Positions 1 through 64,000 of a stretch of DNA of 64,000 nt are shown one piece after another. Source of the stretch: a virus. Within the stretch, counting starts at the first letter, position 1; every line of letters starts with the position of its first letter. Below the pieces are notes generated by a model. The model saw nothing but the letters and a program-made list of their open reading frames with translations, made no database searches and was not told the origin of the DNA. A program made the position numbers and the translations under genes. The stretch spans positions 62,001-126,000 of IMG/VR virus record IMGVR_UViG_3300018465_000004; one strand, written 5' to 3'.

Positions 1-1379
1 ACATCGACCGGCACCATCGTCTTCTCGACCGGCTCCGCTGGCATCTTCACCGGCCCCATCACGTACCGGCACTTCCGCCTCAACGTCACCGGCATCGCCA
101 GCGGTACCACCGCCGGAGTCATCGAGTTCCTGTCGATGCCGGCCGGGCAGACTATCACCTCGGTCTCCGCCGACACCGAGATGGCCAGCGCCGCAGCCCT
201 GGCGGATTCCACCGCCAACCCGACCACGTCGATCGTGGCTGCGGCCAACGAGGTCTTCAACGGCTCCACCTGGGACCGGGTCCGGACCGCCAACACCGCC
301 GACAACACCTCAGGTACCGGCGTCCCCGCCTCCGGCCTTATGGGATGGGACGGCACCTCCGCCTACCGGCGCATCAAGACCGACGGCACCGGCGCACTCG
401 TGCCCCACGCCGCCCTCAACAACTCCGGCTCCGCGGGCGCGAACAACACCGACGTCATCGCCAGCACGGACGTCGCCGCCTACAGCATGATCAGCTTCCG
501 GCTGTCGGGCACCTTCTCCGCCACCGTGTCGCTGCAAGGGTCGAACGACAACACCAACTGGCTGCTCCTGCCCGTCATCCTCCAGCAGCCCGCGGACAAC
601 TTCCCTCGCCCGGTGGGATACGCCGGCCCACCGCCAACAGCACCAGCAACACCTACTACGCCCCGGTCACCACCCGCTACATCCGGCTGCGGATCACCGC
701 GTACACATCCGGGACCGTCACCGCCAACATCACCGCGCACCCCAACGCCATCGCCCCATACCTGGTTGTCGACGCCGGGATGCCGACCGCCGCTGCGCTG
801 TCGGACGCGATCAACAACCCCACCGCTCCGACTCTGGGTGCGGCCAACCTAATCTGGGACAGCTCGGGCGCCACCTGGGTCCGCCAGCGGGCCGCGAACG
901 GCGTCACCGACTCCCAGTCCGGTGTGCTGCTCACCCCGATGGCGCCGTGGATGTACAACGGCTCGAACTTCGAGCGGCAGCGTTCAGCGACCGGGGCGAC
1001 CGGCACCACCGGTACCGGCGTCCTGGCGTCCGGCATCATGGGATGGGACGGCACCAACTACCGCCGGCTGCTGTCCAGCACCGCCGGAGTCCTCTCCGTC
1101 GCTCCCGCCGGCTTCGGCACCGTCAACACCAACAAGGCGACCGTCACCACCGCGGGCACCCGCGTGCAGCTGGGCGCCAATGCCGCGTCGGTTGTCATCG
1201 TGCGCGCCAAGCCGGGCAACACCGGCCTGATCTACGTCGGCGGCAGCGGCGTGACCGCCGCCAACGGATACGACCTCAGCCCAGGCGGAGAGGTCACACT
1301 CAACGTCAGCAACACCAACCTGATATACGTCGACGCCGCCACCAACGGCGACGGCGTCTCGTACATCTGGACCACCTAA
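1..1379 (+). CDS. fibre-like minor tail protein, C-terminal part, apparent frameshift
   Basis: The 5' end lies outside the window. Frame 1 encodes fibre-like sequence up to about 627. The same protein then continues in frame 3 to the TAA at 1377-1379. Restoring one C in the CCC run at 627-629 rejoins the frames through PTANSTSNTYYAP. Two repeats are visible: SGTGVPASGLMGWDG with YRR near 312-375, and TGTGVLASGIMGWDG with YRR near 1010-1065. The middle part (TTRYIRLRITAY) has a discoidin-like look. Gly/Thr/Ser-rich repeats without enzymatic motifs suggest a virion fibre or minor tail protein. The break may be a sequencing error or a real mutation. Confidence 0.6.
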   Translation, partial: IDRHHRLLDRLRWHLHRPHHVPALPPQRHRHRQRYHRRSHRVPVDAGRADYHLGLRRHRDGQRRSPGGFHRQPDHVDRGCGQRGLQRLHLGPGPDRQHRRQHLRYRRPRLRPYGMGRHLRLPAHQDRRHRRTRAPRRPQQLRLRGREQHRRHRQHGRRRLQHDQLPAVGHLLRHRVAARVERQHQLAAPARHPPAARGQLPSPGGIRRPTANSTSNTYYAPVTTRYIRLRITAYTSGTVTANITAHPNAIAPYLVVDAGMPTAAALSDAINNPTAPTLGAANLIWDSSGATWVRQRAANGVTDSQSGVLLTPMAPWMYNGSNFERQRSATGATGTTGTGVLASGIMGWDGTNYRRLLSSTAGVLSVAPAGFGTVNTNKATVTTAGTRVQLGANAASVVIVRAKPGNTGLIYVGGSGVTAANGYDLSPGGEVTLNVSNTNLIYVDAATNGDGVSYIWTT

Positions 1380-1403
1380 GCGGTCAGGCGTCGATCGGGG
1401 CGC

Positions 1404-1733
1404 TTACCTGGCGACTAGGATGCCCAGCTCAACCAGGCGCGACACCAGTGGCTGGGCTGCTTCGACGGCGGCTGCGGCCCGAGCCTCGAAGTCGGCAGCA
1501 AGTCCAAGGTGGACACTGGCCCACCGTTCGGCCGCTGGGTCGCCAGCTGCGTCCATCGCTTCGCCCAGGGCGGAATCCTCGTTCGTCACCGTCGACCGCG
1601 CGTAGGCCATGTTCGCCGCGCAAGTCACGAACGCGGCGACGGCAGGTTCCGAGATTCCCGCCTTGCTCAACGCCGCGAAGTCCACCTCGTAGCCGAGCTG
1701 GGCGGCCAGCTCGCGCTCCGGGTCCGGGTTCAT
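1404..1733 (-). CDS. hypothetical protein (109 aa)
   Basis: Last gene of the leftward operon. It starts with ATG overlapping the stop of the upstream gene (ATGA, 1730-1733), a sign of translational coupling. The product is Ala/Glu-rich and helical, beginning MNPDPERELAAQLGYE; no catalytic motif is recognised. It ends only 25 nt from the stop of the converging fibre-like gene. Function unknown. Confidence 0.7.
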   Translation of the reverse strand: MNPDPERELAAQLGYEVDFAALSKAGISEPAVAAFVTCAANMAYARSTVTNEDSALGEAMDAAGDPAAERWASVHLGLAADFEARAAAAVEAAQPLVSRLVELGILVAR

Positions 1734-2011
1734 ACGCTCTCCTGCGCCTTAACGGCCGCAACCGCCTCGCGGTACCCCCGGATGTCGCGCAGCGCGGTCG
1801 CCACGTGCTCCGAGTCCGAATGCCTGTCAAGCTCGGCCTCTAACAGGTCGAGCTGGGCCGGCGTCAGGCTCATCTTGATGGTGGCCTCGGACACCCCGAG
1901 GTACAGCTCCAGCCCCGACGCTTCGCGCAGATCAGGCTGGTCGACCAACGCGTCCCAGACCGCCTGGATGACCGGCTCTGGCCAGTCGACTTTCAGTGAC
2001 GTCGTCGCCAC
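1730..2011 (-). CDS. hypothetical protein (93 aa)
   Basis: The GTG at 2011 is chosen over an upstream ATG at 2044 because AAGGAG lies six nucleotides before it. The product begins MATTSLKVDWPEPVIQ and is acidic and mostly helical, with a KMSLTPAQLDLLEAELDRH segment. It is coupled by a 4-nt overlap to the 109-aa gene that follows. No known family is recognised. Confidence 0.75.
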   Translation of the reverse strand: MATTSLKVDWPEPVIQAVWDALVDQPDLREASGLELYLGVSEATIKMSLTPAQLDLLEAELDRHSDSEHVATALRDIRGYREAVAAVKAQESV

Positions 2012-2047
2012 GTCGCTCTCCTTACCGTCCACTATTGGACACATTGG

Positions 2048-2848
2048 TCAGACCAGACTACCGGTACTCACGAGTCCGCCGGCCAGCGTTGTTTCGAGAG
2101 GCCGCCCAGGCTGGAACGGCATGCCAAGCTCGGCTTCGACGGCCAGGTACTCGGCGGCAAGATCCGGCCTGAGGCGCGCCGCCGTACACAGGTCCGCCTT
2201 GCTGGCCATGATGCAGAACGAGCAGGATAGCCGGCTCATCCCCTGGCCGTAAGCCCAATGCCAGGGCAGGCTGACGTCGCGGTGCCGCTGCCAAACCTGG
2301 TCTTCGGTCCAGTGGTGAATGGGAAGCCAGTCCCAGACCTCACGGGTGGTCTTGGTTGATGAGCGAGCGTTGGGCGCCAGAGCCGGTCGAAGCGCGCGCC
2401 CGGTGCTCTCCTGCGCGCGGAACCCGAGGCAGTACAGCACCCTGGCACGCCGCCCCAGCCCGGACAGCCATGCCTTGCAGAAGGCCGCGACGACACGGTA
2501 TGCCGGCTGGCGCTTGTGGTCACTCGTGCAGTAGCGGATCCGGAAGTCCGCCCAACCGCGCAGCGAACCGTCGCGCTTGCGACGGGTGCGCATGTCTTCG
2601 AGCAGGTTGGCCCCGTCCTTGGTCGCGACCACGAGGTTGAGCCCGTAACGCGCGGCACGCGCCTTGACGAGCGCCTTGGTGCCCGGCCACGCGATCTTGC
2701 CCAGGTCGTTGTAGATGACCAGGATGACGGAGCGATCAACGCCGGCCGCGTCACAGAGGCGGACCACCTCATCAACCATGGCGCCAGAGTCTTTGCCGCC
2801 CGAGTCGTTGATGACGATCAGGTCCCACTCGTGGAGATTCGGATGCAT
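2048..2848 (-). CDS. PAPS reductase-family PP-loop protein
   Basis: 266 aa. The P-loop pyrophosphatase motif SGGKDS sits at residues 16-21 (VINDSGGKDSGAM), as in PAPS/APS reductases, DndC and adenine nucleotide alpha hydrolases. These enzymes adenylate a substrate using ATP. Cysteine motifs RYCTSDHK (about 104-111) and LSCSFC (about 207-212) could bind metal, Fe-S or carry sulfur. Actinophages often carry this family, with unknown substrate; sulfur transfer to DNA, RNA or protein is one possibility. The start ATG follows the upstream stop by 9 nt behind AAGAGGGG. A second, divergent PP-loop protein is encoded at 53451-54314. Confidence 0.85.
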   Translation of the reverse strand: MHPNLHEWDLIVINDSGGKDSGAMVDEVVRLCDAAGVDRSVILVIYNDLGKIAWPGTKALVKARAARYGLNLVVATKDGANLLEDMRTRRKRDGSLRGWADFRIRYCTSDHKRQPAYRVVAAFCKAWLSGLGRRARVLYCLGFRAQESTGRALRPALAPNARSSTKTTREVWDWLPIHHWTEDQVWQRHRDVSLPWHWAYGQGMSRLSCSFCIMASKADLCTAARLRPDLAAEYLAVEAELGMPFQPGRPLETTLAGGLVSTGSLV

Positions 2849-2857
2849 GATTCTTGG

Positions 2858-3055
2858 CTACCCCTCTTCCAGAGCAGAGCTGACCTCGTACGCGAGGTGC
2901 GCTTCGCAGACCGGCGGCATGTTCATCGGCGGGTTGATCAGCACCACGAAGTCCGCGAACACACCGCACCCGCCGGGGGCCGACCCGCGGCTGACACCGG
3001 CCCGGTGCACGCACATCAGCCCCTCTTCCGCGAGTCGAACGGGTATCGCCTTCAC
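2858..3055 (-). CDS. small hypothetical protein (65 aa)
   Basis: Starts at GTG 3055, five nucleotides after a perfect AGGAGG that lies inside the end of the upstream gene. The product (MKAIPVRLAEEGLMCVHRAG...) has cysteines in CVH, GGCG and PPVCEAH contexts, possibly metal-binding. It sits directly before the PP-loop gene, so it may be an accessory to it; this is inference from position only. Confidence 0.6.
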   Translation of the reverse strand: MKAIPVRLAEEGLMCVHRAGVSRGSAPGGCGVFADFVVLINPPMNMPPVCEAHLAYEVSSALEEG

Positions 3056-3056
3056 T

Positions 3057-3209
3057 TCATCCTCCTGAGCGCGCGGGTCCGCCCCGACTTCGCACGGAAG
3101 CGGGGCGTGCCGATTTGGTCGTTGGTTCGATGTACGGCTTCGCTTGGCTGCGGACGTAGTGGCCTGCCATGGTGAACACGAGTAGCAGCAACAACCACCA
3201 CCCGATCAC
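3057..3209 (-). CDS. small single-pass membrane protein (50 aa)
   Basis: A GTG start at 3209 overlaps the upstream stop (GTGA). The protein begins MIGWWLLLLLVFTMAG, one hydrophobic transmembrane segment (residues 2-15), followed by a basic Ser/Pro/Arg-rich tail ending GGPARSGG. Its last codons contain the AGGAGG used by the next gene. Coupling at both ends supports it as real despite its length. Function unknown. Confidence 0.65.
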   Translation of the reverse strand: MIGWWLLLLLVFTMAGHYVRSQAKPYIEPTTKSARPASVRSRGGPARSGG

Positions 3210-3466
3210 GCGTATACGACCCTGCCGAACAGCCCGATCCCCAAGCGCAGCCTAAGCGCAGGCCGACCGTCATCCACGGCGTCACGCTCGTGCTCTCTGC
3301 ACCAGAAGGAGCCGCGTCGGCGCTCGGCGTCGGACAGGCGGGTCTCGCAGAATGTCATGTGCGGCAGGCCGTACCCGGTCTGATACGCGCACAGCCCTTG
3401 GCCGACGCGCCGTCGATCACCATCGTCGAACCGCGGACCACTAAGATCGACAAGCTCAACCCTCAT
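3206..3466 (-). CDS. Cys/His-containing protein with GLFGRVVYA tail (86 aa)
   Basis: The ATG at 3466 overlaps the previous stop (ATGA). The body contains cysteines at QGLCAY, MTFCETR and SFWCREHE, a plausible zinc site. The C-terminus GLFGRVVYA nearly repeats the GLFGAVVYA end of the gene just upstream, suggesting partial duplication of the 3' end. Its own function is unknown. Confidence 0.6.
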   Translation of the reverse strand: MRVELVDLSGPRFDDGDRRRVGQGLCAYQTGYGLPHMTFCETRLSDAERRRGSFWCREHERDAVDDGRPALRLRLGIGLFGRVVYA

Positions 3467-3882
3467 GCGTACACCACCGCGCCGAACAGTCCGCACTCCA
3501 GCACCGCGAGCGCGTCAAGCACGTCCAGGTCGCCCTCGTACCCGTTGGTGCGGTTGGCGCGCAGGATGTTGTCCCGCATCGACGCGGACATGTACAGCCG
3601 TTGACCCGTCTTCTTGTTGTGGTACACGCTGTGCGTGCCGTCGTGGTCCGTGACTTCCTGGAGCACGGCCGCCCGGATGACACCGAGGCCCTTTGTCAAG
3701 GTGTCGAACGTAACCGTGTGGGTTTCGCTTTCGTCGTCCTTGTCCTCGATGACGACGGTCGGGTTGGTCTTGTCCGTGTCGTCGGAGCGCACCACGTGGA
3801 AGAAGCCGTAGCCGGCGTGGGACATGGCGGTTTCGAGCAGGTCATTGAGAAATTCAATTCGCTCCGGGCTGCGCGTTTTCAT
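3463..3882 (-). CDS. conserved actinophage-type protein ending GLFGAVVYA (139 aa)
   Basis: First gene of the leftward operon. ATG 3882 has GAGGAG nine nucleotides upstream. It begins MKTRSPERIEFLNDLLETA and ends LDVLDALAVLECGLFGAVVYA. I recognise the pattern (start with a short helical block, an acidic middle, then a D-x-DVxxxLxLFGxVVYG-like end) from phage and actinobacterial mobile elements, but know no assigned function. It faces the divergent 4012 gene across an operator-containing gap. Confidence 0.8.
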   Translation of the reverse strand: MKTRSPERIEFLNDLLETAMSHAGYGFFHVVRSDDTDKTNPTVVIEDKDDESETHTVTFDTLTKGLGVIRAAVLQEVTDHDGTHSVYHNKKTGQRLYMSASMRDNILRANRTNGYEGDLDVLDALAVLECGLFGAVVYA

Positions 3883-3897
3883 GCCCCCACACTCCTC

Positions 3898-3999
3898 TAG
3901 CGCTAAGCACAGCACTAGCACCAAATGTACCGGGATCTCCAGCCAAACGGCTGATACGCAGGGACAATGCAGCCTAGAGACTGTTCGTGTGCCTAGCGC
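3898..3999. promoter_or_regulatory. divergent promoter region with two operator-like dyads
   Basis: Lies between the leftward gene starting at 3882 and the rightward gene starting at 4012. The first element (3898-3920: TAGCGCTAAGCACAGCACTA and following bases) matches the dyad consensus GCGCTAGGCACAGNGCTAGC. A second half-like copy, GTGTGCCTAGCGC, ends at 3999, immediately before the AGGAGG of the next gene. Both probably take part in control of the two divergent transcripts. Confidence 0.55.
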
Positions 4000-4011
4000 A
4001 GGAGGATGACA

Positions 4012-4584
4012 ATGAGCACCACATACACCGCATACCGTAGGGTCCGGCGGGAGTACCCAGGACTGCCGGCGAGTCACGCGCTTGCCATACTCAGGCGTCG
4101 TGAGGCGCCGGCATGGGCTGCCAGCTTCGACCAGGTCGGAGACGACTACGTCGGCACGGTGGACGGCTGGGACATCCGCATCATGGCCGAACCGGACGAA
4201 GACGCCGATCTGTCGTGGTTGGGTACCTGGACTGACGACCCGACCGACGCGGTGCCCAACTCCAACGGCTCGTACGGCTCGTACAAGTACTTCCGCCCGG
4301 AGCCGTCGATCCTTCCCACGCCCGCGGACCTGCGCAAGGCCGGCATGCCCAGCTCCAGGGTCCCCGAGGCGATCCGGGAATCCATGCAGGCGGCGGAGCG
4401 GGAGGCGCACATCACGCCCTACGACGTGACCGTTCGCGCCACCCGCGACGGACAGACCGGCTATGACTCGCTCGGCGGTGTGTACGCCAGCGGCGACGCA
4501 GATCTGCTGTGGACGGTTGACGACCATGACATGGTCGCCGCCGCCATCGATGCCGCAAAGGCAGAGCGCTACGCACACGCCTAG
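4012..4584 (+). CDS. hypothetical protein (190 aa)
   Basis: Two in-frame ATGs lie at 4006 and 4012. The second is chosen because AGGAGG directly abuts the first and stands six nucleotides from the second. The product (MSTTYTAYRRVRREYPGL...) is soluble with an acidic middle and no motif I recognise. First gene of the rightward accessory run. Confidence 0.75.
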   Translation: MSTTYTAYRRVRREYPGLPASHALAILRRREAPAWAASFDQVGDDYVGTVDGWDIRIMAEPDEDADLSWLGTWTDDPTDAVPNSNGSYGSYKYFRPEPSILPTPADLRKAGMPSSRVPEAIRESMQAAEREAHITPYDVTVRATRDGQTGYDSLGGVYASGDADLLWTVDDHDMVAAAIDAAKAERYAHA

Positions 4585-4669
4585 TATCACCCGGACGTAG
4601 GATGCGCCGCGAACGACGGCCAGGGCACGCTACACAGGCACATCACCCCACCGCAGGAGCAGACCAACC

Positions 4670-5401
4670 ATGACGAACAACGACCCGCAGCTAGACCCAT
4701 ACGCAGCCTCCGCCCGGGATCTGAGTTTCGGATCGCTGGACGCCGGAGTGCACGGCAACGACTGGGACCGGGAACAGCTCGGCGACGAGCAGTGGTCCTA
4801 CTGGCAGTCGTTCACCCACACCGACGACCACGGCCGCGAGCACATCCTGATCGACGGTAGCGGCGTGGTGGCCGCGCTCTGGGTGGAAGACGACCTGCGC
4901 TACTACGAGCGGCACGAGTTCGACGAGTATGCCGAGTCCCGCACGTACGAGGATGGCGACCTGTTCCCGGACGCGCTTACAGCCGACGAGTTCGAAGCGC
5001 TCTTCGAGGTGGAGCCGTTCCTGTCGAGCGTGGAAGGTCCCATGATGGCCGTGTGGTACGACTGCGCGGCCATCGGAGGAGACGAGATCACGGCCGCTGC
5101 CAAGATCCACAACCTCTCGCTCTGCGTGGTCCAGGTCGAGGAGAACTACGGCCTAGCCCTGACCGGCGGAGGCATGGATATGACGTGGGACATCGTGGCC
5201 GCGTATGTCGCGCTCGGCCAGCTCCCGCCGATTCGGTTCGCGCGCAACCTGCCGGCCATGGCCGGAGCGGGCAAGAGCGACGAGGACCGCCGATCGATCG
5301 CCGCGTGCCTGCGTAGCCTGCGAGCCGAGGCGGAAAACCTCACCAGGGAGGCGAACCGCCTCGAAGAGAACGCCGCGCGCTGGGCGATTGAAGGCGCGTA
5401 G
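4670..5401 (+). CDS. hypothetical acidic protein (243 aa)
   Basis: ATG preceded by GCAGGAGCAGACCAACC. The product is strongly acidic through residues 1-110 (many Asp/Glu/Tyr), has a central block AAKIHNLSLCVVQVEENYG, and ends with a helical, probably coiled-coil stretch (SLRAEAENLTREANRLEEN). It is followed by a strong terminator, so it closes a short transcript. Function unknown; acidic phage proteins sometimes mimic DNA, which is only a guess here. Confidence 0.75.
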   Translation: MTNNDPQLDPYAASARDLSFGSLDAGVHGNDWDREQLGDEQWSYWQSFTHTDDHGREHILIDGSGVVAALWVEDDLRYYERHEFDEYAESRTYEDGDLFPDALTADEFEALFEVEPFLSSVEGPMMAVWYDCAAIGGDEITAAAKIHNLSLCVVQVEENYGLALTGGGMDMTWDIVAAYVALGQLPPIRFARNLPAMAGAGKSDEDRRSIAACLRSLRAEAENLTREANRLEENAARWAIEGA

Positions 5402-5418
5402 GGCGCACCACCCGCAAG

Positions 5419-5454
5419 GGCCCGGACCTGTCGCAGGTCCGGGCCTTCGCTTTT
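5419..5454 (+). terminator. rho-independent terminator
   Basis: 12-bp GC stem GGCCCGGACCTG / CAGGTCCGGGCC around a TCG loop, then TTCGCTTTT. It lies 17 nt after the stop of the acidic protein gene. Confidence 0.85.
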
Positions 5455-5482
5455 GCAACCAACCTGCACCCGTCGCAGTGCT

Positions 5483-5504
5483 ATGCACAGCCATAGCGCT
5501 ATGG
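5483..5504. promoter_or_regulatory. operator-like dyad, copy 3
   Basis: GCTATGCACAGCCATAGCGC with a nested 14-bp perfect palindrome CCATAGCGCTATGG (5491-5504). It lies 36 nt before the next start codon. The preceding CAACCAACCTGCACC recurs before other copies (7686, 10385), so the unit is probably a promoter plus operator. Confidence 0.55.
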
Positions 5505-5539
5505 GAGTGTCATTGCACCAACCCACGGAGGTACACCCC

Positions 5540-5665
5540 ATGAGCTACAAGAACGCCGCCGCCCGCCGCCGCCGCCGCGCCGAGACGCGCAAGCTCCGTT
5601 ACCAGCGCCGCGACGCCCTGATGCGGGCCGCTGCCAAGCTCGCCGACCGCATCGCGCAGGGCTGA
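5540..5665 (+). CDS. very basic small protein (41 aa)
   Basis: ATG with CGGAGG eight nucleotides upstream. The product contains an ARRRRRAETRKLRYQRRD block, with about a third Arg/Lys, and is expected to bind nucleic acid. It sits alone between a terminator/operator unit and a 188-aa gene that begins 4 nt after its stop. Confidence 0.7.
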   Translation: MSYKNAAARRRRRAETRKLRYQRRDALMRAAAKLADRIAQG

Positions 5666-5669
5666 GACG

Positions 5670-6236
5670 ATGGCCGCGCCGATCGTGACTAACCAGGCAA
5701 TGGCCTTGACGGCTGACGACATCGCAGCCTTCAAGCTCGCCGACTCGGTCACCTTCCACCACTACGAGGGCCGGAGTTTCATCCGCGCACACCTAGACAA
5801 CACCTCGGGGGAGCGGATCTTTACGGCGCGAGAGCAGCGCCTCTTTCAGTCCGAGCGTGACAGCAACGACAGGCATCGCGAAATCACCTGCGACGTCACC
5901 ATGTACGGATACAGCCAGAACGGCTTCGAGAGTTGGAACCTGGAAAGCGCGCCGGGCGCAAGCGCGTTCCACTATGGGTTTGCCGCCAAGTACGACAAGC
6001 CTTGGCAGACAATAGCGGGGCTCCTGCGCGCAGGCGACCGCTTGCGGCTTGAATGGGTCGCAGACAACAACAACGACAACGTTCGCGGCGTTGGTTTCCA
6101 CTGTGACGAACTACGTCTGATTGTGGTCCGCACCAACAAGCGCACGGACGCGTCGCACGACACCATGACCTTCCGCATCGTGACCCAGGTCGGCCCGGAC
6201 AACTCCGCACGCCTCATCCGCCGCTACGGCCGCTGA
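5670..6236 (+). CDS. hypothetical protein (188 aa)
   Basis: Starts 4 nt after the previous stop, so it is probably cotranscribed and translationally linked. It begins MAAPIVTNQAMALTADDIAA, and has a beta-rich centre (ITCDVTMYGYSQNGFESW) and a basic end (RLIRRYGR). No recognised domain. Base composition is less GC-rich than in the structural genes (many A-rich codons near 5830-6100). Confidence 0.7.
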   Translation: MAAPIVTNQAMALTADDIAAFKLADSVTFHHYEGRSFIRAHLDNTSGERIFTAREQRLFQSERDSNDRHREITCDVTMYGYSQNGFESWNLESAPGASAFHYGFAAKYDKPWQTIAGLLRAGDRLRLEWVADNNNDNVRGVGFHCDELRLIVVRTNKRTDASHDTMTFRIVTQVGPDNSARLIRRYGR

Positions 6237-6248
6237 AAGGATGATGCA

Positions 6249-6497
6249 ATGAGCGCAGGAATCGGGCTCGCTCGTCAGCTAGCGGCCTGGTGCAGTGACG
6301 GCCTTGCCGCAACCCTCTACCTCGTAACCGGGGGATACGCCACGTCGGACCGGTTCGAGTTTGACGAGTCCGAGGGCTTGCTCTCGTATGAGGCGCCCGG
6401 CGGCGTGCTCCACTTCATCAACCCTGACCATGTGACCGGAATCCATTGGGGGCCGCCGGAGGATCGGGACCCGGCATGTGTCCCTGTCGCGGTCTAG
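6249..6497 (+). CDS. hypothetical protein (82 aa)
   Basis: ATG preceded by GAAAGGATGATGCA. Begins MSAGIGLARQLAAWCSDGL; the middle has FEFDESEGLLSYEAPGGVL, the sort of beta-hairpin seen in small regulatory proteins. No known family. Same transcript as the 188-aa gene (12-nt gap). Confidence 0.7.
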   Translation: MSAGIGLARQLAAWCSDGLAATLYLVTGGYATSDRFEFDESEGLLSYEAPGGVLHFINPDHVTGIHWGPPEDRDPACVPVAV

Positions 6498-6532
6498 CTG
6501 CCGAGACTCACCCGAACGTCTGATGTACCGAG

Positions 6533-6568
6533 GCGCTAGGCGTCTGCCAAGCTAGGCGTGCGCCTAGC
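6533..6568. promoter_or_regulatory. two adjacent operator-like dyads, copies 4 and 5
   Basis: GCGCTAGGCGTCTGCCAAGC is followed directly by GCTAGGCGTGCGCCTAGC, the latter a perfect dyad with 8-bp arms and a TG spacer (6551-6568). This is the only tandem pair seen, 40 nt upstream of the next gene. Confidence 0.6.
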
Positions 6569-6607
6569 GCTTCGGAACCACCGCAACGAAACCCGAGGTA
6601 CAGAGCA

Positions 6608-7018
6608 ATGAACATCGCCGACATCCGCGGACTCTCCGTCAATCAGCTGGTCAAGCTCGCCGATTGCGCGTCGCCGGATTCCATGACCAGTCCAGGCGCC
6701 GCGTTCCTGGAATCGGTGCGGGACGCCGTCGCCGACACGATCGAGCCCGACGGCACCCTGCGCGACGACTCGCGGCACGAGATCGCCGATGGTGCGCCCG
6801 ACGTGTACACCGTCACGCGCTGGGCGGAGTTCGTGGATCTCGCGGCCTACCAGGAAGAGCCGGACTGCGGTGAATGGCCGTCGGACCTGACGGACGCGGC
6901 CGGCGTCGCGCTGTACCAGATCGCCGCGCGTCTGATCTCCGCCATTCTCGACGACATCGACACGGACGAGACCGAAGACGATGACAGTGAAGCCGACGCG
7001 GAAGGCGAGCCGGCATGA
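6608..7018 (+). CDS. hypothetical acidic protein (136 aa)
   Basis: ATG preceded by CCCGAGGTACAGAGCA. Begins MNIADIRGLSVNQLVKLADC; ends with a strongly acidic tail (DDIDTDETEDDDSEADAEGE). The stop overlaps the start of the next gene (ATGA). Unknown function. Confidence 0.7.
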   Translation: MNIADIRGLSVNQLVKLADCASPDSMTSPGAAFLESVRDAVADTIEPDGTLRDDSRHEIADGAPDVYTVTRWAEFVDLAAYQEEPDCGEWPSDLTDAAGVALYQIAARLISAILDDIDTDETEDDDSEADAEGEPA

Positions 7019-7236
7019 CTCGTTACACTGAGGCGGACCTGGCTTGCGATGCTGGCCGACTCGCTGATTGGAGCGCCGAACTAAAGACGGCTGTCACGTT
7101 GGGCGGGCACGCTCCCCACGTTGCCGAATTGGCGAAAGCTATCAGCACCGTTGCGAATCGCATCCTGGAACGAGAGGGACGGCCGACCGGAGTAGAGCCG
7201 ACGCCCCGAAACGACGGATACGAGCGGACTTCCTGA
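7015..7236 (+). CDS. hypothetical protein (73 aa)
   Basis: Coupled to the preceding gene by a 4-nt ATGA overlap. Largely helical (DLACDAGRLADWSAELKTAV, then HVAELAKAISTVANRIL) with a charged tail. No recognised motif. Confidence 0.65.
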   Translation: MTRYTEADLACDAGRLADWSAELKTAVTLGGHAPHVAELAKAISTVANRILEREGRPTGVEPTPRNDGYERTS

Positions 7237-7245
7237 CCCTTCGGC

Positions 7246-7287
7246 CGATCCGCCAGCGCTAGGCGCATGCCAAGCTCTGGCGGATCG
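7246..7287. promoter_or_regulatory. stem-loop carrying operator-like copy 6
   Basis: 11-bp arms CGATCCGCCAG / CTGGCGGATCG enclose a 20-nt loop. The operator match GCGCTAGGCGCATGCCAAGC (7256-7275) fills most of that loop. It could end transcription of the 73-aa gene and also control the next gene, 20 nt further on. Confidence 0.5.
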
Positions 7288-7306
7288 CTCGTTAGGAGGC
7301 AACACC

Positions 7307-7636
7307 ATGGAACCCACCACCTACACAGACGCAGATCTGGGCGCAGCCGAGGCAGGGTCAAGCCTTGGCGATGCCCGCGCGGCGGGTTACCTGCGCGCTG
7401 TCGAGTGCCCGGAGGCACGCGCGGGCATCGTCGCAGAGGCAACCATCATGACCAACGTGACGGCCGGCTGGCGCTATGCCGATGCCGTACAGAACCGCGT
7501 CGCGGCCTACCTGCGCGGCGAGGACCCGAGGCGGTACCGCGATCTCAATGCACGGCTGATCGCGGACGATCCGCACGGCTTCAAGGCCGCCGGAGTCGCG
7601 GAAGGCGACCTAGACGCAGTCATGCGTCGGCTCTGA
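7307..7636 (+). CDS. hypothetical protein (109 aa)
   Basis: ATG with TTAGGAGGCAACACC upstream, a strong ribosome binding site. Begins MEPTTYTDADLGAAEAGSSL and is mostly helical and Ala-rich, ending VAEGDLDAVMRRL. No known family. Followed by a strong terminator. Confidence 0.7.
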   Translation: MEPTTYTDADLGAAEAGSSLGDARAAGYLRAVECPEARAGIVAEATIMTNVTAGWRYADAVQNRVAAYLRGEDPRRYRDLNARLIADDPHGFKAAGVAEGDLDAVMRRL

Positions 7637-7650
7637 CCCACCACACGCGC

Positions 7651-7684
7651 AACGGGCCGCCCGGTCGGGCGGCCCGTTCGCTTT
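7651..7684 (+). terminator. rho-independent terminator
   Basis: Perfect 13-bp arms AACGGGCCGCCCG / CGGGCGGCCCGTT with a 2-nt centre, then CGCTTTGC. Closely similar in layout to the terminator at 5419-5454. Confidence 0.85.
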
Positions 7685-7704
7685 GCACCCAAGCTGCACC
7701 CGAC

Positions 7705-7726
7705 TAGCGCTACGCGCAGCCATATC
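7705..7726. promoter_or_regulatory. operator-like dyad, copy 7
   Basis: Contains TAGCGCTACGCGCAGCCATA. It aligns with the copy at 5483 (GCTATGCACAGCCATAGC) and is preceded by CACCCAAGCTGCACCCG, like that copy. It lies about 50 nt upstream of the 165-aa gene. Confidence 0.5.
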
Positions 7727-7773
7727 GCCGTGAAAGTATCGCTAGGTAACCCCACGCTAGGAGGTACCAAGCG

Positions 7774-8271
7774 ATGCCACGAACAGCCGAAATCCTCGCC
7801 GATCGCCAGGCGTACGCGACCACCCTGCCGGCCGACCGCGCACCGCGCATTCTCACGTTCTCGGCCGCACTCGACGCGCACGACGTCACGCGGGCATGGG
7901 CCTACGGGTACGCGGTCCGGTACTCGATCCAGGGTGACGACACGCGGCGCGGCCTGGCCATCTGGCGCGACGACTTCAGCGAGCTTTCCGCGGGCCGCCT
8001 CGCCGACCTGCACCGCGCCGTTTTCCTGGTGGACGACGGTAAGACCGTGGTCCCGCACTACGTCGCCGGATGGAACCCCACCGCCCACCCAGGCGCCATG
8101 TTCTTGCAGCCCTACCCGACCAACCCCAACGGCGCCACCAGGCCGGACAACGGCGAGACGATCGACTACGGCACGTGGTTCGCATCCTGCCGCGTCGCCT
8201 ATCACCTCAAGGTCTCGGCTCTGTCCGTGACCCTGACGCAGGTACCGGCCGAGAACGGAGCGCAGGCATGA
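7774..8271 (+). CDS. hypothetical protein (165 aa)
   Basis: ATG with GCTAGGAGGTACCAAGCG upstream. Begins MPRTAEILADRQAYATTLPA. First of four genes linked by 4-nt ATGA overlaps (7774-9264), clearly one translational unit. No recognised domain. Confidence 0.75.
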   Translation: MPRTAEILADRQAYATTLPADRAPRILTFSAALDAHDVTRAWAYGYAVRYSIQGDDTRRGLAIWRDDFSELSAGRLADLHRAVFLVDDGKTVVPHYVAGWNPTAHPGAMFLQPYPTNPNGATRPDNGETIDYGTWFASCRVAYHLKVSALSVTLTQVPAENGAQA

Positions 8272-8729
8272 TCGACACAACGGCCTTCCGCGCGATCGTC
8301 AGGGAAGCACTCGGCGCCCGTGCAGTGATGGTGCGAGCCGGCGAGACGCACTCAGACAGCCTTTCCACGCTCACCCGTGTGATCGCATACCTCCTGGGCG
8401 CCGAGCCCAACACGCCCGGCATGCGCACGATGTTCGAGGCGGTTTCACCGGTGATCGCCGACGCGTTGCCGGAGCATGTCGCACCCCTCATGCTGACGGT
8501 GGCGGCCGAGCCGGTATCGGGGGTGCTGTACACGCTGGCGCCCGACCGGGCGCCCGTGACGTATGACAGAGCCGATGGACAGATCTACCGGGTAGAGCGC
8601 ACCGGTACCGACGTGACCACGTCCAGCGTTGCGCCGACCGACCCAGACTGGCTCACGGCGTGCGGGTACGTCCAGCGCGAGACGATCGGCTCCATCGTCG
8701 CCACCGTTTCCGGCGGTAGCTTCGGATGA
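8268..8729 (+). CDS. hypothetical protein (153 aa)
   Basis: ATG at 8268 overlaps the preceding stop. Begins MIDTTAFRAIVREALGARAV; the C-terminal half is beta-rich (LYTLAPDRAPVTYDRADGQI). Second gene of the coupled four-gene unit. Unknown function. Confidence 0.75.
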   Translation: MIDTTAFRAIVREALGARAVMVRAGETHSDSLSTLTRVIAYLLGAEPNTPGMRTMFEAVSPVIADALPEHVAPLMLTVAAEPVSGVLYTLAPDRAPVTYDRADGQIYRVERTGTDVTTSSVAPTDPDWLTACGYVQRETIGSIVATVSGGSFG

Positions 8730-8986
8730 ACGGCGAAACGGTCCACACGTGGGCGGACGCTTTCGGCGCCTGGCACGCTCGGATCACGTTCCCCGCGCCC
8801 GGGTACGGGCCGGCTCACTTGCGCGGCGAGATCCGACGCATTCGAGCCAAGGCGCGCCGCGCGATCCGCCGTGAGATCTTGGCTCGCGAGCGTGGGCCCA
8901 TCAGGGTTCGCATAGAGGTCACGGCGAATGACGAAAACAGCCAAGGGCAGATGCAATCGATCACCTTCGGGGAGCGCAAGTCATGA
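8726..8986 (+). CDS. hypothetical basic protein (86 aa)
   Basis: ATGA overlap with the previous gene. The centre is strongly basic and helical (RGEIRRIRAKARRAIRREIL), so nucleic-acid contact is plausible. Third gene of the unit. Confidence 0.7.
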   Translation: MNGETVHTWADAFGAWHARITFPAPGYGPAHLRGEIRRIRAKARRAIRREILARERGPIRVRIEVTANDENSQGQMQSITFGERKS

Positions 8987-9264
8987 GCCGCAAACGAGAG
9001 ACGCACGCGCAGGCCGCCACGCGCATGCTCGGTGCGGCGGAGACTCACATGCGTGAGGCTGGTTTCTTGCGCGAGTCGACGCGGCTTGAGCTGTGCACGG
9101 ACGGCACGGCCTATTGGGTCGCCTACGTCAGTGCGCCCGACCTGAACCGTTCCACGTCGGTTATCGGCGCCTCACCGCGGGATGCCGCGCGATTCGCGCA
9201 CGGGTACCTGACGGCTGTGTGCGCCATCACGGGCCAGACACGGCACGGTTGCCGGCCGGACTGA
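8983..9264 (+). CDS. hypothetical protein (93 aa)
   Basis: ATGA overlap with the previous gene; last of the coupled unit. Begins MSRKRETHAQAATRMLGAAE and has a small alpha/beta look (SVIGASPRDAARFAHGYLTA). Followed by a long inverted repeat that probably ends the transcript. Confidence 0.7.
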   Translation: MSRKRETHAQAATRMLGAAETHMREAGFLRESTRLELCTDGTAYWVAYVSAPDLNRSTSVIGASPRDAARFAHGYLTAVCAITGQTRHGCRPD

Positions 9265-9302
9265 CCTGCAACTGATTCGCACCTGACCTCTCCTCCGATC
9301 GG

Positions 9303-9334
9303 ACGATGCGCTAGGCACACGCCTAGCGCATCGT
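9303..9334. promoter_or_regulatory. perfect 14-bp inverted repeat containing operator copy 8
   Basis: Arms ACGATGCGCTAGGC and GCCTAGCGCATCGT around ACAC, then TTCACC. The core GCGCTAGGCACACGCCTAGC is the best dyad form of the repeated element. The RNA hairpin could also end the 7774-9264 transcript. Confidence 0.65.
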
Positions 9335-9384
9335 TTCACCCACGCGCGTGCAGCTCCCGCGCGTTTGGGAAGGGAGACGCAACC

Positions 9385-10317
9385 ATGACCCTCGCGATTG
9401 CCAGGCCGCCGACCGACCACCCAGAAGAGTGCACGTGTGTGCCGTGCCTCTTGGCGGACATGGATTGTCACGTCTATTCGACCTTCGGGATTGATTCCCA
9501 GAGGTACGCGGACGGCCGCAACGGTGAGAACGTCGCACCGGAGCGCACGCGCTACGCCACGCCCGGCGCCCGCTCTGGTTACGGCATTGTCCGGGAGATC
9601 TCACGCGGTCAGCTGAACCGAATTCGCTGGATGATGGCCACGCGCGACACGTCCAAGCTTGTCCGCCTGCCCGGCTCTGAGGTGATCGAACGGATGTCGC
9701 TCCGCGGTGCCTCAGACCTCATAGACCGGCTCGAAGCATGCCCGGTGCTACCCGGCATGCCTGAGCGCCCCCCAGGGCCCTGGGAGCGTGAGGCAACGGC
9801 GCCCATGCTCGCCTACCTGCACAAGCTCTACGCGGGCAAGCAGCACACGTTTGCGCCGCTCCCGGGTTACGTGCCGTTCGCACTGGCCCGCCACTTGATT
9901 GATCAGCTCACGGATAAGCCCTGGAAACCGTGCGAGGCTACCTCTCGGCCGACCCGTACGGGTGCGCCTGCCTCGCTGGCGAAACCGATTGATGTTGGTG
10001 CGTATTTGCTGGATGGGACCGTCTATAAAGTCCAGCGCGGGCGCGAGTCGGGCAAGCTCTACGCCAAGGTCCTGGTAAAGGTCGACCCGTACACCAAAAT
10101 GGTTCGCGGTAAGGAAAAGCTCATTACCGCCGAATTCAAATACAGCGGCGCCGCGATTGTTTCGCGTTTGACTCCGGACATGCGCATGACCCTCGAAATG
10201 GCAAAGGAATACGGCGCGCAATTCGGCGTTTGCTGCGAGTGCGGCGCCGTTTTGACGGCTGAGGCATCAATTGAGGCACAAATCGGGCCGGTATGCGCGG
10301 GCAAGCTAGGCCGCTAG
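9385..10317 (+). CDS. DUF6011-type protein with C-terminal zinc motif
   Basis: 310 aa; ATG preceded by GGGAGACGCAACC. N-terminus has CTCVPC (residues 16-21). The last 35 residues, including CCECGAVLTAEASIE and IGPVCAGK, match the DUF6011 pattern (Cys-x2-Cys-Gly then GxGPxC), a zinc-binding module common in phage and plasmid proteins. A segment near residues 200-245 (VYKVQRGRESGKLYAKVLVK) resembles the small beta domain that often accompanies it. Role unknown. The 3' part uses noticeably more A/T-ending codons than neighbouring genes. Confidence 0.8.
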   Translation: MTLAIARPPTDHPEECTCVPCLLADMDCHVYSTFGIDSQRYADGRNGENVAPERTRYATPGARSGYGIVREISRGQLNRIRWMMATRDTSKLVRLPGSEVIERMSLRGASDLIDRLEACPVLPGMPERPPGPWEREATAPMLAYLHKLYAGKQHTFAPLPGYVPFALARHLIDQLTDKPWKPCEATSRPTRTGAPASLAKPIDVGAYLLDGTVYKVQRGRESGKLYAKVLVKVDPYTKMVRGKEKLITAEFKYSGAAIVSRLTPDMRMTLEMAKEYGAQFGVCCECGAVLTAEASIEAQIGPVCAGKLGR

Positions 10318-10405
10318 CGGGCCCTCACGCGATGGCGCGGCGGGGCGAATGTCTCAGACTTTCCCCGCCGCCCCCATTGATTCGGCAACCAACTTGCAAC
10401 TTGAC

Positions 10406-10425
10406 GCTAGGCACAGCGCTAGCGC
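10406..10425. promoter_or_regulatory. operator-like dyad, copy 9, with TTGAC
   Basis: GCTAGGCACAGCGCTAGCGC preceded directly by TTGAC, in the context CAACCAACTTGCAACTTGAC. It lies 38 nt before the 168-aa gene. The TTGAC could be a -35 element, but no convincing -10 is seen. Confidence 0.6.
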
Positions 10426-10463
10426 ACGCTGGCCCCTTACCCCACGCGATTGGAGCCCCCCTC

Positions 10464-10970
10464 ATGTGCAAGGCCGCCATCGACTACACCCACCGCGTAT
10501 CACTGCGCAAGTCCGGCGTGTACTACACGGCCGACGTGATCATCCCGGACGGATCCGACACGGGTGTCTACGGCGACGGGTGCGAGCCCGGTACCGGCGC
10601 CTACATGGAGTCCGGCTGGATCGACCCCCGTTGGAGCCGCGAGACCGTACACGAGAACCGCGATCACGTGCGCCCGGACATGTTCGAGGCATCGCAGGAT
10701 GGCGACCGGCGCCGTTGGCTGGCCGATCGTCTCTCCGAGCGTGTCAACTGCCTCGACATCGACAACTACGGCAACCACTACTCCGTGCTCTACGGTGAGG
10801 CGGAAGAGCCGGATTACCGGACGGGCATCACGGTCAGCGTCGCGGCTCACCCGTACGGATTCGAGGATTGGGAGATTGAGTCCGCGCTGGACATGATCCG
10901 CCGGGAGCGCCTGCATCGCGCACGCATCGCGCGTGAGTACCTGGATCGGCTCTATCCCCGCGCGGCCTAG
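10464..10970 (+). CDS. hypothetical protein (168 aa)
   Basis: ATG preceded by GATTGGAGCCCCCCTC. Begins MCKAAIDYTHRVSLRKSGVY, with an aromatic, acidic, beta-rich body (DVIIPDGSDTGVYGDGCE) and a basic helical end (MIRRERLHRARIAREYLDR). No recognised family. Ends before a 400-nt non-coding stretch. Confidence 0.75.
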   Translation: MCKAAIDYTHRVSLRKSGVYYTADVIIPDGSDTGVYGDGCEPGTGAYMESGWIDPRWSRETVHENRDHVRPDMFEASQDGDRRRWLADRLSERVNCLDIDNYGNHYSVLYGEAEEPDYRTGITVSVAAHPYGFEDWEIESALDMIRRERLHRARIAREYLDRLYPRAA

Positions 10971-11371
10971 CCGCTCAACCGCACGTCACGCCAAAAGTCC
11001 AAGACTTTTCCCCCGCGCCTGGTGATCCCCAAATCACCAGGCGCCCCTTCATATCTGTCCCCTACGAACCCACAAGCGGATATGAGGGCTATCTAGCTGT
11101 CACTGGCCCTAACAGGCACCTAGCGGCCTAGCTGAGGCTCTAACCCCCAAGAGCCGGTACGTCGGCTCACACGCTTTACAGCCCCCCAGGGGCCATCCAT
11201 AGGCCGGTACCGGCATGTCTACTGTCCCGTTCCCCACACGGCACCCTTAGCGCTTTAGGAGCAAGTTGGGTGCAACCCTGCATATCCCTTGGGGATAGCA
11301 CTGTGCCTAGCGCATGGTTGGCGCTGGTGCTGCTCATGGCGCCGACCGGCCGCACGGGTAGGGGGTAGGCA
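10971..11371. other. 401-nt non-coding gap with terminator-like hairpins and operator copies
   Basis: No convincing gene. Contents: AAAAGTC-CAA-GACTTTT hairpin (10993-11009); 12-bp stem GCGCCTGGTGAT / ATCACCAGGCGC (11015-11044), a likely terminator; a TTAGCGCT half-site (11247-11254); and an operator copy, GATAGCACTGTGCCTAGCGC (11294-11313), which in reverse complement is GCGCTAGGCACAGTGCTATC. Near 11263 the reverse strand reads GGTTGCACCCAACTTGC, like the sequence before other copies, so a leftward-facing promoter is possible. The leader of the 11372 gene follows. Confidence 0.6.
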
Positions 11372-11749
11372 ATGGAGATCACGGTTGACATGGCAGAGGT
11401 GATCCTCGGCTATGTGGAGTGCGCACTGTGGAGTGAGCTTGACGATGCCGGCATGCCGCTTGACCAGCGGTTTGACCAGTCCGACGTCACGGCCGACGCG
11501 CTCACGGCGATGGCCAGTGAGCTGCAAGATTTCGTCGCCGGATGCCTCGCGGAGCGGCCGGAGATCTTCGACGGTATGGAGCCCGGACAGATCGGTCATG
11601 ACTTTTGGCTCACGCGCAACCGGTACGGCGCGGGTTTTTGGGACCGCGGTCTAGGCGAGCGTGGGCAATGGCTCACCGACATGGCGCACCCCTACGGGTC
11701 CGCGATGCTGTACGTGACCGATTCGGGACGCGTCGAATTCGTCAGCTAG
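11372..11749 (+). CDS. conserved phage-type protein (125 aa)
   Basis: ATG after GTAGGGGGTAGGCA. Begins MEITVDMAEVILGYVECALW. It contains GHDFWLTRNRYGAGFWDRG (about residues 75-93), a stretch I recognise from small conserved proteins of many phages, without known function. Same pattern in unrelated phages suggests a core accessory role. Confidence 0.75.
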   Translation: MEITVDMAEVILGYVECALWSELDDAGMPLDQRFDQSDVTADALTAMASELQDFVAGCLAERPEIFDGMEPGQIGHDFWLTRNRYGAGFWDRGLGERGQWLTDMAHPYGSAMLYVTDSGRVEFVS

Positions 11750-11808
11750 GCCGCTCGATAATGGGGATTATCGTGTGCCCGATCGGCCGGAGAGATTCGA
11801 CCGATCGG

Positions 11809-11828
11809 GCTACGCGTGTGCCTAGCGC
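11809..11828. promoter_or_regulatory. operator-like dyad, copy 11
   Basis: GCTACGCGTGTGCCTAGCGC, followed by TAAGGTAGCG. It lies 58 nt upstream of the SAP-like gene, in the gap after the 125-aa gene. Confidence 0.5.
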
Positions 11829-11886
11829 TAAGGTAGCGTTGTCCCTGGTAGGCCGCCCTAACGGCCGGAGCGATGGGAGCGCAGCA

Positions 11887-12129
11887 ATGAGCCTCGACAG
11901 CATCAACGACCGGCTTCAGCAATCGCCCGACGCACAGCGCGCGTGGGACGTGCTGGCAAGCGTTTCCGACGGCATGCTGCGCAAGCTGTGCGACTTGAAC
12001 CACCTGGAAACGGGCGGCAAGCGGGACGCGCTCACCTATCGATTGATTGCCGACGTGCACGGCAACACTGCGGCCGGTGCGGAGCGCATCGCCCGGTCGC
12101 TCGGCGCCTCTCTGCTTGGGGGTTTGTGA
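11887..12129 (+). CDS. SAP-like domain protein (80 aa)
   Basis: ATG with GGGAG seven nucleotides upstream. The segment LRKLCDLNHLETGGKRDALT (residues 31-50) then YRLI fits the SAP helix-turn-helix pattern (L-x2-L-C-x-L-x4-G-x-K-x2-L-x2-R-L), which binds DNA or RNA. The rest is short and helical. Likely a small DNA-binding protein; the fold assignment is by pattern only. Confidence 0.6.
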   Translation: MSLDSINDRLQQSPDAQRAWDVLASVSDGMLRKLCDLNHLETGGKRDALTYRLIADVHGNTAAGAERIARSLGASLLGGL

Positions 12130-12132
12130 GCC

Positions 12133-12471
12133 ATGCGCACCTACACCGGAGAGCAACTGTCAACCATCATCGATGCCCTTGTGACCACGAACGGGCCGGA
12201 TGCCCTGATAGAGCGCCTGTTAATGGACTACCGGGAGACGCGTGCGCGTGAGTTGCCATCGGGCCCCATCACTAAGTGGGATGCCCTGCACACGCATGAG
12301 CGGGCCCAGCTGGAACGCACGCCATTCATGGATGGCGTGCAGCTCTGTAGCGGATGCGGCACGCCGCTACCCACTGAGGCGGCATTCGCACAGCACTTCA
12401 CAGTGACCGATCGGCGCTATCTCAACCTTGGCTCATGTGGAGCCGCTACGCGCACGGACGGAGCGGCCTAG
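12133..12471 (+). CDS. hypothetical protein with CxxC motif (112 aa)
   Basis: Starts 3 nt after the previous stop. Begins MRTYTGEQLSTIIDALVTTN; the second half has LCSGCGTPLPTEAAFAQHF (about residues 71-89) and a later Cys, a possible zinc ribbon. Last rightward gene before the palindrome and iteron region. Confidence 0.65.
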   Translation: MRTYTGEQLSTIIDALVTTNGPDALIERLLMDYRETRARELPSGPITKWDALHTHERAQLERTPFMDGVQLCSGCGTPLPTEAAFAQHFTVTDRRYLNLGSCGAATRTDGAA

Positions 12472-12528
12472 CACTCACCTACCAGGCGCGCCCGTTAGGC
12501 GCTTAGCGGCCAGCACAGAGGGCCGGAT

Positions 12529-12558
12529 GGGGGTCTAAGGACATGTCCTTAGACCCCC
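12529..12558. repeat. 30-bp perfect palindrome
   Basis: Left arm GGGGGTCTAAGGACA (12529-12543) is followed with no spacer by its exact reverse complement (12544-12558). It lies between converging genes. A bidirectional terminator is the simplest reading, although no T-run follows on the plus strand; a protein-binding site of the adjacent origin-like region is another. Confidence 0.85.
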
Positions 12559-12609
12559 TCAGCGCGAGCCGCTGCGCGGTAGCACCCCACCAGCCAATTC
12601 AGAGACTCC

Positions 12610-12792
12610 AAGATCAACTTCTACTGGACACCACTACAAGCAATTCCCGACCGCAAGATCAACTTCTATTAGCTCACCTACAGCGGAATGGCAGGCAGTC
12701 AAGATCAACTAGCGCTTTAACCACTCCAAATTGGTCACCGGTCCAAGATCACTTAATAGCTGCCTATTCATCGAAGATTCTCTAGATCAACT
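12610..12792. repeat. five iteron-like repeats (AAGATCAACT)
   Basis: AAGATCAACTTCTA at 12610 and 12655, AAGATCAACTAGCG at 12701, AAGATCACTTAATA at 12745, and TAGATCAACTCACT at 12783. Spacings are 45, 46, 44 and 38 nt. Two TAGCGCT half-sites (12709, 12806) of the operator family lie inside or beside the array. The stretch is visibly AT-richer than its surroundings. Iterons in an AT-rich non-coding region suggest a replication origin or partition site. Confidence 0.6.
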
Positions 12793-13001
12793 CACTCCAT
12801 AATGTCTAGCGCTGTCCAGGGATGACCACTATTTCCAGGGCTTCAACCCGGGGGAAAATACAAATCCGGGGCTCCAACTTGTGCATCCCCGGCTCCTGTC
12901 CACTATGGGCAGGTATCCCGTCCACATAGTCCATTGCCAGCTGATGGCGATCTATGAACCACCTACACGGACAGTAACGGAAAACATATTTGGGCCCGGG
13001 T

Positions 13002-13196
13002 TTAGTTCCCCTCCTCGTGACTCTCGGTATAGATCCGGCCTAGTTGATCTACGTTGACTCCGCAGGCCATCAGGATGACCTCTTCCCGGCTGTATCCGCG
13101 CTCGTAGAGCGCCGCTACGAGCTGGCGGAGGTCGTTGGCGATCTCAACCTCGAACAGCTCGGCGTCGACGGTGCCCGGTTCGGGGATCTCCTCCAT
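13002..13196 (-). CDS. hypothetical protein (64 aa)
   Basis: ATG with AAGGAG seven nucleotides upstream. Acidic, helical product (IANDLRQLVAALYERGYSRE, then EVILMACGVNVDQL) with a helix-turn-helix-like spacing. It reads toward the iteron region, so a role in its control is possible but not shown. Confidence 0.7.
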   Translation of the reverse strand: MEEIPEPGTVDAELFEVEIANDLRQLVAALYERGYSREEVILMACGVNVDQLGRIYTESHEEGN

Positions 13197-13398
13197 GGCT
13201 TTGCTCCTTCCCTCGCTCTTCAGGTCCGGGGAAGGGGCTTGGCGTTGGCCGGTTCGTTCAAGATCTTTTGAGTTCCTTCCCTCCTGGCTTAGAGCGGGGG
13301 AGGGGCGGATGTATGAGCCAGGGCAGCCAAGATCTTTGGGGGCGGGCTGTCCACCTTGAGGGTGATCGCCGCTCCGCCAGCGCGATCGTTGGGCGTGC
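13197..13398. other. divergent gap with two AAGATCTTT sites
   Basis: Between the leftward 64-aa gene and the rightward methyltransferase-like gene. CAAGATCTTTTG (13259) and CAAGATCTTTGG (13328) share the AAGATC core of the nearby iterons. No further gene seen; probably holds promoters for both directions. Confidence 0.45.
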
Positions 13399-14070
13399 GT
13401 GCCTTCTTCTACCTATGTCGTCGACCCGCGCGAAATCCGGGATCTCTCGCCGGAGGCGCTTGACGCTGATCGCCGGCTCAAAGTCCTGCCGGCGGCGTTC
13501 TGGGCGGGGACGACGGGGATGGAGCGGCTGCTCTTCGGTCAGCGCAACGGGCTCTACTCGTTCCCCACCCCCGAGCTGGTCGACCATATGCGCGCGGTCA
13601 TCGGGGACCGGTCGGCCATTGAGATCGGCGCGGGCCACGGCGCGCTCTGCCAGGCCCTGGGGATCCCCGGGACCGACACCCGGGAGCAGGAGCGCCCCGA
13701 GTACAAGATGCTGCTGGCGTTGCAGTCCAACCAGCCGCCGGTGCGCTACGGCGATCACGTCATTGCGCTGGAGGCCAGCGACGCGGTCCGGCAATACCAA
13801 CCCGACGTCGTCATCGCCTGCTGGGTGACCCAGCGCTGGGACCCGACCAAGCTGGACGAGATCGACAGCAAGCATGATGGCGTCGACGAGGACTTCGTCA
13901 TCGACAACTGCCAGAGCTACATCCTGGTCGGCAACGAGAAGGTCCACCGCAACAAGCGGATCTGGCGGCGCCGGCACCGGTTGCTTCAGCCGTCCTACGT
14001 CTACTCCAGGGCGGCCAACGGCAGTCCGGATTTCATCGCGGTCTTCCGGGGCGGCAAGCGCCCGCGCTAG
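13399..14070 (+). CDS. SAM methyltransferase-like protein
   Basis: 223 aa from GTG 13399; no clear ribosome binding site, so the start is tentative. AIEIGAGHGALCQALGI (about residues 74-90) is a good class I methyltransferase motif I (E-x-G-x-G-x-G). DVVIACWVTQRWDP (about 136-149) fits the strand carrying motif IV. The N-terminus (MPSSTYVVDPREIRDLSPEA) and the basic stretch HRNKRIWRRRHR are not catalytic. Substrate unknown. The stop overlaps a converging membrane-protein gene. Confidence 0.65.
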   Translation: MPSSTYVVDPREIRDLSPEALDADRRLKVLPAAFWAGTTGMERLLFGQRNGLYSFPTPELVDHMRAVIGDRSAIEIGAGHGALCQALGIPGTDTREQERPEYKMLLALQSNQPPVRYGDHVIALEASDAVRQYQPDVVIACWVTQRWDPTKLDEIDSKHDGVDEDFVIDNCQSYILVGNEKVHRNKRIWRRRHRLLQPSYVYSRAANGSPDFIAVFRGGKRPR

Positions 14071-14222
14071 ACCAGTTTGGCCCGAAGCAGCAGGACGCCC
14101 AGGGCGACGCCGATGACGCCGGCTGCGGGCTCGTTGAAGGCCGTTGCGGCGCCGGCCAGCATCAGCGCCCAGGCGACGATCCTTTGTAGCCGGTTGAGGT
14201 CTCTGCGGGTTTTTCGCATCAT
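14067..14222 (-). CDS. small two-helix membrane protein (51 aa)
   Basis: Starts at ATG 14222 (MMRKTRRDLNRL) after GCTGGGGCC; a start at 14264 lacks a ribosome binding site. Two hydrophobic stretches (IVAWALMLAGAATAF and GVIGVALGVLLL) follow a basic N-terminus, which suggests an N-in hairpin. It ends 4 nt inside the converging methyltransferase-like gene. Confidence 0.55.
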   Translation of the reverse strand: MMRKTRRDLNRLQRIVAWALMLAGAATAFNEPAAGVIGVALGVLLLRAKLV

Positions 14223-14310
14223 GGCCCCAGCATGGGCGTGAGAATCCTGAGCTGGAACCTTCATTCACGCAGGTCAGCCGGGGTTCAATTGTTAACCCGG
14301 ACGCCACCCG

Positions 14311-14628
14311 TTATAGGCGCCCGATCAGCCCGAAGAAGGTCCCCGGCTTGCTGCCGGTCCGGAATGTAACGACGCTCTTGCCTTGGCGCTGGGCCAGCTC
14401 GACGGCCTGCTCGCGGGCGCCCGCCTCGGTGTCGTCGAAGATCAGGAAGGCGGCGTGGTCGGTTCCCGGGGTGTCGGGGCCGATCAGCTCGACCTGGAAT
14501 TCCCAACCGGCAAAGGGTCCGTCGGTGGCGGGGATCTGGGTGCTGCGGACTTCGGCGGGCTCGGTGTCCATGTAGGAGCCAACGAAGAAGGCCGTCACCG
14601 GTTGCTGGAACGGCTCGTTGAACGCCAT
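14311..14628 (-). CDS. hypothetical protein (105 aa)
   Basis: Begins MAFNEPFQQPVTAFFVGSYM; includes AGWEFQVELIGPDTPG and a KSVVTFRTGSKPG end, an alpha/beta sandwich look. No recognised family. Transcribed leftward, divergent from the PAS-domain gene. Confidence 0.7.
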   Translation of the reverse strand: MAFNEPFQQPVTAFFVGSYMDTEPAEVRSTQIPATDGPFAGWEFQVELIGPDTPGTDHAAFLIFDDTEAGAREQAVELAQRQGKSVVTFRTGSKPGTFFGLIGRL

Positions 14629-14865
14629 GATCGCGGCCCGAGGCGATGGTGTCAGGCCCGGGGGTTGTCGGGGGTTTGTGCGTTGCCCTCGCGACCCTGA
14701 GACTCGGGTGCCTGTCGTCGCAGGCGGGAGAACCCTGGACGGGGAGCTTCATCCCCCATGAAACACGACCCGGGCCGCGATCCCCTCACGCCCCCGGTTC
14801 ACTGCGGACCGCACCGATAAGCCCAGGGTGGCGGGTGAGCGTGTTGTCCAGGGCGTGGGTTAGCC
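14629..14865. other. divergent intergenic region (237 nt)
   Basis: Separates the leftward 105-aa gene from the PAS operon. It has a CACCGATAAGCCCAG element (14812) resembling the CCGATAAG motif of structural-gene gaps. No gene seen. Confidence 0.4.
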
Positions 14866-15396
14866 GTGTTGGCGCTGCCTCGACCGCTCCTCTCCTGGCT
14901 CAGCCGAGCTTTCCGGCGTCCCCCGCCGGTTGTGACCCTGGAGCTGCCGCGCTCGGAGGCCGGGACCCCGGACTTCGTCCACATTGAACGGATTGTCTCA
15001 GATCCGAAGGCAATCATCTACGTTCGCGACGATTCCGGACGCTACGTCTGGGTAAACGATGCCTATGGGAAGTACCTGCCCCATTCCCGAGAGCAGGTGA
15101 TCGGGAAGACCAACCGCGAACTGCACGGCGAAGAGGCGTCCCGCACCTGGGAGGCAGCTGATTCCCTTTCAATGGCGGCAGACACCTTCGTGGTCACGCC
15201 GGAGCAGATGTTCGACGAGCGGAGCCGGAACTGGCGGAAGTTCGTCAGCACCAAGATTCCGATCAGAGCCGGAGGGCAGCGGTACCTGGTCGGTGTGAGC
15301 ATCGAAATTCTCGACGACAACGTCATTGAATACGAGCGTCGGCTCGGACAGGTTCGCGCTCGGCTCATCGAACAGATGAGGGTCGAGGATGCCTAG
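14866..15396 (+). CDS. PAS-domain protein (176 aa)
   Basis: After a basic, Pro-rich N-terminus (PRPLLSWLSRAFRRPPP), residues 45-155 look like one PAS sensor domain: DPKAIIYVRDDSGRYVWVND, then AYGKYLPHSREQVIGKTNRE, and the returning strands GGQRYLVGVSIEILDD. It ends in a helix (YERRLGQVRARLIEQMR). PAS domains bind small ligands or partner proteins and usually sit in front of kinases, cyclases or HTHs; none is fused here. The next gene, encoding a membrane coiled-coil protein, overlaps by 1 nt, so a membrane-associated sensor complex is one reading. Start GTG is tentative. Confidence 0.7.
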   Translation: MLALPRPLLSWLSRAFRRPPPVVTLELPRSEAGTPDFVHIERIVSDPKAIIYVRDDSGRYVWVNDAYGKYLPHSREQVIGKTNRELHGEEASRTWEAADSLSMAADTFVVTPEQMFDERSRNWRKFVSTKIPIRAGGQRYLVGVSIEILDDNVIEYERRLGQVRARLIEQMRVEDA

Positions 15397-15728
15397 TGGA
15401 TTACCTGGCAGCTACGGCCGACAACCCAGCGAACCTTCTCAGTCCGTTTCTTCAGCTCGGTGTGGTCGGCGTTGTCAATATCGTTCTGTTCTACATTGCG
15501 AGGAGCCTCATTCAGCGGGAGCAGACAAGGGCCGACCGAATTGAAGAAGACAACCGGCGGATCAACAGTCTGATGACCGACCAGATGGTTCCTGCCCTGA
15601 CCAAAGCCACCGAGGCCATCGTTGACGCCCAGCGACTCATTGAGGAGATGAAGCGTGAGCGTGATGTTGAGGCGGAGGCACGGCGCCGGATGCGCGACGA
15701 GAGGGATAATCGTGGAAGAAACGCCTGA
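15396..15728 (+). CDS. membrane protein with coiled-coil tail (110 aa)
   Basis: The GTG overlaps the previous stop by one base. One transmembrane helix (FLQLGVVGVVNIVLFYIA, about residues 18-35) is followed by a long charged coiled coil (IQREQTRADRIEEDNRRINS onward). This is the layout of several small actinophage holin or holin-like proteins, but no endolysin gene is nearby. Could equally anchor the PAS protein. Confidence 0.7.
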   Translation: MDYLAATADNPANLLSPFLQLGVVGVVNIVLFYIARSLIQREQTRADRIEEDNRRINSLMTDQMVPALTKATEAIVDAQRLIEEMKRERDVEAEARRRMRDERDNRGRNA

Positions 15729-15846
15729 GCGCCGACTGGAGCGTATCTCCCGAAACCTTTCCGACGCGGCCGACGAGTTGAAGAGCCTGGTGGTCGCCCT
15801 CCGGGACCAGGTCGAGAAGGAGCGGGACGACGATGACCCAGATTGA
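15712..15846 (+). CDS. small coiled-coil protein (44 aa)
   Basis: GTG start with GAGAGGG six nucleotides upstream, inside the end of the membrane-protein gene. Sequence MEETPERRLERISRNLSDAA onward is helical with a DDDDPD end. Overlaps both neighbours, typical of a coupled cassette. Confidence 0.6.
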   Translation: MEETPERRLERISRNLSDAADELKSLVVALRDQVEKERDDDDPD

Positions 15847-15988
15847 GCGCGAAAGCATCGAAGCCGTCCGAGCGAGGGTGCTGGAGATTTCAAAGCGCCT
15901 TGCTGCCGTCGCCTCTGAGATGGAAGAGATCGCAGCTTTGGTTGAATTGTCTGCGCAGCAAATGCCCGGAGGAGACAGTGATGCCTGA
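15833..15988 (+). CDS. small coiled-coil protein (51 aa)
   Basis: ATG 15833 with AAGGAG about ten nucleotides upstream. The helix IEAVRARVLEISKRLAAVAS has heptad-like hydrophobics. It overlaps the preceding and following genes. Unknown function. Confidence 0.6.
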   Translation: MTQIERESIEAVRARVLEISKRLAAVASEMEEIAALVELSAQQMPGGDSDA

Positions 15989-16460
15989 AGTGTCCCTGGA
16001 GCGGGTCGCCACGGCGGTCGGCGAGATGGCCGACCAGGCGCGTCTGCTTGCCGGTGAGGTCAAGGAAGAGAACGAACTCCGTCGCAGGCAGGACCGCAAG
16101 CAGACGATCCTGATCGTGATTCTGCTTCTCGGTACCGTTCTCATCGGTGCCATGCTGGTCAAGCAGGTCCAGGACTCGTCCGCCCGGAGCGCGGCTGCGA
16201 CGCAGCAGCGGATGGACCAGCTCCGGCTCGCTCGCCAGATCAACGACTGCCTGGATCCCGCGGGCAAGTGCGCGCTTGAGTCCCGGGCGAACCAGCAGCG
16301 GATCATCGGCATCGTCGCGGATGCCGACGTCATCTCCGACCGGTGTGTCGTCATCGCCGAGGGACGGCTGTCCGCCTATGACGCCTGCATGGCGGCCAAC
16401 GGGGTTGTCATCACCACGGACCCGGCCACCGGGAAGGTCACCATCACCCGCAAGCCGTGA
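15981..16460 (+). CDS. single-pass membrane protein (159 aa)
   Basis: ATG with GGAGGAG six nucleotides upstream. An amphipathic helix (VATAVGEMADQARLLAGEVK) precedes one transmembrane segment (QTILIVILLLGTVLIGAMLV, about residues 40-59). The external part has conserved-looking cysteines (NDCLDPAGKCALE; SDRCVV; YDACMAAN) that could form disulfides outside the cell. Last gene of the PAS cassette. Confidence 0.7.
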   Translation: MPEVSLERVATAVGEMADQARLLAGEVKEENELRRRQDRKQTILIVILLLGTVLIGAMLVKQVQDSSARSAAATQQRMDQLRLARQINDCLDPAGKCALESRANQQRIIGIVADADVISDRCVVIAEGRLSAYDACMAANGVVITTDPATGKVTITRKP

Positions 16461-16476
16461 GCCCGGTAACCGCGTG

Positions 16477-16499
16477 CGCCAGGCTGTAGAAGCCTGGCG
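16477..16499 (+). promoter_or_regulatory. hairpin abutting an initiation codon
   Basis: 9-bp arms CGCCAGGCT / AGCCTGGCG around GTAGA. The last base of the stem is the G of the GTG start of the exonuclease gene. It may terminate upstream transcription or limit translation of that gene, which has no other clear ribosome binding site. Confidence 0.5.
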
Positions 16500-17104
16500 T
16501 GACGGTTATCTGCTACGACACCGAGTTCCTTGAGCACGGTCGGACCATCGACCTGATCTCGATCGGGATGGTCAGCGAGAACGGCGACGAGCTGTACCTC
16601 ATCAGCAATGAGATCGATCTCCACCGGCTCGCCCGCCACGAGTGGCTGATGGCCAACGTCGTGCCCTACCTGCCGCTCAAGCGGATCAAGCAGGAGTACC
16701 GCGACGAGTACGAGCTGAAGTACTTTCACGACGACCTCTTCTGGGACGGCGACCACCCCGACTTCGTACGGGTTGTTGACCGGGCCATGCTGAGGCGCAA
16801 GGTCATCCAGTTCATCCTGCGATGCCACCGGCCCGAGCTGTGGGCGTGGTACGGCGCCTACGACCACGTCGCGTTGATGCAGCTGGTTGGAACCATGACG
16901 GGCAAGCCTGACGGCGTTCCAGGCTGGACCAACGACCTGCGGCAGATCCTGCACGAGCTGGGCGACAGGCTCAGCCCGCCGGACCAGGTATCCCGCCGGC
17001 ACCACGCCCTGGCCGATGCGCAGTGGGTCATGAACTCGCTGGGCTGGGTCAACCAGGCGGTCCGCCAGCTCGCCAGCGATTCGATCGCGGAGTTCGGACC
17101 GTGA
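16499..17104 (+). CDS. DEDDh 3'-5' exonuclease (Rv2179c-like)
   Basis: 201 aa. Motifs of the DEDDh superfamily: CYDTEFLE (D7, E9), WAWYGAYDHVAL (third acidic residue, about D122) and RRHHALADAQW (H and D, about 168-172). The size and the DTEF/YDHVAL pattern match the mycobacterial Rv2179c group, which trims RNA 3' ends; many actinophages carry it. Start GTG is set by the need to keep motif I and lies at the edge of a hairpin. The next gene is coupled by GTGA. Confidence 0.8.
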   Translation: MTVICYDTEFLEHGRTIDLISIGMVSENGDELYLISNEIDLHRLARHEWLMANVVPYLPLKRIKQEYRDEYELKYFHDDLFWDGDHPDFVRVVDRAMLRRKVIQFILRCHRPELWAWYGAYDHVALMQLVGTMTGKPDGVPGWTNDLRQILHELGDRLSPPDQVSRRHHALADAQWVMNSLGWVNQAVRQLASDSIAEFGP

Positions 17105-17334
17105 CCGTCGAGGCTCCGCCACCCTTCTTCAATCTGCCGGCGTCGGACTTCCCCTTCGTGGTCGAGTTCTTCCAGGAGGGCCTGCCGGAGGGCAGTGACC
17201 CGCTGTCGCGCATCGTCGTCGACGGACCGGGCGCCGTTATCTGTCCCGGCTACGGCGCGCTCGGGATCCGTGTGCTGACCCGGATCACCTACCCCGACGG
17301 CCGGGTCGAGGAGCAGGGGCCGCCGGATGTCTGA
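17101..17334 (+). CDS. hypothetical protein (77 aa)
   Basis: GTGA overlap with the exonuclease gene. MTVEAPPPFFNLPASDFPFV begins a small beta-rich protein with VLTRITYPDGRVEEQG near the end. No family recognised. Confidence 0.65.
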   Translation: MTVEAPPPFFNLPASDFPFVVEFFQEGLPEGSDPLSRIVVDGPGAVICPGYGALGIRVLTRITYPDGRVEEQGPPDV

Positions 17335-17488
17335 GTTGTGCCGGGCCTGCACTAAAGGGCAGCACGACTGGTGTGTCGCTCTCGACGAAGGCCGTGCTGA
17401 CCTGTGTGTATGCACAGGGGTTTGCGCGAATCGGATAGCCACTGCTGAATGTGGACAGCCGGTAGGAGAGCCCCCGAGTATCGTCTGA
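17327..17488 (+). CDS. small Cys-rich protein (53 aa)
   Basis: ATG with GGAGCAGGGG upstream, overlapping the previous gene by 8 nt. Sequence has CRACTKGQHDWC and CVCTGVC clusters plus a later Cys: six or more cysteines, likely zinc-binding. Recognised only as a type of small actinophage zinc protein. Confidence 0.55.
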   Translation: MSELCRACTKGQHDWCVALDEGRADLCVCTGVCANRIATAECGQPVGEPPSIV

Positions 17489-17517
17489 GACTTCATCCGT
17501 CAAACCCAGAGGTGGCG

Positions 17518-17748
17518 ATGGTGGACGGTCGTGCGCGGCGAGAGTTTCGAACCACGTCCGGCGACGGGATGGTGCTGGAGGTCTACGACGCCACGCTGCT
17601 CTGGTCCTGGTGGCACCACACCGATACCGGTCCGGCCAAGCAGACCTCGTACCATCTCGACTCGCCTGATTCGGCGTTGGCGTTGCTCGCCCAGCTCGCC
17701 GAGACGGTCAGCGCGGCTCCGCTTCATTACAAAGAGGTCGAAGGGTGA
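17518..17748 (+). CDS. hypothetical protein (76 aa)
   Basis: ATG 17518 chosen because AGAGG stands five nucleotides before it. MVDGRARREFRTTSGDGMVL starts a mixed alpha/beta protein with LLWSWWHHTDTGPAKQTSYH. Coupled to the next gene by GTGA. Confidence 0.65.
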   Translation: MVDGRARREFRTTSGDGMVLEVYDATLLWSWWHHTDTGPAKQTSYHLDSPDSALALLAQLAETVSAAPLHYKEVEG

Positions 17749-17948
17749 GCACATTCACGGGGTGGGACCGGCTGCGCGACGTCCGACGGTCGATCGAAGA
17801 GTGTGAGGGCCAGTTCGAGCGGCAGCTCAAGCCGCTCTATGACGCCCGAGACGAGATCATCGTGGAGATGACGGCGGCCGGGATGTCAACGGTTGAGATC
17901 AACCGGCACTGGGGTATCACGCCGAAGGCGTCGGACCCAGGCGCTTGA
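17745..17948 (+). CDS. putative small HTH protein (67 aa)
   Basis: GTGA overlap with the previous gene. A helical N-terminus is followed by VEMTAAGMSTVEINRHWGIT (about residues 40-59), which fits a simple helix-turn-helix as in sigma-factor region 4 or resolvase tails. Possibly a transcription regulator. Confidence 0.55.
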   Translation: MSTFTGWDRLRDVRRSIEECEGQFERQLKPLYDARDEIIVEMTAAGMSTVEINRHWGITPKASDPGA

Positions 17949-18238
17949 TCCAGGTGGCGACGCTGGCGCCCGCGCCGGCAGTGACCTTACGGGCTGAAGA
18001 TCGCGGCGGCGATCCCTCTCCGGAGTGACCCTTCGGATAGTGCAAATAGACACACGCGGAAGTGGTCGCGTCGCGTTGCGTGGTTCGTCCGGCAGGCGCA
18101 CACTGTTTCTCCCGGACGGCCATCCGGGTTGGGGCCGGAACCGCACGGGGTGCGGCGCTGCCGTACAGGTGGTGTTTGCGAGGTTCGAGTCCTCGCCGGC
18201 TCGCGTGTCCGGGGGACGATCCGCTCGTTGAGGTTGGT
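17949..18238. other. 290-nt gap with hairpin and tRNA-like sequence
   Basis: No protein gene is supported. AATAGACACACGCGG (18046) resembles the CCGATTAGACACACG element near the major tail gene. CCCGGACGGCCATCCGGG (18112) can form a hairpin. The tRNA-like element 18132-18203 is described separately. Confidence 0.45.
18132..18203 (+). tRNA. tRNA-like sequence, degenerate or non-functional
   Basis: A tRNA-sized fold can be drawn: acceptor GGGCCGG / CCGGCTC (one G-U), D arm CCGC / GCGG, anticodon stem GCTGC / GTGGT (three wobble pairs), and an excellent T arm CGAGG-TTCGAGT-CCTCG. Against it, position 8 is A and position 33 is G rather than U, and the anticodon (TAC in this alignment) is doubtful. 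It may be a decayed tRNA or coincidence. Confidence 0.25.
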
Positions 18239-18376
18239 GTGCCGTACCCAGCAGCGTGCGCGGTGTGCCGACACCTCAATGCCAGGCATGGCCTGGTGTT
18301 GCTTCGCCGGCTTCGGTGGGAGGCGCTGACGATGAGCTGCCGAGACTGTCCCCAGGGGCTCTGCCGCCATGGATAG
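18239..18376 (+). CDS. small zinc-finger-like protein (45 aa)
   Basis: GTG with GAGG five nucleotides upstream. ACAVCRHLNARHG and CRDCPQGLCRHG are two Cys/His clusters in a 45-residue protein. Its stop overlaps the start of the 117-aa gene by 8 nt. Confidence 0.5.
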   Translation: MPYPAACAVCRHLNARHGLVLLRRLRWEALTMSCRDCPQGLCRHG

Positions 18377-18722
18377 CCTGCCGATCCACGTCCTGACTGA
18401 CATTCAGGCCCGCAAGATCGTCGACCACATGAGCGCCTTCGAGGCGGTCATCCTCGGCGGACGGGTCGATGGCACCGACATCCGCGTCCCCGGCATGAAG
18501 TTCCCGTTCGTGCCGACCCGTCATCACACCAAGGTCGACTGCCGGTTCTGTGACAGCCAGATCTGGATCGGCCCCAGCAGCCTCGACATTAGTCGCATGA
18601 CGGGTAACCACCCGATGTGCACGCTTTGCTTTGCGGCTGGCCGATCTCTGCTCGGTGAGACAGTTCGGATCCGGCTTCAATACGCCGGCCACCAAACGCC
18701 GCCGGATCTGCGTCAGCCCTAA
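18369..18722 (+). CDS. zinc-binding hypothetical protein (117 aa)
   Basis: Begins MDSLPIHVLTDIQARKIVDH. CRFC (about residues 58-61) and CTLC (about 84-87) with nearby His residues make a plausible zinc ribbon. Converges with a leftward gene, sharing 4 nt at the stops. Confidence 0.65.
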   Translation: MDSLPIHVLTDIQARKIVDHMSAFEAVILGGRVDGTDIRVPGMKFPFVPTRHHTKVDCRFCDSQIWIGPSSLDISRMTGNHPMCTLCFAAGRSLLGETVRIRLQYAGHQTPPDLRQP

Positions 18723-18904
18723 CAGCAGCCGTCCGCCGGGTCCTCCCTGAGCACCATCTCCACCACCCGGTCCACGGACGCGACAAGGCGCGGGTCTGTG
18801 CTCGTCATTAGCTCGTGGAAGGGCATCGACGTGACGTCGACCAGGAGCCAGTCTTCGGGTAGAGGCCAGCTACCCTCCCCGGGGTCACTCGCGGTACCGT
18901 TCAT
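18719..18904 (-). CDS. hypothetical protein (61 aa)
   Basis: The start is placed at ATG 18904 (MNGTASDPGEGSWPLPEDWL), after CAGAGAG. It is acidic and ends ADGCC. A lone leftward gene inserted in the rightward run, divergent from the 87-aa gene across only 36 nt. Confidence 0.55.
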   Translation of the reverse strand: MNGTASDPGEGSWPLPEDWLLVDVTSMPFHELMTSTDPRLVASVDRVVEMVLREDPADGCC

Positions 18905-18940
18905 CTCTCTGAGAGTACGCGCTCGCATAGGGAGGGGTCG

Positions 18941-19204
18941 ATGGCTAGCGCGGGGCACAGCGGTGGAACGCCCGACACCGCCACCTTGTACGGCTGGATG
19001 AGCCGGAACCAGGATGGGGCCGAGGGTGTGATCACGGTCCAATCACCGAGTCTTGGTCTCGTGCCGTTGATCGCCAACGACGAGCGGCACGCACGGTCCT
19101 TCCGGAACCTAGCGCGTCAGGCCGCCATGCACCGCGGCTACGCAGCCCTCCTCGTCGCATTCGACCGGCGGCCGGGCGAGCCGCTCGACGTGGTCGATCA
19201 CTAG
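18941..19204 (+). CDS. hypothetical protein (87 aa)
   Basis: ATG after GGGAGGGGTCG. Begins MASAGHSGGTPDTATLYGWM; the second half is helical and basic (HARSFRNLARQAAMHRGYAA). No known family. Confidence 0.65.
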   Translation: MASAGHSGGTPDTATLYGWMSRNQDGAEGVITVQSPSLGLVPLIANDERHARSFRNLARQAAMHRGYAALLVAFDRRPGEPLDVVDH

Positions 19205-19250
19205 CCGGTCGGGGGACCCGTCAGCGTTTACGAAGGTTTACACTTGCCCA

Positions 19251-19508
19251 GTGAAGCAGCCCGAGCTTGACCCGTCCGGCGCAGATGTTGAGCGTTCGCG
19301 ACAAGCGAAAGTCGTACACGCCGCCAGAATCCCGGTGCAGTACTCCGAGGCACTGGAGGCCGAAGCCACCCGACGCGGCATCACCCCGAGCGCGTTGATC
19401 TGTGAGTTCGTCATCGCCGGCTTGAGGGGCCTCGGGGACGACACCGTCGTTTCCGTCAGAGCTTCGGATCTTCATCGGGCCATCGACCAGGCGATCCGGG
19501 CGGCATGA
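19251..19508 (+). CDS. ribbon-helix-helix-like DNA-binding protein (85 aa)
   Basis: GTG start. The segment KVVHAARIPVQYSEALEAEA followed by TRRGITPSALICEFVIAGL (about residues 20-58) matches the ribbon-helix-helix layout: a short strand, helix A, the G-x-(S/T)-x-S-x-(L/I) turn and helix B. Probably a regulator of nearby genes. The next gene overlaps by ATGA. Confidence 0.65.
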   Translation: MKQPELDPSGADVERSRQAKVVHAARIPVQYSEALEAEATRRGITPSALICEFVIAGLRGLGDDTVVSVRASDLHRAIDQAIRAA

Positions 19509-19957
19509 TGAGCGAGCCCGCGCCGCACAAGGAGTACCGGGAGCTTGATTCAGCTGAGCTGATCGAGCTGCTTCGGGCGATGCCGGCTGACGTGCCGGTC
19601 GAGGTCGTCGTCGAGGACCCGAACGGCAACGAGGTGATCACCGAAGTCGTCCGCCTCAGAGTTGGCTGGGGCACGGACTTCGACCGGTCCGGCGGCTACC
19701 AGTGGACGAGGATCGTGGCCCGGATGGAGCCACACGCCGGGCAGCGGGTCATGCGACCCTTCAAGGCGCGCGATGTCCCAATGGGCTCGGTACAGCCGGT
19801 CTGGACCTCTGAGGGCGGGTCGCTCCGCAAGCTCGTTGATCGGGTGTGGGACGGCCCGCAGCCCGGATACCTGACCCTGGTCTTCGACGACGGGTCGCAG
19901 ACGCCGTACCCCGCGGACAAGTCGCTGACGGTCTATCCGCCGGACCAGCCGCTGTGA
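19505..19957 (+). CDS. hypothetical protein (150 aa)
   Basis: ATGA overlap with the RHH-like gene. Two small domains seem present: residues 1-70 (ELDSAELIELLRAMPADVPV then beta strands) and 90-150, a beta-rich end (PGYLTLVFDDGSQTPYPADK). No family recognised. Confidence 0.7.
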   Translation: MMSEPAPHKEYRELDSAELIELLRAMPADVPVEVVVEDPNGNEVITEVVRLRVGWGTDFDRSGGYQWTRIVARMEPHAGQRVMRPFKARDVPMGSVQPVWTSEGGSLRKLVDRVWDGPQPGYLTLVFDDGSQTPYPADKSLTVYPPDQPL

Positions 19958-20160
19958 GCGCCTGGGAGAACGACAAGGGCGTGCGGATGACGTTCGCCGT
20001 CGATGCCCGGTTCGTGGTGGTGACCATGACCCGGCCAGGCTTCGAGCCAAAGGTGAGGCGGTACCCGACCGCCAACGAGGCCGCAGCCCGAACCTTGGCT
20101 TCGGCCAAGGCGAAAGCTCTGCCGAGCACGTTCAAGAGGGTGCCCGAGGTGGAATCGTGA
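19954..20160 (+). CDS. hypothetical protein (68 aa)
   Basis: GTGA overlap with the previous gene. MSAWENDKGVRMTFAVDARF begins a small alpha/beta protein; basic end (KAKALPSTFKRVPEVES). Part of the chain of coupled genes 19251-20845. Confidence 0.65.
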   Translation: MSAWENDKGVRMTFAVDARFVVVTMTRPGFEPKVRRYPTANEAAARTLASAKAKALPSTFKRVPEVES

Positions 20161-20546
20161 CTCAGCCTTGGCCCACTGTGGCGACACAGGACCGGATTCT
20201 CGAAGCCCTCAGCGGCCTTCAGCCGCTTGCTGAGGTGTTCGACGGTGACTGCCTAGACCGGGCGCCGCTGGTAACCCAGACGCTCGTTGAGGCTGGTTTG
20301 CCAGCCGAGGATCGGTGGCTCACCGCCTGGACCGATCAGCAGGTCGTCATGTTCTGCCACAAGCTCACCGTCGTCGGTGACTGGGCGGTCGATGACACCG
20401 CCCGGCAGTTCGACAAGTCCCTGCCCCAGCGTTGGATCGCGTCGGTGTGGGTCTACCTGGCTCGGCTCACCTCCGCGGCCGGCGCCAGGCGGGCAGCGCT
20501 GAACCCGACCCCGTTGTTGGTCTTCCCGGAAGAGGTCGGCTCGTGA
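20157..20546 (+). CDS. possible papain-fold/transglutaminase-like protein (129 aa)
   Basis: GTGA coupling. GDCLDRAPLVTQTLVEAG (Cys32 at a helix start), FCHKLTVVGDWAVDDTARQF (His68; Asp79 or Asp80) give the C-H-D order and spacing of papain-like and transglutaminase-like enzymes. The W-A-V-D-D-T-A-R-Q-F ending is typical of that fold. Catalysis is unproven. Its first residues, MTQPWP, are repeated at the start of the next gene. Confidence 0.5.
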   Translation: MTQPWPTVATQDRILEALSGLQPLAEVFDGDCLDRAPLVTQTLVEAGLPAEDRWLTAWTDQQVVMFCHKLTVVGDWAVDDTARQFDKSLPQRWIASVWVYLARLTSAAGARRAALNPTPLLVFPEEVGS

Positions 20547-20845
20547 CACAGCCTTGGCCGGGGGAGACCTTCCCCGTTCCGCAACGGATCGATGGTCTAC
20601 GTGTCGTTGCCGCGTTCAAGCTTCCGGTCGACAATCGCGACCCCCGTCCGCACCAGTACGCCGTCGTCGTCGAGCAGAACCCCGGCCCCGGCTACATCTA
20701 TCTCGCGTTGGTCTGGCACGACGGCGGGCACGGCTACCGGGCCGGCGAAGGCGGCGTCTACGGACTTGACTGGCCCGACGCCGTGCAGCGCCTCATCGAC
20801 AGGATCAAGACCCGGCTCACGCAAGCTGGCTCCCCCGACAAGTAA
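20543..20845 (+). CDS. hypothetical protein (100 aa)
   Basis: GTGA overlap. Begins MTQPWPGETFPVPQRIDGLR; beta-rich centre (QYAVVVEQNPGPGYIYLALV) and helical end. Shares the MTQPWP start with the previous gene. Unknown. Confidence 0.65.
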   Translation: MTQPWPGETFPVPQRIDGLRVVAAFKLPVDNRDPRPHQYAVVVEQNPGPGYIYLALVWHDGGHGYRAGEGGVYGLDWPDAVQRLIDRIKTRLTQAGSPDK

Positions 20846-20855
20846 CAGGAGAATC

Positions 20856-21206
20856 ATGGCAAGCGACTTCGAGCGTCAGTTCGCCGAGCAGTGGCCGTTG
20901 CGCCCCGACCACCCGGATATGCAGCGGCTCCTGGAGGTCGTCGAGATGGTCGAGCGCCTGAAAGCTGAAGGTGCTGACGCCAGGCAGGTCTACGAGGCTG
21001 TCGTCGACGTCTACACCGTGTCCTACCTCGGCGCCAACCGGATGGGGATGAACATCCCGTCGGACTTTCCGTCAGGCTTACGGCAGAAGCTGTTGGAGCT
21101 GATGACCAACGCCTGGGTTGAGGGGGTGTTCTTCGGGGTGCAGTACGAGCGTCTTGGCGGGCACCGCCCAAGCGCTGAGGATGCCGGGCCGGTCAGGTCC
21201 GGGTGA
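20856..21206 (+). CDS. hypothetical protein (116 aa)
   Basis: ATG with ACAGGAG upstream (5-nt spacer AATC). MASDFERQFAEQWPLRPDHP opens a helical protein with LLELMTNAWVEGVFFGVQYE. Followed by a strong terminator that closes the small-gene region. Confidence 0.7.
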   Translation: MASDFERQFAEQWPLRPDHPDMQRLLEVVEMVERLKAEGADARQVYEAVVDVYTVSYLGANRMGMNIPSDFPSGLRQKLLELMTNAWVEGVFFGVQYERLGGHRPSAEDAGPVRSG

Positions 21207-21236
21207 GCCTGGTACGTCGAACTGAATAAGCACGAA

Positions 21237-21272
21237 GCGGCCGGTACCTGACAGGTACCGGCCGCTCTTCAT
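21237..21272 (+). terminator. rho-independent terminator
   Basis: Stem GCGGCCGGTACCTG / CAGGTACCGGCCGC with a very short apical loop, followed by TCTTCAT. Lies 30 nt after the 116-aa gene. Confidence 0.8.
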
Positions 21273-21297
21273 GAGGGGAGCGAGAGGTCGGGGGAAA

Positions 21298-21316
21298 GTC
21301 ATTCAGCCTGAATGAC
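21298..21316. promoter_or_regulatory. inverted repeat GTCATTCA-GCC-TGAATGAC
   Basis: 8-bp perfect arms with a 3-nt spacer in the gap upstream of the DNA-metabolism operon. Too short and AT-rich for a terminator; plausible repressor or activator site. Unlike the GCTAGGC family. Confidence 0.45.
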
Positions 21317-21403
21317 GGGTTAGAGCGAAAAGTTCATCTCCTCAGCTGTAGGTACTAGCGCCGGCAGCAGTCGGTGACGACGACCTCACTCAGGGAGATC
21401 TTC

Positions 21404-22300
21404 ATGTGGATCTGTTCGAGCTTCGGCATCCTCATGCCGGCGATCCGTCCACCCAAGACCGTCCGGCCGGGCGACCTGCGCACCATGCAGATCCGCGCCC
21501 GTCGCGCCCGCGACCTGGACACCCTGCGCGCGCAGTACATGCGCGGCAAGCTCGGACCCACGATCCACACCCCGGACAAGGACTACGAGTACCGGGCCTA
21601 CTGCACGCCCGAGGCGTTCGCGTTCGCCGTGGCCGCGATGACCATGGAGATCGACTACCTCAAGTTCAAGCCGACCACCGACCGGTACGAGGACGACGAG
21701 CTGCACGCCGTCTACAACCGGATGTGGTCGGTGGTGATGGCCGGGCTGTCGACCCCCCGGCACCGGCGGGAGTACTGGCACAGCAGGCCGCCCGCGTCGG
21801 GAAAGACCGGCGTCACGCTGGACAAGACCACGTCGGGGGTGAACACCGGTTGGCCCGCGGACTACGCCAGCTACGAGGGCTACGACAGCCACCGTTACGC
21901 CCTCCCGGCCGGCACGGCGGACTACCGAAGCACCGCGGCCGACCGCGACAGGTACGAACCCGAGGTGTGGGACGCCGTCGACGGCTGGCGCGACCAGCAG
22001 CCGCTCTCCACCGGCGACCCGGAGCTGGACAAGCTCTACGACGACATCGAAGCGTTGGAACGCGCTCTGGCCGACACCTCTCCCATGGACCACCGCGGCT
22101 GTGAACACGGCCTCAGCGACAACGCCCGCGCCCGCTGCCGGCGCCGCCAGCGCTCCAACCAGGCCGCCGACCTCTCCGAGCTGCGGAAACGCCTCGACGC
22201 GCACTACGACGCCCTCGGCAATCGACTCCTCCAGGCAGATGTCGCGGAAAGTAGCGAGCCTGTGACGGTAGTAGAAGGTAGCGCAACCCCAAATGACTAG
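21404..22300 (+). CDS. conserved actinophage protein (298 aa)
   Basis: ATG 21404 after CAGGGAGATCTTC. Residues 1-125 (MWICSSFGILMPAIRPPKTV; IHTPDKDYEYRAYCTPEAFA; IDYLKFKPTTDRYEDDELHA) match a family I recognise in many actinophage genomes, with no assigned function. The C-terminal half (150-298) is variable and charged, with a CEHGLSDNARARCRRRQ motif. Start of the operon that contains the ParB-like gene. Confidence 0.8.
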   Translation: MWICSSFGILMPAIRPPKTVRPGDLRTMQIRARRARDLDTLRAQYMRGKLGPTIHTPDKDYEYRAYCTPEAFAFAVAAMTMEIDYLKFKPTTDRYEDDELHAVYNRMWSVVMAGLSTPRHRREYWHSRPPASGKTGVTLDKTTSGVNTGWPADYASYEGYDSHRYALPAGTADYRSTAADRDRYEPEVWDAVDGWRDQQPLSTGDPELDKLYDDIEALERALADTSPMDHRGCEHGLSDNARARCRRRQRSNQAADLSELRKRLDAHYDALGNRLLQADVAESSEPVTVVEGSATPND

Positions 22301-22313
22301 GAGAACAACGAAA

Positions 22314-23378
22314 ATGTCAACCGCAGTCGGCCGCAGGTCCCGGTCCGGGACCGACTGGCTCCGCAGCCAGGTCCGCCGGATCGGCGAAGGACCCGTGCAG
22401 CCGGTGACCGCCGAGGTCGCCGCCACCGTCGAGGTGGAGAGCTGGTTGCAGTCCCACGGCGTCCAGTACGCGCCGCCGGCACCGATCCCGATGAGCCTCA
22501 TCGACGTGAAAGCATCACGGACCAACCAGGCCCGCCGCGATCCGATCGTCGCCGAAAGCGTGGACCGGTTCTGCACGGCCATGCGCGCCGGGGTGGCCTT
22601 CCCCCCGATCGTGGTCTACCCCAACGGCGGCAAGCTGGTGATTGTCGACGGGAACAACCGGCAGGCGTCGGCCGCCCGGGTCGGCGTCGACACCATCAAC
22701 GGCATCGTGCTGTCGGAGGAAACCCCGAGCGAGGTCATCCACCTGCTGACGGTCGAGGCCAACGCCCGCCACGGGGTCACCCCCGAGCTGGCCTGGCGGA
22801 TCCAGCAGGCGTTCGGACTGTCGGCCATGGGCTGGAGCGACGCCCAGGCCGCGGAGGCTGCCGGCCTGTCACCGGCCCAGCTCCGCAGCGCTCGCACGGT
22901 CCAGGATGCCGACCAGCGCGCCCGCGGCCTGAAGCTCGGTGGATTCCTCGACCTGCCGGCGTCGAGCAAGGTGGCGCTCGTCGCGGTCAAGGACGACGCC
23001 GTTTTCTTCGCCCTGGCCAAGCTCGCCACCTCGACCGGAATGACCACGGACGAGATCCGCGAGGTCACCCGCGCCCTGCGCGGCCTCAACTCCGAGGGCG
23101 CCCGGCTGGAATTCGTCGCCAAGGCGGCAAAGGTGCGGGCGGTCGAGCGTCGGCCCGTCAAGCACGCGCAGGGCAAGCACCCGCGGCTGCACTCGCCGAA
23201 GTCGGCACTTGCCGCGGGCATCGGTAAGGTGCTCGGAGTCAAGCCGGAGGATCTGGTCCGCCAGATCGTCACCAGACACGACCGGGAGCTGATCGAGCAA
23301 CGGCTCGACGAGCTTGACCGCAAGCTGGATGTCATCCGCGCTGCCATGAACGCGCTGCCCAAGCTGGACGGGGAGTAG
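22314..23378 (+). CDS. ParB-like nuclease-domain protein
   Basis: 354 aa from ATG 22314 (AGGAG ten nucleotides upstream); an ATG at 22293 has no such site. Residues 60-170 form a ParB/Srx-like domain: PPIVVYPNGGKLVIVDGNNR and the following QASAARVGV carry the G-N-(H/N)-R box. SAMGWSDAQAAEAAGLSPAQ (about 188-207) is an HTH. The rest is helical and basic. Phage ParB-like proteins bind DNA and some cut it; no ParA is encoded in the window. The iteron region at 12.6 kb is a conceivable target. Confidence 0.8.
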   Translation: MSTAVGRRSRSGTDWLRSQVRRIGEGPVQPVTAEVAATVEVESWLQSHGVQYAPPAPIPMSLIDVKASRTNQARRDPIVAESVDRFCTAMRAGVAFPPIVVYPNGGKLVIVDGNNRQASAARVGVDTINGIVLSEETPSEVIHLLTVEANARHGVTPELAWRIQQAFGLSAMGWSDAQAAEAAGLSPAQLRSARTVQDADQRARGLKLGGFLDLPASSKVALVAVKDDAVFFALAKLATSTGMTTDEIREVTRALRGLNSEGARLEFVAKAAKVRAVERRPVKHAQGKHPRLHSPKSALAAGIGKVLGVKPEDLVRQIVTRHDRELIEQRLDELDRKLDVIRAAMNALPKLDGE

Positions 23379-23382
23379 GCCA

Positions 23383-24012
23383 GTGGGAAGTCCGCTGTCC
23401 AGCGAGAGCAGGGACCTGCTCAAGCTGCTTCTCGACGGCCAGTGGCAACCCTTGGACGACGTCAAGGCGAGGGCGGCCAACCGGGTGATGCCGGGACGGG
23501 CGCTGCGCCACTACCAAACCAAGGAGCAGAGCAGGCTCAGCCGCGAAGGACCCCGCACGCACCAGGAACTTGACGTCGACCAGCAGATCCGAAGCGGGCA
23601 GGTGGCACTGGTCAACCAGGCGGTCTACTCGATGACCAAGAAGTACCTGGAGGTCCGCGACGACGGGCTTCTGGGCAGGCGAATGGTGCGGATACGGCCA
23701 AAGATGCTGGAACAGATCAAGGCCAGACCGACAACTCTGAGCCCGGGAAAAGCGGAAGACCCGCCGACCACTCCGGAGGAGGAAGAGTCTATGCCGGAGC
23801 CGCAGCCAACAGCGCCGTTGGAATCGTCGACGGGAGTCACAGAGGAACGACTCCGAAGCATCTTCGCTGAGGAGATCTCTGCCGCGCTGGACACCTTCCA
23901 GCTCGGGATGCAGCGCTACCTGGACGCCCAGTTCGCCGACCTGGACCGTCGACGCCGTCGAGGCAACCGCGGTGGAGATTCACGTCTACCACTGGACATC
24001 CGGAGACGGTAG
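23383..24012 (+). CDS. DNA-binding-like partner of the ParB gene (209 aa)
   Basis: GTG 4 nt after the ParB stop. The N-terminus (SSESRDLLKLLLDGQWQPLD) looks like a winged-helix start, and RALRHYQTKEQSRLSREGPR continues it. A Pro/Glu-rich linker (about 115-140) precedes a helical segment and a basic tail (DLDRRRRRGNRGGDSRLPLD). Likely acts with the ParB-like protein. Confidence 0.65.
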   Translation: MGSPLSSESRDLLKLLLDGQWQPLDDVKARAANRVMPGRALRHYQTKEQSRLSREGPRTHQELDVDQQIRSGQVALVNQAVYSMTKKYLEVRDDGLLGRRMVRIRPKMLEQIKARPTTLSPGKAEDPPTTPEEEESMPEPQPTAPLESSTGVTEERLRSIFAEEISAALDTFQLGMQRYLDAQFADLDRRRRRGNRGGDSRLPLDIRRR

Positions 24013-24245
24013 TGCCGCGACAGTTCGACTCCGATGCGGTGGCCAGGGGCGAGGAAGGTCTCCGGTTCACCGAGAACCTCGACTGTCCACAGTGCGCGCT
24101 CATGTTCGAGGGGGTGTTCGTCGATGACTCGATATCCGTCGAGGACATCGTCGACCCCCCTCGGGCCGCGCACACATGTCCTGGCTGCGGGCACCAGTGG
24201 ACGGCTGAGATGACCGGTTGGACCTTCTTCTCCGAAGCCGGCTGA
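24012..24245 (+). CDS. zinc-ribbon protein (77 aa)
   Basis: GTG overlaps the previous stop by one base. CPQC (about residues 25-28) and CPGC (about 56-59) form a clear zinc ribbon. Acidic centre. Last gene before the tRNA. Confidence 0.7.
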   Translation: MPRQFDSDAVARGEEGLRFTENLDCPQCALMFEGVFVDDSISVEDIVDPPRAAHTCPGCGHQWTAEMTGWTFFSEAG

Positions 24246-24307
24246 GCGCCGGGCGCGGAAACTGTCGTACGGTCGCGGTAGAAGTGGGTGGGCATACCAG
24301 CCTCCGA

Positions 24308-24381
24308 CGCGGGGTGGCGCAGTTCGGTAGCGCAGCGGGCTCATAATCCGCAGGCCATGGGTTCAAATCCCATCCCCGCCT
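24308..24381 (+). tRNA. tRNA-Met (CAT)
   Basis: Full cloverleaf: acceptor CGCGGGG / CCCCGCC, U8, D arm GCGC-AGTTCGGTA-GCGC, anticodon stem GCGGG / TCCGC with loop CTCATAA (anticodon CAT), variable AGGCC, T arm ATGGG-TTCAAAT-CCCAT, discriminator T; CCA is not encoded. The 1:72 pair is C-C, a mismatch. Initiators also lack a 1:72 pair, but they need three G-C pairs at 29-31/39-41, and here pair 31:39 is G-U. Elongator Met is the likely identity. Confidence 0.85.
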
Positions 24382-24385
24382 CGAT

Positions 24386-24417
24386 GACGGGGCGGCCAGG
24401 TTCCTGGCCGCCCCGTC
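24386..24417 (+). terminator. terminator after tRNA
   Basis: Perfect 15-bp arms GACGGGGCGGCCAGG / CCTGGCCGCCCCGTC with a TT centre, then CTGTCTGTTC. Starts 4 nt after the tRNA. Confidence 0.85.
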
Positions 24418-24439
24418 CTGTCTGTTCACAGAGGGCAAG

Positions 24440-24562
24440 GTGAGTTCGATCAAAAGCTGGTTCAACGCCCGGTGGCCGTATCTGAGGCTGTGCACGGCAC
24501 GGTGGTGCCTGCGCGGGCAGATCTACGACTACCGCTGCTACCGCCACCAACGGCATGCCTGA
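24440..24562 (+). CDS. small basic Cys protein (40 aa)
   Basis: GTG after GAGGGCAAG. MSSIKSWFNARWPYLRLCTA onward is rich in Arg, Trp, Tyr, Cys and His. Overlaps the next start by 8 nt. Weakly supported; coupling is the main argument. Confidence 0.4.
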   Translation: MSSIKSWFNARWPYLRLCTARWCLRGQIYDYRCYRHQRHA

Positions 24563-24764
24563 GCCGTTCCTCCGGTCGGAACTCGGTCGGGGTCCCGAGG
24601 CGACCCTGGACATGACGCGGCGCATCCGTGCCCTGCGAGCAACCGGGGCCGACATCCTGACAGCCCTGTGGATCCGCCACCTGATCGCCACCACCGGAGA
24701 CGGCTATGTCTACGACTTTGCGACCGAACGCGATGAAGCCCTCGCAGGCGACCCCGCCCAATAG
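24555..24764 (+). CDS. hypothetical protein (69 aa)
   Basis: Begins MPEPFLRSELGRGPEATLDM; helical middle RRIRALRATGADILTALWIR. Its 3' end overlaps the next gene by 59 nt. No family known. Confidence 0.55.
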   Translation: MPEPFLRSELGRGPEATLDMTRRIRALRATGADILTALWIRHLIATTGDGYVYDFATERDEALAGDPAQ

Positions 24765-25113
24765 GTTCGACCGCTTCGCCACCGCCGTCGCCGGCTGGGT
24801 TGCCCGCGGCTGGTTCTTCGCAGCATGTGTGGCCCTGGTCGTCGCCTGGGGACCGACAATCCTGCTGGTCCGCGACATCGACACCTGGCAGCTGTTGATC
24901 AACACACCGACCACCATCATCACCTTCCTCCTGGTCGCGCTGATCCAGAACACCCAGGCCCGGGACAGCCGGGCCGTTCACCGCAAGCTCAACGCCATCG
25001 CCGACGCGGTGGCCGACCTGATGGAGTCCACACCAGACTCAACCGGTGAACTCGTCCGCGACGTTGACGAGCTGCGTGCAGCCGTCGGCCTGGAAAGCCG
25101 GGAAGGGACATGA
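24706..25113 (+). CDS. low-affinity iron permease-like membrane protein
   Basis: 135 aa. The ATG at 24706 has GGAG six nucleotides upstream. NRFDRFATAVAGWVARGWFF, then a hydrophobic helix, DTWQLLINTPTTIITFLLVA and LIQNTQARDSRAVHRKLNAI closely follow the bacterial low-affinity iron permease family (FDRFA...W...TWQLxINTxTTIxTFLxVxLIQNTQxRD...KLxxL). Two transmembrane segments are visible. In a phage it may be a host-derived membrane protein or perform a lysis or exclusion role; transport is not shown. Confidence 0.75.
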   Translation: MSTTLRPNAMKPSQATPPNRFDRFATAVAGWVARGWFFAACVALVVAWGPTILLVRDIDTWQLLINTPTTIITFLLVALIQNTQARDSRAVHRKLNAIADAVADLMESTPDSTGELVRDVDELRAAVGLESREGT

Positions 25114-25304
25114 GCGAATCAAAGGCGCGGATGCAGGCGGATCTTCGTGCCCTGCGCCGGGAAGCCGACCGTGCCCACGCCATCGCCGCGGACCTGTTGC
25201 AGCACATCGTGGACCTGCACGAGCACCTGCATCAGGTGCACGGTGAACGCCACCAGCTGGCCGTGCAGGTGCCTGAGTCGCTCTGGCGGCGGGTGAACGT
25301 GTGA
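25110..25304 (+). CDS. small helical protein (64 aa)
   Basis: ATG after GGGAAGGGAC, ATGA overlap with the permease-like gene. A single long His-rich helix (LQHIVDLHEHLHQVHGERHQ) suggests a coiled coil. Coupled by an ATGA-type overlap to the Rad50-like gene. Confidence 0.65.
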   Translation: MSESKARMQADLRALRREADRAHAIAADLLQHIVDLHEHLHQVHGERHQLAVQVPESLWRRVNV

Positions 25305-26236
25305 TCGAGCACGTCGCCATCCGCAGCTTCCAGAGCCTGCGCAGGGTCGACCTCGACCTCGGCCGCTTCACCGTCATCGTCGGCCAGTCCTCATCGGGCA
25401 AGTCCGCCCTGATGCGAGCCTTCCGCGCCGTCGCCTCCAACATCTCCGGAACCTCGGCAATCACCCGTGGCGCCGACGCCGCCGCCATCACCGTGCGCAC
25501 CGGCGAGGCCGCGGTGACCCTGGAGTACAGCCGCGGGGCCTGGCGCTACCGGCTGGTCGGACCCGACGGGGAAAAGGACTACACCAAGCTCAACCGGTCC
25601 GTCCCCGAGGCGGTCACCCAGACGCTGCGCATCGCCCCCGTCCCCACCACCGGCACCTCGATCAACTTCGCCGGCCAGTTCGACCGGCCGTACCTGCTCA
25701 CCGAGTCCGGCGCCACCGTCGCCCGCGAGCTGGGCGAGCTGACCAATGTGGACACCATCTACGCGGCGGTCCGGGAAGCCAACCGTGTGCGGGCAGCCGC
25801 CGCCGGCACCTTGAAGACCCGCCGCGCCGACCTCGAACGGCTGGTGACCGAGGCAGCCCGCTTCGCCGACCTCAAAGTCCGCCTCGCCGCATGCGACCGC
25901 GCCGAGCTGGCCGCCGCCCGCGCCGCCCACCTCAAAGACCAGATCCGCCGGTTGACGGCCGCCACGGATGCCCTGGAGATCGCGGAAGGTGTCCTGGCCC
26001 GAGCCGAACAGCTGCCGCCCGTCCCGTCCGAGACGGCCGCTCTAGCCGCCCACGGGCGGCTCACCACCCTCCATCAACTCCTGCGCGAATGCGCTTCCGC
26101 CGCCAAAGCCGAGGCGGAAGCCGCGCAGGCGAAGTACCGGACCTCAACCGCTACCGCGGTGCTGGAGCAGCAGCTGCACGCCCTGCTCGTCGAGGCCGGT
26201 ACCTGCCCCACCTGTCAACAACCCATACGTAACTAA
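25301..26236 (+). CDS. Rad50/SbcC N-terminal half (Walker A to zinc hook)
   Basis: 311 aa. MIEHVAIRSFQSLRRVDLDL is the usual SMC/Rad50 start, and VGQSSSGKSALM (residues 27-38) is the Walker A loop. A Q-loop region follows (INFAGQFDRPYLL, about 125-137). Residues 150-295 are a long coiled coil, and the protein ends with CPTCQQPIRN. CxxC at 302-305 is the Rad50 zinc hook. No Walker B or signature motif is present; both are supplied by the separate gene at 30899-31540. The Mre11 homologue lies 950 nt downstream. Expected role: the ATP-gated DNA-end clamp of a Mre11-Rad50 nuclease. Confidence 0.85.
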   Translation: MIEHVAIRSFQSLRRVDLDLGRFTVIVGQSSSGKSALMRAFRAVASNISGTSAITRGADAAAITVRTGEAAVTLEYSRGAWRYRLVGPDGEKDYTKLNRSVPEAVTQTLRIAPVPTTGTSINFAGQFDRPYLLTESGATVARELGELTNVDTIYAAVREANRVRAAAAGTLKTRRADLERLVTEAARFADLKVRLAACDRAELAAARAAHLKDQIRRLTAATDALEIAEGVLARAEQLPPVPSETAALAAHGRLTTLHQLLRECASAAKAEAEAAQAKYRTSTATAVLEQQLHALLVEAGTCPTCQQPIRN

Positions 26237-26254
26237 AAGCTGGAGATGCCAGTT

Positions 26255-26686
26255 ATGAGCGGTATGAGCCACACCATCATTGGTGCCGGGGGCGGCTTCA
26301 ACGCAGCTTCCTTCGCGCCGGTCAGCGTCAGCGACATCGTCCAGGGACGGTGCGGGCCGCACGGCTACGGCCAGCCCTGCCCCAGCAAGAGCCCGTCCAC
26401 CAGCCCCTCGCCGAGCCCGTCGAAGAGCCCGTCCGCCAGCGCTTCGCCGAGCCCGTCGACCAGCCCGTCAGCGTCGTCGAGCAGCTCGGCGCCGGGGACC
26501 CCGTCCACCTCGCCGCAGCCGTCCACCTCGACCAGCACCACCACACCGCCGCTGGAGCTGCCCCGCACCGACTCCCTGCCCGGGACCGGCGCGATGGTCG
26601 GCTTCGGACTGCTCCTCGTCGTCGCCGGATCCGGGCTCGTCATGGCGACCCGCCGGATCGGCCGGCACCGCCGCCAGCGCGCGTAA
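26255..26686 (+). CDS. Ser/Pro-rich protein with LPGTG sorting-like end (143 aa)
   Basis: ATG 26255 has GGAG nine nucleotides upstream. Residues 47-100 are a low-complexity Ser/Pro/Thr linker. The C-terminus has LPGTG (108-112), then a hydrophobic helix (AMVGFGLLLVVAGSGLVMAT) and a basic tail RRIGRHRRQRA, the three parts of a sortase sorting signal. The N-terminus lacks a convincing signal peptide, having only a weakly hydrophobic GAGGGFNAASFAPV. If exported, it would be attached to the host wall. Confidence 0.7.
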   Translation: MSGMSHTIIGAGGGFNAASFAPVSVSDIVQGRCGPHGYGQPCPSKSPSTSPSPSPSKSPSASASPSPSTSPSASSSSSAPGTPSTSPQPSTSTSTTTPPLELPRTDSLPGTGAMVGFGLLLVVAGSGLVMATRRIGRHRRQRA

Positions 26687-26708
26687 ACGACGGCCCGCGC
26701 CGTGTAGA

Positions 26709-26738
26709 AGTCCCCAGGAGGCACGCCTCCTGGGGACT
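26709..26738 (+). terminator. terminator hairpin after LPGTG gene
   Basis: 13-bp arms AGTCCCCAGGAGG / CCTCCTGGGGACT around CACG, followed by CTCTGC. It isolates the LPGTG gene from the deaminase gene that starts 17 nt later. Confidence 0.8.
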
Positions 26739-26755
26739 CTCTGCATGGAGGTGCG

Positions 26756-27196
26756 GTGCCGCGACCACATTGGACGGACTACTTTCTGGCGATCGCCCAC
26801 CAGGTCGCTGAGCGCACTGACTGCCGCCGGGCAAAAGTGGGTGCCGTCCTGGTCGACCAGCGTCACCGCATCGTCGGATCCGGCTACCCCGGCACCGTTC
26901 CTGGGCGACCCGGCTGCCTGGCCGGTGCCTGCCCCCGCGGCCTCAAGTCCGCCGCCGAGCAGCCCCCGCTCAGCGCTTACGACGACTGCATCTCGGTGCA
27001 CGCCGAGGCCAACGCCATCCTCAACTCCGACCGGGCGCTCTACACCGGCGGCATCATCTATGTCACCCGCGAACCCTGCCACTGGTGCTTCAAGCTCCTC
27101 CAGGCCGCCGGTCTGAACCTGGCCGTCTACGGCAGCCCCGGCGACTTCCGGTTCACCGACCTGGCCAAGTGGCAGGCGGTACAGGCTGATGTCTGA
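26756..27196 (+). CDS. dCMP deaminase family protein
   Basis: 146 aa from GTG, GGAGG four nucleotides upstream. Zinc deaminase motifs VHAEANAIL (His82, Glu84) and EPCHWCFKLL (Cys108, Cys111). Length and insert with CLAGACPRG (54-62) match phage and bacterial dCMP/ComE-type deaminases, which convert dCMP to dUMP. This feeds the ThyX encoded at 31704. Overlaps the Mre11-like gene by 8 nt. Confidence 0.85.
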   Translation: MPRPHWTDYFLAIAHQVAERTDCRRAKVGAVLVDQRHRIVGSGYPGTVPGRPGCLAGACPRGLKSAAEQPPLSAYDDCISVHAEANAILNSDRALYTGGIIYVTREPCHWCFKLLQAAGLNLAVYGSPGDFRFTDLAKWQAVQADV

Positions 27197-28148
27197 GTAC
27201 CTGCTGATGGGCGACATCCACCTCTCCGACCGGCCCCCGTCGAGCTGCACCGACAGCTACCAGGACGACATCTTCGACCTGTTGCGCCACGTCGGCACCA
27301 TCGCCGCCGATCGCAGGTCCGCGGGCGTCATCTGGGCCGGTGACGTGTTCCACCACAAGACCCCCGGGCGGACCAGCCACCGCACCGTCATCGACCTGAT
27401 CGCGCTGCTCTTCGACTACCCCTGCCCGACCTACGTCGTGCCCGGCAACCACGACATGCTGCACGACCGGCTCGACAGCATCGACAACACCCAACCCCTC
27501 GGCGTGGTCATCGCCTCCGGCGCCCTGCGCCTGCTCAACGGCTGGATGAACAGCGGCGGCGACCTGGTCTACGGCGTGCCCTGGCTGATGCGTTTCACTG
27601 ACGACGCGGTCGAGTCCGCTTTCGCCGACTGGCGCCACCTCAACCCCGAAGGTGCCGCCGCGCTGTGCGTCACCCACGCCCCGCTCTACCCGGTAGGTAG
27701 AGAACTCGCCTACGAGAACTACCCCGCCGGCAAGTGGGCGTGGGCGATGGGCGGACACGGCAGCGTCTACTACGGACACGTCCACGAGCCGCACGGCATC
27801 CACCAGGTCGGCGGAGTGACCTTCTGCAACGCCGGAGCCCTCTCCCGCGGTTCCCTGCACGAACACAACCTCACCCGCCCGGTCCAGATCGCCGCCTGGA
27901 GCGCCGACACCGGCACCTTCGCGCTGCTCGACCTTCCCCACAAGCCGGCCGAAGAGGTCTTCCGCCTCGTCGAGGCAAAGCAGGCCCGCACCGCCCAGGT
28001 CGAACTCGACCGGTTCCTCGACTCCGTCGGCCAGGCCCGGCTCGAAATCACCTCCATCGAGGCGGTCCTGGCCCACGTGCGCACCCTGCACCTCGGCGAG
28101 GAACTCGAACGCCTCATCGCCGCCCTGTTGGAAGAGGCCAGCGCGTGA
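27189..28148 (+). CDS. Mre11/SbcD-type nuclease
   Basis: 319 aa. Calcineurin-like phosphoesterase motifs in order: LMGDIHLSD (D9, H11), IWAGDVFHH, VVPGNHDML, CVTHAPLY and YYGHVHEPHG. These are the Mn-binding residues of Mre11/SbcD. The final 80 residues are helical (RTAQVELDRFLDSVGQARLE), as in the Rad50-binding capping end. It lies between the two Rad50 half-genes and is coupled to the HAD phosphatase gene. Confidence 0.9.
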   Translation: MSEYLLMGDIHLSDRPPSSCTDSYQDDIFDLLRHVGTIAADRRSAGVIWAGDVFHHKTPGRTSHRTVIDLIALLFDYPCPTYVVPGNHDMLHDRLDSIDNTQPLGVVIASGALRLLNGWMNSGGDLVYGVPWLMRFTDDAVESAFADWRHLNPEGAAALCVTHAPLYPVGRELAYENYPAGKWAWAMGGHGSVYYGHVHEPHGIHQVGGVTFCNAGALSRGSLHEHNLTRPVQIAAWSADTGTFALLDLPHKPAEEVFRLVEAKQARTAQVELDRFLDSVGQARLEITSIEAVLAHVRTLHLGEELERLIAALLEEASA

Positions 28149-28633
28149 ACCCGCTCTACCGCACCGTCGCCGGCACCCGGATGGAGGTCATCCTCACCGA
28201 CCTGGACTCCACGCTGGCCGACACGCGCCAACGCCGGCATCTGTGCCCCACCGTGGACGCGGCACGGACCTGGTCCGCCTACGCGATGGCCTGCTCCAAC
28301 GACGCCCCGATGCTCGGACCCATCGCCGCCCTGCGGATGTTCCACGCCGCCGGCTACGGCGTGCACATCGTCACCAACCGGCCCGAGTGCTCCCGCGCCC
28401 TGACCGAACGGTGGCTGCGGACCCACTGCGTGGCCTACGAAGTGCTGCGGATGCGCCCCGACGACAGCCCGTTCGACGGCGACATCAAACTCGCCTACCT
28501 CGACGAGATCCGCGCCACTGGCTACGCACCCCTGCTCTTCCTCGAAGACTGGGCCGAGACCGCAGCCGCCATCGAAGCCGCCGGAGTCCCCACACTCTGC
28601 CTGAACCCCCGCTACCAGCTGGCCCCGGTATGA
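28145..28633 (+). CDS. HAD-superfamily phosphatase, PNKP 3'-phosphatase-like
   Basis: 162 aa from GTG overlapping the mre11-like stop. Motifs: ILTDLDSTLADTRQRRHL (D19, D21), HIVTNRPE (motif II), and KLAYLDEI followed by APLLFLEDW (motifs III/IV). The DLDSTLADT...R pattern with the late D-W is like the phosphatase half of T4 polynucleotide kinase, so end-healing of nicked or cut DNA/RNA is plausible. There is no kinase domain. Confidence 0.75.
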   Translation: MNPLYRTVAGTRMEVILTDLDSTLADTRQRRHLCPTVDAARTWSAYAMACSNDAPMLGPIAALRMFHAAGYGVHIVTNRPECSRALTERWLRTHCVAYEVLRMRPDDSPFDGDIKLAYLDEIRATGYAPLLFLEDWAETAAAIEAAGVPTLCLNPRYQLAPV

Positions 28634-29451
28634 AACCCATCCGGATCTCCTGGAGCGCGCTACGCACCCACGACGAGTGCGGCATGAAAGCCCGCCTGAT
28701 CCGCGAAGGCAAACGCAGCCCGGTCAAGGATCTGCGCAACTACTACCACGGCATGGTCGTGGACTCCGTCATGCAGCAGTGGCTCGCCGACCCGCAGCGG
28801 CGCCCCGGGCAGATGACCACCATGGTCGACGCCGCCATCGTCGACGGCCTCACCGAGGCCCGTAGTTCCGGCGACGGCATGGTGCGCTGGCGCAACCCCG
28901 ACGACCGCGCCCAGTTGCGCCAGTTCTGCCTCGACCTCGTCGACCGGCTCGAACCACTGCTCGCCCGCCACGTCCTGCCCTACCACTTCCGCGCCCCGTA
29001 CCGCTTCGAAGTGCCCGTCGTCGTCGCCGGCAGCACCGTCCTGCTCGTCGGCGAGATGGACATCCTGGTCCACCACCAACCCGGCTACGTCGTACTCGAC
29101 CTCAAAGCCACCGCCGACGACCAGTACTGGCGGCGGGTCGCCGGCCAGCTCACCTTCTACGACCTGGCCGTGCTCGGCCTCTTCGGCGAACCCACCCGGG
29201 CCGTCGGACTCATCCAGCCCATGTGTCCCCAGCAGATGCTCGGCATCACCATCACCGACGAGGACCGCCGCCAGATGTGGGCCCGCATCCAACGCATGGT
29301 CGAAGAGATCCGCACCGACGCCATCACCTGCAAGTCCGGCACCGCCGGCTGTACCTGGTGCGAGGTCCGCCACGCCTGCCCCCGTTACGCACCCGAGGCC
29401 GACTCACTCGGCCTGGGTCTGCGCCGCGCCGCCGAGGAGGCCCGCCAGTGA
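28630..29451 (+). CDS. Cas4/RecB-like PD-(D/E)XK nuclease with Fe-S cysteines
   Basis: 273 aa, ATGA-coupled. Catalytic pattern LLVGEMDILV (about residues 138-147) and GYVVLDLKAT (about 156-165). Cysteines HDEC (C17) and CKSGTAGCTWC, with the following HACPRY at the end, give the one-plus-three arrangement of Cas4/AddB Fe-S nucleases. SWSALRTHDECGMKARL is the typical PD-(D/E)XK N-terminus. Expected activity: 5'-3' exonuclease at DNA ends, alongside Mre11-Rad50. No cas genes are present. Confidence 0.85.
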   Translation: MKPIRISWSALRTHDECGMKARLIREGKRSPVKDLRNYYHGMVVDSVMQQWLADPQRRPGQMTTMVDAAIVDGLTEARSSGDGMVRWRNPDDRAQLRQFCLDLVDRLEPLLARHVLPYHFRAPYRFEVPVVVAGSTVLLVGEMDILVHHQPGYVVLDLKATADDQYWRRVAGQLTFYDLAVLGLFGEPTRAVGLIQPMCPQQMLGITITDEDRRQMWARIQRMVEEIRTDAITCKSGTAGCTWCEVRHACPRYAPEADSLGLGLRRAAEEARQ

Positions 29452-29699
29452 CCGCCGACTTCGAAACCAGGGTCAACGCCCTCCGCGAGCGCATCGCCGC
29501 CGCGCAACGCGACCGCATCCGCGCCGAACATGCCCGCGACGCCGCGCAGGCCCAGGCGCAGCGTGCCCGGCAGGCACTGCACGACGAGTTCGGTATAGCC
29601 ACGCCGGAGCAGGCCCGCACCCTGCTGGCCGCACTCCAGGAACAGCTCGCCGATGAGCTGGCCATCCTCAACGCCGAGCTGGACAAGATCGGGGCATAG
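29448..29699 (+). CDS. coiled-coil protein (83 aa)
   Basis: GTGA overlap with the nuclease gene. A single long coiled coil (RVNALRERIAAAQRDRIRAE onward) with a helical end. Could belong with the Rad50 halves, which also carry coiled coils; this is inference from location. Confidence 0.65.
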   Translation: MTADFETRVNALRERIAAAQRDRIRAEHARDAAQAQAQRARQALHDEFGIATPEQARTLLAALQEQLADELAILNAELDKIGA

Positions 29700-29702
29700 C
29701 CG

Positions 29703-30902
29703 ATGGGCAACGTCGTCGACGGACGCGATTTCCTGGACACCCTGCTCACCGACGAACCCGCACCGGCCACCCGACACACCACCAGCCTCGGCCTGGCCTT
29801 CACGGTCAAAAGGTTCATCCTCGGCCTGCTGCTCGACCGCGCCGCCACCGTCGTGCCCACCCGCGATGTCATGGAAGTCCTCAACAACTTCCAGCTCGAC
29901 GCACGCCCCGGCCGGCTACGGGTCATCGCCAGCGACATGGAACAGTCCATGATCGCCACCACCGAGCTGGTCACCGTCACCGAACCCGGCGTCATCGTCT
30001 TCCCCGCAAAGAAACTGCTCGGCATCATCCGCGAAGCCGAAGACGGTGACGTCGCCTTCCGCGTCTCCGCCGGCACCGCCCATATCACCATCGGTCGCAC
30101 CACCTGGACCAACAGGCTCCAGGGCGGCGAGGACTACCCCGCCATGCCCGAAGTCACCGAAGTGGTCATGACCGCCGTCGACCGCACCGAGTTCGCCACC
30201 GCCCTCGATGCGGTCCGCTACGCCGCCTGCAAGGACGTCGCCCGCGCCAGCCTCATGATGATCGACATCCGGGACAGCAAGCTCACCGCCTGCGACGGTT
30301 CGCGGTTCCAGCAGGCCGCCATGTGCACCTTCCCGTTCGCCTTCCAGCTGCCGATCGCCGCTGCGGACCGGCTGCTCAAGCTGCTGGCCAAGAGCGACGT
30401 CACCGAGATCGGAATCGGGCAGAGCGACCACCACCTGATCTTCCGCCTCGGCGCCGACGTATTCGTCGTCAACAAGCTGATGGCCCAGTTCCCGGACATG
30501 GAAGCCTCCCTGCTGCGACCGGCCCTGGCCAACCGGCACCCGCTGACCGTCGACCGCCGCGAGCTGCTCGTCGCCCTCAAGCGCACCCGGATCAACGCCG
30601 ACCCCGAAACCTCGGCGATCGCACTGCGCCTGGCCGCCGGCACCGTCACCGTCGTCGCCCGCGACAAGTACGGCAACGACGCCACCGAGACCATCGACGC
30701 CGGCTGGACCGGCCCCGAACGCACCGTCGTGGTCAACCACCAGTTCCTCGCCGATCTGATCTCGGCCCACCACGGCCAGACCCTGACCCTCCAGCTCGGC
30801 GACGACACCAAGACCCGCAAAGCCCCCGTCATGCTGCGCGCCGACACCGGCGCCGTCGGAGTCGTCCAGCAGATGCACAGCGACTGGGTAGGCGCCGGAT
30901 GA
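29703..30902 (+). CDS. DNA polymerase III sliding-clamp (beta) homologue
   Basis: 399 aa. Residues 35-130 (LLLDRAATVVPTRDVMEVLN, then PGRLRVIASDMEQSMIATTE) and 160-250 (DRTEFATALDAVRYAACKDV; LTACDGSRFQQAAM) follow the DnaN domain pattern, three domains in total. The length is close to the usual 370-390. A phage clamp would tether polymerase or repair enzymes to DNA. A DnaX-like loader subunit is encoded at 36816. Its 3' end overlaps the Rad50 C-half gene. Confidence 0.8.
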   Translation: MGNVVDGRDFLDTLLTDEPAPATRHTTSLGLAFTVKRFILGLLLDRAATVVPTRDVMEVLNNFQLDARPGRLRVIASDMEQSMIATTELVTVTEPGVIVFPAKKLLGIIREAEDGDVAFRVSAGTAHITIGRTTWTNRLQGGEDYPAMPEVTEVVMTAVDRTEFATALDAVRYAACKDVARASLMMIDIRDSKLTACDGSRFQQAAMCTFPFAFQLPIAAADRLLKLLAKSDVTEIGIGQSDHHLIFRLGADVFVVNKLMAQFPDMEASLLRPALANRHPLTVDRRELLVALKRTRINADPETSAIALRLAAGTVTVVARDKYGNDATETIDAGWTGPERTVVVNHQFLADLISAHHGQTLTLQLGDDTKTRKAPVMLRADTGAVGVVQQMHSDWVGAG

Positions 30903-31540
30903 ACCTGACCAGCTGCCAGGATCGGCTGCGGCGGGCGCGCCGCGCCCTGGACCGCCAGGTCGGCGAGGCAAGCGCCCTGGCCCGCGCCGGTCAGCAACTG
31001 CAAACCGACATCGCCGACCTCACCCGCCAGGTCGACGACCACACCCGCGCCGCCGCCGTCCTGACCTCCATCGGCGAACAACGCCAGGCAGCCGCCCAGG
31101 CCACCATCGAAACCCTGGTCACCAAGGGCTTGCAGAGCATCTTCGGCGACGACCTGTCCTTCCACCTGGTACCTGTCGTGCGGGGGAACCGACCCGAAGT
31201 GGACTTCGTGGTCCGCTCCACCCTCGACGGAGCTGCGGTCGACACCCCCGTCATGGACGCCCGCGGCGGCGGCCTGGCCGCCACCGTCGGCTTCCTCCTG
31301 CGCCTGGTCGTGCTGCTGCTCTCACCGCACCGCCAGGACACGGTCCTGTTCCTGGACGAGACCTTCGCCCACGTCAGCGCCGAATACGAGCCGCGCCTGG
31401 CCGAGTTCCTGCGTGAGCTGGTCGACAAGACCGGCGTGCAGGTCATCATGGTCACCCACTCCGACGCCTATGCCGAACTCGCCGACACCCGCTACCGGTT
31501 CCAGCTCGTCGACGGCATCACTCGGGTCGAGGCGGTATGA
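30899..31540 (+). CDS. Rad50/SbcC C-terminal half
   Basis: 213 aa, ATGA overlap with the clamp gene. Residues 1-75 are a coiled coil. DARGGGLAATVGFLLR (120-135) is the ABC signature region, DTVLFLDETFAHVS (147-160) is Walker B plus D-loop, and MVTHSD (184-189) is the H-loop. There is no Walker A, so it must pair with the product of 25301-26236 to make a complete ATPase. Both parts together (about 524 aa) would be a short-armed Rad50. Confidence 0.85.
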   Translation: MNLTSCQDRLRRARRALDRQVGEASALARAGQQLQTDIADLTRQVDDHTRAAAVLTSIGEQRQAAAQATIETLVTKGLQSIFGDDLSFHLVPVVRGNRPEVDFVVRSTLDGAAVDTPVMDARGGGLAATVGFLLRLVVLLLSPHRQDTVLFLDETFAHVSAEYEPRLAEFLRELVDKTGVQVIMVTHSDAYAELADTRYRFQLVDGITRVEAV

Positions 31541-31695
31541 CCCCGCAGGAGATCCCCCAGCCGGTGGTCGACCTGCTCGACGAACGCGCCGGGCGCCGGC
31601 ACAGCCGGGAGGGATCCGTGCTGCGCACCCTCGCCGAGATCCTCACCCTCTACGACCGGCTCAGCGCCGAGGAAAACCCGCCACGCCGGCGGTAG
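31537..31695 (+). CDS. small hypothetical protein (52 aa)
   Basis: ATGA overlap with the Rad50 C-half gene. MTPQEIPQPVVDLLDERAGR onward is helical and charged, ending ENPPRRR. Translational coupling on the 5' side supports it. Unknown. Confidence 0.6.
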   Translation: MTPQEIPQPVVDLLDERAGRRHSREGSVLRTLAEILTLYDRLSAEENPPRRR

Positions 31696-31703
31696 GGGAA
31701 GGT

Positions 31704-32534
31704 GTGGACAGCGACTTCCAGCCAACGGCACGGGTCATCGCCGACTCGATCTCACCTGCCGGGGTCCGGCTGACCACCATCGAGGTGACACTCCACCGGT
31801 TCGTGCTGGCCGAGCTGAACACCCACCGCGCCTTCAGCCGCAACTCGGCGTCCTCCCGGGCCATCCCGGTCTCCCGCATCCTCAACCGCGTCGCCGACCG
31901 GCCAGCGATCCCAGTGCGCTTCCCCGCCGAACAGCGCGGCATGCAGGGCGGCACCGACATCGACGACCCGGTCAAGGCCCGCGAGATCTGGCTCGCCGCC
32001 CGCGATGCGGCAGTGGTCTACGCCGAACAGCTCATCTGCCTCGGCGTGCACAAGAGCGTGGTCAACCGGCTCCTCGAACCGTTCCTGCCGCACACCGTCA
32101 TCATCTCGGCCACCGACTGGGACGGATTCTGGCGGCAGCGCTGCTCCGCGCTCGCGCAGGACGAGATCCTCGTCGCCGCCGAGGCGATGCAAGCTGCCCG
32201 CCAGGCGTCCACCCCCAGGCCCGTTCCGTACGGCGGGTGGCACCTTCCCTACCTGCAACCGGAGGATCAGCACGTCTCCAGGTGGGTACATCAGCGCCTG
32301 AGCGCCGCCCGCTGCGCCCGGGTCTCCTACCTCACCCACGACGGACGGCGCGACACCCAAGCCGACCTCGACCTGTACACCAGGCTCGTCGAGGCCGACC
32401 CGCCGCACGCCTCCCCGCTGGAACACCCCGCCACCCCGGCCCGCCCCGGCGCCGCCGTGCCCGGCAATTTCCGCGGCTGGCGTCAACTGCGCCACCTCGT
32501 TCTCAGCCGCGACACCGAGGCAAGCCATGGGTGA
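31704..32534 (+). CDS. thyX: flavin-dependent thymidylate synthase ThyX
   Basis: 276 aa from GTG with GGGGAAGG just upstream. LNTHRAFSRNSASSRAIP (about residues 39-56) is the ThyX motif (usual form RHRxxSxNExSxRY), with T in place of the first Arg. SPLEH with RGWRQLRHLVLSRDTEA at the end matches the FAD/dUMP-binding C-terminus. It makes dTMP from dUMP using FAD and methylene-tetrahydrofolate. Pathway partner of the dCMP deaminase. Confidence 0.9.
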   Translation: MDSDFQPTARVIADSISPAGVRLTTIEVTLHRFVLAELNTHRAFSRNSASSRAIPVSRILNRVADRPAIPVRFPAEQRGMQGGTDIDDPVKAREIWLAARDAAVVYAEQLICLGVHKSVVNRLLEPFLPHTVIISATDWDGFWRQRCSALAQDEILVAAEAMQAARQASTPRPVPYGGWHLPYLQPEDQHVSRWVHQRLSAARCARVSYLTHDGRRDTQADLDLYTRLVEADPPHASPLEHPATPARPGAAVPGNFRGWRQLRHLVLSRDTEASHG

Positions 32535-32700
32535 CAACGACGTGCGCCCGATCGGCTACACATACATCGGGATCGACGGACGGCGCTACACCTTGCGCTA
32601 CCACGGAACCCGGGGATGGAAGCGCCTCCGGCCCTGGCACAGGCGCTTCTGGGAAGTCATGCTCGGCCGGTACCAGATCAGAGATCACCGGTCGAAGTGA
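32527..32700 (+). CDS. small basic protein (57 aa)
   Basis: ATG overlaps the thyX end by 8 nt. MGDNDVRPIGYTYIGIDGRR followed by YHGTRGWKRLRPWHRRFWEV: basic and Trp/Arg-rich, possibly nucleic-acid binding. Its stop overlaps the GTG of the radical SAM gene. Confidence 0.6.
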   Translation: MGDNDVRPIGYTYIGIDGRRYTLRYHGTRGWKRLRPWHRRFWEVMLGRYQIRDHRSK

Positions 32701-35585
32701 CCAGCCGAAGCCCATCGCACATCCAACGGTGGCTGGATGCCAACCTGCACCGCTTCGACCTGGGCGTGCAGTTCCTCGGCGACGAACCGAACGCCCGTGG
32801 CAAGTCCTGGGACGACGCCACCGTCCGGTGGTGCATGGTGGCGTCCTGGCCGTACGAGGCAGCCGCCGGCAACTCCTCCATCCCCGCGGTGTACACCAGC
32901 ATCAACGACGCCGATCCCGGCTACCTGTGTGACCGGTTCTACCTGCCGGCCACGCCGCGGGACCTGCGGCTGCTGGAGAAGAACCAGATCCCCATCTTCG
33001 GGGTGGAGACCAAGCACCAGCTGGCCGACTTTGACGTCGTCGGCACCTCCATCTCCTATCCGGTGCTGTCGCTGTCGTTTCTGAAGATGCTCGCCATGTC
33101 CGACATCCCGATCCGCTGGCGTGACCGCGACGCCGCCCCCGGCAACTACCCGATGGTCATCGCCGGGGGACTGTCCTTCGGCGCCCCGGAAGTCCTCGCC
33201 CCGGTCGTCGACTGCTGGTGGCTGGGAGAAGTCGAGGACGAACCCGCAAACCCGGGCATCGGCGCCCTCTGCCAGCGCATCGCCGGCTTCAAAGCGACCG
33301 GGCGTTGGACCACCGACCGGATCGGCTGCTACGCCGAGCTGGCCCGCGAGTTCAACCACCTCTACTTCCCCCGCTTCGTCGAGGTGCACTACGGCGAGGA
33401 GGACCGCAGCCACGCCGGAGTCGGACCCCACCCGTCCAAGCAGGTCGTCGGCTACACCTCGAAGCTCGACGGAATGCGGATGCCCTTCACCAAGAGACAT
33501 GTCCGCAATCTCGACGCGATCGCCCCACTCACTGATCCGCCGCTGCTCTACGCGGACCCGGCAATGGGCTCCGGCGACCTCGAAGTCGCCCGCGGCTGTC
33601 CCGCCTGGTGCTCCTTCTGCGCACTCACCTACCGGCAGAAGCCCTACCGGCAGCGCAGCGTCGACTACGTCGTCGAATACGCGAAGAAATACGCCGCCAA
33701 CATGGGCTCCGCCCGGATGGCGCCGTTCTCGCCCGACTTCCCCATGCACACCGAGCGGAAGCGGCTCATCGCGGCGCTGCTGGAAAACGTCTCGGACGAG
33801 GTCGACGCCCCGTCGATGCGGGTGGATGACTTCATCGCCGACGACCAGTTCATTCTGCTCCAGGTGCACGGCGGCATGGACGCGGTGACTCTCGGCGTGG
33901 AAGGCAACAGCCAACGGATGCGTGATCTGGTGGGCAAAGGCACCGCGGACGCCGACATCCGGGAAGCTGTCACCCGCGGGATCCGGGCCGGCATTAAGAA
34001 GTTCAAACTGTTCATGATTAACAACCTTCCCGGGGAAAACGAAGGCGACGTATTTCGCATCCTCAACCTGGCGAAAGACCTCGCTGACATCCGCGAGAGC
34101 ATGCACCAGCCGAACGTCCGGATCCAGTTCTCCTGGACACCGTTGATGATCGAAGCAAACACACCGATGCAGTGGTTCGCCGCACCCACCCAGTCCCGGA
34201 TCCTCGGTGACGTGTGGGAGGAGTTCCGCGACTTGAAAATCGACTTCAAGCTAGGAGCCAAAGCAGAACCCAACAAGATGGCGTTCTTTCAGCTCTGCCA
34301 ACGTGCATCCCGGCACGTGGGGGAGGCCCTCGTGGACGCGATGGAAGCCATCGATCAGGCGTGCTGGGGCGGTGTGCCGCGCAACTTCAAAGACATCATC
34401 GTCGAAAAGCTACACACCCACGGCTTTCGCAACGGATACAACGACTGCTTTGACGAGCGCAAAAAGAACGACATGTTCGGCTGGGAGTACATCGACCAGG
34501 GCATTTCGGTGGAGATGCTGTGGCAGACGTATGTCCAGATGCGTGAATTCATCACAAACACCGACTCCCACAGCTACGACCTCAACTTCGACACCGACTA
34601 CCACGGCTCGGAATGGATCGAACGCTGCGACACCAAATGCCACGGCAAGACCTGCGGAGCCTGCACCTACGCGGACCTGAAGATCCGCACCGGCTACCTG
34701 CGCGCAGCCCAACGCGAACGCCATATCGACCTGTCCACCCTCGCCGTGGTCGACCAACGCAGCCAGGCCATGCGGGTCCGGGCCCGGCTGGCCAAACCGG
34801 CCGCCTACCGGTTCGTGGCCAACCCGCACTGGCGCCACGCGGTGCGCCGCGCCGCCTTCCGCGCACAGCAACAGCTCAACCTCACACACGGCATCGCCAA
34901 ACGGTCCATCCGCTTCGCCTCGGATGAGATCAAGCACAAGGACTGGACCTACGGCACCGACTACCTCGAACTGGCCTTCACCCGCCGGCTGTCCGCCGAC
35001 ACGGTCCGGACCTTCCTGGTCGCCATGGACGCCGAACTCGGCCGCTGGATGGACATCACCGACTGGGTCCCGCACCCGGCCGGCTCCACCACCTTGACCG
35101 CCGACATCGACCTGTCGTTGTTCGAGCTGGAGGTCGACACCGAACCGGCCGCGGTCCTCAACCGGCTCGGGTGGTGGCGGGCCTGCGACCGCGTACCGAT
35201 GCGCCTACGGGTCGAAGGCGGCTACTTCGCACCCACCTCGGAGCAGGTCAACGCCCACGACTTCGTCGACGACCTCTGGCTCGTGCGCGACGGCGCCAAC
35301 GCCGTCCTTCGCATCCTCAGCCGCGGACGCCCCAACCCCTACCACCTCTATACCGCACTGATGGGCCGCCCGTCCTGGCTCGACGCCGCCAAGACCCCCG
35401 CCCGCCGGGTCGAGACCTTCCTCGCCGTGGACCGCCGCCAGCAGGACTTCCTTCGACCCAGCTGCCTGGACTGCTCCCTCCAGGTCCCCACCACGGTCCT
35501 TGACCGGCCCTACGACCCGCACCGCTGCCCACGCTGCCGTGACCAGCACGACGGCCAGATCCTCCAGGAGGCGACCTACCCATGA
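32697..35585 (+). CDS. radical SAM protein, B12-binding-like type (962 aa)
   Basis: GTGA-coupled start. Residues 20-200 resemble a degenerate cobalamin-binding Rossmann region (VVGTSISYPVLSLSFLK; MVIAGGLSFGAPEVLAP). The rSAM cluster is ARGCPAWCSFCALTY (C301, C305, C308). VEGNSQRMRDLVGKG and IKKFKLFMINNLPGE follow the SAM barrel. An extra cluster CDTKCHGKTCGACTY lies near 644-657. Residues 760-870 look like the radical SAM-linked (TIGR03936/DUF2344-like) domain, and CLDC / CPRC near the end may form a zinc ribbon. Overall plan resembles the TIGR03960 class. Substrate unknown; tRNA or DNA modification is conceivable. Very large for a phage enzyme. Confidence 0.8.
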   Translation: MTSRSPSHIQRWLDANLHRFDLGVQFLGDEPNARGKSWDDATVRWCMVASWPYEAAAGNSSIPAVYTSINDADPGYLCDRFYLPATPRDLRLLEKNQIPIFGVETKHQLADFDVVGTSISYPVLSLSFLKMLAMSDIPIRWRDRDAAPGNYPMVIAGGLSFGAPEVLAPVVDCWWLGEVEDEPANPGIGALCQRIAGFKATGRWTTDRIGCYAELAREFNHLYFPRFVEVHYGEEDRSHAGVGPHPSKQVVGYTSKLDGMRMPFTKRHVRNLDAIAPLTDPPLLYADPAMGSGDLEVARGCPAWCSFCALTYRQKPYRQRSVDYVVEYAKKYAANMGSARMAPFSPDFPMHTERKRLIAALLENVSDEVDAPSMRVDDFIADDQFILLQVHGGMDAVTLGVEGNSQRMRDLVGKGTADADIREAVTRGIRAGIKKFKLFMINNLPGENEGDVFRILNLAKDLADIRESMHQPNVRIQFSWTPLMIEANTPMQWFAAPTQSRILGDVWEEFRDLKIDFKLGAKAEPNKMAFFQLCQRASRHVGEALVDAMEAIDQACWGGVPRNFKDIIVEKLHTHGFRNGYNDCFDERKKNDMFGWEYIDQGISVEMLWQTYVQMREFITNTDSHSYDLNFDTDYHGSEWIERCDTKCHGKTCGACTYADLKIRTGYLRAAQRERHIDLSTLAVVDQRSQAMRVRARLAKPAAYRFVANPHWRHAVRRAAFRAQQQLNLTHGIAKRSIRFASDEIKHKDWTYGTDYLELAFTRRLSADTVRTFLVAMDAELGRWMDITDWVPHPAGSTTLTADIDLSLFELEVDTEPAAVLNRLGWWRACDRVPMRLRVEGGYFAPTSEQVNAHDFVDDLWLVRDGANAVLRILSRGRPNPYHLYTALMGRPSWLDAAKTPARRVETFLAVDRRQQDFLRPSCLDCSLQVPTTVLDRPYDPHRCPRCRDQHDGQILQEATYP

Positions 35586-35773
35586 CCGACACCGACCAGC
35601 CCGCGACCACCGGCGAGCAGCCCGCACCCGACGCCGGCAACACCGAAGACCTCTCCCAGCTCACCGAAGACCTCGACGACAACGACGACGTATACACGCG
35701 TCTCGAACAGGTCAGCCCGGACCTCATCTGCCTGCCCGCCGACACCGTGACCACCGATGAGTCGACAGCCTGA
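35582..35773 (+). CDS. small acidic protein (63 aa)
   Basis: ATGA overlap with the radical SAM gene. Acidic, low-complexity (TEDLSQLTEDLDDNDDVYTR). Probably a partner or modulator by position; unknown. Confidence 0.6.
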   Translation: MTDTDQPATTGEQPAPDAGNTEDLSQLTEDLDDNDDVYTRLEQVSPDLICLPADTVTTDESTA

Positions 35774-36068
35774 CCAGGCAGCCTTGCGCCCCTGCGCCGA
35801 TCCGGAGTGCCGGACCGGCGCAGGGCGGTCGATGGCCGAACCCGAGCAGGACGGCGAGCACTGCTACTACTCCTGCCCCACCTGCGGCTACTTGTTCGGC
35901 TTCTCCACCGCCCGGCTGTCGCTCACCGCGCAAAACGACGGGGCCTGCGCGGTAGGTGTACCTGAGGACGTACGCCGGGCCGCTTCGGCACCCATGCGCA
36001 ACGTCCTCGCCGCGCAGGGACCCCTTCTGACGATCGGCAAGGTGCCTGATGACCGAACAGCTGCGTGA
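35757..36068 (+). CDS. zinc-ribbon-like protein (103 aa)
   Basis: Overlaps the previous gene by 17 nt. CADPEC (about residues 13-18) and CYYSCPTCGYLF (about 36-47) suggest one zinc ribbon. The C-terminal half is less defined and overlaps the protease gene by 20 nt. Confidence 0.55.
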   Translation: MSRQPDQAALRPCADPECRTGAGRSMAEPEQDGEHCYYSCPTCGYLFGFSTARLSLTAQNDGACAVGVPEDVRRAASAPMRNVLAAQGPLLTIGKVPDDRTAA

Positions 36069-36786
36069 CGGCTCCACAGTGGAAGACCCCCGCCTGGACC
36101 GGATCCCCGACCCGGACCAGCGGGACAGCCTCTACTCGATCATGGAAGTGATCGGCGGCCAGGAAAAGCCGGTCACCATCAACTGGGGCATCCCCGAGGG
36201 CGAGCCGGTCCTCAACCAGGGCCAGGAAGGCGCCTGCGTCGGCTTCGGCTGCACCAACGAGCTGCGGTTCAACCCGGTCCCGGTCGGCGGCCTGACCGCC
36301 ACCTTCGCCCGCGAGACCGTCTACTGGCCAGCCCAGCGCGACGACCAGTGGCCCGGCGGCGCCTACCCCGGCGCGGAACCCCGCTACGAAGGAACCTCCG
36401 TACGAGCCGGCGTCAAGCAAATGGTCAAGCTCGGCTACGTCGGGGAGTACCGGTGGGCCAAAACCGAGCAGGAAATGGCCCTGGCCATGACCGTCGGCCC
36501 GCAGATCCTCGGCCTGGACTGGTACCGGGGAATGCTCAAACCCAACAGCACCGGGTACCTGCGCCCCACCGGCCCCAAGGTCGGCGGCCACTGCTGCCTG
36601 GCGATCGGCCTGAAAGTCACCGCCCCCGGCGACTCCGGCTACTACACCATCTACAACTCCTGGGGACCCAACTGGGGGAAGAACGGCACCGCCCGCATCT
36701 CCCGTGCCGACATGCGCCGGCTCATGACCTCAGGCGGCGAAGCCTGCATCATCACCCAACGCTTCAACCCCCCACAGCCCCGCTGA
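36049..36786 (+). CDS. papain-like (C1A) cysteine protease
   Basis: 245 aa. LNQGQEGACVGFGCTN gives Gln57 and Cys63 with the papain spacing of six. GGHCCLAIG carries His181, and IYNSWGPNWGKNG carries Asn203 in the N-S-W-G-x2-W-G-x2-G box. No propeptide or signal peptide is visible, so it probably acts in the infected cell or virion. Possible targets are phage or host proteins; the family appears in some large actinophages. Confidence 0.85.
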   Translation: MTEQLRDGSTVEDPRLDRIPDPDQRDSLYSIMEVIGGQEKPVTINWGIPEGEPVLNQGQEGACVGFGCTNELRFNPVPVGGLTATFARETVYWPAQRDDQWPGGAYPGAEPRYEGTSVRAGVKQMVKLGYVGEYRWAKTEQEMALAMTVGPQILGLDWYRGMLKPNSTGYLRPTGPKVGGHCCLAIGLKVTAPGDSGYYTIYNSWGPNWGKNGTARISRADMRRLMTSGGEACIITQRFNPPQPR

Positions 36787-36815
36787 AACCCCCAGCCTGA
36801 AAGGTCGCCAACGCC

Positions 36816-37940
36816 GTGGAAAGTCTTGCCCTGAAGTACCGCCCCCGCACCTTCGACGACCTGGTCGGCCAACGCGCCGTCCAGGTCGTCCTGCGCCAGA
36901 TGGTCGACAAGGGCCGGGTACCCCGAGCTATGACCTTCAGCGGAGGCCGCGGTACCGGCAAGACCACCACGCTTCGCATCCTCGCCGCCGCCCTCAACTG
37001 CGACACCCCACCCGGACCCTGCGGCCACTGCGTGCCCTGCAAGTCCACCTTCGACGGCACCAACCTCAACCTCGTCGAAATCGACGCCGCCTCCAACGGC
37101 CTGGTCGACGACATCCGTCAACTGCGCCAGCACGCCCTCTACGCCGTCGGGGGCGGCTGGCGCGTCATCGGACTCGACGAGGCCCAGTCGATCAGCACCG
37201 CCGGCTTCAACGCCCTGCTCAAGATGATCGAGGAGCCCCCGCCGGACACCGTCTTCGTGTTGCTCACCACCGAACCCGGCCGCATCCCCGACACCGTCGC
37301 CTCCCGCTGCACCCGGTTCACCTTCCGGCGCATCGCACCGGCCGACATCACCGAACGACTCACCCAGATCTGCACCGCCGAAGGCATCACCGTCGAGCCC
37401 GGCCTGCTCAGCCTCGTCGCCGAGCGCGCCGACGGAGCACTGCGCGACGCCGTCATGCTGCTCGACCAGATCACCCAGGTCGGCGTCAACACCGTCGAGC
37501 AGTTCGTCGACGTGATGGGGGAGACCGACCCCGGACCGGCACTGCTCGGCGCCATCCGCACCGGCAACCACGCCACCGCATTCGGCGCCCTGGCCGACAC
37601 CCTCACCCGCACCGCCGACCCCGCCACCATCGCCACCGCGCTGGCCGCCACCCTGCGCGACGTGTGCATCCTGCACGCCGCAGGGACCGTCAACGCCCAG
37701 GGCGAGGCCCTCAGCGCCCGCGAGCAGCTCGCCGCCGCCCTCGACACCCCCACCGCGGTCGCCGGCCTCAAGCTGCTCTGGGACCACAAGACAAAGATCC
37801 GGTCCGGGGACGACCCGCGCACCGGGCTCGACCTCCTCGTGGCCATGCTCGTCGACGCCCTCGCCCCCGCCCGGCCCACCGCGCCGGCCGCCAGCCCTGA
37901 ACGTCGGCTCACCCTCGCCGAGATGGCCGCCCGCCGGTGA
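36816..37940 (+). CDS. DnaX-like clamp loader subunit (gamma/tau homologue)
   Basis: 374 aa from GTG. LALKYRPRTFDDLVGQR is the DnaX start; SGGRGTGKTT (42-51) Walker A; zinc module CDTPPGPCGHCVPC (C62, C69, C72, C75); VIGLDEAQ (117-124) Walker B; TTEP sensor 1; and VASRCTRF, the SRC arginine-finger motif. It ends after domain III, so it is a gamma-type subunit without the tau tail. It would load the sliding clamp encoded at 29703. No other loader subunit (delta, delta') is seen. Confidence 0.9.
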   Translation: MESLALKYRPRTFDDLVGQRAVQVVLRQMVDKGRVPRAMTFSGGRGTGKTTTLRILAAALNCDTPPGPCGHCVPCKSTFDGTNLNLVEIDAASNGLVDDIRQLRQHALYAVGGGWRVIGLDEAQSISTAGFNALLKMIEEPPPDTVFVLLTTEPGRIPDTVASRCTRFTFRRIAPADITERLTQICTAEGITVEPGLLSLVAERADGALRDAVMLLDQITQVGVNTVEQFVDVMGETDPGPALLGAIRTGNHATAFGALADTLTRTADPATIATALAATLRDVCILHAAGTVNAQGEALSAREQLAAALDTPTAVAGLKLLWDHKTKIRSGDDPRTGLDLLVAMLVDALAPARPTAPAASPERRLTLAEMAARR

Positions 37941-38653
37941 CCCGACTGTTCGTGCTTATCCCCAGCCGGCAGCGGCCCGGGTCGGTCGGTGCCATGGCCC
38001 GCGCCTTCGCCAACACCTGCACCGCCGACACCACCATGATCTGGTGCATCGACGGTGACCCCGACGAGGACGACTACCGGACCGCCGTCGAGGTCAGCCG
38101 GGCCACCTTCTACCCCGCCATGCGCATCCACCTCGGCCATGAACGGCGCCGCCTCGTCGGCACCCTCAACTTCTGGTCCGTCATGTACGCCAGCCGACCC
38201 GACCGGCCCTGCGCCATCGCCTACCTCGGCGACGACCACCGCCCGGCCACCTACGGCTGGGACTCCGCCTACCTTGCCGCCCTCAAGCTGCTGGGCGCCG
38301 GGATCGTCTACGGCGACGACGGGCACCAGGGCGCCAACCTGCCAACCCAGATGGCGATGACCACCGACATCGTCCGGGCGCTGGGCTACCTCGCACCGCC
38401 GCCGCTGACCCACATGTACTGCGACAACTTCTGGAAAGACCTCGGCGAGGGCGCGGGCTGTCTGCTCTACCTGCCCGACGTGAAGGTCACCCACCTGCAC
38501 CCCGGCGCCGGCAAAGGCAGCTGGGACGCCTCCTACCACGAAAGCAACTCAGCCGGCAGCTACGCCACCGACAAGGCCGCCTACGAGCGGTACCGGGCCG
38601 AAGAACTGCCGCGGGCCGTCGACATCGTCAAGAACCTGCGGAGCAACCTGTGA
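37937..38653 (+). CDS. glycosyltransferase-like protein, GT-A type (238 aa)
   Basis: GTGA-coupled to the DnaX gene. LFVLIPSRQRPGSVGAMARA is a GT2-like start, DDDH-type acid cluster in AYLGDDHRPATYGWDSAY, and GIVYGDDGHQGANLPT. Probably transfers a sugar to a virion or host molecule. First gene of a four-gene cassette with FkbM methyltransferases. Confidence 0.7.
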   Translation: MTRLFVLIPSRQRPGSVGAMARAFANTCTADTTMIWCIDGDPDEDDYRTAVEVSRATFYPAMRIHLGHERRRLVGTLNFWSVMYASRPDRPCAIAYLGDDHRPATYGWDSAYLAALKLLGAGIVYGDDGHQGANLPTQMAMTTDIVRALGYLAPPPLTHMYCDNFWKDLGEGAGCLLYLPDVKVTHLHPGAGKGSWDASYHESNSAGSYATDKAAYERYRAEELPRAVDIVKNLRSNL

Positions 38654-39261
38654 GAACCGTGCACCTGCCGCCGCACCAGGCGTGGACCTTCGCCCGGCTC
38701 CCGGCCGTCCTAGCCGAACTCGGCATCGATCCGTTCGTGGTGGCCCACGTCGGCGCCCACCACGGCGAAGAGGTCGAGATATACCGCCAGTGTGGCTTCG
38801 GGCACTGCTACCTCTACGAACCCGATCCGCGGTCCTACGCGCTGTTGTGGGAACGTTTTCACGACGCTGACGATGTGACCGTCTCACCGTTGGCGGTCAC
38901 TCCCGCCCCGGTCGGTCCTCAGTGGCTGCACCTGGCCGAGCGCAGCGTGTGGAGCGGCCTGCACCCGCACCCCACGGCCACCGGGCAGGCAGTCGAGGTT
39001 CAGACCGTAGCCATCGGCGAGCTGCTGGACGCCACCAACGTCCTGGTCCTGGACACCCAGGGCTCGGAGATGGAGCTGCTGCGCGCGGCCGACCTGGACA
39101 AGCTCGACCTGGTCATCGTGGAGACCAGCCGCCGCCCCGGCGACGGCGCCGCCCACTTCGTCGAGGCCACCGGCTACATGACCAGCCGGGGATGGCGGGC
39201 GATCGAGGAGTGGGTCCACGACGGCTCCGGCTACACCGACACCGTGTTCGCACCCGCATGA
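38650..39261 (+). CDS. FkbM-family methyltransferase (203 aa)
   Basis: GTGA overlap. VAHVGAHHGEEVEIYRQ (motif I), YLYEPDPRSYALL (motif II), VLVLDTQGSEMELLRAAD (the D-x-Q/E-G-x-E-x2-L-x-G/A box). FkbM proteins are SAM-dependent O-methyltransferases, often acting on sugars. Works logically with the flanking glycosyltransferases. Confidence 0.8.
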   Translation: MRTVHLPPHQAWTFARLPAVLAELGIDPFVVAHVGAHHGEEVEIYRQCGFGHCYLYEPDPRSYALLWERFHDADDVTVSPLAVTPAPVGPQWLHLAERSVWSGLHPHPTATGQAVEVQTVAIGELLDATNVLVLDTQGSEMELLRAADLDKLDLVIVETSRRPGDGAAHFVEATGYMTSRGWRAIEEWVHDGSGYTDTVFAPA

Positions 39262-39968
39262 ACCGGCGGCTCGTCTTCACCGCCTACAACCGACCGCGCT
39301 ACTTCTCCCCGGTGATGACCACCTGGTGGAAGGTACGCGAATACGCGGACTGGCAGCCCCGGGTATTCCTCGAACCCGGCCCCGCCGAGCACACGATGAC
39401 CCGCATCGCCACCACCTACGGAGCCCAGGTACACCTCAACCCCCACCGGCGGGGTGTGCTGTCCAACCCCTGGCACGCCCTGGACACCGCGTTCACCGAA
39501 GGAGCGGACTTCGTCGTGCTCGCCGAGGACGACGTCATGGTCTCCGACGACGTCCTGGAGTACTTCACCTACGCCTCAGCAGCCTTCCGCACCGACCACG
39601 TCCTCGGAATCTGCGCCAACTCCAACGCCACCACCTGTTCACCCGCCGACGAGGGACTGCTGCGCCGTACCAAGGCCATCAACCCACTCGTGTGGGGCAC
39701 CTGGGCCGACCGGTGGACCGGCGTGCTGCGCGACACCTGGGACCACAGCTACTCCTCTGGAACCCCTGACGCCCCACAGTCCGGGTGGGACTGGAACATC
39801 GCCCTTCGGGTGATCCAGGACTGGACCGTGATCGCCCCGTACGCCAGCCGCTCCACCCACATCGGCGAGTACGGCGGAACCCACTGCACCGTCGCCCAGT
39901 TCCCCGACACCGTCGCACCCACCTTCAACCCGTGCCGCCCACGCACCACCTACCGCCTGGAGGACTGA
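39258..39968 (+). CDS. glycosyltransferase, GT-A type (236 aa)
   Basis: ATGA overlap. RLVFTAYNRPRYFSPVMTTW start; VVLAEDDVMVSDDVLEYF holds the DxD motif. Related in plan to eukaryotic GnT-I-like and bacterial GT-A enzymes. Third gene of the cassette. Confidence 0.75.
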   Translation: MNRRLVFTAYNRPRYFSPVMTTWWKVREYADWQPRVFLEPGPAEHTMTRIATTYGAQVHLNPHRRGVLSNPWHALDTAFTEGADFVVLAEDDVMVSDDVLEYFTYASAAFRTDHVLGICANSNATTCSPADEGLLRRTKAINPLVWGTWADRWTGVLRDTWDHSYSSGTPDAPQSGWDWNIALRVIQDWTVIAPYASRSTHIGEYGGTHCTVAQFPDTVAPTFNPCRPRTTYRLED

Positions 39969-40618
39969 TGAGGCCCGCCCCGAGCGACCCACCCGAGGTC
40001 GAAGCCCAGCTCTGGCGCGGCTTCACCGGCAACGTCGGCTGGGACATCGGCGCCAACTGCGGGCAGAGCCTGCCCACCATGACCAAACGGTTCCGGCACG
40101 TCGTGGCCTTCGAGCCGGCCGAGGAATGCTACGAGTACCTGGTCCCGTGGGTCGGGCGTGCCTCGCTGGCAAATGTGGTCATCAGCAACTACGCCCTGTC
40201 CGACGTGGACGGACAGATCGAGCTCGCGGCCCTCCCCAGCAAGATCGACAGCGGGCAGCTGGTCACCCCGGGAACCCCCGGCATGGAATGGTCCCCGTGC
40301 GTCTGGTTCGACGCCGACAACCGGGCTGTCGAGGCCCGCACCGCGGACTCCCTCCTGGAGGAGTTCAGCCCGCCGAACTTCCTGAAGATCGACGTCGAGG
40401 GCCACGAGCAGAAGGTGCTCGACGGCGCCCGTCAGCTCATCAGCGACTACCTGCCGGCGATGCTCGTCGAGTTCCACACCCCCCAGCTCGGCGAGTCCTG
40501 CCGGGCCACGCTGGTCGACAACTACGGCTACCGCGTCGAGGTCGTCCGGCACCCGCACTACCTGCCGGGCAGCCCGATGTGGCACCAGCACGGCTGGCTT
40601 CGCGCCTTTCCGTCCTGA
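39968..40618 (+). CDS. FkbM-family methyltransferase (216 aa)
   Basis: ATG shares one base with the previous stop (TGATG). VGWDIGANCGQSLPTM (motif I), HVVAFEPAEECYEYL (motif II), FLKIDVEGHEQKVLDGA (D-V-E-G-H-E box). It differs from the 203-aa FkbM protein throughout, so the two probably methylate different positions or substrates. Followed by the packaging genes. Confidence 0.85.
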   Translation: MRPAPSDPPEVEAQLWRGFTGNVGWDIGANCGQSLPTMTKRFRHVVAFEPAEECYEYLVPWVGRASLANVVISNYALSDVDGQIELAALPSKIDSGQLVTPGTPGMEWSPCVWFDADNRAVEARTADSLLEEFSPPNFLKIDVEGHEQKVLDGARQLISDYLPAMLVEFHTPQLGESCRATLVDNYGYRVEVVRHPHYLPGSPMWHQHGWLRAFPS

Positions 40619-40620
40619 CC

Positions 40621-40637
40621 CCTTCCGATAAGGAAGG
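40621..40637 (+). promoter_or_regulatory. hairpin sequestering a ribosome binding site
   Basis: CCTTCC-GATAA-GGAAGG. The 3' arm is the Shine-Dalgarno of the gene starting at 40640. Same layout and GATAA loop as the larger structure at 51735-51786. Confidence 0.6.
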
Positions 40638-40639
40638 AC

Positions 40640-41083
40640 ATGGCCGGAAACCTTGAGGAACTCGACGGCGCATTCGAGCTGCCGGCGAACGTCTCCGACC
40701 CGAAGATGCGCGAGTTGTACGAGGTTCTCGTCGCCAAGATGCGGGCCGACGCCCGGCATCTGCCCATGAACACGGTGCAGCAGCTGCTCATCGAGCGGAT
40801 TTGCTACAACTACATCGTCCTGCGCTCCAAGGAGGCCGGCGAGCTGGGCGGGTTCGGCTCCGCCAGCGTGCAGAAGGACTACAACACCTTCTGGCTGTCG
40901 ATGACCTCAGAGTTCAACAAGCTGCTCGGCAAGGTCGAGCCGCTGTCCGGGGCCGACAAGAAGGCGTTCCTGCGGGAGATGCAGCAGATCATCGTCAACA
41001 CCGTCTCCACGGTGCCCGACCCCAAGACCCGCAGCGGCCTGCTGGAGCGGTTCGCCGCTGCGTTCGAACACGCCGGAATCTAG
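40640..41083 (+). CDS. putative terminase small subunit (147 aa)
   Basis: First gene of the packaging/head module, 1.6 kb upstream of terL. Helical, basic product (MNTVQQLLIERICYNYIVLR; KDYNTFWLSMTSEFNKLLGK), of the right size for a small terminase or DNA-recognition subunit. Assignment rests on position and general character only. Confidence 0.4.
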   Translation: MAGNLEELDGAFELPANVSDPKMRELYEVLVAKMRADARHLPMNTVQQLLIERICYNYIVLRSKEAGELGGFGSASVQKDYNTFWLSMTSEFNKLLGKVEPLSGADKKAFLREMQQIIVNTVSTVPDPKTRSGLLERFAAAFEHAGI

Positions 41084-41091
41084 GAGACCCG

Positions 41092-41346
41092 ATGGCCAAC
41101 ACCCCTACCCCCAAGACCCCCGAGCAGCCCAAGCAGGCCCCGGCCAAGGCGCCGGAGCCCGGCACCGACGCCGGTGAGATCCGGTACTTCTCCGGCACCA
41201 TCACCAAGGTCGACGCCCAGGGCCGCACGGTGATGTCGGACCACCTCATGCCCGGCGAGCAGCTGCGGCGCGAGGTGACCAACCGGTACGAGGCGAGCCA
41301 GGGCGCCCGGCAGAAGTCGGAAGCCAAGCCGGACAAGGACAACTAG
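41092..41346 (+). CDS. hypothetical protein (84 aa)
   Basis: ATG after TAGGAGACCCG. Pro/Lys-rich first 28 residues, then GEIRYFSGTITKVDAQGRTV and a charged end. Unknown; conserved location before terminase genes suggests a packaging or head role. Confidence 0.65.
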   Translation: MANTPTPKTPEQPKQAPAKAPEPGTDAGEIRYFSGTITKVDAQGRTVMSDHLMPGEQLRREVTNRYEASQGARQKSEAKPDKDN

Positions 41347-41397
41347 TCCACAGCGGACAGCCAGCGGCAGCCGGAATCCACAGTGAGAGACGGGGAC

Positions 41398-42219
41398 ATG
41401 GGGACGATCATCTTCGACCGGGATGAGCTTGACCTCATCGTGTCCCTCGCCGGTTGCACGCTGAACAAGTCCCCCGGGAAGAACTGGGTCGAGGGCGCGG
41501 GCGGTCTGCCGGAGTACATCTGCCGCATCGCCCGCGCCATCCATCGCACCGGAAAGACCGTCTCTCAGGCGATCGCCATCGCCGTGTCCCGGGTCAAAAA
41601 GTGGGCCGCCGGAGCCGACGACGTCGATGCTGACACCCGGGCCAAGGCCGCCAAGGCACTGGCCCAGTGGGAAGCGCTCAAGGTGAAGAACAAGGCCAAG
41701 ACGGCAGCCAAGAAGGTCGCCGGCAAGGCAAGTGGTGCCGGCGCGGACCGCGACACCGTGCGGGCCAGCTCCGTCGCCGGCCACGAGATCCTGTGCCTGG
41801 CCAAGACCGACTTCAACGTCGACAAGGTGAAGGCCGCGTTCGACAACCACACCCGCTCGGCCCGTAACGCCTGGCGCGCCGCAAACCCGAGCAGCAACTA
41901 CGAGGACGGCCCGCCGTACTTTTACGTTCGGGAGCAGTGGACCAATTACCTCATCGTCTCCACTGACGGGTATCGCAGTGACGGCAGGCTGTTCAAGGTC
42001 GGCTACACCGTCGACGCCAAGCAGAACGTCACCTTCGAAGAGCCGGTCGAGGTGACCACCAAGTACGTCGTCGTCCAGTCCAGCGACGTCGACGACACCG
42101 GCATCAGCGACGCCGACCTCCAGAAGGTGCTCGCCATGTCCGCCCCCGGCGACACCGCCGACCTGGACACCATCCTGCGGTTCGTCGGAAAGCCGGCTAG
42201 GCCGATACAGCCAGCGTGA
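41398..42219 (+). CDS. hypothetical packaging-region protein (273 aa)
   Basis: ATG 41398 after GAGAGACGGGGAC; a GTG at 41383 is also possible. Residues 1-75 (LAGCTLNKSPGKNWVEGAGG, then LPEYICRIARAIHRTGKTVS, AIAIAVSRVKKWA) match a short module I recognise in many actinophage and Mu-like head proteins, function unknown. A Lys/Ala-rich linker joins it to a second domain (130-273). Overlaps terL by 4 nt. Confidence 0.7.
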   Translation: MGTIIFDRDELDLIVSLAGCTLNKSPGKNWVEGAGGLPEYICRIARAIHRTGKTVSQAIAIAVSRVKKWAAGADDVDADTRAKAAKALAQWEALKVKNKAKTAAKKVAGKASGAGADRDTVRASSVAGHEILCLAKTDFNVDKVKAAFDNHTRSARNAWRAANPSSNYEDGPPYFYVREQWTNYLIVSTDGYRSDGRLFKVGYTVDAKQNVTFEEPVEVTTKYVVVQSSDVDDTGISDADLQKVLAMSAPGDTADLDTILRFVGKPARPIQPA

Positions 42220-44117
42220 GCGATTTCGCAGCCTGGCTACGGCAGTCGGCGGACAAGGCCGGCGCCGAACTCGGCAGCATCTTCGCCGAGGAGCCGGTCA
42301 GCCTGACCATCTTCGTGCAGGACCGCGCCTACCTCGGCAACCCGCCACTGTCGCTGGTCCAGTACGAGGCCGTGCGGCACATCGAACGCATCTACTATCC
42401 CGACCTGTACCCGGTGATGGCGCGCGAGTTCGAACCGGGCAAGCAGGCAGGCCGGTTCCACGTCGGCGCGGTCAGCAGCTGGCGCGACGAGCCGTACTGG
42501 TCAAGCCCGGTCCGGATGACCAACTTCATCACCCTCCAGTGGGGCAAGGGCAGCGGCAAGGACCACGTCGCCCGGGTGGCCAGCATGCGCATCGCCTACC
42601 TGCTCGGCTGCCTGGAGTCGCCGCAGAACTACTACGGCATGCCCGAACAGGACACCATCCACCTGCTCAACGTGGCCAGCAGCTCGGCCCAGGCGCAGCA
42701 GGCGTTCTTCATGCCGATCGTGCGGGCGGTGCGCCGGCCGGGCAACTGGTTCGGCGACAAGTGCGAACCCCGGCAGAACGTCGTGTCGTACAAGAAGAAC
42801 ATCGAGTCCATCTCCGGGCACTCCGATGCGGAGACCCAGGAGGGCCTCAACCTGATGCTCGCCATCGCGGATGAGATCGACGCCTTCAAGACGAAGAAGG
42901 AGACCGCCGCCCGTCGCGGCGCCACCGCCCGGGAACCCACCAAGAGCGCCGAAGGCATCCTCAACATGATGCGCACATCCGGCGCTACCCGGTTCCCCAA
43001 GGTGTTCAAGAACGTGCGGATCTCCTTCCCCCGTTATCTCGGGTCGACCATCCAACGTCTCACCGCCGAGGCCAAGGCCGACCTCAAAGCCAACGGCATC
43101 GATTCGCGGCACTACGTGTCCGGGCCGATGGCCACCTGGGAGGTCAACCCCCGCATCACCGGCAAGGAGGTCTTCGCCGGGGACTACAAGGACGACCCGT
43201 TGATGGCCAAGGCCAAATTCGAGTGCAAACCGAGCCGGGCCATCAACCCCTACTTCCGCAACCACGCCGCCATCGACGCCTGCTTCCTGCCGATGACACA
43301 CCTGCCCGTCGAGGTCAGCTACCGGCTCGAAGACGGCACCGGCCGCCCCGTCTGGGTGCCCCGCTACCGGTTCACCGACTCCTTCTTCCCGGTCCGCGGC
43401 GCGGCCTACGCCATGCACGCCGACCTGGCCGTCACCGGCGACCGCGCCGGCATCGCCATGGCCCACGTGGTGCGCTGGAGCGAACACGAGATCGTCGCCG
43501 AAGACGAGGACGGCGCGCCACATCCGATCCGGGAAATGCGCCCCCACGTCAAGGTCGACTTCGTCATCTCCTACAGCTCCGACACCTCGGCCAACCCGCC
43601 CCGGGAGATCCAGATCCGGTGGGCCCGGCAGCTGTGCTTTGAGCTGATGAAGCGCGGCTTCAACATCCGCCGCTTCACCTTCGACGCCTTCGCCAGCACC
43701 GACAGCATGCAGATCCTGGAGACCAAGGGCATCGAGTCGGAACGGATGTCCACCGACCTGCACGAGGACCCCTGGCGCAACCTCGCCGACCTGGCCTACG
43801 AGGGCCGGCTCACCATCCCGGCACCGGCCCCCGCGGACCCGACCAACCCACCGGACTTCCTGCTGCGCGAGGAGCTGCTCAGCCTCACCCGGCTCCCCAA
43901 CGGCCGCGTCGACCACCCCAGCGACGGCAGCAAGGACGAGGCCGACGCACTGGCCTGCGCCGTGCTTGGCGCGGTCATCCTGGGCGGCCAGGAGGAAACC
44001 GGCGGCGCCCGCGCCTATCACAGCGCCGCGGAGATCAGCGTCGGGCGGGTCTTCGACCTCCCGGTCGGGGTCAACCCCAGCACGGTGTGGGAGACCGAGA
44101 TCCCCTCACCCTTCTAG
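42216..44117 (+). CDS. terL: terminase large subunit
   Basis: 633 aa, GTGA overlap with the previous gene. LQWGKGSGKDHVARV (108-122) Walker A; LMLAIADEIDAF (213-224) Walker B with DE at 219-220; nuclease acids in MHADLAVTGDRAGIAMAH (about 402-419) and DEADALACAV (about 572-581). It pumps DNA into the prohead and cuts the concatemer. Confidence 0.9.
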   Translation: MSDFAAWLRQSADKAGAELGSIFAEEPVSLTIFVQDRAYLGNPPLSLVQYEAVRHIERIYYPDLYPVMAREFEPGKQAGRFHVGAVSSWRDEPYWSSPVRMTNFITLQWGKGSGKDHVARVASMRIAYLLGCLESPQNYYGMPEQDTIHLLNVASSSAQAQQAFFMPIVRAVRRPGNWFGDKCEPRQNVVSYKKNIESISGHSDAETQEGLNLMLAIADEIDAFKTKKETAARRGATAREPTKSAEGILNMMRTSGATRFPKVFKNVRISFPRYLGSTIQRLTAEAKADLKANGIDSRHYVSGPMATWEVNPRITGKEVFAGDYKDDPLMAKAKFECKPSRAINPYFRNHAAIDACFLPMTHLPVEVSYRLEDGTGRPVWVPRYRFTDSFFPVRGAAYAMHADLAVTGDRAGIAMAHVVRWSEHEIVAEDEDGAPHPIREMRPHVKVDFVISYSSDTSANPPREIQIRWARQLCFELMKRGFNIRRFTFDAFASTDSMQILETKGIESERMSTDLHEDPWRNLADLAYEGRLTIPAPAPADPTNPPDFLLREELLSLTRLPNGRVDHPSDGSKDEADALACAVLGAVILGGQEETGGARAYHSAAEISVGRVFDLPVGVNPSTVWETEIPSPF

Positions 44118-44168
44118 CCGTCCGATATAGCCACGCAACGACAGGCCAGCGTCCGGAGGGGTTGACCG

Positions 44169-46220
44169 ATGACTTCGCCGGTGAAGAAGGCGCCACAGGG
44201 CCAGCGCGCCACCATGGCGAGCCCCAAGCCGGTCGCCGAGGTCGAGGTCGGAGTCAGCGCGCACCTGCCCTTCGTCACGCCCTACCGCAACCTGTGGGAG
44301 GCGCTGCGCGAGGAGGACCACCTCACGGTCCGCCAGCTCGCCAGCATGCGCCGCACCGACGGGCAGGCCCGCGCCCTGTACCGGCTCATCGTGCTGCCGA
44401 TCCGGGCCGCGTTGAAGACCGCCACCTACCAGCCTGAGGACCACACCGACGGCGGGGAGGAGGAGGCTGAATTCATCGAGCAGATGTTCACCCTGCCGGC
44501 CAACGCGGGCGGCATGGAGGTGTCTTTCGGCCGGGTGATCGCCCAACTGCTGCTGGCCGTCTTCGACGGCTTCTCCGCCTTCGAGATGGTCTACTGGTCG
44601 CCCAAGTCCGGCCCGCTCAAGGGCAAGTGGACGATGAAGGAGATCGCCCACCGGCCGAGCGAGACCCTGACCTTCCTGCTCGACGACCGCGGCAAGTATG
44701 CCGGGCTGCGCCAGCAGACCATGTTCCACGGCGAGTTCATCGACAAGAAGCTGCCCGCCGAGCACACGTTCTGGTACGCCGCCAACGAAGAGGAGCGGCC
44801 GTTCTACGGCGTGTCCTACTTCCAGAGCGCCTGGTACCACTGGGACAAGAAGTTCAAGCTCTACGTCATCGCGCACATCGCCGCCCAACGCGCCGCGGTC
44901 GGCACCCGGGTCGGCAAGCTGCCCCCGAACCCGTCCGATGTGGACAAGCGCGAATTCAAGAAGGCCCTGGCCGACCTCGGCGTCGCGCAGTACATGACCA
45001 TCCCGGACACCTACACGGTGGAAAGCCTCAAGGAAGCCGCCGGCTTCGACTTCCTGAGCTACATCAACCACCACAACTCCCAGATGTCCAAGTCCGTGCT
45101 CGCCGCGTTCTTCGACAAGGACCAGGGCGGCTCCGAACCCAAGCTCGTCGACTTCGGCGAGCAGAGCGACGCGCTGTTCATGCTGATGCTCCAGACTCTG
45201 ATGTCGGAGATCGAAGAGGTCATCAACACCAAGGTCATCCCACGCTTCATCGACTGGAACTTCAGCTCCGGCAAGTACCCGGTCTTCCGCTTCGGCCAGC
45301 TCACCTCCGAACAGAAGGACCGGATGTTCGAGCTGTTCAAGACCCTCGCCGTCGGTGGACAGTCGCTGACCATCCGGCCCGAGCTGGTGCACGAGCTGGA
45401 GAAGCAGGTCTCCGAGGAACTCGGTCTGGAAATCGACTGGGAGACCATCGAGGAGGAGATGGACCGCGACGCGGAGGAAGCCGCCCAGCAGCAGCTCCTC
45501 CAGCAGGAGGCCGGACTCATGCCCGGCGCCGACGGCGCACCCGGTGCCGGCGGTGGACCCCCGCAGGTCGACCCGTCGCTGCTGCCACCCGGCTTCACCC
45601 TGCTCACCAACCCCGACGACGCCAACCTGGCCCTGACCGCGCTGGCCCGCGACCTGCTCGACGAGGCGTACCAGACCGTCGAGCTGGTCCGCGGCAGAAC
45701 CATCAGCGGCATGCCCAAGCGGGTGCGCACCGCATCCGGTGCACGGTTCTACGGCGTGCCCATCGGCGCCCCGATCACCCGTGACATGGAGGAGCGCACC
45801 GCCTCGGCCGGGGTCGAAGGCAAGCCCTTCGGCGCTGGCGACATCCGCGACCCGAACGGCAAGAACAAGACCGGCCGGGCCACCCTCGGCGGCGGCCCCG
45901 GCGCCCCGGCCGCAAGCGTCGGCACCGTCAACGTCAAGCCGGCCACGCAGTCCAGCACCGTGCCCAAGCGCACCTACAGCCACCCCAACCAGCCCGGGGT
46001 GACCCTGCTCGACTTCGGCGACGGCACGGTGGCCATCCGCGACGCCAAGGGCCACATCTCCGCCCGGCAGCGCTTCGACATCACCTACTTCCGCAAGCTC
46101 GGCTGGAAGGTCGACGCCGCCTTCGCCGACGTGAAGACCGACGCCGACAAGGCCGAGGAAGAGAAGAAGGCGACCAAGAAGAGCACCCCGGCCAAGAAGA
46201 CGACCCCGGCCAAGAAGTGA
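44169..46220 (+). CDS. portal protein (DUF935/Mu gp29-like)
   Basis: 683 aa, ATG after GGAGGGGTTGACCG. The pattern RALYRLIVLPIRAALKTATY, FDGFSAFEMVYW, ANEEERPFYGVSYFQSAWYH and FIDWNFSSGKYPVFRFG is that of DUF935 portals. Residues 430-640 are a variable extension; the last 30 residues are Lys/Ala/Thr/Pro repeats ending STPAKKTTPAKK, similar to histone H1 tails and unusual in a portal. It forms the dodecameric DNA entry ring. Confidence 0.85.
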   Translation: MTSPVKKAPQGQRATMASPKPVAEVEVGVSAHLPFVTPYRNLWEALREEDHLTVRQLASMRRTDGQARALYRLIVLPIRAALKTATYQPEDHTDGGEEEAEFIEQMFTLPANAGGMEVSFGRVIAQLLLAVFDGFSAFEMVYWSPKSGPLKGKWTMKEIAHRPSETLTFLLDDRGKYAGLRQQTMFHGEFIDKKLPAEHTFWYAANEEERPFYGVSYFQSAWYHWDKKFKLYVIAHIAAQRAAVGTRVGKLPPNPSDVDKREFKKALADLGVAQYMTIPDTYTVESLKEAAGFDFLSYINHHNSQMSKSVLAAFFDKDQGGSEPKLVDFGEQSDALFMLMLQTLMSEIEEVINTKVIPRFIDWNFSSGKYPVFRFGQLTSEQKDRMFELFKTLAVGGQSLTIRPELVHELEKQVSEELGLEIDWETIEEEMDRDAEEAAQQQLLQQEAGLMPGADGAPGAGGGPPQVDPSLLPPGFTLLTNPDDANLALTALARDLLDEAYQTVELVRGRTISGMPKRVRTASGARFYGVPIGAPITRDMEERTASAGVEGKPFGAGDIRDPNGKNKTGRATLGGGPGAPAASVGTVNVKPATQSSTVPKRTYSHPNQPGVTLLDFGDGTVAIRDAKGHISARQRFDITYFRKLGWKVDAAFADVKTDADKAEEEKKATKKSTPAKKTTPAKK

Positions 46221-47197
46221 GCGCTGACAGCGCCGCCCTTCTCACCATCGAGGGGCGGCTGCGCCGCCAGCTCGGCCGAAGGCTGGAGCAGGCCGTCACC
46301 CACCTCGGCGGCTACCTGGGCAGCGTCATCAAGGCCAACCCCGCCTTGACCGGGCTGGAGCTGATGTCCCGGCCCGACGTGCACAAGGCGCTGCTGACCG
46401 CCCTGGGCGGCACCCAGTCCACGGTGGAGTCCACGATCCGGGCCGGATACGCTGCCGCCCGTTCCGTCGCCCGTGCCAGCGCCAGCCGGGAACTCGCCGC
46501 CCAGGACTACCAGGTCCCGACGGAGATCCCGGACCGCGACGCGTACCTCGTCGCGGTCCTCGCCGCCGTCGCCCTTGCCTTCTCCGCGGCCAGCGACGAC
46601 ATCCAGACCAGCGTGCGCACCGCCTACGACGGCGCCACCGGCACCCTGGCCACCGCCGCCCGCATCCTCATCGTCCGCCAGGCCCTGCACCGGGCCGTAC
46701 GCCGCCTCGGGGTGCGGGTCAACGCGTCCGCGGTGGTCGCACTCCACCGCGGACACACCGACGCCATGCTCGCCATCTACGACGCCTACCGCGCCGCACA
46801 CCCCTCGCAGACCCTCTACAAGACCTGGCAGACCGGCTCCGCCGACCCCTGCCCGGCCTGCCGCGCCCTCAACGGCCAGAGCGTCCCGGTCGACGCCGAG
46901 TTCGACCGCACCCTCACCGCCGACCCCACCCGGCCCCCACCTCCGGTGCACCGCGACCTGCTCGGGCCGCCCCGCCACCCCAACTGCCGCTGCCGCATCA
47001 CCATCCACGCCAGCACGGCCAGCGCCGCCGTGCGCACACACACCACCGCGGCGGCCCCGCAACGCCTGCCGGCCAGTATGTCGGCCGCCGACGTGCGACG
47101 CCTGCCCATCGCCCGCTTCACCGCGCTGACCGCGTTCTTCACCGCCGCCGCCCGGCGCATCCGCACCCTGCTCCGAAAGGCCCGCGCCGGTGGCTGA
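46217..47197 (+). CDS. MuF-like minor head protein
   Basis: 326 aa, GTGA overlap with portal. The Mu F head-morphogenesis domain is seen at residues 180-275: KTWQTGSADPCPACRALNGQ and PPRHPNCRCRIT. The N-terminal 170 residues are helical. It usually lies inside the head near the portal and may travel with DNA. Confidence 0.85.
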   Translation: MSADSAALLTIEGRLRRQLGRRLEQAVTHLGGYLGSVIKANPALTGLELMSRPDVHKALLTALGGTQSTVESTIRAGYAAARSVARASASRELAAQDYQVPTEIPDRDAYLVAVLAAVALAFSAASDDIQTSVRTAYDGATGTLATAARILIVRQALHRAVRRLGVRVNASAVVALHRGHTDAMLAIYDAYRAAHPSQTLYKTWQTGSADPCPACRALNGQSVPVDAEFDRTLTADPTRPPPPVHRDLLGPPRHPNCRCRITIHASTASAAVRTHTTAAAPQRLPASMSAADVRRLPIARFTALTAFFTAAARRIRTLLRKARAGG

Positions 47198-47417
47198 ACC
47201 CACCCGCATCCGCTACCGCGGGGACGGACCCGAAGTGATGGCCGAGGCCCTCATCGCGTTGCTACGCCTGGCCCGCGCCGGCAGCGATGACTTCACCTTC
47301 GGCCCGCTCGTGCTTGCCGAGCTGGAGCGCGACGGCCTCGAAATCGGCGGTCCCGACCTCGGCGGCGTCATCAACGCCCTCGCACTCGTCCCCGGCCTCG
47401 CCCAGGTGGAGGAGTAG
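47190..47417 (+). CDS. hypothetical head-region protein (75 aa)
   Basis: GTG with GAAAGG upstream, 8-nt overlap with the MuF gene. Begins MAEPTRIRYRGDGPEVMAEA, small alpha/beta. Unknown. Confidence 0.65.
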   Translation: MAEPTRIRYRGDGPEVMAEALIALLRLARAGSDDFTFGPLVLAELERDGLEIGGPDLGGVINALALVPGLAQVEE

Positions 47418-47490
47418 CAGAGCGGCTACTCGGGGTGTCCCAACTGTAGGTACAGGTGGCAGACACACCGGGTAGCTGAGAGGGACGGCG

Positions 47491-50400
47491 TTGGCAAGTA
47501 TGGACAGCGGTCTGGTCGACGAGTTCGCCACCTTCACGTGGAAGCTCAACTCGTCATCGAACACGTCACTGCACTGGTTCGGCGATCCCGTGCCCGACGC
47601 CGCCCTCATCACCCTCGCCCAGCAATCCACCGACACGGTGGTGACGCCGGCCGAGGTGACGTATACGGCCTCCTTCGGGGACCTCGTCACGCTGGCGGAG
47701 ACGGCGGAGAAACTTCCAGATCCCGAACCGGCCACTGTGGAGCCCGCCCCGGCACCCGGTGACGACACCCCGATCCTCATCGGCACCCTCACGCTGACCC
47801 GGGCCCAGGTCCAGGAAGCCATCGATCTGCTCACCGCCAACAAATCCAACTGGGTCGTCGTCCCGTTGCAGAAGATCGGGCACCCGCTCGCCGAGCACAG
47901 CTGGGAACTGGCCAACCGGGAGAACGCCTACGACCCGGCGATCCCCACCCCGAAAGGCCGCCACGCACTCGTCCAGCACCTCACCAAGGCACTGACCGGA
48001 AGCCACCTCGGCCCGTTCGCCCTGGACGCCAACCGGTACGCCATCGCACCGGTACCTGATCCGGGCGACCTCATGTATTGGGGCGTCGACGCCTACCGCG
48101 ACTACATCGGCAAGGTCGCCGCCGCGATCGGCAACGGCAAGATCGTGGGCCGAGGTGCCAGCCGGCTCAGCCCCAACAAGCTCGTCGAGTGGGTCCACGC
48201 CTGGCTGCGCGGCGATATGAAGGCCGTCTACGACCTCGAAATCGACACCGGCGTCATGGGCAGCCCGCACCACCCCGGCGCACCCGGAAACCCGGCCACC
48301 CACCGCATCGTCTGGCAGCCCGCGATCCCCGGAGAGATCCCGGCCGGCATCCGCATCCCTGGCATCTGGAAGAGCCCGGAAGGGTCCTGGACCAACGCCA
48401 TGGTCGACAACTACCTGGTCCGCGCCAAGGCGAAGAACCCGCAGTACATGTCCATGTCCCAACGCAGCCGTTGGGTCAAGGCTCACCTTGCCGGACGCAA
48501 GTACGACGTCGACCAGATCTCCCGCAAGGTGCACCCGCATCAGGGCAACTTCTACCGGAGTCACGCCCCGGTGCTCAGCCCCGACATGCCGCCCTCACAG
48601 TGGGACACCTGGCGGAACTACGTCGACGATCACGTCGGCGTTGAGGTGTGGCACACCCTGGCCCTGGAGACCTTCGCCGCCGACCACGGCATCACCCTGC
48701 CCTTCTTCCACGCCGCCCAGGTCGCGCTCGTCGCACCCGCGGTCGAGAAGTTGCGCACCGCCGAGCACATCTCCCGCCAGCAGCTCACCTTCACCGCGGC
48801 ATCGGACCAGCCCGACCTCGCCGGATTCCACCGCAAGGTTGTGCTCGTCGATCAGCACAAACGCCGTTGGGTCTTCAAGCCGGCACCCAAACCCGACGCG
48901 AAGTTCCGCCCCGAGGTCGAACACGAGGCGCACGTCCTGGCCCGGCTGCTCGGATACCAGACCGCGGTCAGCCACCTGATCACCCACGACGGGCAGTACG
49001 GCCAGGCCCAGGCCATGCTCCCGGTCACCGGAAGCCTGCTCGGTACCACCGGCGCCAAGTTCGCCGACCTCAGCCGCCGCCAGCTCATAGCCATCGCCAA
49101 AGAGCACCTGCTCGACTGGCTGCTCGACAACGACGACACCCACGCCGACAACATCGTGCTCTGCGCCGACGGGTCGGTCATCGGCATCGACAAAGGCCGC
49201 GCCTGGCGCTACGTCGGCGGCTGGGACGGCCTGTCCGCCGACAAGAAGGCCAACACCAACTGCAAGCTCATCTACACCGACCTGTACGCCGCCATCGCCG
49301 CCCACCACCTCGACCGGGCCGTGGTGGACGCGATGTACCACGCCGTCATCGGCCAGGCCACCCGAATGCAGCGGCTGCCGGACGCCGTCCTGGGCGAGAT
49401 CCTGCACCGCGCCCAGGCGAACCGGCCGCATTTCAAGCCGTCCTTCTACCAGAAAGAGATCGCCACCGCCCCCACCAACGCGGAGGAACTCGTCGCCCAG
49501 ATCACCGCCCGGAAGAACAACCTCGTCGCCGACATGCAGCTGCTCTGGCAGCGCATCTACACCGCCGCCGGGTGGGAGCGGCCGGAAACCCCTGCACACA
49601 ATCTCGGCCCCAACCCGCAGGGCCACCCGATCCACGCCGGCCTGGACAACCCCGACCTGCACGATCTGGTCCCACAGACCAAGAGCTACGGAACTCCGAC
49701 GTTCATCGCGGGTGAGCACATCGAGGAGGCGCACATCCTGCTGTGGCGCGAACAGCACCCGCACTCCGGCTACGCCATCCGCGGCCAGTTCAAAATCCGA
49801 CCCGGACAGGTCTACGAGGCGGTCCGCAAGTGGTGCGCCGAGCAGATCAAGACGGCCCTGGCCAAGACCGGCCAGGTCCAGGTCCCCGGCGAGGCCGCCG
49901 CCTACGCGGCCATCATCGCCGCTGCCAAGACGGTCTCCTTCCACCACCAGGTCGGCGACACGGAGTACAACCGGGCCAAGATGGACCAGCTCAACGCCTA
50001 CAACCACATACTGACCACCGTCCGGGACGACGCACGCAAGGGGCTCACCGGCGGCGACCCGGGCGGGCTCTGCGAAGCCCAGATCGAGATGTGCAACCTC
50101 TACCTCGGCTACATCCAGGCGATCTACGAGCGGCTTGTCGCCAAGCTGCAAATCAGCCAGGAAGGCGACTTCCCCCGCTACAAGTGGACCCCCGGCCCCA
50201 AAACCGTGACCAAACCCGGCTACACCGTCGCCAAGCTCCCACTCACCCGGGCTGCTGCCAACCTCCGGATGACCCCCGAGTTCGACCAGGACGGGGAGCT
50301 TGCCCTCAGCGGGGACGTGCTGAAGTCCGACGCCAACTGCACCAACGGCCAGCTGGGGCAGATGTACCTGACGACGTTGGTAACCGGCGAACAGATCGAG

Positions 50401-51444
50401 TTCCGCGGCGACGCCGACACCGACACCCCGTTGACCTGCCAGGGCACCGTCCAGTTCACCATCCCCGACGCCAAGGACATGCCGGCCGCCCTTACCCGCA
50501 TCCGCACCCAGCTGACCGCGATGGGCTGCCCACTCGTCCCGGCGACCCGCGCCGACCTGGAGCTGTTCTACTGGCGCCACCTGGCCCACATCCTTGCCGA
50601 CCGTGCCGACAGCCGGCGAGACGCGCCGCCGTGCAACCGGCGGGCCGCGGACTGGGCAAGGTTCGTCGAGTTCTGGAAGCGGGCCGACAGCAACAAGCCA
50701 GACGAGATCGCCCGCTGGCGGCACGCCTTCGCCGCGCTCACCTCACCCGCGCAGATCGCCACGTTCGTCGACTCCGGCGGACACCTGCCCCGCTTCCAGC
50801 ACCTGGACCTGCGAGCCCCGCACCAGCCCTGCGGCAAGCCCCACTGGATGCGATTCGACGTCACCGACGCCGACCTCAGGGAACGCCCAATGCTCGGAGC
50901 CAACTTCCGCAACGGCCCCGAACTGGTACTCACGGCCGGAGCGGCGATGAGCACCGAGACCCGGATCCGGACCCTGGCCATCTGGAAACCCGGCCAGTCC
51001 AGCGCAGAGGATCTCAACTGCGGCAGCGGCTCATTCGTCTTCCTCCGCAACGGGATGGAACGCTGGAACGACCCCGCCAGCATCTACTTCCATCCCCGGG
51101 TCCTGGCCCGCACCACCACCTACACCTTCGGCGGGGACTTCTACGGCCGGCTCAGCTCCCGGCGCGAGTGCGGCCTGTTCGCCTTCGACCGGCACGCCGC
51201 ACACGTCGAATGCGGCAACGAGACCATGGTCAAGGACGCCATCGGACTCCTTGACGACATCGAGCTGATGGTGTTCAAGGGCGCCGCAACCAGGGACGCC
51301 TGGGTCGCCCGGCTGGCCAAGCTGGGAATCACCGAGATCCGCGGCCTGCCGGTCGCCCTGCGCTGCATCACCCGGTCCACGGGCCGGGCAGCTCGCGATG
51401 AGGTGTGCGGCCTCATCCGCGCCACCTACGATCAGGGGTGGTGA
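47491..51444 (+). CDS. giant head-module protein with HipA/PI-kinase-like domain (1317 aa)
   Basis: TTG 47491 is preceded by GAGAGGG at six nucleotides; ATG 47500 is an alternative. Residues 445-580 carry kinase-like motifs: RRWVFKPAPKP (Lys about 463), EVEHEAHVLARLLGY, DWLLDNDDTHADNIVL (catalytic D..N) and VIGIDKGRAWRY (metal D), as in HipA, PI3/4-kinase and CotH-like folds. Residues 1-440 include repeats of substrate-type sequence. The C-terminal 300 residues (PELVLTAGAAMSTETRIRTL; FGGDFYGRLSSRR) may be another enzyme or toxin-like domain. Its place between MuF and the head protease suggests a polyvalent protein packaged in the capsid and injected. Confidence 0.7.
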   Translation: MASMDSGLVDEFATFTWKLNSSSNTSLHWFGDPVPDAALITLAQQSTDTVVTPAEVTYTASFGDLVTLAETAEKLPDPEPATVEPAPAPGDDTPILIGTLTLTRAQVQEAIDLLTANKSNWVVVPLQKIGHPLAEHSWELANRENAYDPAIPTPKGRHALVQHLTKALTGSHLGPFALDANRYAIAPVPDPGDLMYWGVDAYRDYIGKVAAAIGNGKIVGRGASRLSPNKLVEWVHAWLRGDMKAVYDLEIDTGVMGSPHHPGAPGNPATHRIVWQPAIPGEIPAGIRIPGIWKSPEGSWTNAMVDNYLVRAKAKNPQYMSMSQRSRWVKAHLAGRKYDVDQISRKVHPHQGNFYRSHAPVLSPDMPPSQWDTWRNYVDDHVGVEVWHTLALETFAADHGITLPFFHAAQVALVAPAVEKLRTAEHISRQQLTFTAASDQPDLAGFHRKVVLVDQHKRRWVFKPAPKPDAKFRPEVEHEAHVLARLLGYQTAVSHLITHDGQYGQAQAMLPVTGSLLGTTGAKFADLSRRQLIAIAKEHLLDWLLDNDDTHADNIVLCADGSVIGIDKGRAWRYVGGWDGLSADKKANTNCKLIYTDLYAAIAAHHLDRAVVDAMYHAVIGQATRMQRLPDAVLGEILHRAQANRPHFKPSFYQKEIATAPTNAEELVAQITARKNNLVADMQLLWQRIYTAAGWERPETPAHNLGPNPQGHPIHAGLDNPDLHDLVPQTKSYGTPTFIAGEHIEEAHILLWREQHPHSGYAIRGQFKIRPGQVYEAVRKWCAEQIKTALAKTGQVQVPGEAAAYAAIIAAAKTVSFHHQVGDTEYNRAKMDQLNAYNHILTTVRDDARKGLTGGDPGGLCEAQIEMCNLYLGYIQAIYERLVAKLQISQEGDFPRYKWTPGPKTVTKPGYTVAKLPLTRAAANLRMTPEFDQDGELALSGDVLKSDANCTNGQLGQMYLTTLVTGEQIEFRGDADTDTPLTCQGTVQFTIPDAKDMPAALTRIRTQLTAMGCPLVPATRADLELFYWRHLAHILADRADSRRDAPPCNRRAADWARFVEFWKRADSNKPDEIARWRHAFAALTSPAQIATFVDSGGHLPRFQHLDLRAPHQPCGKPHWMRFDVTDADLRERPMLGANFRNGPELVLTAGAAMSTETRIRTLAIWKPGQSSAEDLNCGSGSFVFLRNGMERWNDPASIYFHPRVLARTTTYTFGGDFYGRLSSRRECGLFAFDRHAAHVECGNETMVKDAIGLLDDIELMVFKGAATRDAWVARLAKLGITEIRGLPVALRCITRSTGRAARDEVCGLIRATYDQGW

Positions 51445-51734
51445 TACCGGTGCTGCTCCACCTCGTCCCGCCCGCCGGCCCCGTCGGGGCCTGGCGGGCG
51501 GTCGACGACACCTTGCACTGCTACTACCCCGACGAGCACGCCGGGCACGAGCCGACCGCCCGTGCCATCCTCAACCTGCGCGGCACGCAGGTGCCCTGGC
51601 CGGTGTGGTTCGAACGCCTCGCCGAGCGGGCCGGCTACACCGCCGACTTCGCCCTGATGAGCGCCCCGGCCGACAAACCGTTGAAGGCCCTCCTTGGCGA
51701 GGCCGTCGCCCTCTGGACGGCCCGCAACAGCTGA
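51441..51734 (+). CDS. hypothetical protein (97 aa)
   Basis: GTGA overlap with the giant gene. Begins MIPVLLHLVPPAGPVGAWRA; has DTLHCYYPDEHAGHEPTARA and a helical end. Unknown; coupled to the kinase-like gene, so possibly its partner. Confidence 0.65.
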   Translation: MIPVLLHLVPPAGPVGAWRAVDDTLHCYYPDEHAGHEPTARAILNLRGTQVPWPVWFERLAERAGYTADFALMSAPADKPLKALLGEAVALWTARNS

Positions 51735-51786
51735 TCCACCTCCCACCCAGGCACTGACCGATAAAGGTCAGTGTTTGGGAGGTGGA
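51735..51786 (+). promoter_or_regulatory. double stem-loop masking the ribosome binding site of the head protease/scaffold
   Basis: Outer stem TCCACCTCCCA / TGGGAGGTGGA (11 bp) and inner stem CACTGACC / GGTCAGTG (8 bp) with loop GATAAA. The outer 3' arm contains the GGGAGGTGG Shine-Dalgarno of the gene at 51792. Folding would block ribosome entry. Confidence 0.7.
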
Positions 51787-51791
51787 AGCAG

Positions 51792-52928
51792 ATGCCAGAC
51801 GAGCTGGTCATCGTCCCGTCCGACGGTGACGGTTATGTCGAACTCGCCCGTACCAAGCAGGGCAGGCTTTTCCGCAAGCACATCCTCAACAAGGGTGCTC
51901 TGCGCCACCCCACCACCGGGTCGACGATTACCATCGACGACACCTTCGTCGACACCCTCAAGACGAACTTCGCCAACGGGGTTTGCGACATCGTCCAGGT
52001 GCCGCTGGCGAACGACAAGAACGAGCACACCGAGGACCCGACCCGCAACATCGGCGAGGTCATCGGAATCGAAGCCACCGCCGACAAGGTGTACGCGCTC
52101 ATCGACGCCCGCGATGCCGACGCTGCGGGCAAGCTCGGAAAGACGCTGCTGGGCGCATCGGCGATGATGCACCTGGACTACACCGACACCAAGACCGGTG
52201 AAAAGGTCGGCCCCACCCTGCTGCACACCTGCGTCACCAACAGGCCCTACGTCACCGGCTTGGAGGACTATCAGGAGATCGTCGCAGCTTCTTCCGATAG
52301 TTCACACGGAGCGGTACTGCTCACCACTGACGTGATCGAAGTCGCAGCAGTGGATGACACAAAGCCCGTTGAGGAGACCACGGACATGGGTGACGAGTCG
52401 AAGACTGCGCAGCCGACGGCCACGCCCAGTCTCGAAGACCTCCTGACGACTCTCAAGAACGACCACAACATCGACGTGACCGCGCTTCAGGCCGCGGCAG
52501 CGCAGGCGGACCAAGCGGCGACGCTTTCCAAGACGCTCGTCGACGCGCTCACCAACGCCGGTGTGGTCAAGCTGTCCAATGAGGAGAAGGAGACGGTCTC
52601 CACCGAGACTGTCGTCGGCGCGGTCGCCACGCTCGCGGAGAACAACGTCGCGCTCACCAGCCGGGTCCAGAAGCTGGAGCGGCAGGACGCTGAGCACGCG
52701 GTGCAGACCCTCATCGACGCGGGCCGGATCCTGCCGGCGGAGAAGGAAGCCCGGGTCGAGCTGAAGCTGACCAGCCCGGCGATGTTCGACCGGCTCCTGC
52801 CGGCCGAGCCGATCGTGAAGCTCAACAACGCGTCCGGGGTCACCCCGCCGGAAGACACCGCGCACGTCAAGGACATCGACGCCGAGGTCGCCCGGCTCAG
52901 CGCTCTCCTCAAGGAGAACGCGAAGTAA
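51792..52928 (+). CDS. Mu I-like head maturation protease/scaffold
   Basis: 378 aa from ATG 51792, six nucleotides after GGAGGTGG. The N-terminal 160 residues are a protease-like domain (GNIGEV-type IGEVIGIEATADKVYALIDA; KLGKTLLGASAMMHLDY). The C-terminal half is acidic coiled coil ending QTLIDAGRILPAEKEA and RLLPAEPIVKLN, as in Mu gpI/gpZ proteins. It assembles and trims the prohead, then degrades. Confidence 0.8.
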   Translation: MPDELVIVPSDGDGYVELARTKQGRLFRKHILNKGALRHPTTGSTITIDDTFVDTLKTNFANGVCDIVQVPLANDKNEHTEDPTRNIGEVIGIEATADKVYALIDARDADAAGKLGKTLLGASAMMHLDYTDTKTGEKVGPTLLHTCVTNRPYVTGLEDYQEIVAASSDSSHGAVLLTTDVIEVAAVDDTKPVEETTDMGDESKTAQPTATPSLEDLLTTLKNDHNIDVTALQAAAAQADQAATLSKTLVDALTNAGVVKLSNEEKETVSTETVVGAVATLAENNVALTSRVQKLERQDAEHAVQTLIDAGRILPAEKEARVELKLTSPAMFDRLLPAEPIVKLNNASGVTPPEDTAHVKDIDAEVARLSALLKENAK

Positions 52929-52973
52929 CCGTCGTCTCCCCACCCCGGATAGACGCTTCGAAAGGCTGAGGAA

Positions 52974-53369
52974 ATGGCGAACGCCTACCAGGTCATCCCG
53001 ACCCCCGGTTACACCAAGGGCCCGGACTACACCGACCCGGAGATCCTGTACTCGGCGGTCGGCTACCGCCAGTACGGCGTGACCCTTGCCGGCGGCCAGG
53101 GCATCATCCCGGCCGGCACCGTGCTGGGCCAGCAGACCGCCAACAAGAAGTACTACGTCTACAACAACGCCGGGGCTGGCGGCATCGCCACCGCGCGGGG
53201 CATCCTGCGCCGGGCGGTGGACACCGGCGCGGCGGGCTCGCCGGACCAGCAGGGCAACATCCTGGTCTCCGGCATGCTCAAGCTCAGCCTGCTCTCCGGT
53301 GCCGACGCGGCAGCCATCACCGACTTCGGTGCGGTTGTCGACAGCGTCCGGGGTACCTTCAAGTTCTGA
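52974..53369 (+). CDS. capsid decoration-like protein (131 aa)
   Basis: ATG after AAAGGCTGAGGAA. QYGVTLAGGQGIIPAGTVLG, GILRRAVDTGAAG and GNILVSGMLKLSLLSG match the head decoration (lambda D-like/HDPD) pattern: an N-terminal arm and small beta-rich domain, between protease and major capsid. Confidence 0.75.
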   Translation: MANAYQVIPTPGYTKGPDYTDPEILYSAVGYRQYGVTLAGGQGIIPAGTVLGQQTANKKYYVYNNAGAGGIATARGILRRAVDTGAAGSPDQQGNILVSGMLKLSLLSGADAAAITDFGAVVDSVRGTFKF

Positions 53370-53379
53370 TTCACCTCCC

Positions 53380-53416
53380 GAAAAGGACCGCGTCGCTCAG
53401 CCGCGCGGTCCTTTTC
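53380..53416 (+). terminator. terminator in the structural module
   Basis: 13-bp arms GAAAAGGACCGCG / CGCGGTCCTTTTC, loop TCGCTCAGCCG, then CTGTCTC. May lower expression of genes after the decoration protein or act as a processing site. Confidence 0.75.
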
Positions 53417-53450
53417 CTGTCTCACGCGCACGGCACCGATGTAGCTGGCG

Positions 53451-54314
53451 ATGAACACGGACCCTGGGCTGCTGACACCCGAACGCGTCTCCCGGCTCGA
53501 TGACCTCATCGCGGAAGCCGGCCAGATCCTGGAGACGGCGATCGAGACCCACGTCTACGCCGACCGGCGGACGGTCGCAGCTATCTGCTGCCTGTTCTCC
53601 GGCGGCAACGACTCCACGGTCTTGACCCACCTTTTCCGGAACCGGGCCGATTACGCCGTTCACATCAACACCGGCATCGGAATCGAACAGACCCGGCAGT
53701 ACGTCAGGGATACCTGCATCGCGTTCGGACTGCCGCTGATCGAGGAGCATCCGCCGCCGGGCAGCACATACCGGGAGATCGTCCTAGACCGCGGCTTCCC
53801 CGGACCCGCCCACCACTGGAAGATGTACACCCGGCTCAAGGAACGTGGCCTGGAGAAGGTCCGCACCCGGTTGGTCCCCAACCCCTACCGGCAGCGGGTC
53901 GTCTTCCTGGCCGGGCGCCGCCGCGACGAGTCCCACCGCCGCGCCGCAGTTCCCGAGCAGGGCCGAAAGCGGTCCATGGTGTGGGTTTCCCCGCTGGTCA
54001 ACTGGACCAAGCTCGATATCAACACCTACCGCCTGCTCCATGACCTTCCGCGCAATGAGGTGTCTGACCTGCTTCACATGAGCGGCGAGTGCTTGTGCGG
54101 CGCCTTCGCCAAGAAGGGCGAGCTGGACGAGATCGGTGACTGGTTTCCCGACGTCCGCAAGCAGATCGAGGAGCTTCAGGAGGAGGTCCGGGCCGCCGGA
54201 CACCTCGAACAGCGATGCCAGTGGGGATGGGGCGCCTACCGAGATGGCGGGCCGCGTTCCAAGTCCGGACTGATGTGTTCGACCTGCGAATGGGCCGCCG
54301 ACGCTCGGCAATGA
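53451..54314 (+). CDS. second PAPS reductase-family PP-loop protein
   Basis: 287 aa. CCLFSGGNDSTVLTHLF (PP-loop, SGGNDS at about 52-57) then YAVHINTGIGIEQTRQYV. Cysteines CLCGAF (about 207-212), RCQWGWG, and CSTCEWA (about 280-286) could bind zinc or Fe-S. The family adenylates substrates for sulfur or other transfer. Its position inside the head operon, right after a terminator and before the major capsid gene, is unusual. Confidence 0.8.
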   Translation: MNTDPGLLTPERVSRLDDLIAEAGQILETAIETHVYADRRTVAAICCLFSGGNDSTVLTHLFRNRADYAVHINTGIGIEQTRQYVRDTCIAFGLPLIEEHPPPGSTYREIVLDRGFPGPAHHWKMYTRLKERGLEKVRTRLVPNPYRQRVVFLAGRRRDESHRRAAVPEQGRKRSMVWVSPLVNWTKLDINTYRLLHDLPRNEVSDLLHMSGECLCGAFAKKGELDEIGDWFPDVRKQIEELQEEVRAAGHLEQRCQWGWGAYRDGGPRSKSGLMCSTCEWAADARQ

Positions 54315-54449
54315 GGCTCTTCAGCGGGGTTGCCGTGAATTGAGTCCGATGAAACAACGCGAAGGCCAGTCGGGTGATCCCCCAGGGGAGATGCAGGCCG
54401 GGCTCCAGTTCTCGGAGTCGCTGATCCGGAGCAGTCCAAAGGAGATGCT

Positions 54450-55460
54450 GTGCCCGACATCAGCCTTCTCGAACCCATGGTCCTGCGGGGCGTGGTCGAG
54501 AAGTTCGTCGCTCCCGAGTCGCTGGTGATGCTCGGGCGCGTACCGAAGACCTCGTGGCCTTTCCCGTCCGTCACCTGGGATGTCATCCGTGGCTCGCGGA
54601 TGGTCGCCAAGCCCAACGTCCCGAACTCCGAAGCGCACATCGTGCCCCGGCTCGGCCGGTCGCAGGAAAGCGCTGCGTTCGTCTACCTGCGTGAGAAGAA
54701 GGTCTTCGAGCCCACCACGCTGCACTGGCTGCGGACTCCGGGCGAGATCGCCTCGACCAACGCGGAGAAGGCCGTCATGCGCGAGGTCGCCGACCTCAAC
54801 CAGCGCCTGGACAACTTCGCGGAGTTCACCATCTGGGGCGCCATGAAGGGCGAGCTGGTCCTCGACTACCCCGATGTGCAGACGACGGTGGACTACCAGC
54901 TACCGGCAAGCCACAAGCCCGACCCGGGCACCGGCTGGGACACCGCCACCCCGCAGCAGATCGTCTCCGACATCCGCGCGTGGAAGCGGCTGATCGCCCG
55001 CGACGGCCGGGTCCCGGCCCGGGAGGCGTTCGCCACCGAGCTGACCCTCAGCTACATCTTCGACGCCTTCGCCACCACCGGCGCGGCCAACTTCCCCGGC
55101 GGTCAGCTGCTGTCCGACCGGATGAAGGACAACTACTACGCGCAGGGCACCCTGCCGGGCTTCATGGGCCTGGAGTGGAAGACCGTCGAGACCGTCTACG
55201 ACGACGACCTCGGTGTGTCCACCCTGTTCGTCCCGGACAACGCCCTGTTCATCGGCAACTACACCGACCAGCGGCCGATCGAGCTGATGGTCGGCCCGAC
55301 CGCGGACGACGAGGCACCCTCGGGCTTCACCGGCAAGTTCTCGAAGACCTGGAAGGACAAGGACCCGTCGGCGCGGCAGTTCCTGATCGAGTGGAACATC
55401 CTGCCGGTGGTCACCCGCCCCGAGCAGATGGTCTACGTGGACGACGTCACCTCCACCTGA
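54450..55460 (+). CDS. major capsid protein (GpE/E-like family)
   Basis: 336 aa from GTG, AAAGGAG five nucleotides upstream. Plan of the phage major capsid protein E family: SWPFPSVTWDVIRGSRMVAK, then a long E-loop/helix region, and the P-domain with GLEWKTVETVYDDDLGVSTL and VDDVTST near the end. It follows the scaffold/decoration genes and is followed by a very strong terminator. Confidence 0.85.
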   Translation: MPDISLLEPMVLRGVVEKFVAPESLVMLGRVPKTSWPFPSVTWDVIRGSRMVAKPNVPNSEAHIVPRLGRSQESAAFVYLREKKVFEPTTLHWLRTPGEIASTNAEKAVMREVADLNQRLDNFAEFTIWGAMKGELVLDYPDVQTTVDYQLPASHKPDPGTGWDTATPQQIVSDIRAWKRLIARDGRVPAREAFATELTLSYIFDAFATTGAANFPGGQLLSDRMKDNYYAQGTLPGFMGLEWKTVETVYDDDLGVSTLFVPDNALFIGNYTDQRPIELMVGPTADDEAPSGFTGKFSKTWKDKDPSARQFLIEWNILPVVTRPEQMVYVDDVTST

Positions 55461-55470
55461 TCCAGCCTCA

Positions 55471-55510
55471 CAGGAGGGCCAGCCCGCGCGGGCTGGCCCT
55501 CCTGCCGTTT
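55471..55510 (+). terminator. strong terminator after major capsid gene
   Basis: 16-bp perfect arms CAGGAGGGCCAGCCCG / CGGGCTGGCCCTCCTG with a CG centre, then CCGTTT, 10 nt after the capsid stop. Confidence 0.9.
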
Positions 55511-55551
55511 CCGGCGGCCGATTAGCCAAGCCTGAAAGGTGGTGGCCCTTT

Positions 55552-56202
55552 ATGCCCAGACGTCCCCGTGAACCCCGAGCCGGCGCTCCTGAAGTCGTCG
55601 ACGTGCTCGCCCAGGTTGTGCCCGTTCCTGCGCCGGTGGAGCTTCCCCCGGTCGTCGAGATCCCGACCTTCGAGCTGCTTCCGGACGACCCCGCCCCGGC
55701 CCCGCGGCCGGCGCCGGAATCGACACTGACCCCGGAGCAGCGGCGCATCCGCGACCTGGAGAACCAGCTCGCTGTCGAGCGTGGCCGGAAGGATCCTGAG
55801 CCGGAGTTGGAAGAGCCGGCCGAACCCGGTGCGCAGGGCAACATCCTGATCCACTTCGTCGCTGAGGGCTTCACCGCCCTCGGCATGGTCTGGCGCCGCG
55901 GTCAGGAGCTGGAATTCGTCCCCGGTTCGCCGGCCTACCGGGACACCTGCGACCGGTTCGGCCGTAGCTGGCTGGAACTGCGCGACAACGAGCAGGCCCA
56001 GGTCGAGCGGTTCAAGGAAGTGAAGTTCCGCTCCGGTCCGTGGCTCGGCAAGTCGTACGCCGAGGTTGCCTCGGCCCACTTCGAACGGCTCAAGCCGCTC
56101 CAGGATGGACAGTCGCTGGCCCCGACCGAGCAGGAGCTACGCCAGGCCGCGCTTGCCGAAGCCCGGCGCAACCGGGCAGCGCCGAGACTGCCGGTGCACT
56201 GA
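55552..56202 (+). CDS. hypothetical head-region protein (216 aa)
   Basis: Pro/Glu-rich N-terminal 95 residues, then a compact domain (NILIHFVAEGFTALGMVWRR, QELEFVPGSPAYRDTCDRFG) and a charged helical end. GAAAGGTGG lies somewhat far (15 nt) from ATG. I recall similar proteins next to actinophage capsid genes, without function. Confidence 0.65.
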   Translation: MPRRPREPRAGAPEVVDVLAQVVPVPAPVELPPVVEIPTFELLPDDPAPAPRPAPESTLTPEQRRIRDLENQLAVERGRKDPEPELEEPAEPGAQGNILIHFVAEGFTALGMVWRRGQELEFVPGSPAYRDTCDRFGRSWLELRDNEQAQVERFKEVKFRSGPWLGKSYAEVASAHFERLKPLQDGQSLAPTEQELRQAALAEARRNRAAPRLPVH

Positions 56203-56248
56203 GCACGAGGGCGGCGAGTGCCCGGATGGTCGATCCGATGAATAGACC

Positions 56249-56647
56249 GTGCCTATCCGACGGATCTCGCCGCCCACGCCCGGCGATTCCGGGCCGGTAG
56301 GCGCCGGCGCGCCCACCACCCTCAGCGCCCCTGCGGACATCGCCACCGGCCGTGGCCCCACCTACGAGTGGGAAACCTTCATGATCGACGCGCTGGAACG
56401 CATCGACGCCCTGGAGCAGGGCGGCGGAGGTGGCGGAAGCCCCGGCACCGGAGCGTCCTACCTGCACGTACAGGCCAGTCCCGCGGCCACCTGGACCGTC
56501 ACCCACAACCTCGACACCAAGCCCGTCGTGGCGGTGGTCTCCACCGGCGGAGTCCTGCTGTTCGCCGAGATCAGCTACCCCAACGACAACACCACCGTGA
56601 TCACCTTCGGCCAGCCATACGCCGGCTCGGCCTACTTCAGGGGATAA
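56249..56647 (+). CDS. fibre-like virion protein (132 aa)
   Basis: Begins MPIRRISPPTPGDSGPVGAG; Gly-rich hinge (QGGGGGGSPGTG) then a beta domain YLHVQASPAATWTVTHNLDT that ends PYAGSAYFRG. A similar T(V)THNL domain is repeated near the end of the next gene. Likely head fibre or surface spike. Confidence 0.7.
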   Translation: MPIRRISPPTPGDSGPVGAGAPTTLSAPADIATGRGPTYEWETFMIDALERIDALEQGGGGGGSPGTGASYLHVQASPAATWTVTHNLDTKPVVAVVSTGGVLLFAEISYPNDNTTVITFGQPYAGSAYFRG

Positions 56648-56656
56648 GGACCGTCG

Positions 56657-57445
56657 ATGGCGATCAAGTTCACCCAGACCGTCGACTTCGACAACCAGCG
56701 GTTGACCGCGGTCGGGTCCCCGTCGGCGGCCACCGATGCCGCCAACAAGTCCTACGTGGACGCCGCCCTCATCGGGCAGGACTGGAAGGCCAGCGTCCGC
56801 GCCGCCTCCACCGCCAACCTCACCCTGACCGCGCCGGGCTCGACCATCGACGGCGTGTCCATGGTCTCCGGCGACCGGTTCCTCGCCAAGGACCAGTCCA
56901 CCGGCGGGCAGAACGGCATCTACGTCTGGAACGGCGCCGCCAGCGCAGCCACCCGAGCCACCGACGCCGACACCGTCGCCGAGTTCAACACCGGCGCGAC
57001 CACCTCGGTCGAGGAAGGCTCGGTCAACGCCGGCAAGACCTTCCTGCTCATCACCCCCGGCCCGATCACCCTGGGCACCACTGCGCTGACCTTCACCCAG
57101 GCTGCCGGGTCGTCGAGCTACCTCGGCGGCGCCGGGCTGACCCTGACCGGCTCCACCTTCGCCGTGGGCGCCGGCACCGGTGTGACCGTCAACGCCGACG
57201 ACGTGGCCATCGACCCCAACGTCGTCGTGCGCAAGTACGCCACCAACGTCGGCAACGGCTCGTCGACCTCCATCACCGTCACCCACAACCTGGCCACCCG
57301 CGACGTGATCGTGCAGGTCTACACCAACGCCACACCCTGGGACACCGTCATCTGCGAAGTGCAGCGCCCCGATACCAACACGGTGACCCTCATCTTCGGC
57401 ACGGCACCGGCCTCGGGCGCCTACCGGGCGGTGGTGCACGCGTGA
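56657..57445 (+). CDS. fibre-like virion protein (262 aa)
   Basis: The N-terminus FTQTVDFDNQRLTAVGSPSA then ATDAANKSYVDAAL is the tail/head-fibre attachment motif (RLTNVGSPxxxTDAANKxYVD). Beta-rich body; C-terminal domain ITVTHNLATRDVIVQVYTNA as in the neighbouring gene. Overlaps the next gene by 4 nt. Confidence 0.8.
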   Translation: MAIKFTQTVDFDNQRLTAVGSPSAATDAANKSYVDAALIGQDWKASVRAASTANLTLTAPGSTIDGVSMVSGDRFLAKDQSTGGQNGIYVWNGAASAATRATDADTVAEFNTGATTSVEEGSVNAGKTFLLITPGPITLGTTALTFTQAAGSSSYLGGAGLTLTGSTFAVGAGTGVTVNADDVAIDPNVVVRKYATNVGNGSSTSITVTHNLATRDVIVQVYTNATPWDTVICEVQRPDTNTVTLIFGTAPASGAYRAVVHA

Positions 57446-58494
57446 GCCAGAAGATCCTGGTACCGCTGGACCTCGGCGGGCAACGGCTGACCAACATCGG
57501 CGCGCCGACCACCTCCACCGACGCCGCCACCCGCTCCTATGTGGACTCCACCAGTGTCGGGCGGTACCGAGGCAACTGGACCTCCGGAACACCCGCTGAC
57601 GGTCTCGGCGCCTATGTGACGTCCGACATCGCCACCTACCAGGGCACCACCTACCGCGCCAACAGCACCCCGGACGCCGGGGTGTCCCCGGCCAACAACC
57701 TGGACTGGGACATCATCGCCCAGGGCGGAGCGGACGGGGTCAACGGCACCAACGGCGTCAGTTTCACCTACCAGGGCGAATGGATCAGCGGCACCCCGTA
57801 CCTGATCGGTCAATGGGTCACCTACTCCGGCGACCTGTACTACTGCAACGGCAACATCGCCAACGCCACCGCGGCCCCCAACATCGACGTCGGTTGGAAC
57901 CTCGGCATGGAAGGCGGCGGGGGAGGAGGCGTCTCCCCGGGCCAGGTGCCGCTCGCCTCGATCCGCGCCAGCGGCTACCTGTTCACGCAGTGCGCCGGAA
58001 GCCAGGGCAACAGCACCGCGGTTGGCGTCGGTGTGCAGGTGGCCAGTCCGCTGTACATCCCCGATGACACCACCGCCGACCGGTTCTGCTTGCAGATCAT
58101 CACACTTGCCGCATCCGCGTTGTGGAGACTCGGCATCTACGCCGACACCGGCGCCCCGACCCACTACCCAGGCGCTCTGGTGTACGAGGCCGGCACCGTC
58201 GACGGCAGCACCTCAGGGGTCAAGGAGATCACGCCCGGCACCCCGCCGGACCTGCCGGCCGGGGTCTACTGGATCTGCGGCAAGGTCGAAGGTGCCTACG
58301 CGGCAGCCAGAGGCACCTCCGGGCCGGTATGGGGCGTGGTCCCCTCAGGCAACAGCTCCAGCAACGATGTGGCCGCCGGTTACATCTGCACCGGTTCCGG
58401 TTCCTCGCTACTGAGCACGTGGCCATCGTGGGGTACCTCCGGCACCGGAACCGTCGGCGCCGCACCCCGCGTCGGGATCCGGGTGACCGGCTGA
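57442..58494 (+). CDS. fibre protein with putative receptor/carbohydrate-binding domain (350 aa)
   Basis: GTGA overlap. Same attachment motif (LGGQRLTNIGAPTTSTDAAT RSYVD-type), then two repeats with YRGNWTSGTPADGLGAYVTS and YQGEWISGTPYLIGQWVTYS, resembling carbohydrate-binding modules of chitinase type. A Gly-rich hinge (EGGGGGGVSPG) precedes a beta-sandwich (SPLYIPDDTTADRFCLQIIT). Probably host-surface binding. Confidence 0.75.
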   Translation: MSQKILVPLDLGGQRLTNIGAPTTSTDAATRSYVDSTSVGRYRGNWTSGTPADGLGAYVTSDIATYQGTTYRANSTPDAGVSPANNLDWDIIAQGGADGVNGTNGVSFTYQGEWISGTPYLIGQWVTYSGDLYYCNGNIANATAAPNIDVGWNLGMEGGGGGGVSPGQVPLASIRASGYLFTQCAGSQGNSTAVGVGVQVASPLYIPDDTTADRFCLQIITLAASALWRLGIYADTGAPTHYPGALVYEAGTVDGSTSGVKEITPGTPPDLPAGVYWICGKVEGAYAAARGTSGPVWGVVPSGNSSSNDVAAGYICTGSGSSLLSTWPSWGTSGTGTVGAAPRVGIRVTG

Positions 58495-59498
58495 TGGTCC
58501 GCTCGTACGGCTCGTTGCTGGCGTACAACGCCTACACACCCGAGACCTACGACGACGCCGTCGCCGCCCGTGCCGCGTACGAAGCCGGGCAGCCGGCCAC
58601 CTTCAGCCTGGACAAGAAGTACCCGCTGATCGCCTGCTGCGGCGACATGGTCTCCGACCCCGACCTGAACGACAACCGCGACCAGCTCGAAGGATCGGCG
58701 ATCGCGGCGCGCTTCAAAAGCGTCAGCGATCTCGTCGTCAACAGCAACTGCACCTTCTTCTGCTGCCTGGGCGACAACGTGTACGAGGACGGGCAGCTCG
58801 CCAACTACCTCTACGGGTACGCCAACACCTTCGGCCGGGTCGACGACAAGTGCCTGCCCATTCCCGGCAACCACGAGTATCAGACCCCGGAGGGCGCGGA
58901 CTACTACGAGTACTTCGGGCACAAGGCCGGTGTCCCCGGGCGCGGCTACTACGCGGTGAACATCGCCAACTGGCGCTGGTACAGCCTGAACTCAAACTCG
59001 GCCGGAATGGTCGCCGCCGGCTCGGTACAGGCGTTGTGGTTCGAGGCTGACATGGCCGCCCACGCCGACCGCCCCAAAGTCGTGGCGTGGCACCATCCAC
59101 GCTGGACCGACGGAGCCACCGGAGCGGTCGCCGACGACAACAACTACGACCACCTCTGGCAGCTGATGTACGCCGACGGGAACGTCCAGGTCGCCCTCGC
59201 CGGGCACGACCACAACTACCAACGGTGGGACACCATCAAGTCAGCCGGCACCGGCGCCAACCCGGCCACCGTGGCGGACGGAATCACCCAGTTCGTCGTC
59301 GGGTGCGGCGGGCACAACTTCTTCAACCTCATCCCGCTGCGCAACACGGGCGGACCCGGTAACGCCAACCGGTCCACCTACGGCCACGACCGGGCATTCG
59401 GCGTCTTGTTCCTGCGCCTCGGGCCGACCAGCTGGGACTGGATGTTCAAGGGCATCGACGGCACCGTGCACGACGAAGGCAACCGCGCCATCCACTGA
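58494..59498 (+). CDS. calcineurin-like phosphoesterase in the fibre cluster (334 aa)
   Basis: The ATG shares one base with the fibre stop. Motifs of purple-acid-phosphatase-like enzymes: ACCGDMVSD, CLGDNVYEDG, IPGNHEYQTP, VAWHHPRW, LAGHDHNYQRW. Among virion fibre genes, so likely displayed on the particle. It may cleave phosphodiesters of host surface polymers such as teichoic acids or other glycans. No signal peptide. Confidence 0.8.
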   Translation: MVRSYGSLLAYNAYTPETYDDAVAARAAYEAGQPATFSLDKKYPLIACCGDMVSDPDLNDNRDQLEGSAIAARFKSVSDLVVNSNCTFFCCLGDNVYEDGQLANYLYGYANTFGRVDDKCLPIPGNHEYQTPEGADYYEYFGHKAGVPGRGYYAVNIANWRWYSLNSNSAGMVAAGSVQALWFEADMAAHADRPKVVAWHHPRWTDGATGAVADDNNYDHLWQLMYADGNVQVALAGHDHNYQRWDTIKSAGTGANPATVADGITQFVVGCGGHNFFNLIPLRNTGGPGNANRSTYGHDRAFGVLFLRLGPTSWDWMFKGIDGTVHDEGNRAIH

Positions 59499-59535
59499 CC
59501 ACCGATAAGACACAGGGAGAGGCGGTGGCCCTGCG

Positions 59536-60060
59536 ATGTTGCCTGTTCCGACCGTTGCCTACCTGGCGCAATTCACCGGGCGCGACGAAGCATCCTTCAC
59601 CGCCTTCGCCGACCAGGCCCTGATCCAGTCCACCCTGCTGTTCTCCGTCACCACCAACCTCGACGAGTACCCGGACGACGAAGACCTCCAGCAGCTGGGC
59701 ATCAACGCCATCCTCGAAATGGCAGACCGGATCTACCTCGAACAGCCCTACGCCGCTGCCGTTGCCTCGCCGTTCCAGTCCGAGTCGATCGGCTCCTACA
59801 GCTACGCCAAGGGCAGCTACGCCGCCAAGGCCAAGGACAAGGAACGCACCGGACTGTTCTGGTGGGACCTCGCCGTCGACCAGCTCAGCCTCATCGAGCG
59901 CAGCCTGGTCGCCTCCGGCGGCATCGACGTCTTCGAGCACGACTCGATGTACACCACCGGCGACGACGACCGGATCGTGCTCAGCCCCAGCGACCTGGCC
60001 CAGCTCGACCGGGCCGGCGGCTACGTCAACGCCGAACTCAACCCCCGCCCCCGGCTGTGA
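59536..60060 (+). CDS. head-tail connector (adaptor)-like protein (174 aa)
   Basis: First of four small connector-type genes. Helical FTGRDEASFTAFADQALIQS, EDLQQLGINAILEMADRIYL, typical of gp6/gp15-type adaptors that bind the portal. Contains a long insert (QSESIGSYSYAKGSYAAKAK). Confidence 0.7.
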   Translation: MLPVPTVAYLAQFTGRDEASFTAFADQALIQSTLLFSVTTNLDEYPDDEDLQQLGINAILEMADRIYLEQPYAAAVASPFQSESIGSYSYAKGSYAAKAKDKERTGLFWWDLAVDQLSLIERSLVASGGIDVFEHDSMYTTGDDDRIVLSPSDLAQLDRAGGYVNAELNPRPRL

Positions 60061-60063
60061 CCC

Positions 60064-60459
60064 GTGCGCCATCTCTACAACAGCCGGGCCGAGATCCTAC
60101 GAATCCAGGGCACCTTCACCAACGGCGCCCTCACCCAGAGCTGGACCGTCGCCGGGGAGATGGACTGCCGCATCGACCTGGTCTTCACCCGCCCCGGCAA
60201 AGACCAGCCGATGCCCATCGTCGCCGGCCGCGCCCCTGACCGGATCGGGGTCGTCTTCTTCGACGTCGGCGTCGACGCCCGCGCAGGCGACCGCATCCGC
60301 CCGCTCACCGGACCGGTCACCGGCACCTTCGAGCTGCGCGTCGTCCCCGACCCCGCGGTCGGCTTCGCCGCCGCCCACCACCTGGAGGCCCAGGTCGTCG
60401 AAGTCAGCCAGCGGCTGAGCGGAGTCTTCCCCGGCGCCCAGCCAGAGGAGGGTCCATGA
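60064..60459 (+). CDS. head closure (stopper)-like protein (131 aa)
   Basis: GTG 3 nt after the previous stop. Beta-barrel pattern (YNSRAEILRIQGTFTNGALT; RIGVVFFDVGVDARAGDRIR) as in SPP1 gp16/HK97 gp7-like stoppers. Overlaps the next gene. Confidence 0.65.
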   Translation: MRHLYNSRAEILRIQGTFTNGALTQSWTVAGEMDCRIDLVFTRPGKDQPMPIVAGRAPDRIGVVFFDVGVDARAGDRIRPLTGPVTGTFELRVVPDPAVGFAAAHHLEAQVVEVSQRLSGVFPGAQPEEGP

Positions 60460-60872
60460 GCTTCCAGATCCGCATCGACGTCGACACCTCCGAGGTCGAC
60501 CGGGACCTGCTGCGCGTCGGTGAAGGCCCCGACATGCGGCACCGACGCCGCTTCGACGCCACCCTCACCAAGCAGTTCCAGGACACCCAACTGCGGGTCC
60601 ACGTCATCACCGGCTCGCTCAAGGCATCCGGGCGCTTCCGCAGCAACGGCCGCCTCGGCGGCGGCTGGGAAGGCACCATCGTCTACGGCCAATGGCCGCT
60701 GGCCTCCGCACCGGTACCCGGCCCACCGCGTAACCCCATGCACTACGCCCGGTACGAGTACGAGAAGCCGACCGACGAGCGGTACGACCACAACTTCTTC
60801 CGCGGCATCCTCGACGGCGACGACGGTTACGTCGACACCATCCTGGACTTCCTACGCGGAGGCCCGTCGTGA
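60456..60872 (+). CDS. tail completion/HK97 gp10-like protein (138 aa)
   Basis: ATGA coupling. Small domain with RVHVITGSLKASGRFRSNGR and ending in an acid helix. The VxTGxLKxS pattern and position match gp10-like tail-completion proteins. Confidence 0.65.
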   Translation: MSFQIRIDVDTSEVDRDLLRVGEGPDMRHRRRFDATLTKQFQDTQLRVHVITGSLKASGRFRSNGRLGGGWEGTIVYGQWPLASAPVPGPPRNPMHYARYEYEKPTDERYDHNFFRGILDGDDGYVDTILDFLRGGPS

Positions 60873-61354
60873 CCGCCCCGGTGACCGCGGACAGCCTCGT
60901 CCAGGGCGCGGCCATCTACCTGTTGGCCATCCCCGAGGTCGTGGCCGTCCTCGGCGTCACCCCGGAGGGCTCGCCCTGGCTGTTCCAGAACAGCCTGAAG
61001 GTCAACGTCGAAGGCACCAGCGGCAATGCCGCCGTCATCAGCTACGGCGGGGGCTGGTCCGGCGGCAACGAGCACAACACCCTGAACTTCCCCCGGCTGT
61101 CGGTGGAACTGTGGGTCGACCCGATCCGTGATGCCGACAAGAACGTCACCGACCCGGACGAGTCCTTCCGCCGTCTCGACGCCGTCTACAAAGTCTTCGA
61201 CCGCGTCCTGCACCGCGCCCAGGGCGGCACCCAGATGTGGGGTGCGGTACGGACCCTGTCCAGCCTGCGGCAGAGCGAGCCGCTGATGTACGCCGTGCCC
61301 GACGGCGACGGCCTGCTGCGCGGGCAGGTCTATTACGCGGTTGAAGAAGGCTGA
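60869..61354 (+). CDS. tail terminator-like protein (161 aa)
   Basis: GTGA coupling. LVQGAAIYLLAIPEVVAVLG then FPRLSVELWVDPIRD and FDRVLHRAQGGTQMWGAVRT fit the tail terminator (gpU-like) fold and gene order, before the major tail gene. Confidence 0.7.
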   Translation: MTAPVTADSLVQGAAIYLLAIPEVVAVLGVTPEGSPWLFQNSLKVNVEGTSGNAAVISYGGGWSGGNEHNTLNFPRLSVELWVDPIRDADKNVTDPDESFRRLDAVYKVFDRVLHRAQGGTQMWGAVRTLSSLRQSEPLMYAVPDGDGLLRGQVYYAVEEG

Positions 61355-61381
61355 CCACACACCGGACGCCCTGGAGCGCAT

Positions 61382-62518
61382 GTGAAGATCCTCATCAAGG
61401 CCCCGTTCAACCCGTACAGCGGCTACGGCAACGACGGCATCGGCATCACCCGGGCGCTGTGTAACGCGGGCCTGGACGTCTACCTCGACCCCAGCCACGT
61501 CTCCCCGCCCCTTCCCGCCGACGTCGCCGACCTGCTCACCAAGCGGCTGGAAGCCCCGTTCGACCTGCTCATCCACCACGTCGACCCGGCCCAGCTCGGT
61601 ATCAGCCCCGAAGCCCGCCGCGCCGCACACACCACTGTCGGCTGGACCATGTGGGAATACTCCTCACTGGACAACCTCAAGGGTCGCTCCACCCTGCGCA
61701 AGCGGCTGCGTACCTTCGACATGCTGCTCGGCTACGACACCGTCACCAGCGAAGCCTTCGCCCCATACCTCGGCCCCAACACTGCCGGCGGCACCTTGCA
61801 GGGCGGGTTCTGGCCCGAGGACTGGCAGCCGGTCGCCCGGGACTGGCACGGGCCACGCTTCGGGTTCTGCATGGTCGGCCAGCTCCACCAACGCAAAGAC
61901 CCGTTCGTGGCCATCCAAGCCTTCCGCGACCTGAAAGAGGAGTACCCGGAGGAGTTCGAGCCCGCCGAGCTGCATCTGAAGACCAACGTGCCCGGCCTGC
62001 ACAAGGCGATGGAGCAGTGGGTGCCAAAGTTGCGGGTGCACTACTCGACCTGGCCCAGCGACGTCCTCAAGGACTTCTACGCCGCCCAGCACGTCCTGCT
62101 CGCCCCCAGCCGGGGCGAAGGAAAGAACGTCCCGGCGCTGGAGTTCATGTCCACCGGCGGGGCAGTGATCGCCACCAACTGGGGCGGCCACACCCAGTGG
62201 CTGTCATCCAGTTACGCCTACCCACTGGACTACATCCTCGCCGCGGAGGCCCCCACCACGCCTGAGTGCTGCTCCGCCCGCGCCAGCAAGGACCACCTCA
62301 AGGCGTTGATGCTGCACACCTTCCGCAACCGCGCCGAAGTCGCCCGCAAGGCCGACCTCGCCGCCCAGATCATCCCGTCGATGTGCAACTGGAACGCCGT
62401 CATCGACCGGTTGTTCCTCAAGCTCAACGAACTCGTCCCCATCCGCGGCGCCCATCTGCTGCACGCATACCGGCGCAACCGGGAACGCGTCGAAGACGGG
62501 ATCACCGTCCTTGCCTAA
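61382..62518 (+). CDS. GT-B glycosyltransferase (378 aa)
   Basis: GTG with GGAG five nucleotides upstream. KILIKAPFNPYSGYGNDGIG start; C-terminal GT4 pattern FCMVGQLHQRKDPFVAIQAF, LHVLLAPSRGEG-like VLLAPSRGEGKNVPALEFMS and TGGAVIATNWGGH. Inserted between tail terminator and major tail genes, so probably modifies tail or capsid proteins, with the 37937-40618 cassette. Confidence 0.85.
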   Translation: MKILIKAPFNPYSGYGNDGIGITRALCNAGLDVYLDPSHVSPPLPADVADLLTKRLEAPFDLLIHHVDPAQLGISPEARRAAHTTVGWTMWEYSSLDNLKGRSTLRKRLRTFDMLLGYDTVTSEAFAPYLGPNTAGGTLQGGFWPEDWQPVARDWHGPRFGFCMVGQLHQRKDPFVAIQAFRDLKEEYPEEFEPAELHLKTNVPGLHKAMEQWVPKLRVHYSTWPSDVLKDFYAAQHVLLAPSRGEGKNVPALEFMSTGGAVIATNWGGHTQWLSSSYAYPLDYILAAEAPTTPECCSARASKDHLKALMLHTFRNRAEVARKADLAAQIIPSMCNWNAVIDRLFLKLNELVPIRGAHLLHAYRRNRERVEDGITVLA

Positions 62519-62741
62519 CATCGTCGAGGTTCGCTGCCCGCTCGGCCCGCAGCGGTTGTTCACCAAGCTGCGGCTCGGTCTGGAAACCCACCGCTACATC
62601 CAACCGGACAACCTCATCGAGTTCTCCTGTAGCGATTGCGCCCGCCGCCACCTCCGCGAACACCAGCAACTGGCGCGCGTTTTCCACCGCTACAACTTCG
62701 TCGGCGAGCTGATCGCCACCCTGGTCGTGCCGCGAGGGTAG
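62511..62741 (+). CDS. Com-like zinc protein (76 aa)
   Basis: TTG start overlapping the GT stop. VRCPLGPQRLFTKL and IEFSCSDCARRHLREH resemble the Mu Com type (small zinc RNA-binding regulator) and a common actinophage protein family. The first CxxC is incomplete. Confidence 0.55.
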   Translation: MPNIVEVRCPLGPQRLFTKLRLGLETHRYIQPDNLIEFSCSDCARRHLREHQQLARVFHRYNFVGELIATLVVPRG

Positions 62742-62802
62742 GCCCGCTCTCATACCGATTAGACACACGACGCCGTCTGCCGGTTGAAAAGGGTGTGGCT
62801 TC

Positions 62803-63363
62803 GTGACTAGCAAGGTTGTTGAGGGCTTTTCGCTCTCGCACGCTGCGATCCTTGACGGCACCACCGGTGCTGAGGAGGTCGACGGCGACATCTACGGCGT
62901 CCGGTCCGGCACCCTCGCCGCGGACACCGGCAACTACGACAACACCGGCGACGACGCGGTCCTCAGCTCGTGGGTGTGGCTGAACTTCGCCACCGTCACC
63001 GTGCAGGCCGGCTACGTGCCCTTCGACACCGTCGCGCTGCTTTCCGGCGCCGTCGTCACCTCCTCCGGCACCGGCCTGAACGACTACTACTCCCTGCCGC
63101 TGTGGGACGAGGCGTCGATCAACCAGCCGCCACGGCCGATGCTCATCCGCGTCCCCGCCAGGGACAAGGACGGCCTCATCCGGACGCTGGACTTCGTCCT
63201 CTACAAGGTCCAGTTCGGCCCGATGAGCTTCGACGGCCCGTCCTACAAGTCCGGTCTGCTCCTCAACTACTCGGGCCGCGCCGTCGTGTCCGACAAGGAC
63301 GAGACCGGCGCAACCCTCGACAAGAAGGCGATCGGCCGCCTCATCAACCGCCCGGCTGTCTAA
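62803..63363 (+). CDS. major tail protein
   Basis: 186 aa from GTG after TGAAAAGGGTGTGGCTTC. Beta-rich (VKS-type GFSLSHAAILDGTTGAEE; KVQFGPMSFDGPSYKSGL), of the expected size and immediately before the tail chaperone gene. The tail tube subunit by synteny and character. Confidence 0.75.
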   Translation: MTSKVVEGFSLSHAAILDGTTGAEEVDGDIYGVRSGTLAADTGNYDNTGDDAVLSSWVWLNFATVTVQAGYVPFDTVALLSGAVVTSSGTGLNDYYSLPLWDEASINQPPRPMLIRVPARDKDGLIRTLDFVLYKVQFGPMSFDGPSYKSGLLLNYSGRAVVSDKDETGATLDKKAIGRLINRPAV

Positions 63364-63411
63364 CCACGCCCGGCAACACCCAACACCGCCCAGGAGCCCA
63401 GGAGGCGATAG

Positions 63412-64000
63412 ATGGCGAACGAAATCGACGTGCTCGACCCGGTCCCGACCACGGTCACCCTGTCCACCGGGACCGTGGTCGAGATCGAGCATCTCAAGGC
63501 CCGGCAGTTCTTCAAGTTCCTGCGCATCATCACCCGCGGCGCGTTGCCCGCGATGCAGGACATGTCGGTCTTCAAGCTCGACGGCGAACAGGACGCCAAG
63601 GAGTTCGCCGGCCGGCTCATCTCGCTGATGCTGCTGAGCATCCCCGAGGCTGAAGACGAAGCCATCGAATTCATCCAGAGCATGTGCAAGCCCTACGGGC
63701 TCATCGAGCGGCGCGGCGGCAGCAAGCTCAACAAGCAGGACGTCGAACGCAACACCGAGCTGTGGACCCGGGTCATCACCGACCTGGACAATCCCGAGCT
63801 TGACGACCTGGTCACCGTCGTGGAGGCCATCGTCAAGCGGGAAGCCGCAGACATCCAGGCACTGGGAAAACGCCTCAGCGCGATGTTCAAGCTCGCGGAG
63901 AAGACGGGCCAGATCCCCAGCCCATCCCAGAGCCGGACGTCCCCGGCCGGGAACTCCTCGGCGGACTATCCCGCGCCTACGACCTCCTCGCCAGCGAGTA
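63412..64000 (+). CDS. tail assembly chaperone, 0-frame part (cut by window end)
   Basis: ATG after AGGAGGCGATAG. MANEIDVLDPVPTTVTLSTG start and KARQFFKFLRIITRGALPAM are gpG-like. At 63864-63870 a GGGAAAA heptamer allows -1 frameshifting; the -1 frame stays open to the end (LLGGLSRAYDLLASEY near 63950-64000), as in GT-type fusions. Tail length control and tape-measure chaperoning are expected. Confidence 0.85.
   Translation, partial: MANEIDVLDPVPTTVTLSTGTVVEIEHLKARQFFKFLRIITRGALPAMQDMSVFKLDGEQDAKEFAGRLISLMLLSIPEAEDEAIEFIQSMCKPYGLIERRGGSKLNKQDVERNTELWTRVITDLDNPELDDLVTVVEAIVKREAADIQALGKRLSAMFKLAEKTGQIPSPSQSRTSPAGNSSADYPAPTTSSPAS
63864..63870 (+). promoter_or_regulatory. -1 programmed frameshift slippery site
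   Basis: G GGA AAA in the 0 frame of the tail chaperone (codons GGA 63865, AAA 63868), the standard X XXY YYZ form frequently seen in siphovirus tail chaperones. The -1 frame remains open for the rest of the window. Confidence 0.8.

Follow-up and report, generated by a model that had tools for sequence, protein, structure and literature searches.

A Rad50/SbcC-like ATPase predicted from two genes divided at the zinc hook in phages and Bacillota

Rad50 is usually one long chain that carries its zinc hook at the turn of an antiparallel coil. In the window analysed here, a 64,000-nucleotide stretch corresponding to bases 62001-126000 of a 137.6-kb viral record (IMG/VR record IMGVR_UViG_3300018465_000004), the two sides of such a chain appear on two separate genes, raising the question of whether they are halves of one Rad50/SbcC ATPase and how such an enzyme would be built and used. 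The record contains portal, terminase-like and major head genes, and among isolates the closest relative identified was Microbacterium phage Magritte.

Two genes on either side of a zinc hook

Characterized SbcCD/Mre11-Rad50 systems (E. coli SbcC, P. furiosus Rad50, T4 gp46/gp47) combine a Mre11-type nuclease with an ABC ATPase containing Walker A, Q-loop, Walker B, H-loop and a CxxC hook, and all of these features are present in the phage locus (Table 1). Gene A holds the N-lobe, with Walker A (GQSSSGKS) and Q-loop (GQFDRPYLL) identified by sequence reading, and ends in CPTCQQPIRN, six residues separating the second cysteine from the stop codon. Gene B holds the C-lobe, in which about 70 helical residues are followed by a signature-like ARGGG, Walker B (LFLDE) and the H-loop (VTH); the Mre11 partner is assigned by gene linkage. 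The Rad50 of this locus differs from that of SbcCD in being divided at the hook into two chains, which a small third protein, x, accompanies. The ATG of B overlaps the stop codon of the clamp gene (ATGA), and a longer ORF from 30323 is simply an in-frame upstream extension of B.

Profile searches assign each half to a different side of Rad50. The A family profile has the Rad50 head 5f3w as its best PDB match (1.1e-11), and its last 60-75 positions match the Rad50 hook structures 6zff and 1l8d, identifying the CxxC of A as a predicted zinc hook. The B family profile matches the Pyrococcus Rad50 C-lobe 3qkr_B (1.7e-14). Among phage families, A matches phrog_16465 (1.6e-26) and B matches phrog_15167 over its full length (1.4e-34). 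These existing families are annotated as “exonuclease” and “ATPase”, respectively, as unrelated proteins and not as halves of one Rad50.

These results bear out much of the sequence-only reading of the locus, in which the first gene ended at a zinc hook and the second held only the helix, signature, Walker B and H-loop of the C-lobe side. The Mre11 homologue, HAD phosphatase, Cas4-like nuclease and sliding clamp that it placed between the halves all have profile matches. An intact SbcC, which would have counted against it, was not found elsewhere in the 137.6-kb record, nor was a second Rad50-type N-lobe. Within 26756-31695, neighbouring genes share 4-8 bases or are spaced by 3; the LPGTG gene and a gap of 69 bases stand between this series and A. 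A free C-terminal hook may, as it also proposed, allow an unusual dimer or tetramer geometry, and conserved gene order makes a physical tie to replication through the clamp a possibility. That reading had overlooked x as a constant third piece, the Bacillota housekeeping version and the non-canonical signature.

The Mre11-like protein contains the motifs GDIHL, GDVFH, GNHD, VTH and GHVH, and the PD-(D/E)XK nuclease carries a Cas4/AddB-like C-x2-C-x5-C cysteine pattern.

Table 1. Genes of the split locus and its surroundings (positions in the window)
Feature	Position	Strand	Description
A, Rad50/SbcC N-half	25301-26236	+	311 aa from a GTG start; Walker A and Q-loop, then a helical arm, with CPTC at the C-terminus
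Ser/Pro-rich LPGTG protein	26246-26686		Directly after A, before dCMP deaminase
dCMP deaminase			Between LPGTG gene and Mre11/SbcD-like gene
Mre11/SbcD-like phosphoesterase	27189-28148	+	319 aa; Pfam Metallophos 5.8e-12; TIGR00619 sbcd 4.2e-10
HAD phosphatase, polynucleotide-kinase (PNKP) type	28145-28633	+	phrog_415 polynucleotide kinase 2.4e-31
PD-(D/E)XK nuclease	28630-29451	+	PF12705 3.8e-14; Cas4 models up to 1e-5
x, helical-hairpin/coiled-coil protein	29448-29699	+	83 aa; homologue family; unannotated
Beta sliding clamp	29703-30902	+	Three domains; DNA_pol3_beta 3.5e-14; phrog_947 4.1e-38
B, Rad50/SbcC C-half	30899-31540	+	213 aa; short helix, [R/F]GGG signature, Walker B, H-loop
Thy1	From 31704, region to 32531		Pfam scan

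Recurrence of the split and linkage to Mre11

Five phages with matches to both A and B were found among 50,697 phage-collection records. The two are separate genes in Magritte, Bacillus phage vB_BboS-125, Tunturiibacter phage Tunturi_5 and an uncultured 485-kb phage, and Microcystis phage Mvi-JY20 also has matches to both. In the combined set, which includes scans of viral contigs, A was present in 127 stretches and B in 106, and both never occurred on one ORF. Both halves were present in 21 of the 26 records searched whole; the five lacking one half may be incomplete records. The search for the same split in other phages, as envisaged in the sequence-only reading, yielded 58 non-redundant loci, defined by the presence of A and B inside one stretch. 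The split recurs in many unrelated phages.

The position of the break is also conserved. A CxxC followed by 4-21 residues to the stop codon is found in 88 of 90 non-redundant viral A proteins, the two exceptions being those of Magritte and one further phage locus (L092), and a CxxC followed by 7-32 residues ends all 71 intact chromosomal A proteins, which are described below. An artefactual split, by frameshift, gene decay or assembly error in a one-piece sbcC, has in its favor a few Bacillota loci (L157, L165 and L200) in which A, x and B share one reading frame and stop codons are the sole separators. However, genes for the clamp, nuclease, x and Mre11 sit between the halves, and we give this explanation practically no weight. 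Recurrence of the break, with motifs intact, in ~90 viral proteins (non-redundant) and 71 chromosomal ones rules out artefact, decay and sequencing error, and the split is genuine and ancient.

That one expected domain is made by two genes might also be accommodated if split inteins, trans-splicing of the RNA or recoding turned the products back into a single chain. However, A stops just past the hook, B has its own ATG, and x and further genes lie between the halves, in differing frames. No intein domain was found in A or B with Pfam, and no intron with Rfam. Rejoining is accordingly very improbable, and A and B are better read as chains that remain separate.

Mre11 is present in all 58 phage loci, x in 50, the nuclease in 39 and the clamp in 36, and the exact order A-Mre11-PD-(D/E)XK-x-clamp-B is found in 35 of the 58. 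The PNKP-type HAD phosphatase, present in only 6 of 149 loci, is an optional neighbour. Comparison of the distance matrices for A, B and Mre11 gave correlations of 0.87-0.88, against at most 0.11 in permutations; shared descent alone contributes to this agreement. In one genome (L232), where no SbcC was found, Mre11, the A N-lobe and the B C-lobe are joined in one ORF of 702 aa that lacks both arm and hook. This natural Mre11-A-B fusion, the universal linkage to Mre11 and the matched evolutionary distances support the proposal, made in the sequence-only reading, that A, B and Mre11 belong to one end-processing machine. Sequence comparison establishes the split, the family membership of both halves, their linkage to Mre11 and x, and the conservation of catalytic residues described below.

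Predicted joint head and an unequal arm

Alignments of A and B show little or no variation at Walker A Gly/Lys, Q-loop Gln, Walker B Asp-Glu and H-loop His. These catalytic residues lie on different chains, and neither A nor B alone therefore holds a complete ATP site. AlphaFold models were obtained for two relatives of the window's own pair, L061 (A-B) and L157 (A-x-B), whose halves lie in one frame and were joined by read-through of stops, with only three truly paired rows. Mean pLDDT was 72 for L061 and 80 for L157, whose lobes were mostly at 85-96. The best PDB match of both models was Rad50 7zr1 (3.4e-15 and 1.5e-20), and in each the match to single-chain heads of Rad50 and SMC proteins extended over A as well as B. 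Superposition of the L157 model on Pyrococcus Rad50 heads gave a target-normalised TM of 0.65-0.69, with a large overall RMSD owing to the arms. Since such a score on a two-lobe head requires both lobes to be placed, the models support formation of a Rad50-like joint head by A and B, as the sequence-only reading had anticipated.

These models bear on the alternative that A and B are independent P-loop proteins, one OLD/AAA_15-like and the other an ABC-type ATPase, which are neighbours by chance and form no joint head. Each half alone falls below the AAA_23 and SMC_N Pfam cut-offs, and the halves lie ~93 kb apart in Magritte and ~108 kb apart in Tunturi_5, both points in favor of this alternative. 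Yet each half lacks the motifs held by the other while catalytic residues are invariant, gene order is conserved, Mre11, A and B are naturally fused, and the joint models match single-chain Rad50 heads. The Toprim nuclease domain of OLD/GajA is absent from A and B in Pfam searches. We consider independence of the two proteins quite unlikely, and favor their assembly into one Rad50-like head.

The arm differs from that of single-chain Rad50. In the L157 model, the A arm consists of six helices of ~39-63 residues, B contributes one 87-residue helix, and x forms a two-helix hairpin. Across the family, the A arm spans 147-344 residues with clusters spaced ~35-45 residues, while the B return helix (~70) and x (~82) are constant in length and uncorrelated with the A arm. 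A plain antiparallel coil over the full length therefore cannot be general. In the phage studied here, an A arm of 148 residues faces 70 + 83 residues in B and x, making a complete antiparallel coil of A against x and B arithmetically possible; in long-armed lineages, the surplus length of A has to double back on itself or associate with a second A chain. A mid-chain hook flanked by equal outgoing and returning coils is not found, as the chains are separate and the arm of 147-344 residues compares with ~70 in B; we therefore refer to a variant working in a Rad50-like manner, and not to an ordinary SbcC. Unlike SbcCD, most lineages have a return helix far shorter than the arm. Searches of the PDB with the x profile returned generic coiled coils as the only matches. 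The x protein is a constant partner of the split Rad50, and we propose it as an arm subunit.

A further difference from SbcCD lies in the signature, where [R/F]GGG replaces LSGGE. GG is kept. Ser gives way to Arg in 73 of 76 chromosomal B proteins, and 64 of the 82 aligned phage B proteins have Phe or Arg there; the D-loop Asp is replaced by Ser in nearly all B proteins. Ser-to-Arg at the same position in Pyrococcus Rad50 (S793R) is a classic mutation blocking ATP-driven dimerisation. By this comparison, the Arg/Phe signature and Ser D-loop raise the possibility that ATP-driven head engagement differs here, and a functional as well as architectural difference from Rad50 may be expected, mainly from the signature change.

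Taken together, we propose, with a probability of about 0.88, that A and B are separate-chain halves of one Rad50/SbcC ABC ATPase. A would supply an N-lobe with Walker A and Q-loop, followed by the outgoing arm and, at its free C-terminus, a zinc hook; from B would come the helix that returns and a C-lobe bearing signature, Walker B and H-loop. The two are predicted to co-fold into one head, which would bind the neighbouring Mre11 nuclease, with x packing as a small extra subunit on the arm. Zinc shared by the hooks of two A chains would tether two heads. Together with the PD-(D/E)XK nuclease and the clamp, the complex would carry out ATP-gated DNA-end processing for phage recombination and replication, with gating of the nuclease and coupling to the clamp as presumed features. 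The nuclease and clamp are likely helpers, the clamp being linked by gene order.

A chromosomal form in Bacillota and its implications

Scanning of bacterial genomes with B identified 80 Bacillota loci. Nearly all of the complete ones have mre11-A-x-B, including x, and most lie between recA and rny, giving the chromosomal operon order recA-mre11-A-x-B-rny. A tree calculated with no outgroup from joined A, B and Mre11 sequences places the chromosomal loci in one group (support 0.94). One-piece SbcC is missing in 12 of 14 singly checked genomes that contain the chromosomal operon. Of 300 Bacillota genomes drawn, 49 contain split B and 118 contain one-piece SbcC; further SbcC may have been missed, as the search for it scored few candidates per genome. 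Both were present in a single genome, compared with 19 expected (Fisher p 1e-10, a statistic that ignores phylogeny). Near-exclusion of the split form and SbcC in Bacillota is thus established at the level of gene content, and the operon looks like a housekeeping Mre11-Rad50 standing in for SbcC.

The chromosomal form also helps to weigh a role in defence or exclusion, in which the machine would cut competing DNA like SMC-type Lamassu or Wadjet systems and not act in repair or replication. Rad50-like modules do serve in defence, and A has weak similarity to LmuB. However, the partner here is Mre11, accompanied by a clamp and an Fe-S type nuclease beside replication genes, the Bacillota version adjoins recA and substitutes for SbcC, and no PADLOC system model fits the gene set. 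Searches for Lamassu and Wadjet partner proteins gave weak partial model matches only, with no fitting partner set. A defence role is therefore unlikely, if somewhat less so than the other alternatives weighed above, and the reading with most support is a Mre11-Rad50 complex that processes DNA ends in recombination and replication of the phage.

Rearranged chains and divided enzymes have been described in related settings. Mre11/Rad50 fusions occur in Mimivirus and others, two of them without one P-loop segment of SbcC (Yoshida 2011, PMC3175470); these likewise show chain rearrangement, and differ in being fusions with no hook split described. In jumbo phages, a minimal DNA polymerase III is split into separately encoded halves that are thought to reassemble, and SbcC is nearly universal (PMC7824862). 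This too is a halved phage enzyme, but a polymerase, and the SbcC passages in that paper mention no split. No description of a split Rad50 or SbcC was found in the open-access literature covered, and priority is uncertain.

We consider it probable, with less confidence than for the pairing of A and B itself, that these loci represent an unrecognised class of Mre11-Rad50, in which a three-protein Rad50 (A with a terminal hook, the hairpin x, and B) with a non-canonical signature occurs in many unrelated phages and acts as the housekeeping SbcCD of ~1/6 of Bacillota, encoded between recA and rny. With its hook at a free end, its return helix short and its arm protein made separately, this conserved form constitutes a natural test of the purpose of the coil and hook, and makes it a testable question whether signalling between hook and ATPase needs a continuous coil. 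The finding offers functions for two phage families and one small protein family, all with poor labels at present, and a candidate answer to which Mre11-Rad50 serves the many Bacillota without SbcC.

Genes in and around the operon

Directly downstream of the operon lies a ThyX-like gene, and the window also encodes a radical SAM protein of a kind uncommon for phage. The tRNA-Met gene is the sole tRNA detected within the 64-kb window. Between A, the Rad50/SbcC N-half, and the dCMP deaminase gene, the phage carries a gene for a small protein whose C-terminus resembles a sortase-type cell-wall anchoring signal.

Features and their coordinates
Feature	Location	Details
Thymidylate synthase, ThyX-like	window 31704-32534	PF02511 match
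Radical SAM protein, 989 aa	window 32616-35585	PF19864 and PF04055 matches
tRNA-Met gene	window 24308-24382	
Small Ser/Pro-rich protein	window 26246-26686	C-terminal order: LPGTG, hydrophobic stretch, basic tail
A of Magritte, no CxxC	L002 6001-7053	actinophage-type
A of Magritte relative, no CxxC	L092 9989-11074	actinophage-type

Arm, hook and fused forms

Across loci, the lengths of the helical arm of A form clusters spaced about 35-45 residues, suggesting a modular helical repeat. Both CxxC-less A proteins have a different C-terminal tail and are possible hook-less forms. At the Bacillota locus L232 (G084 contig 6, minus strand), Mre11, the A N-lobe and the C-lobe of B, the Rad50 C-half, are fused in one 702-aa ORF without arm or hook; SbcC was not found in this genome. 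The Mre11 fusions of Bacillus phage 0305phi8-36 and Anaerostipes, which are missing one SbcC P-loop segment (PMC3175470), may be additional half-Rad50 cases.
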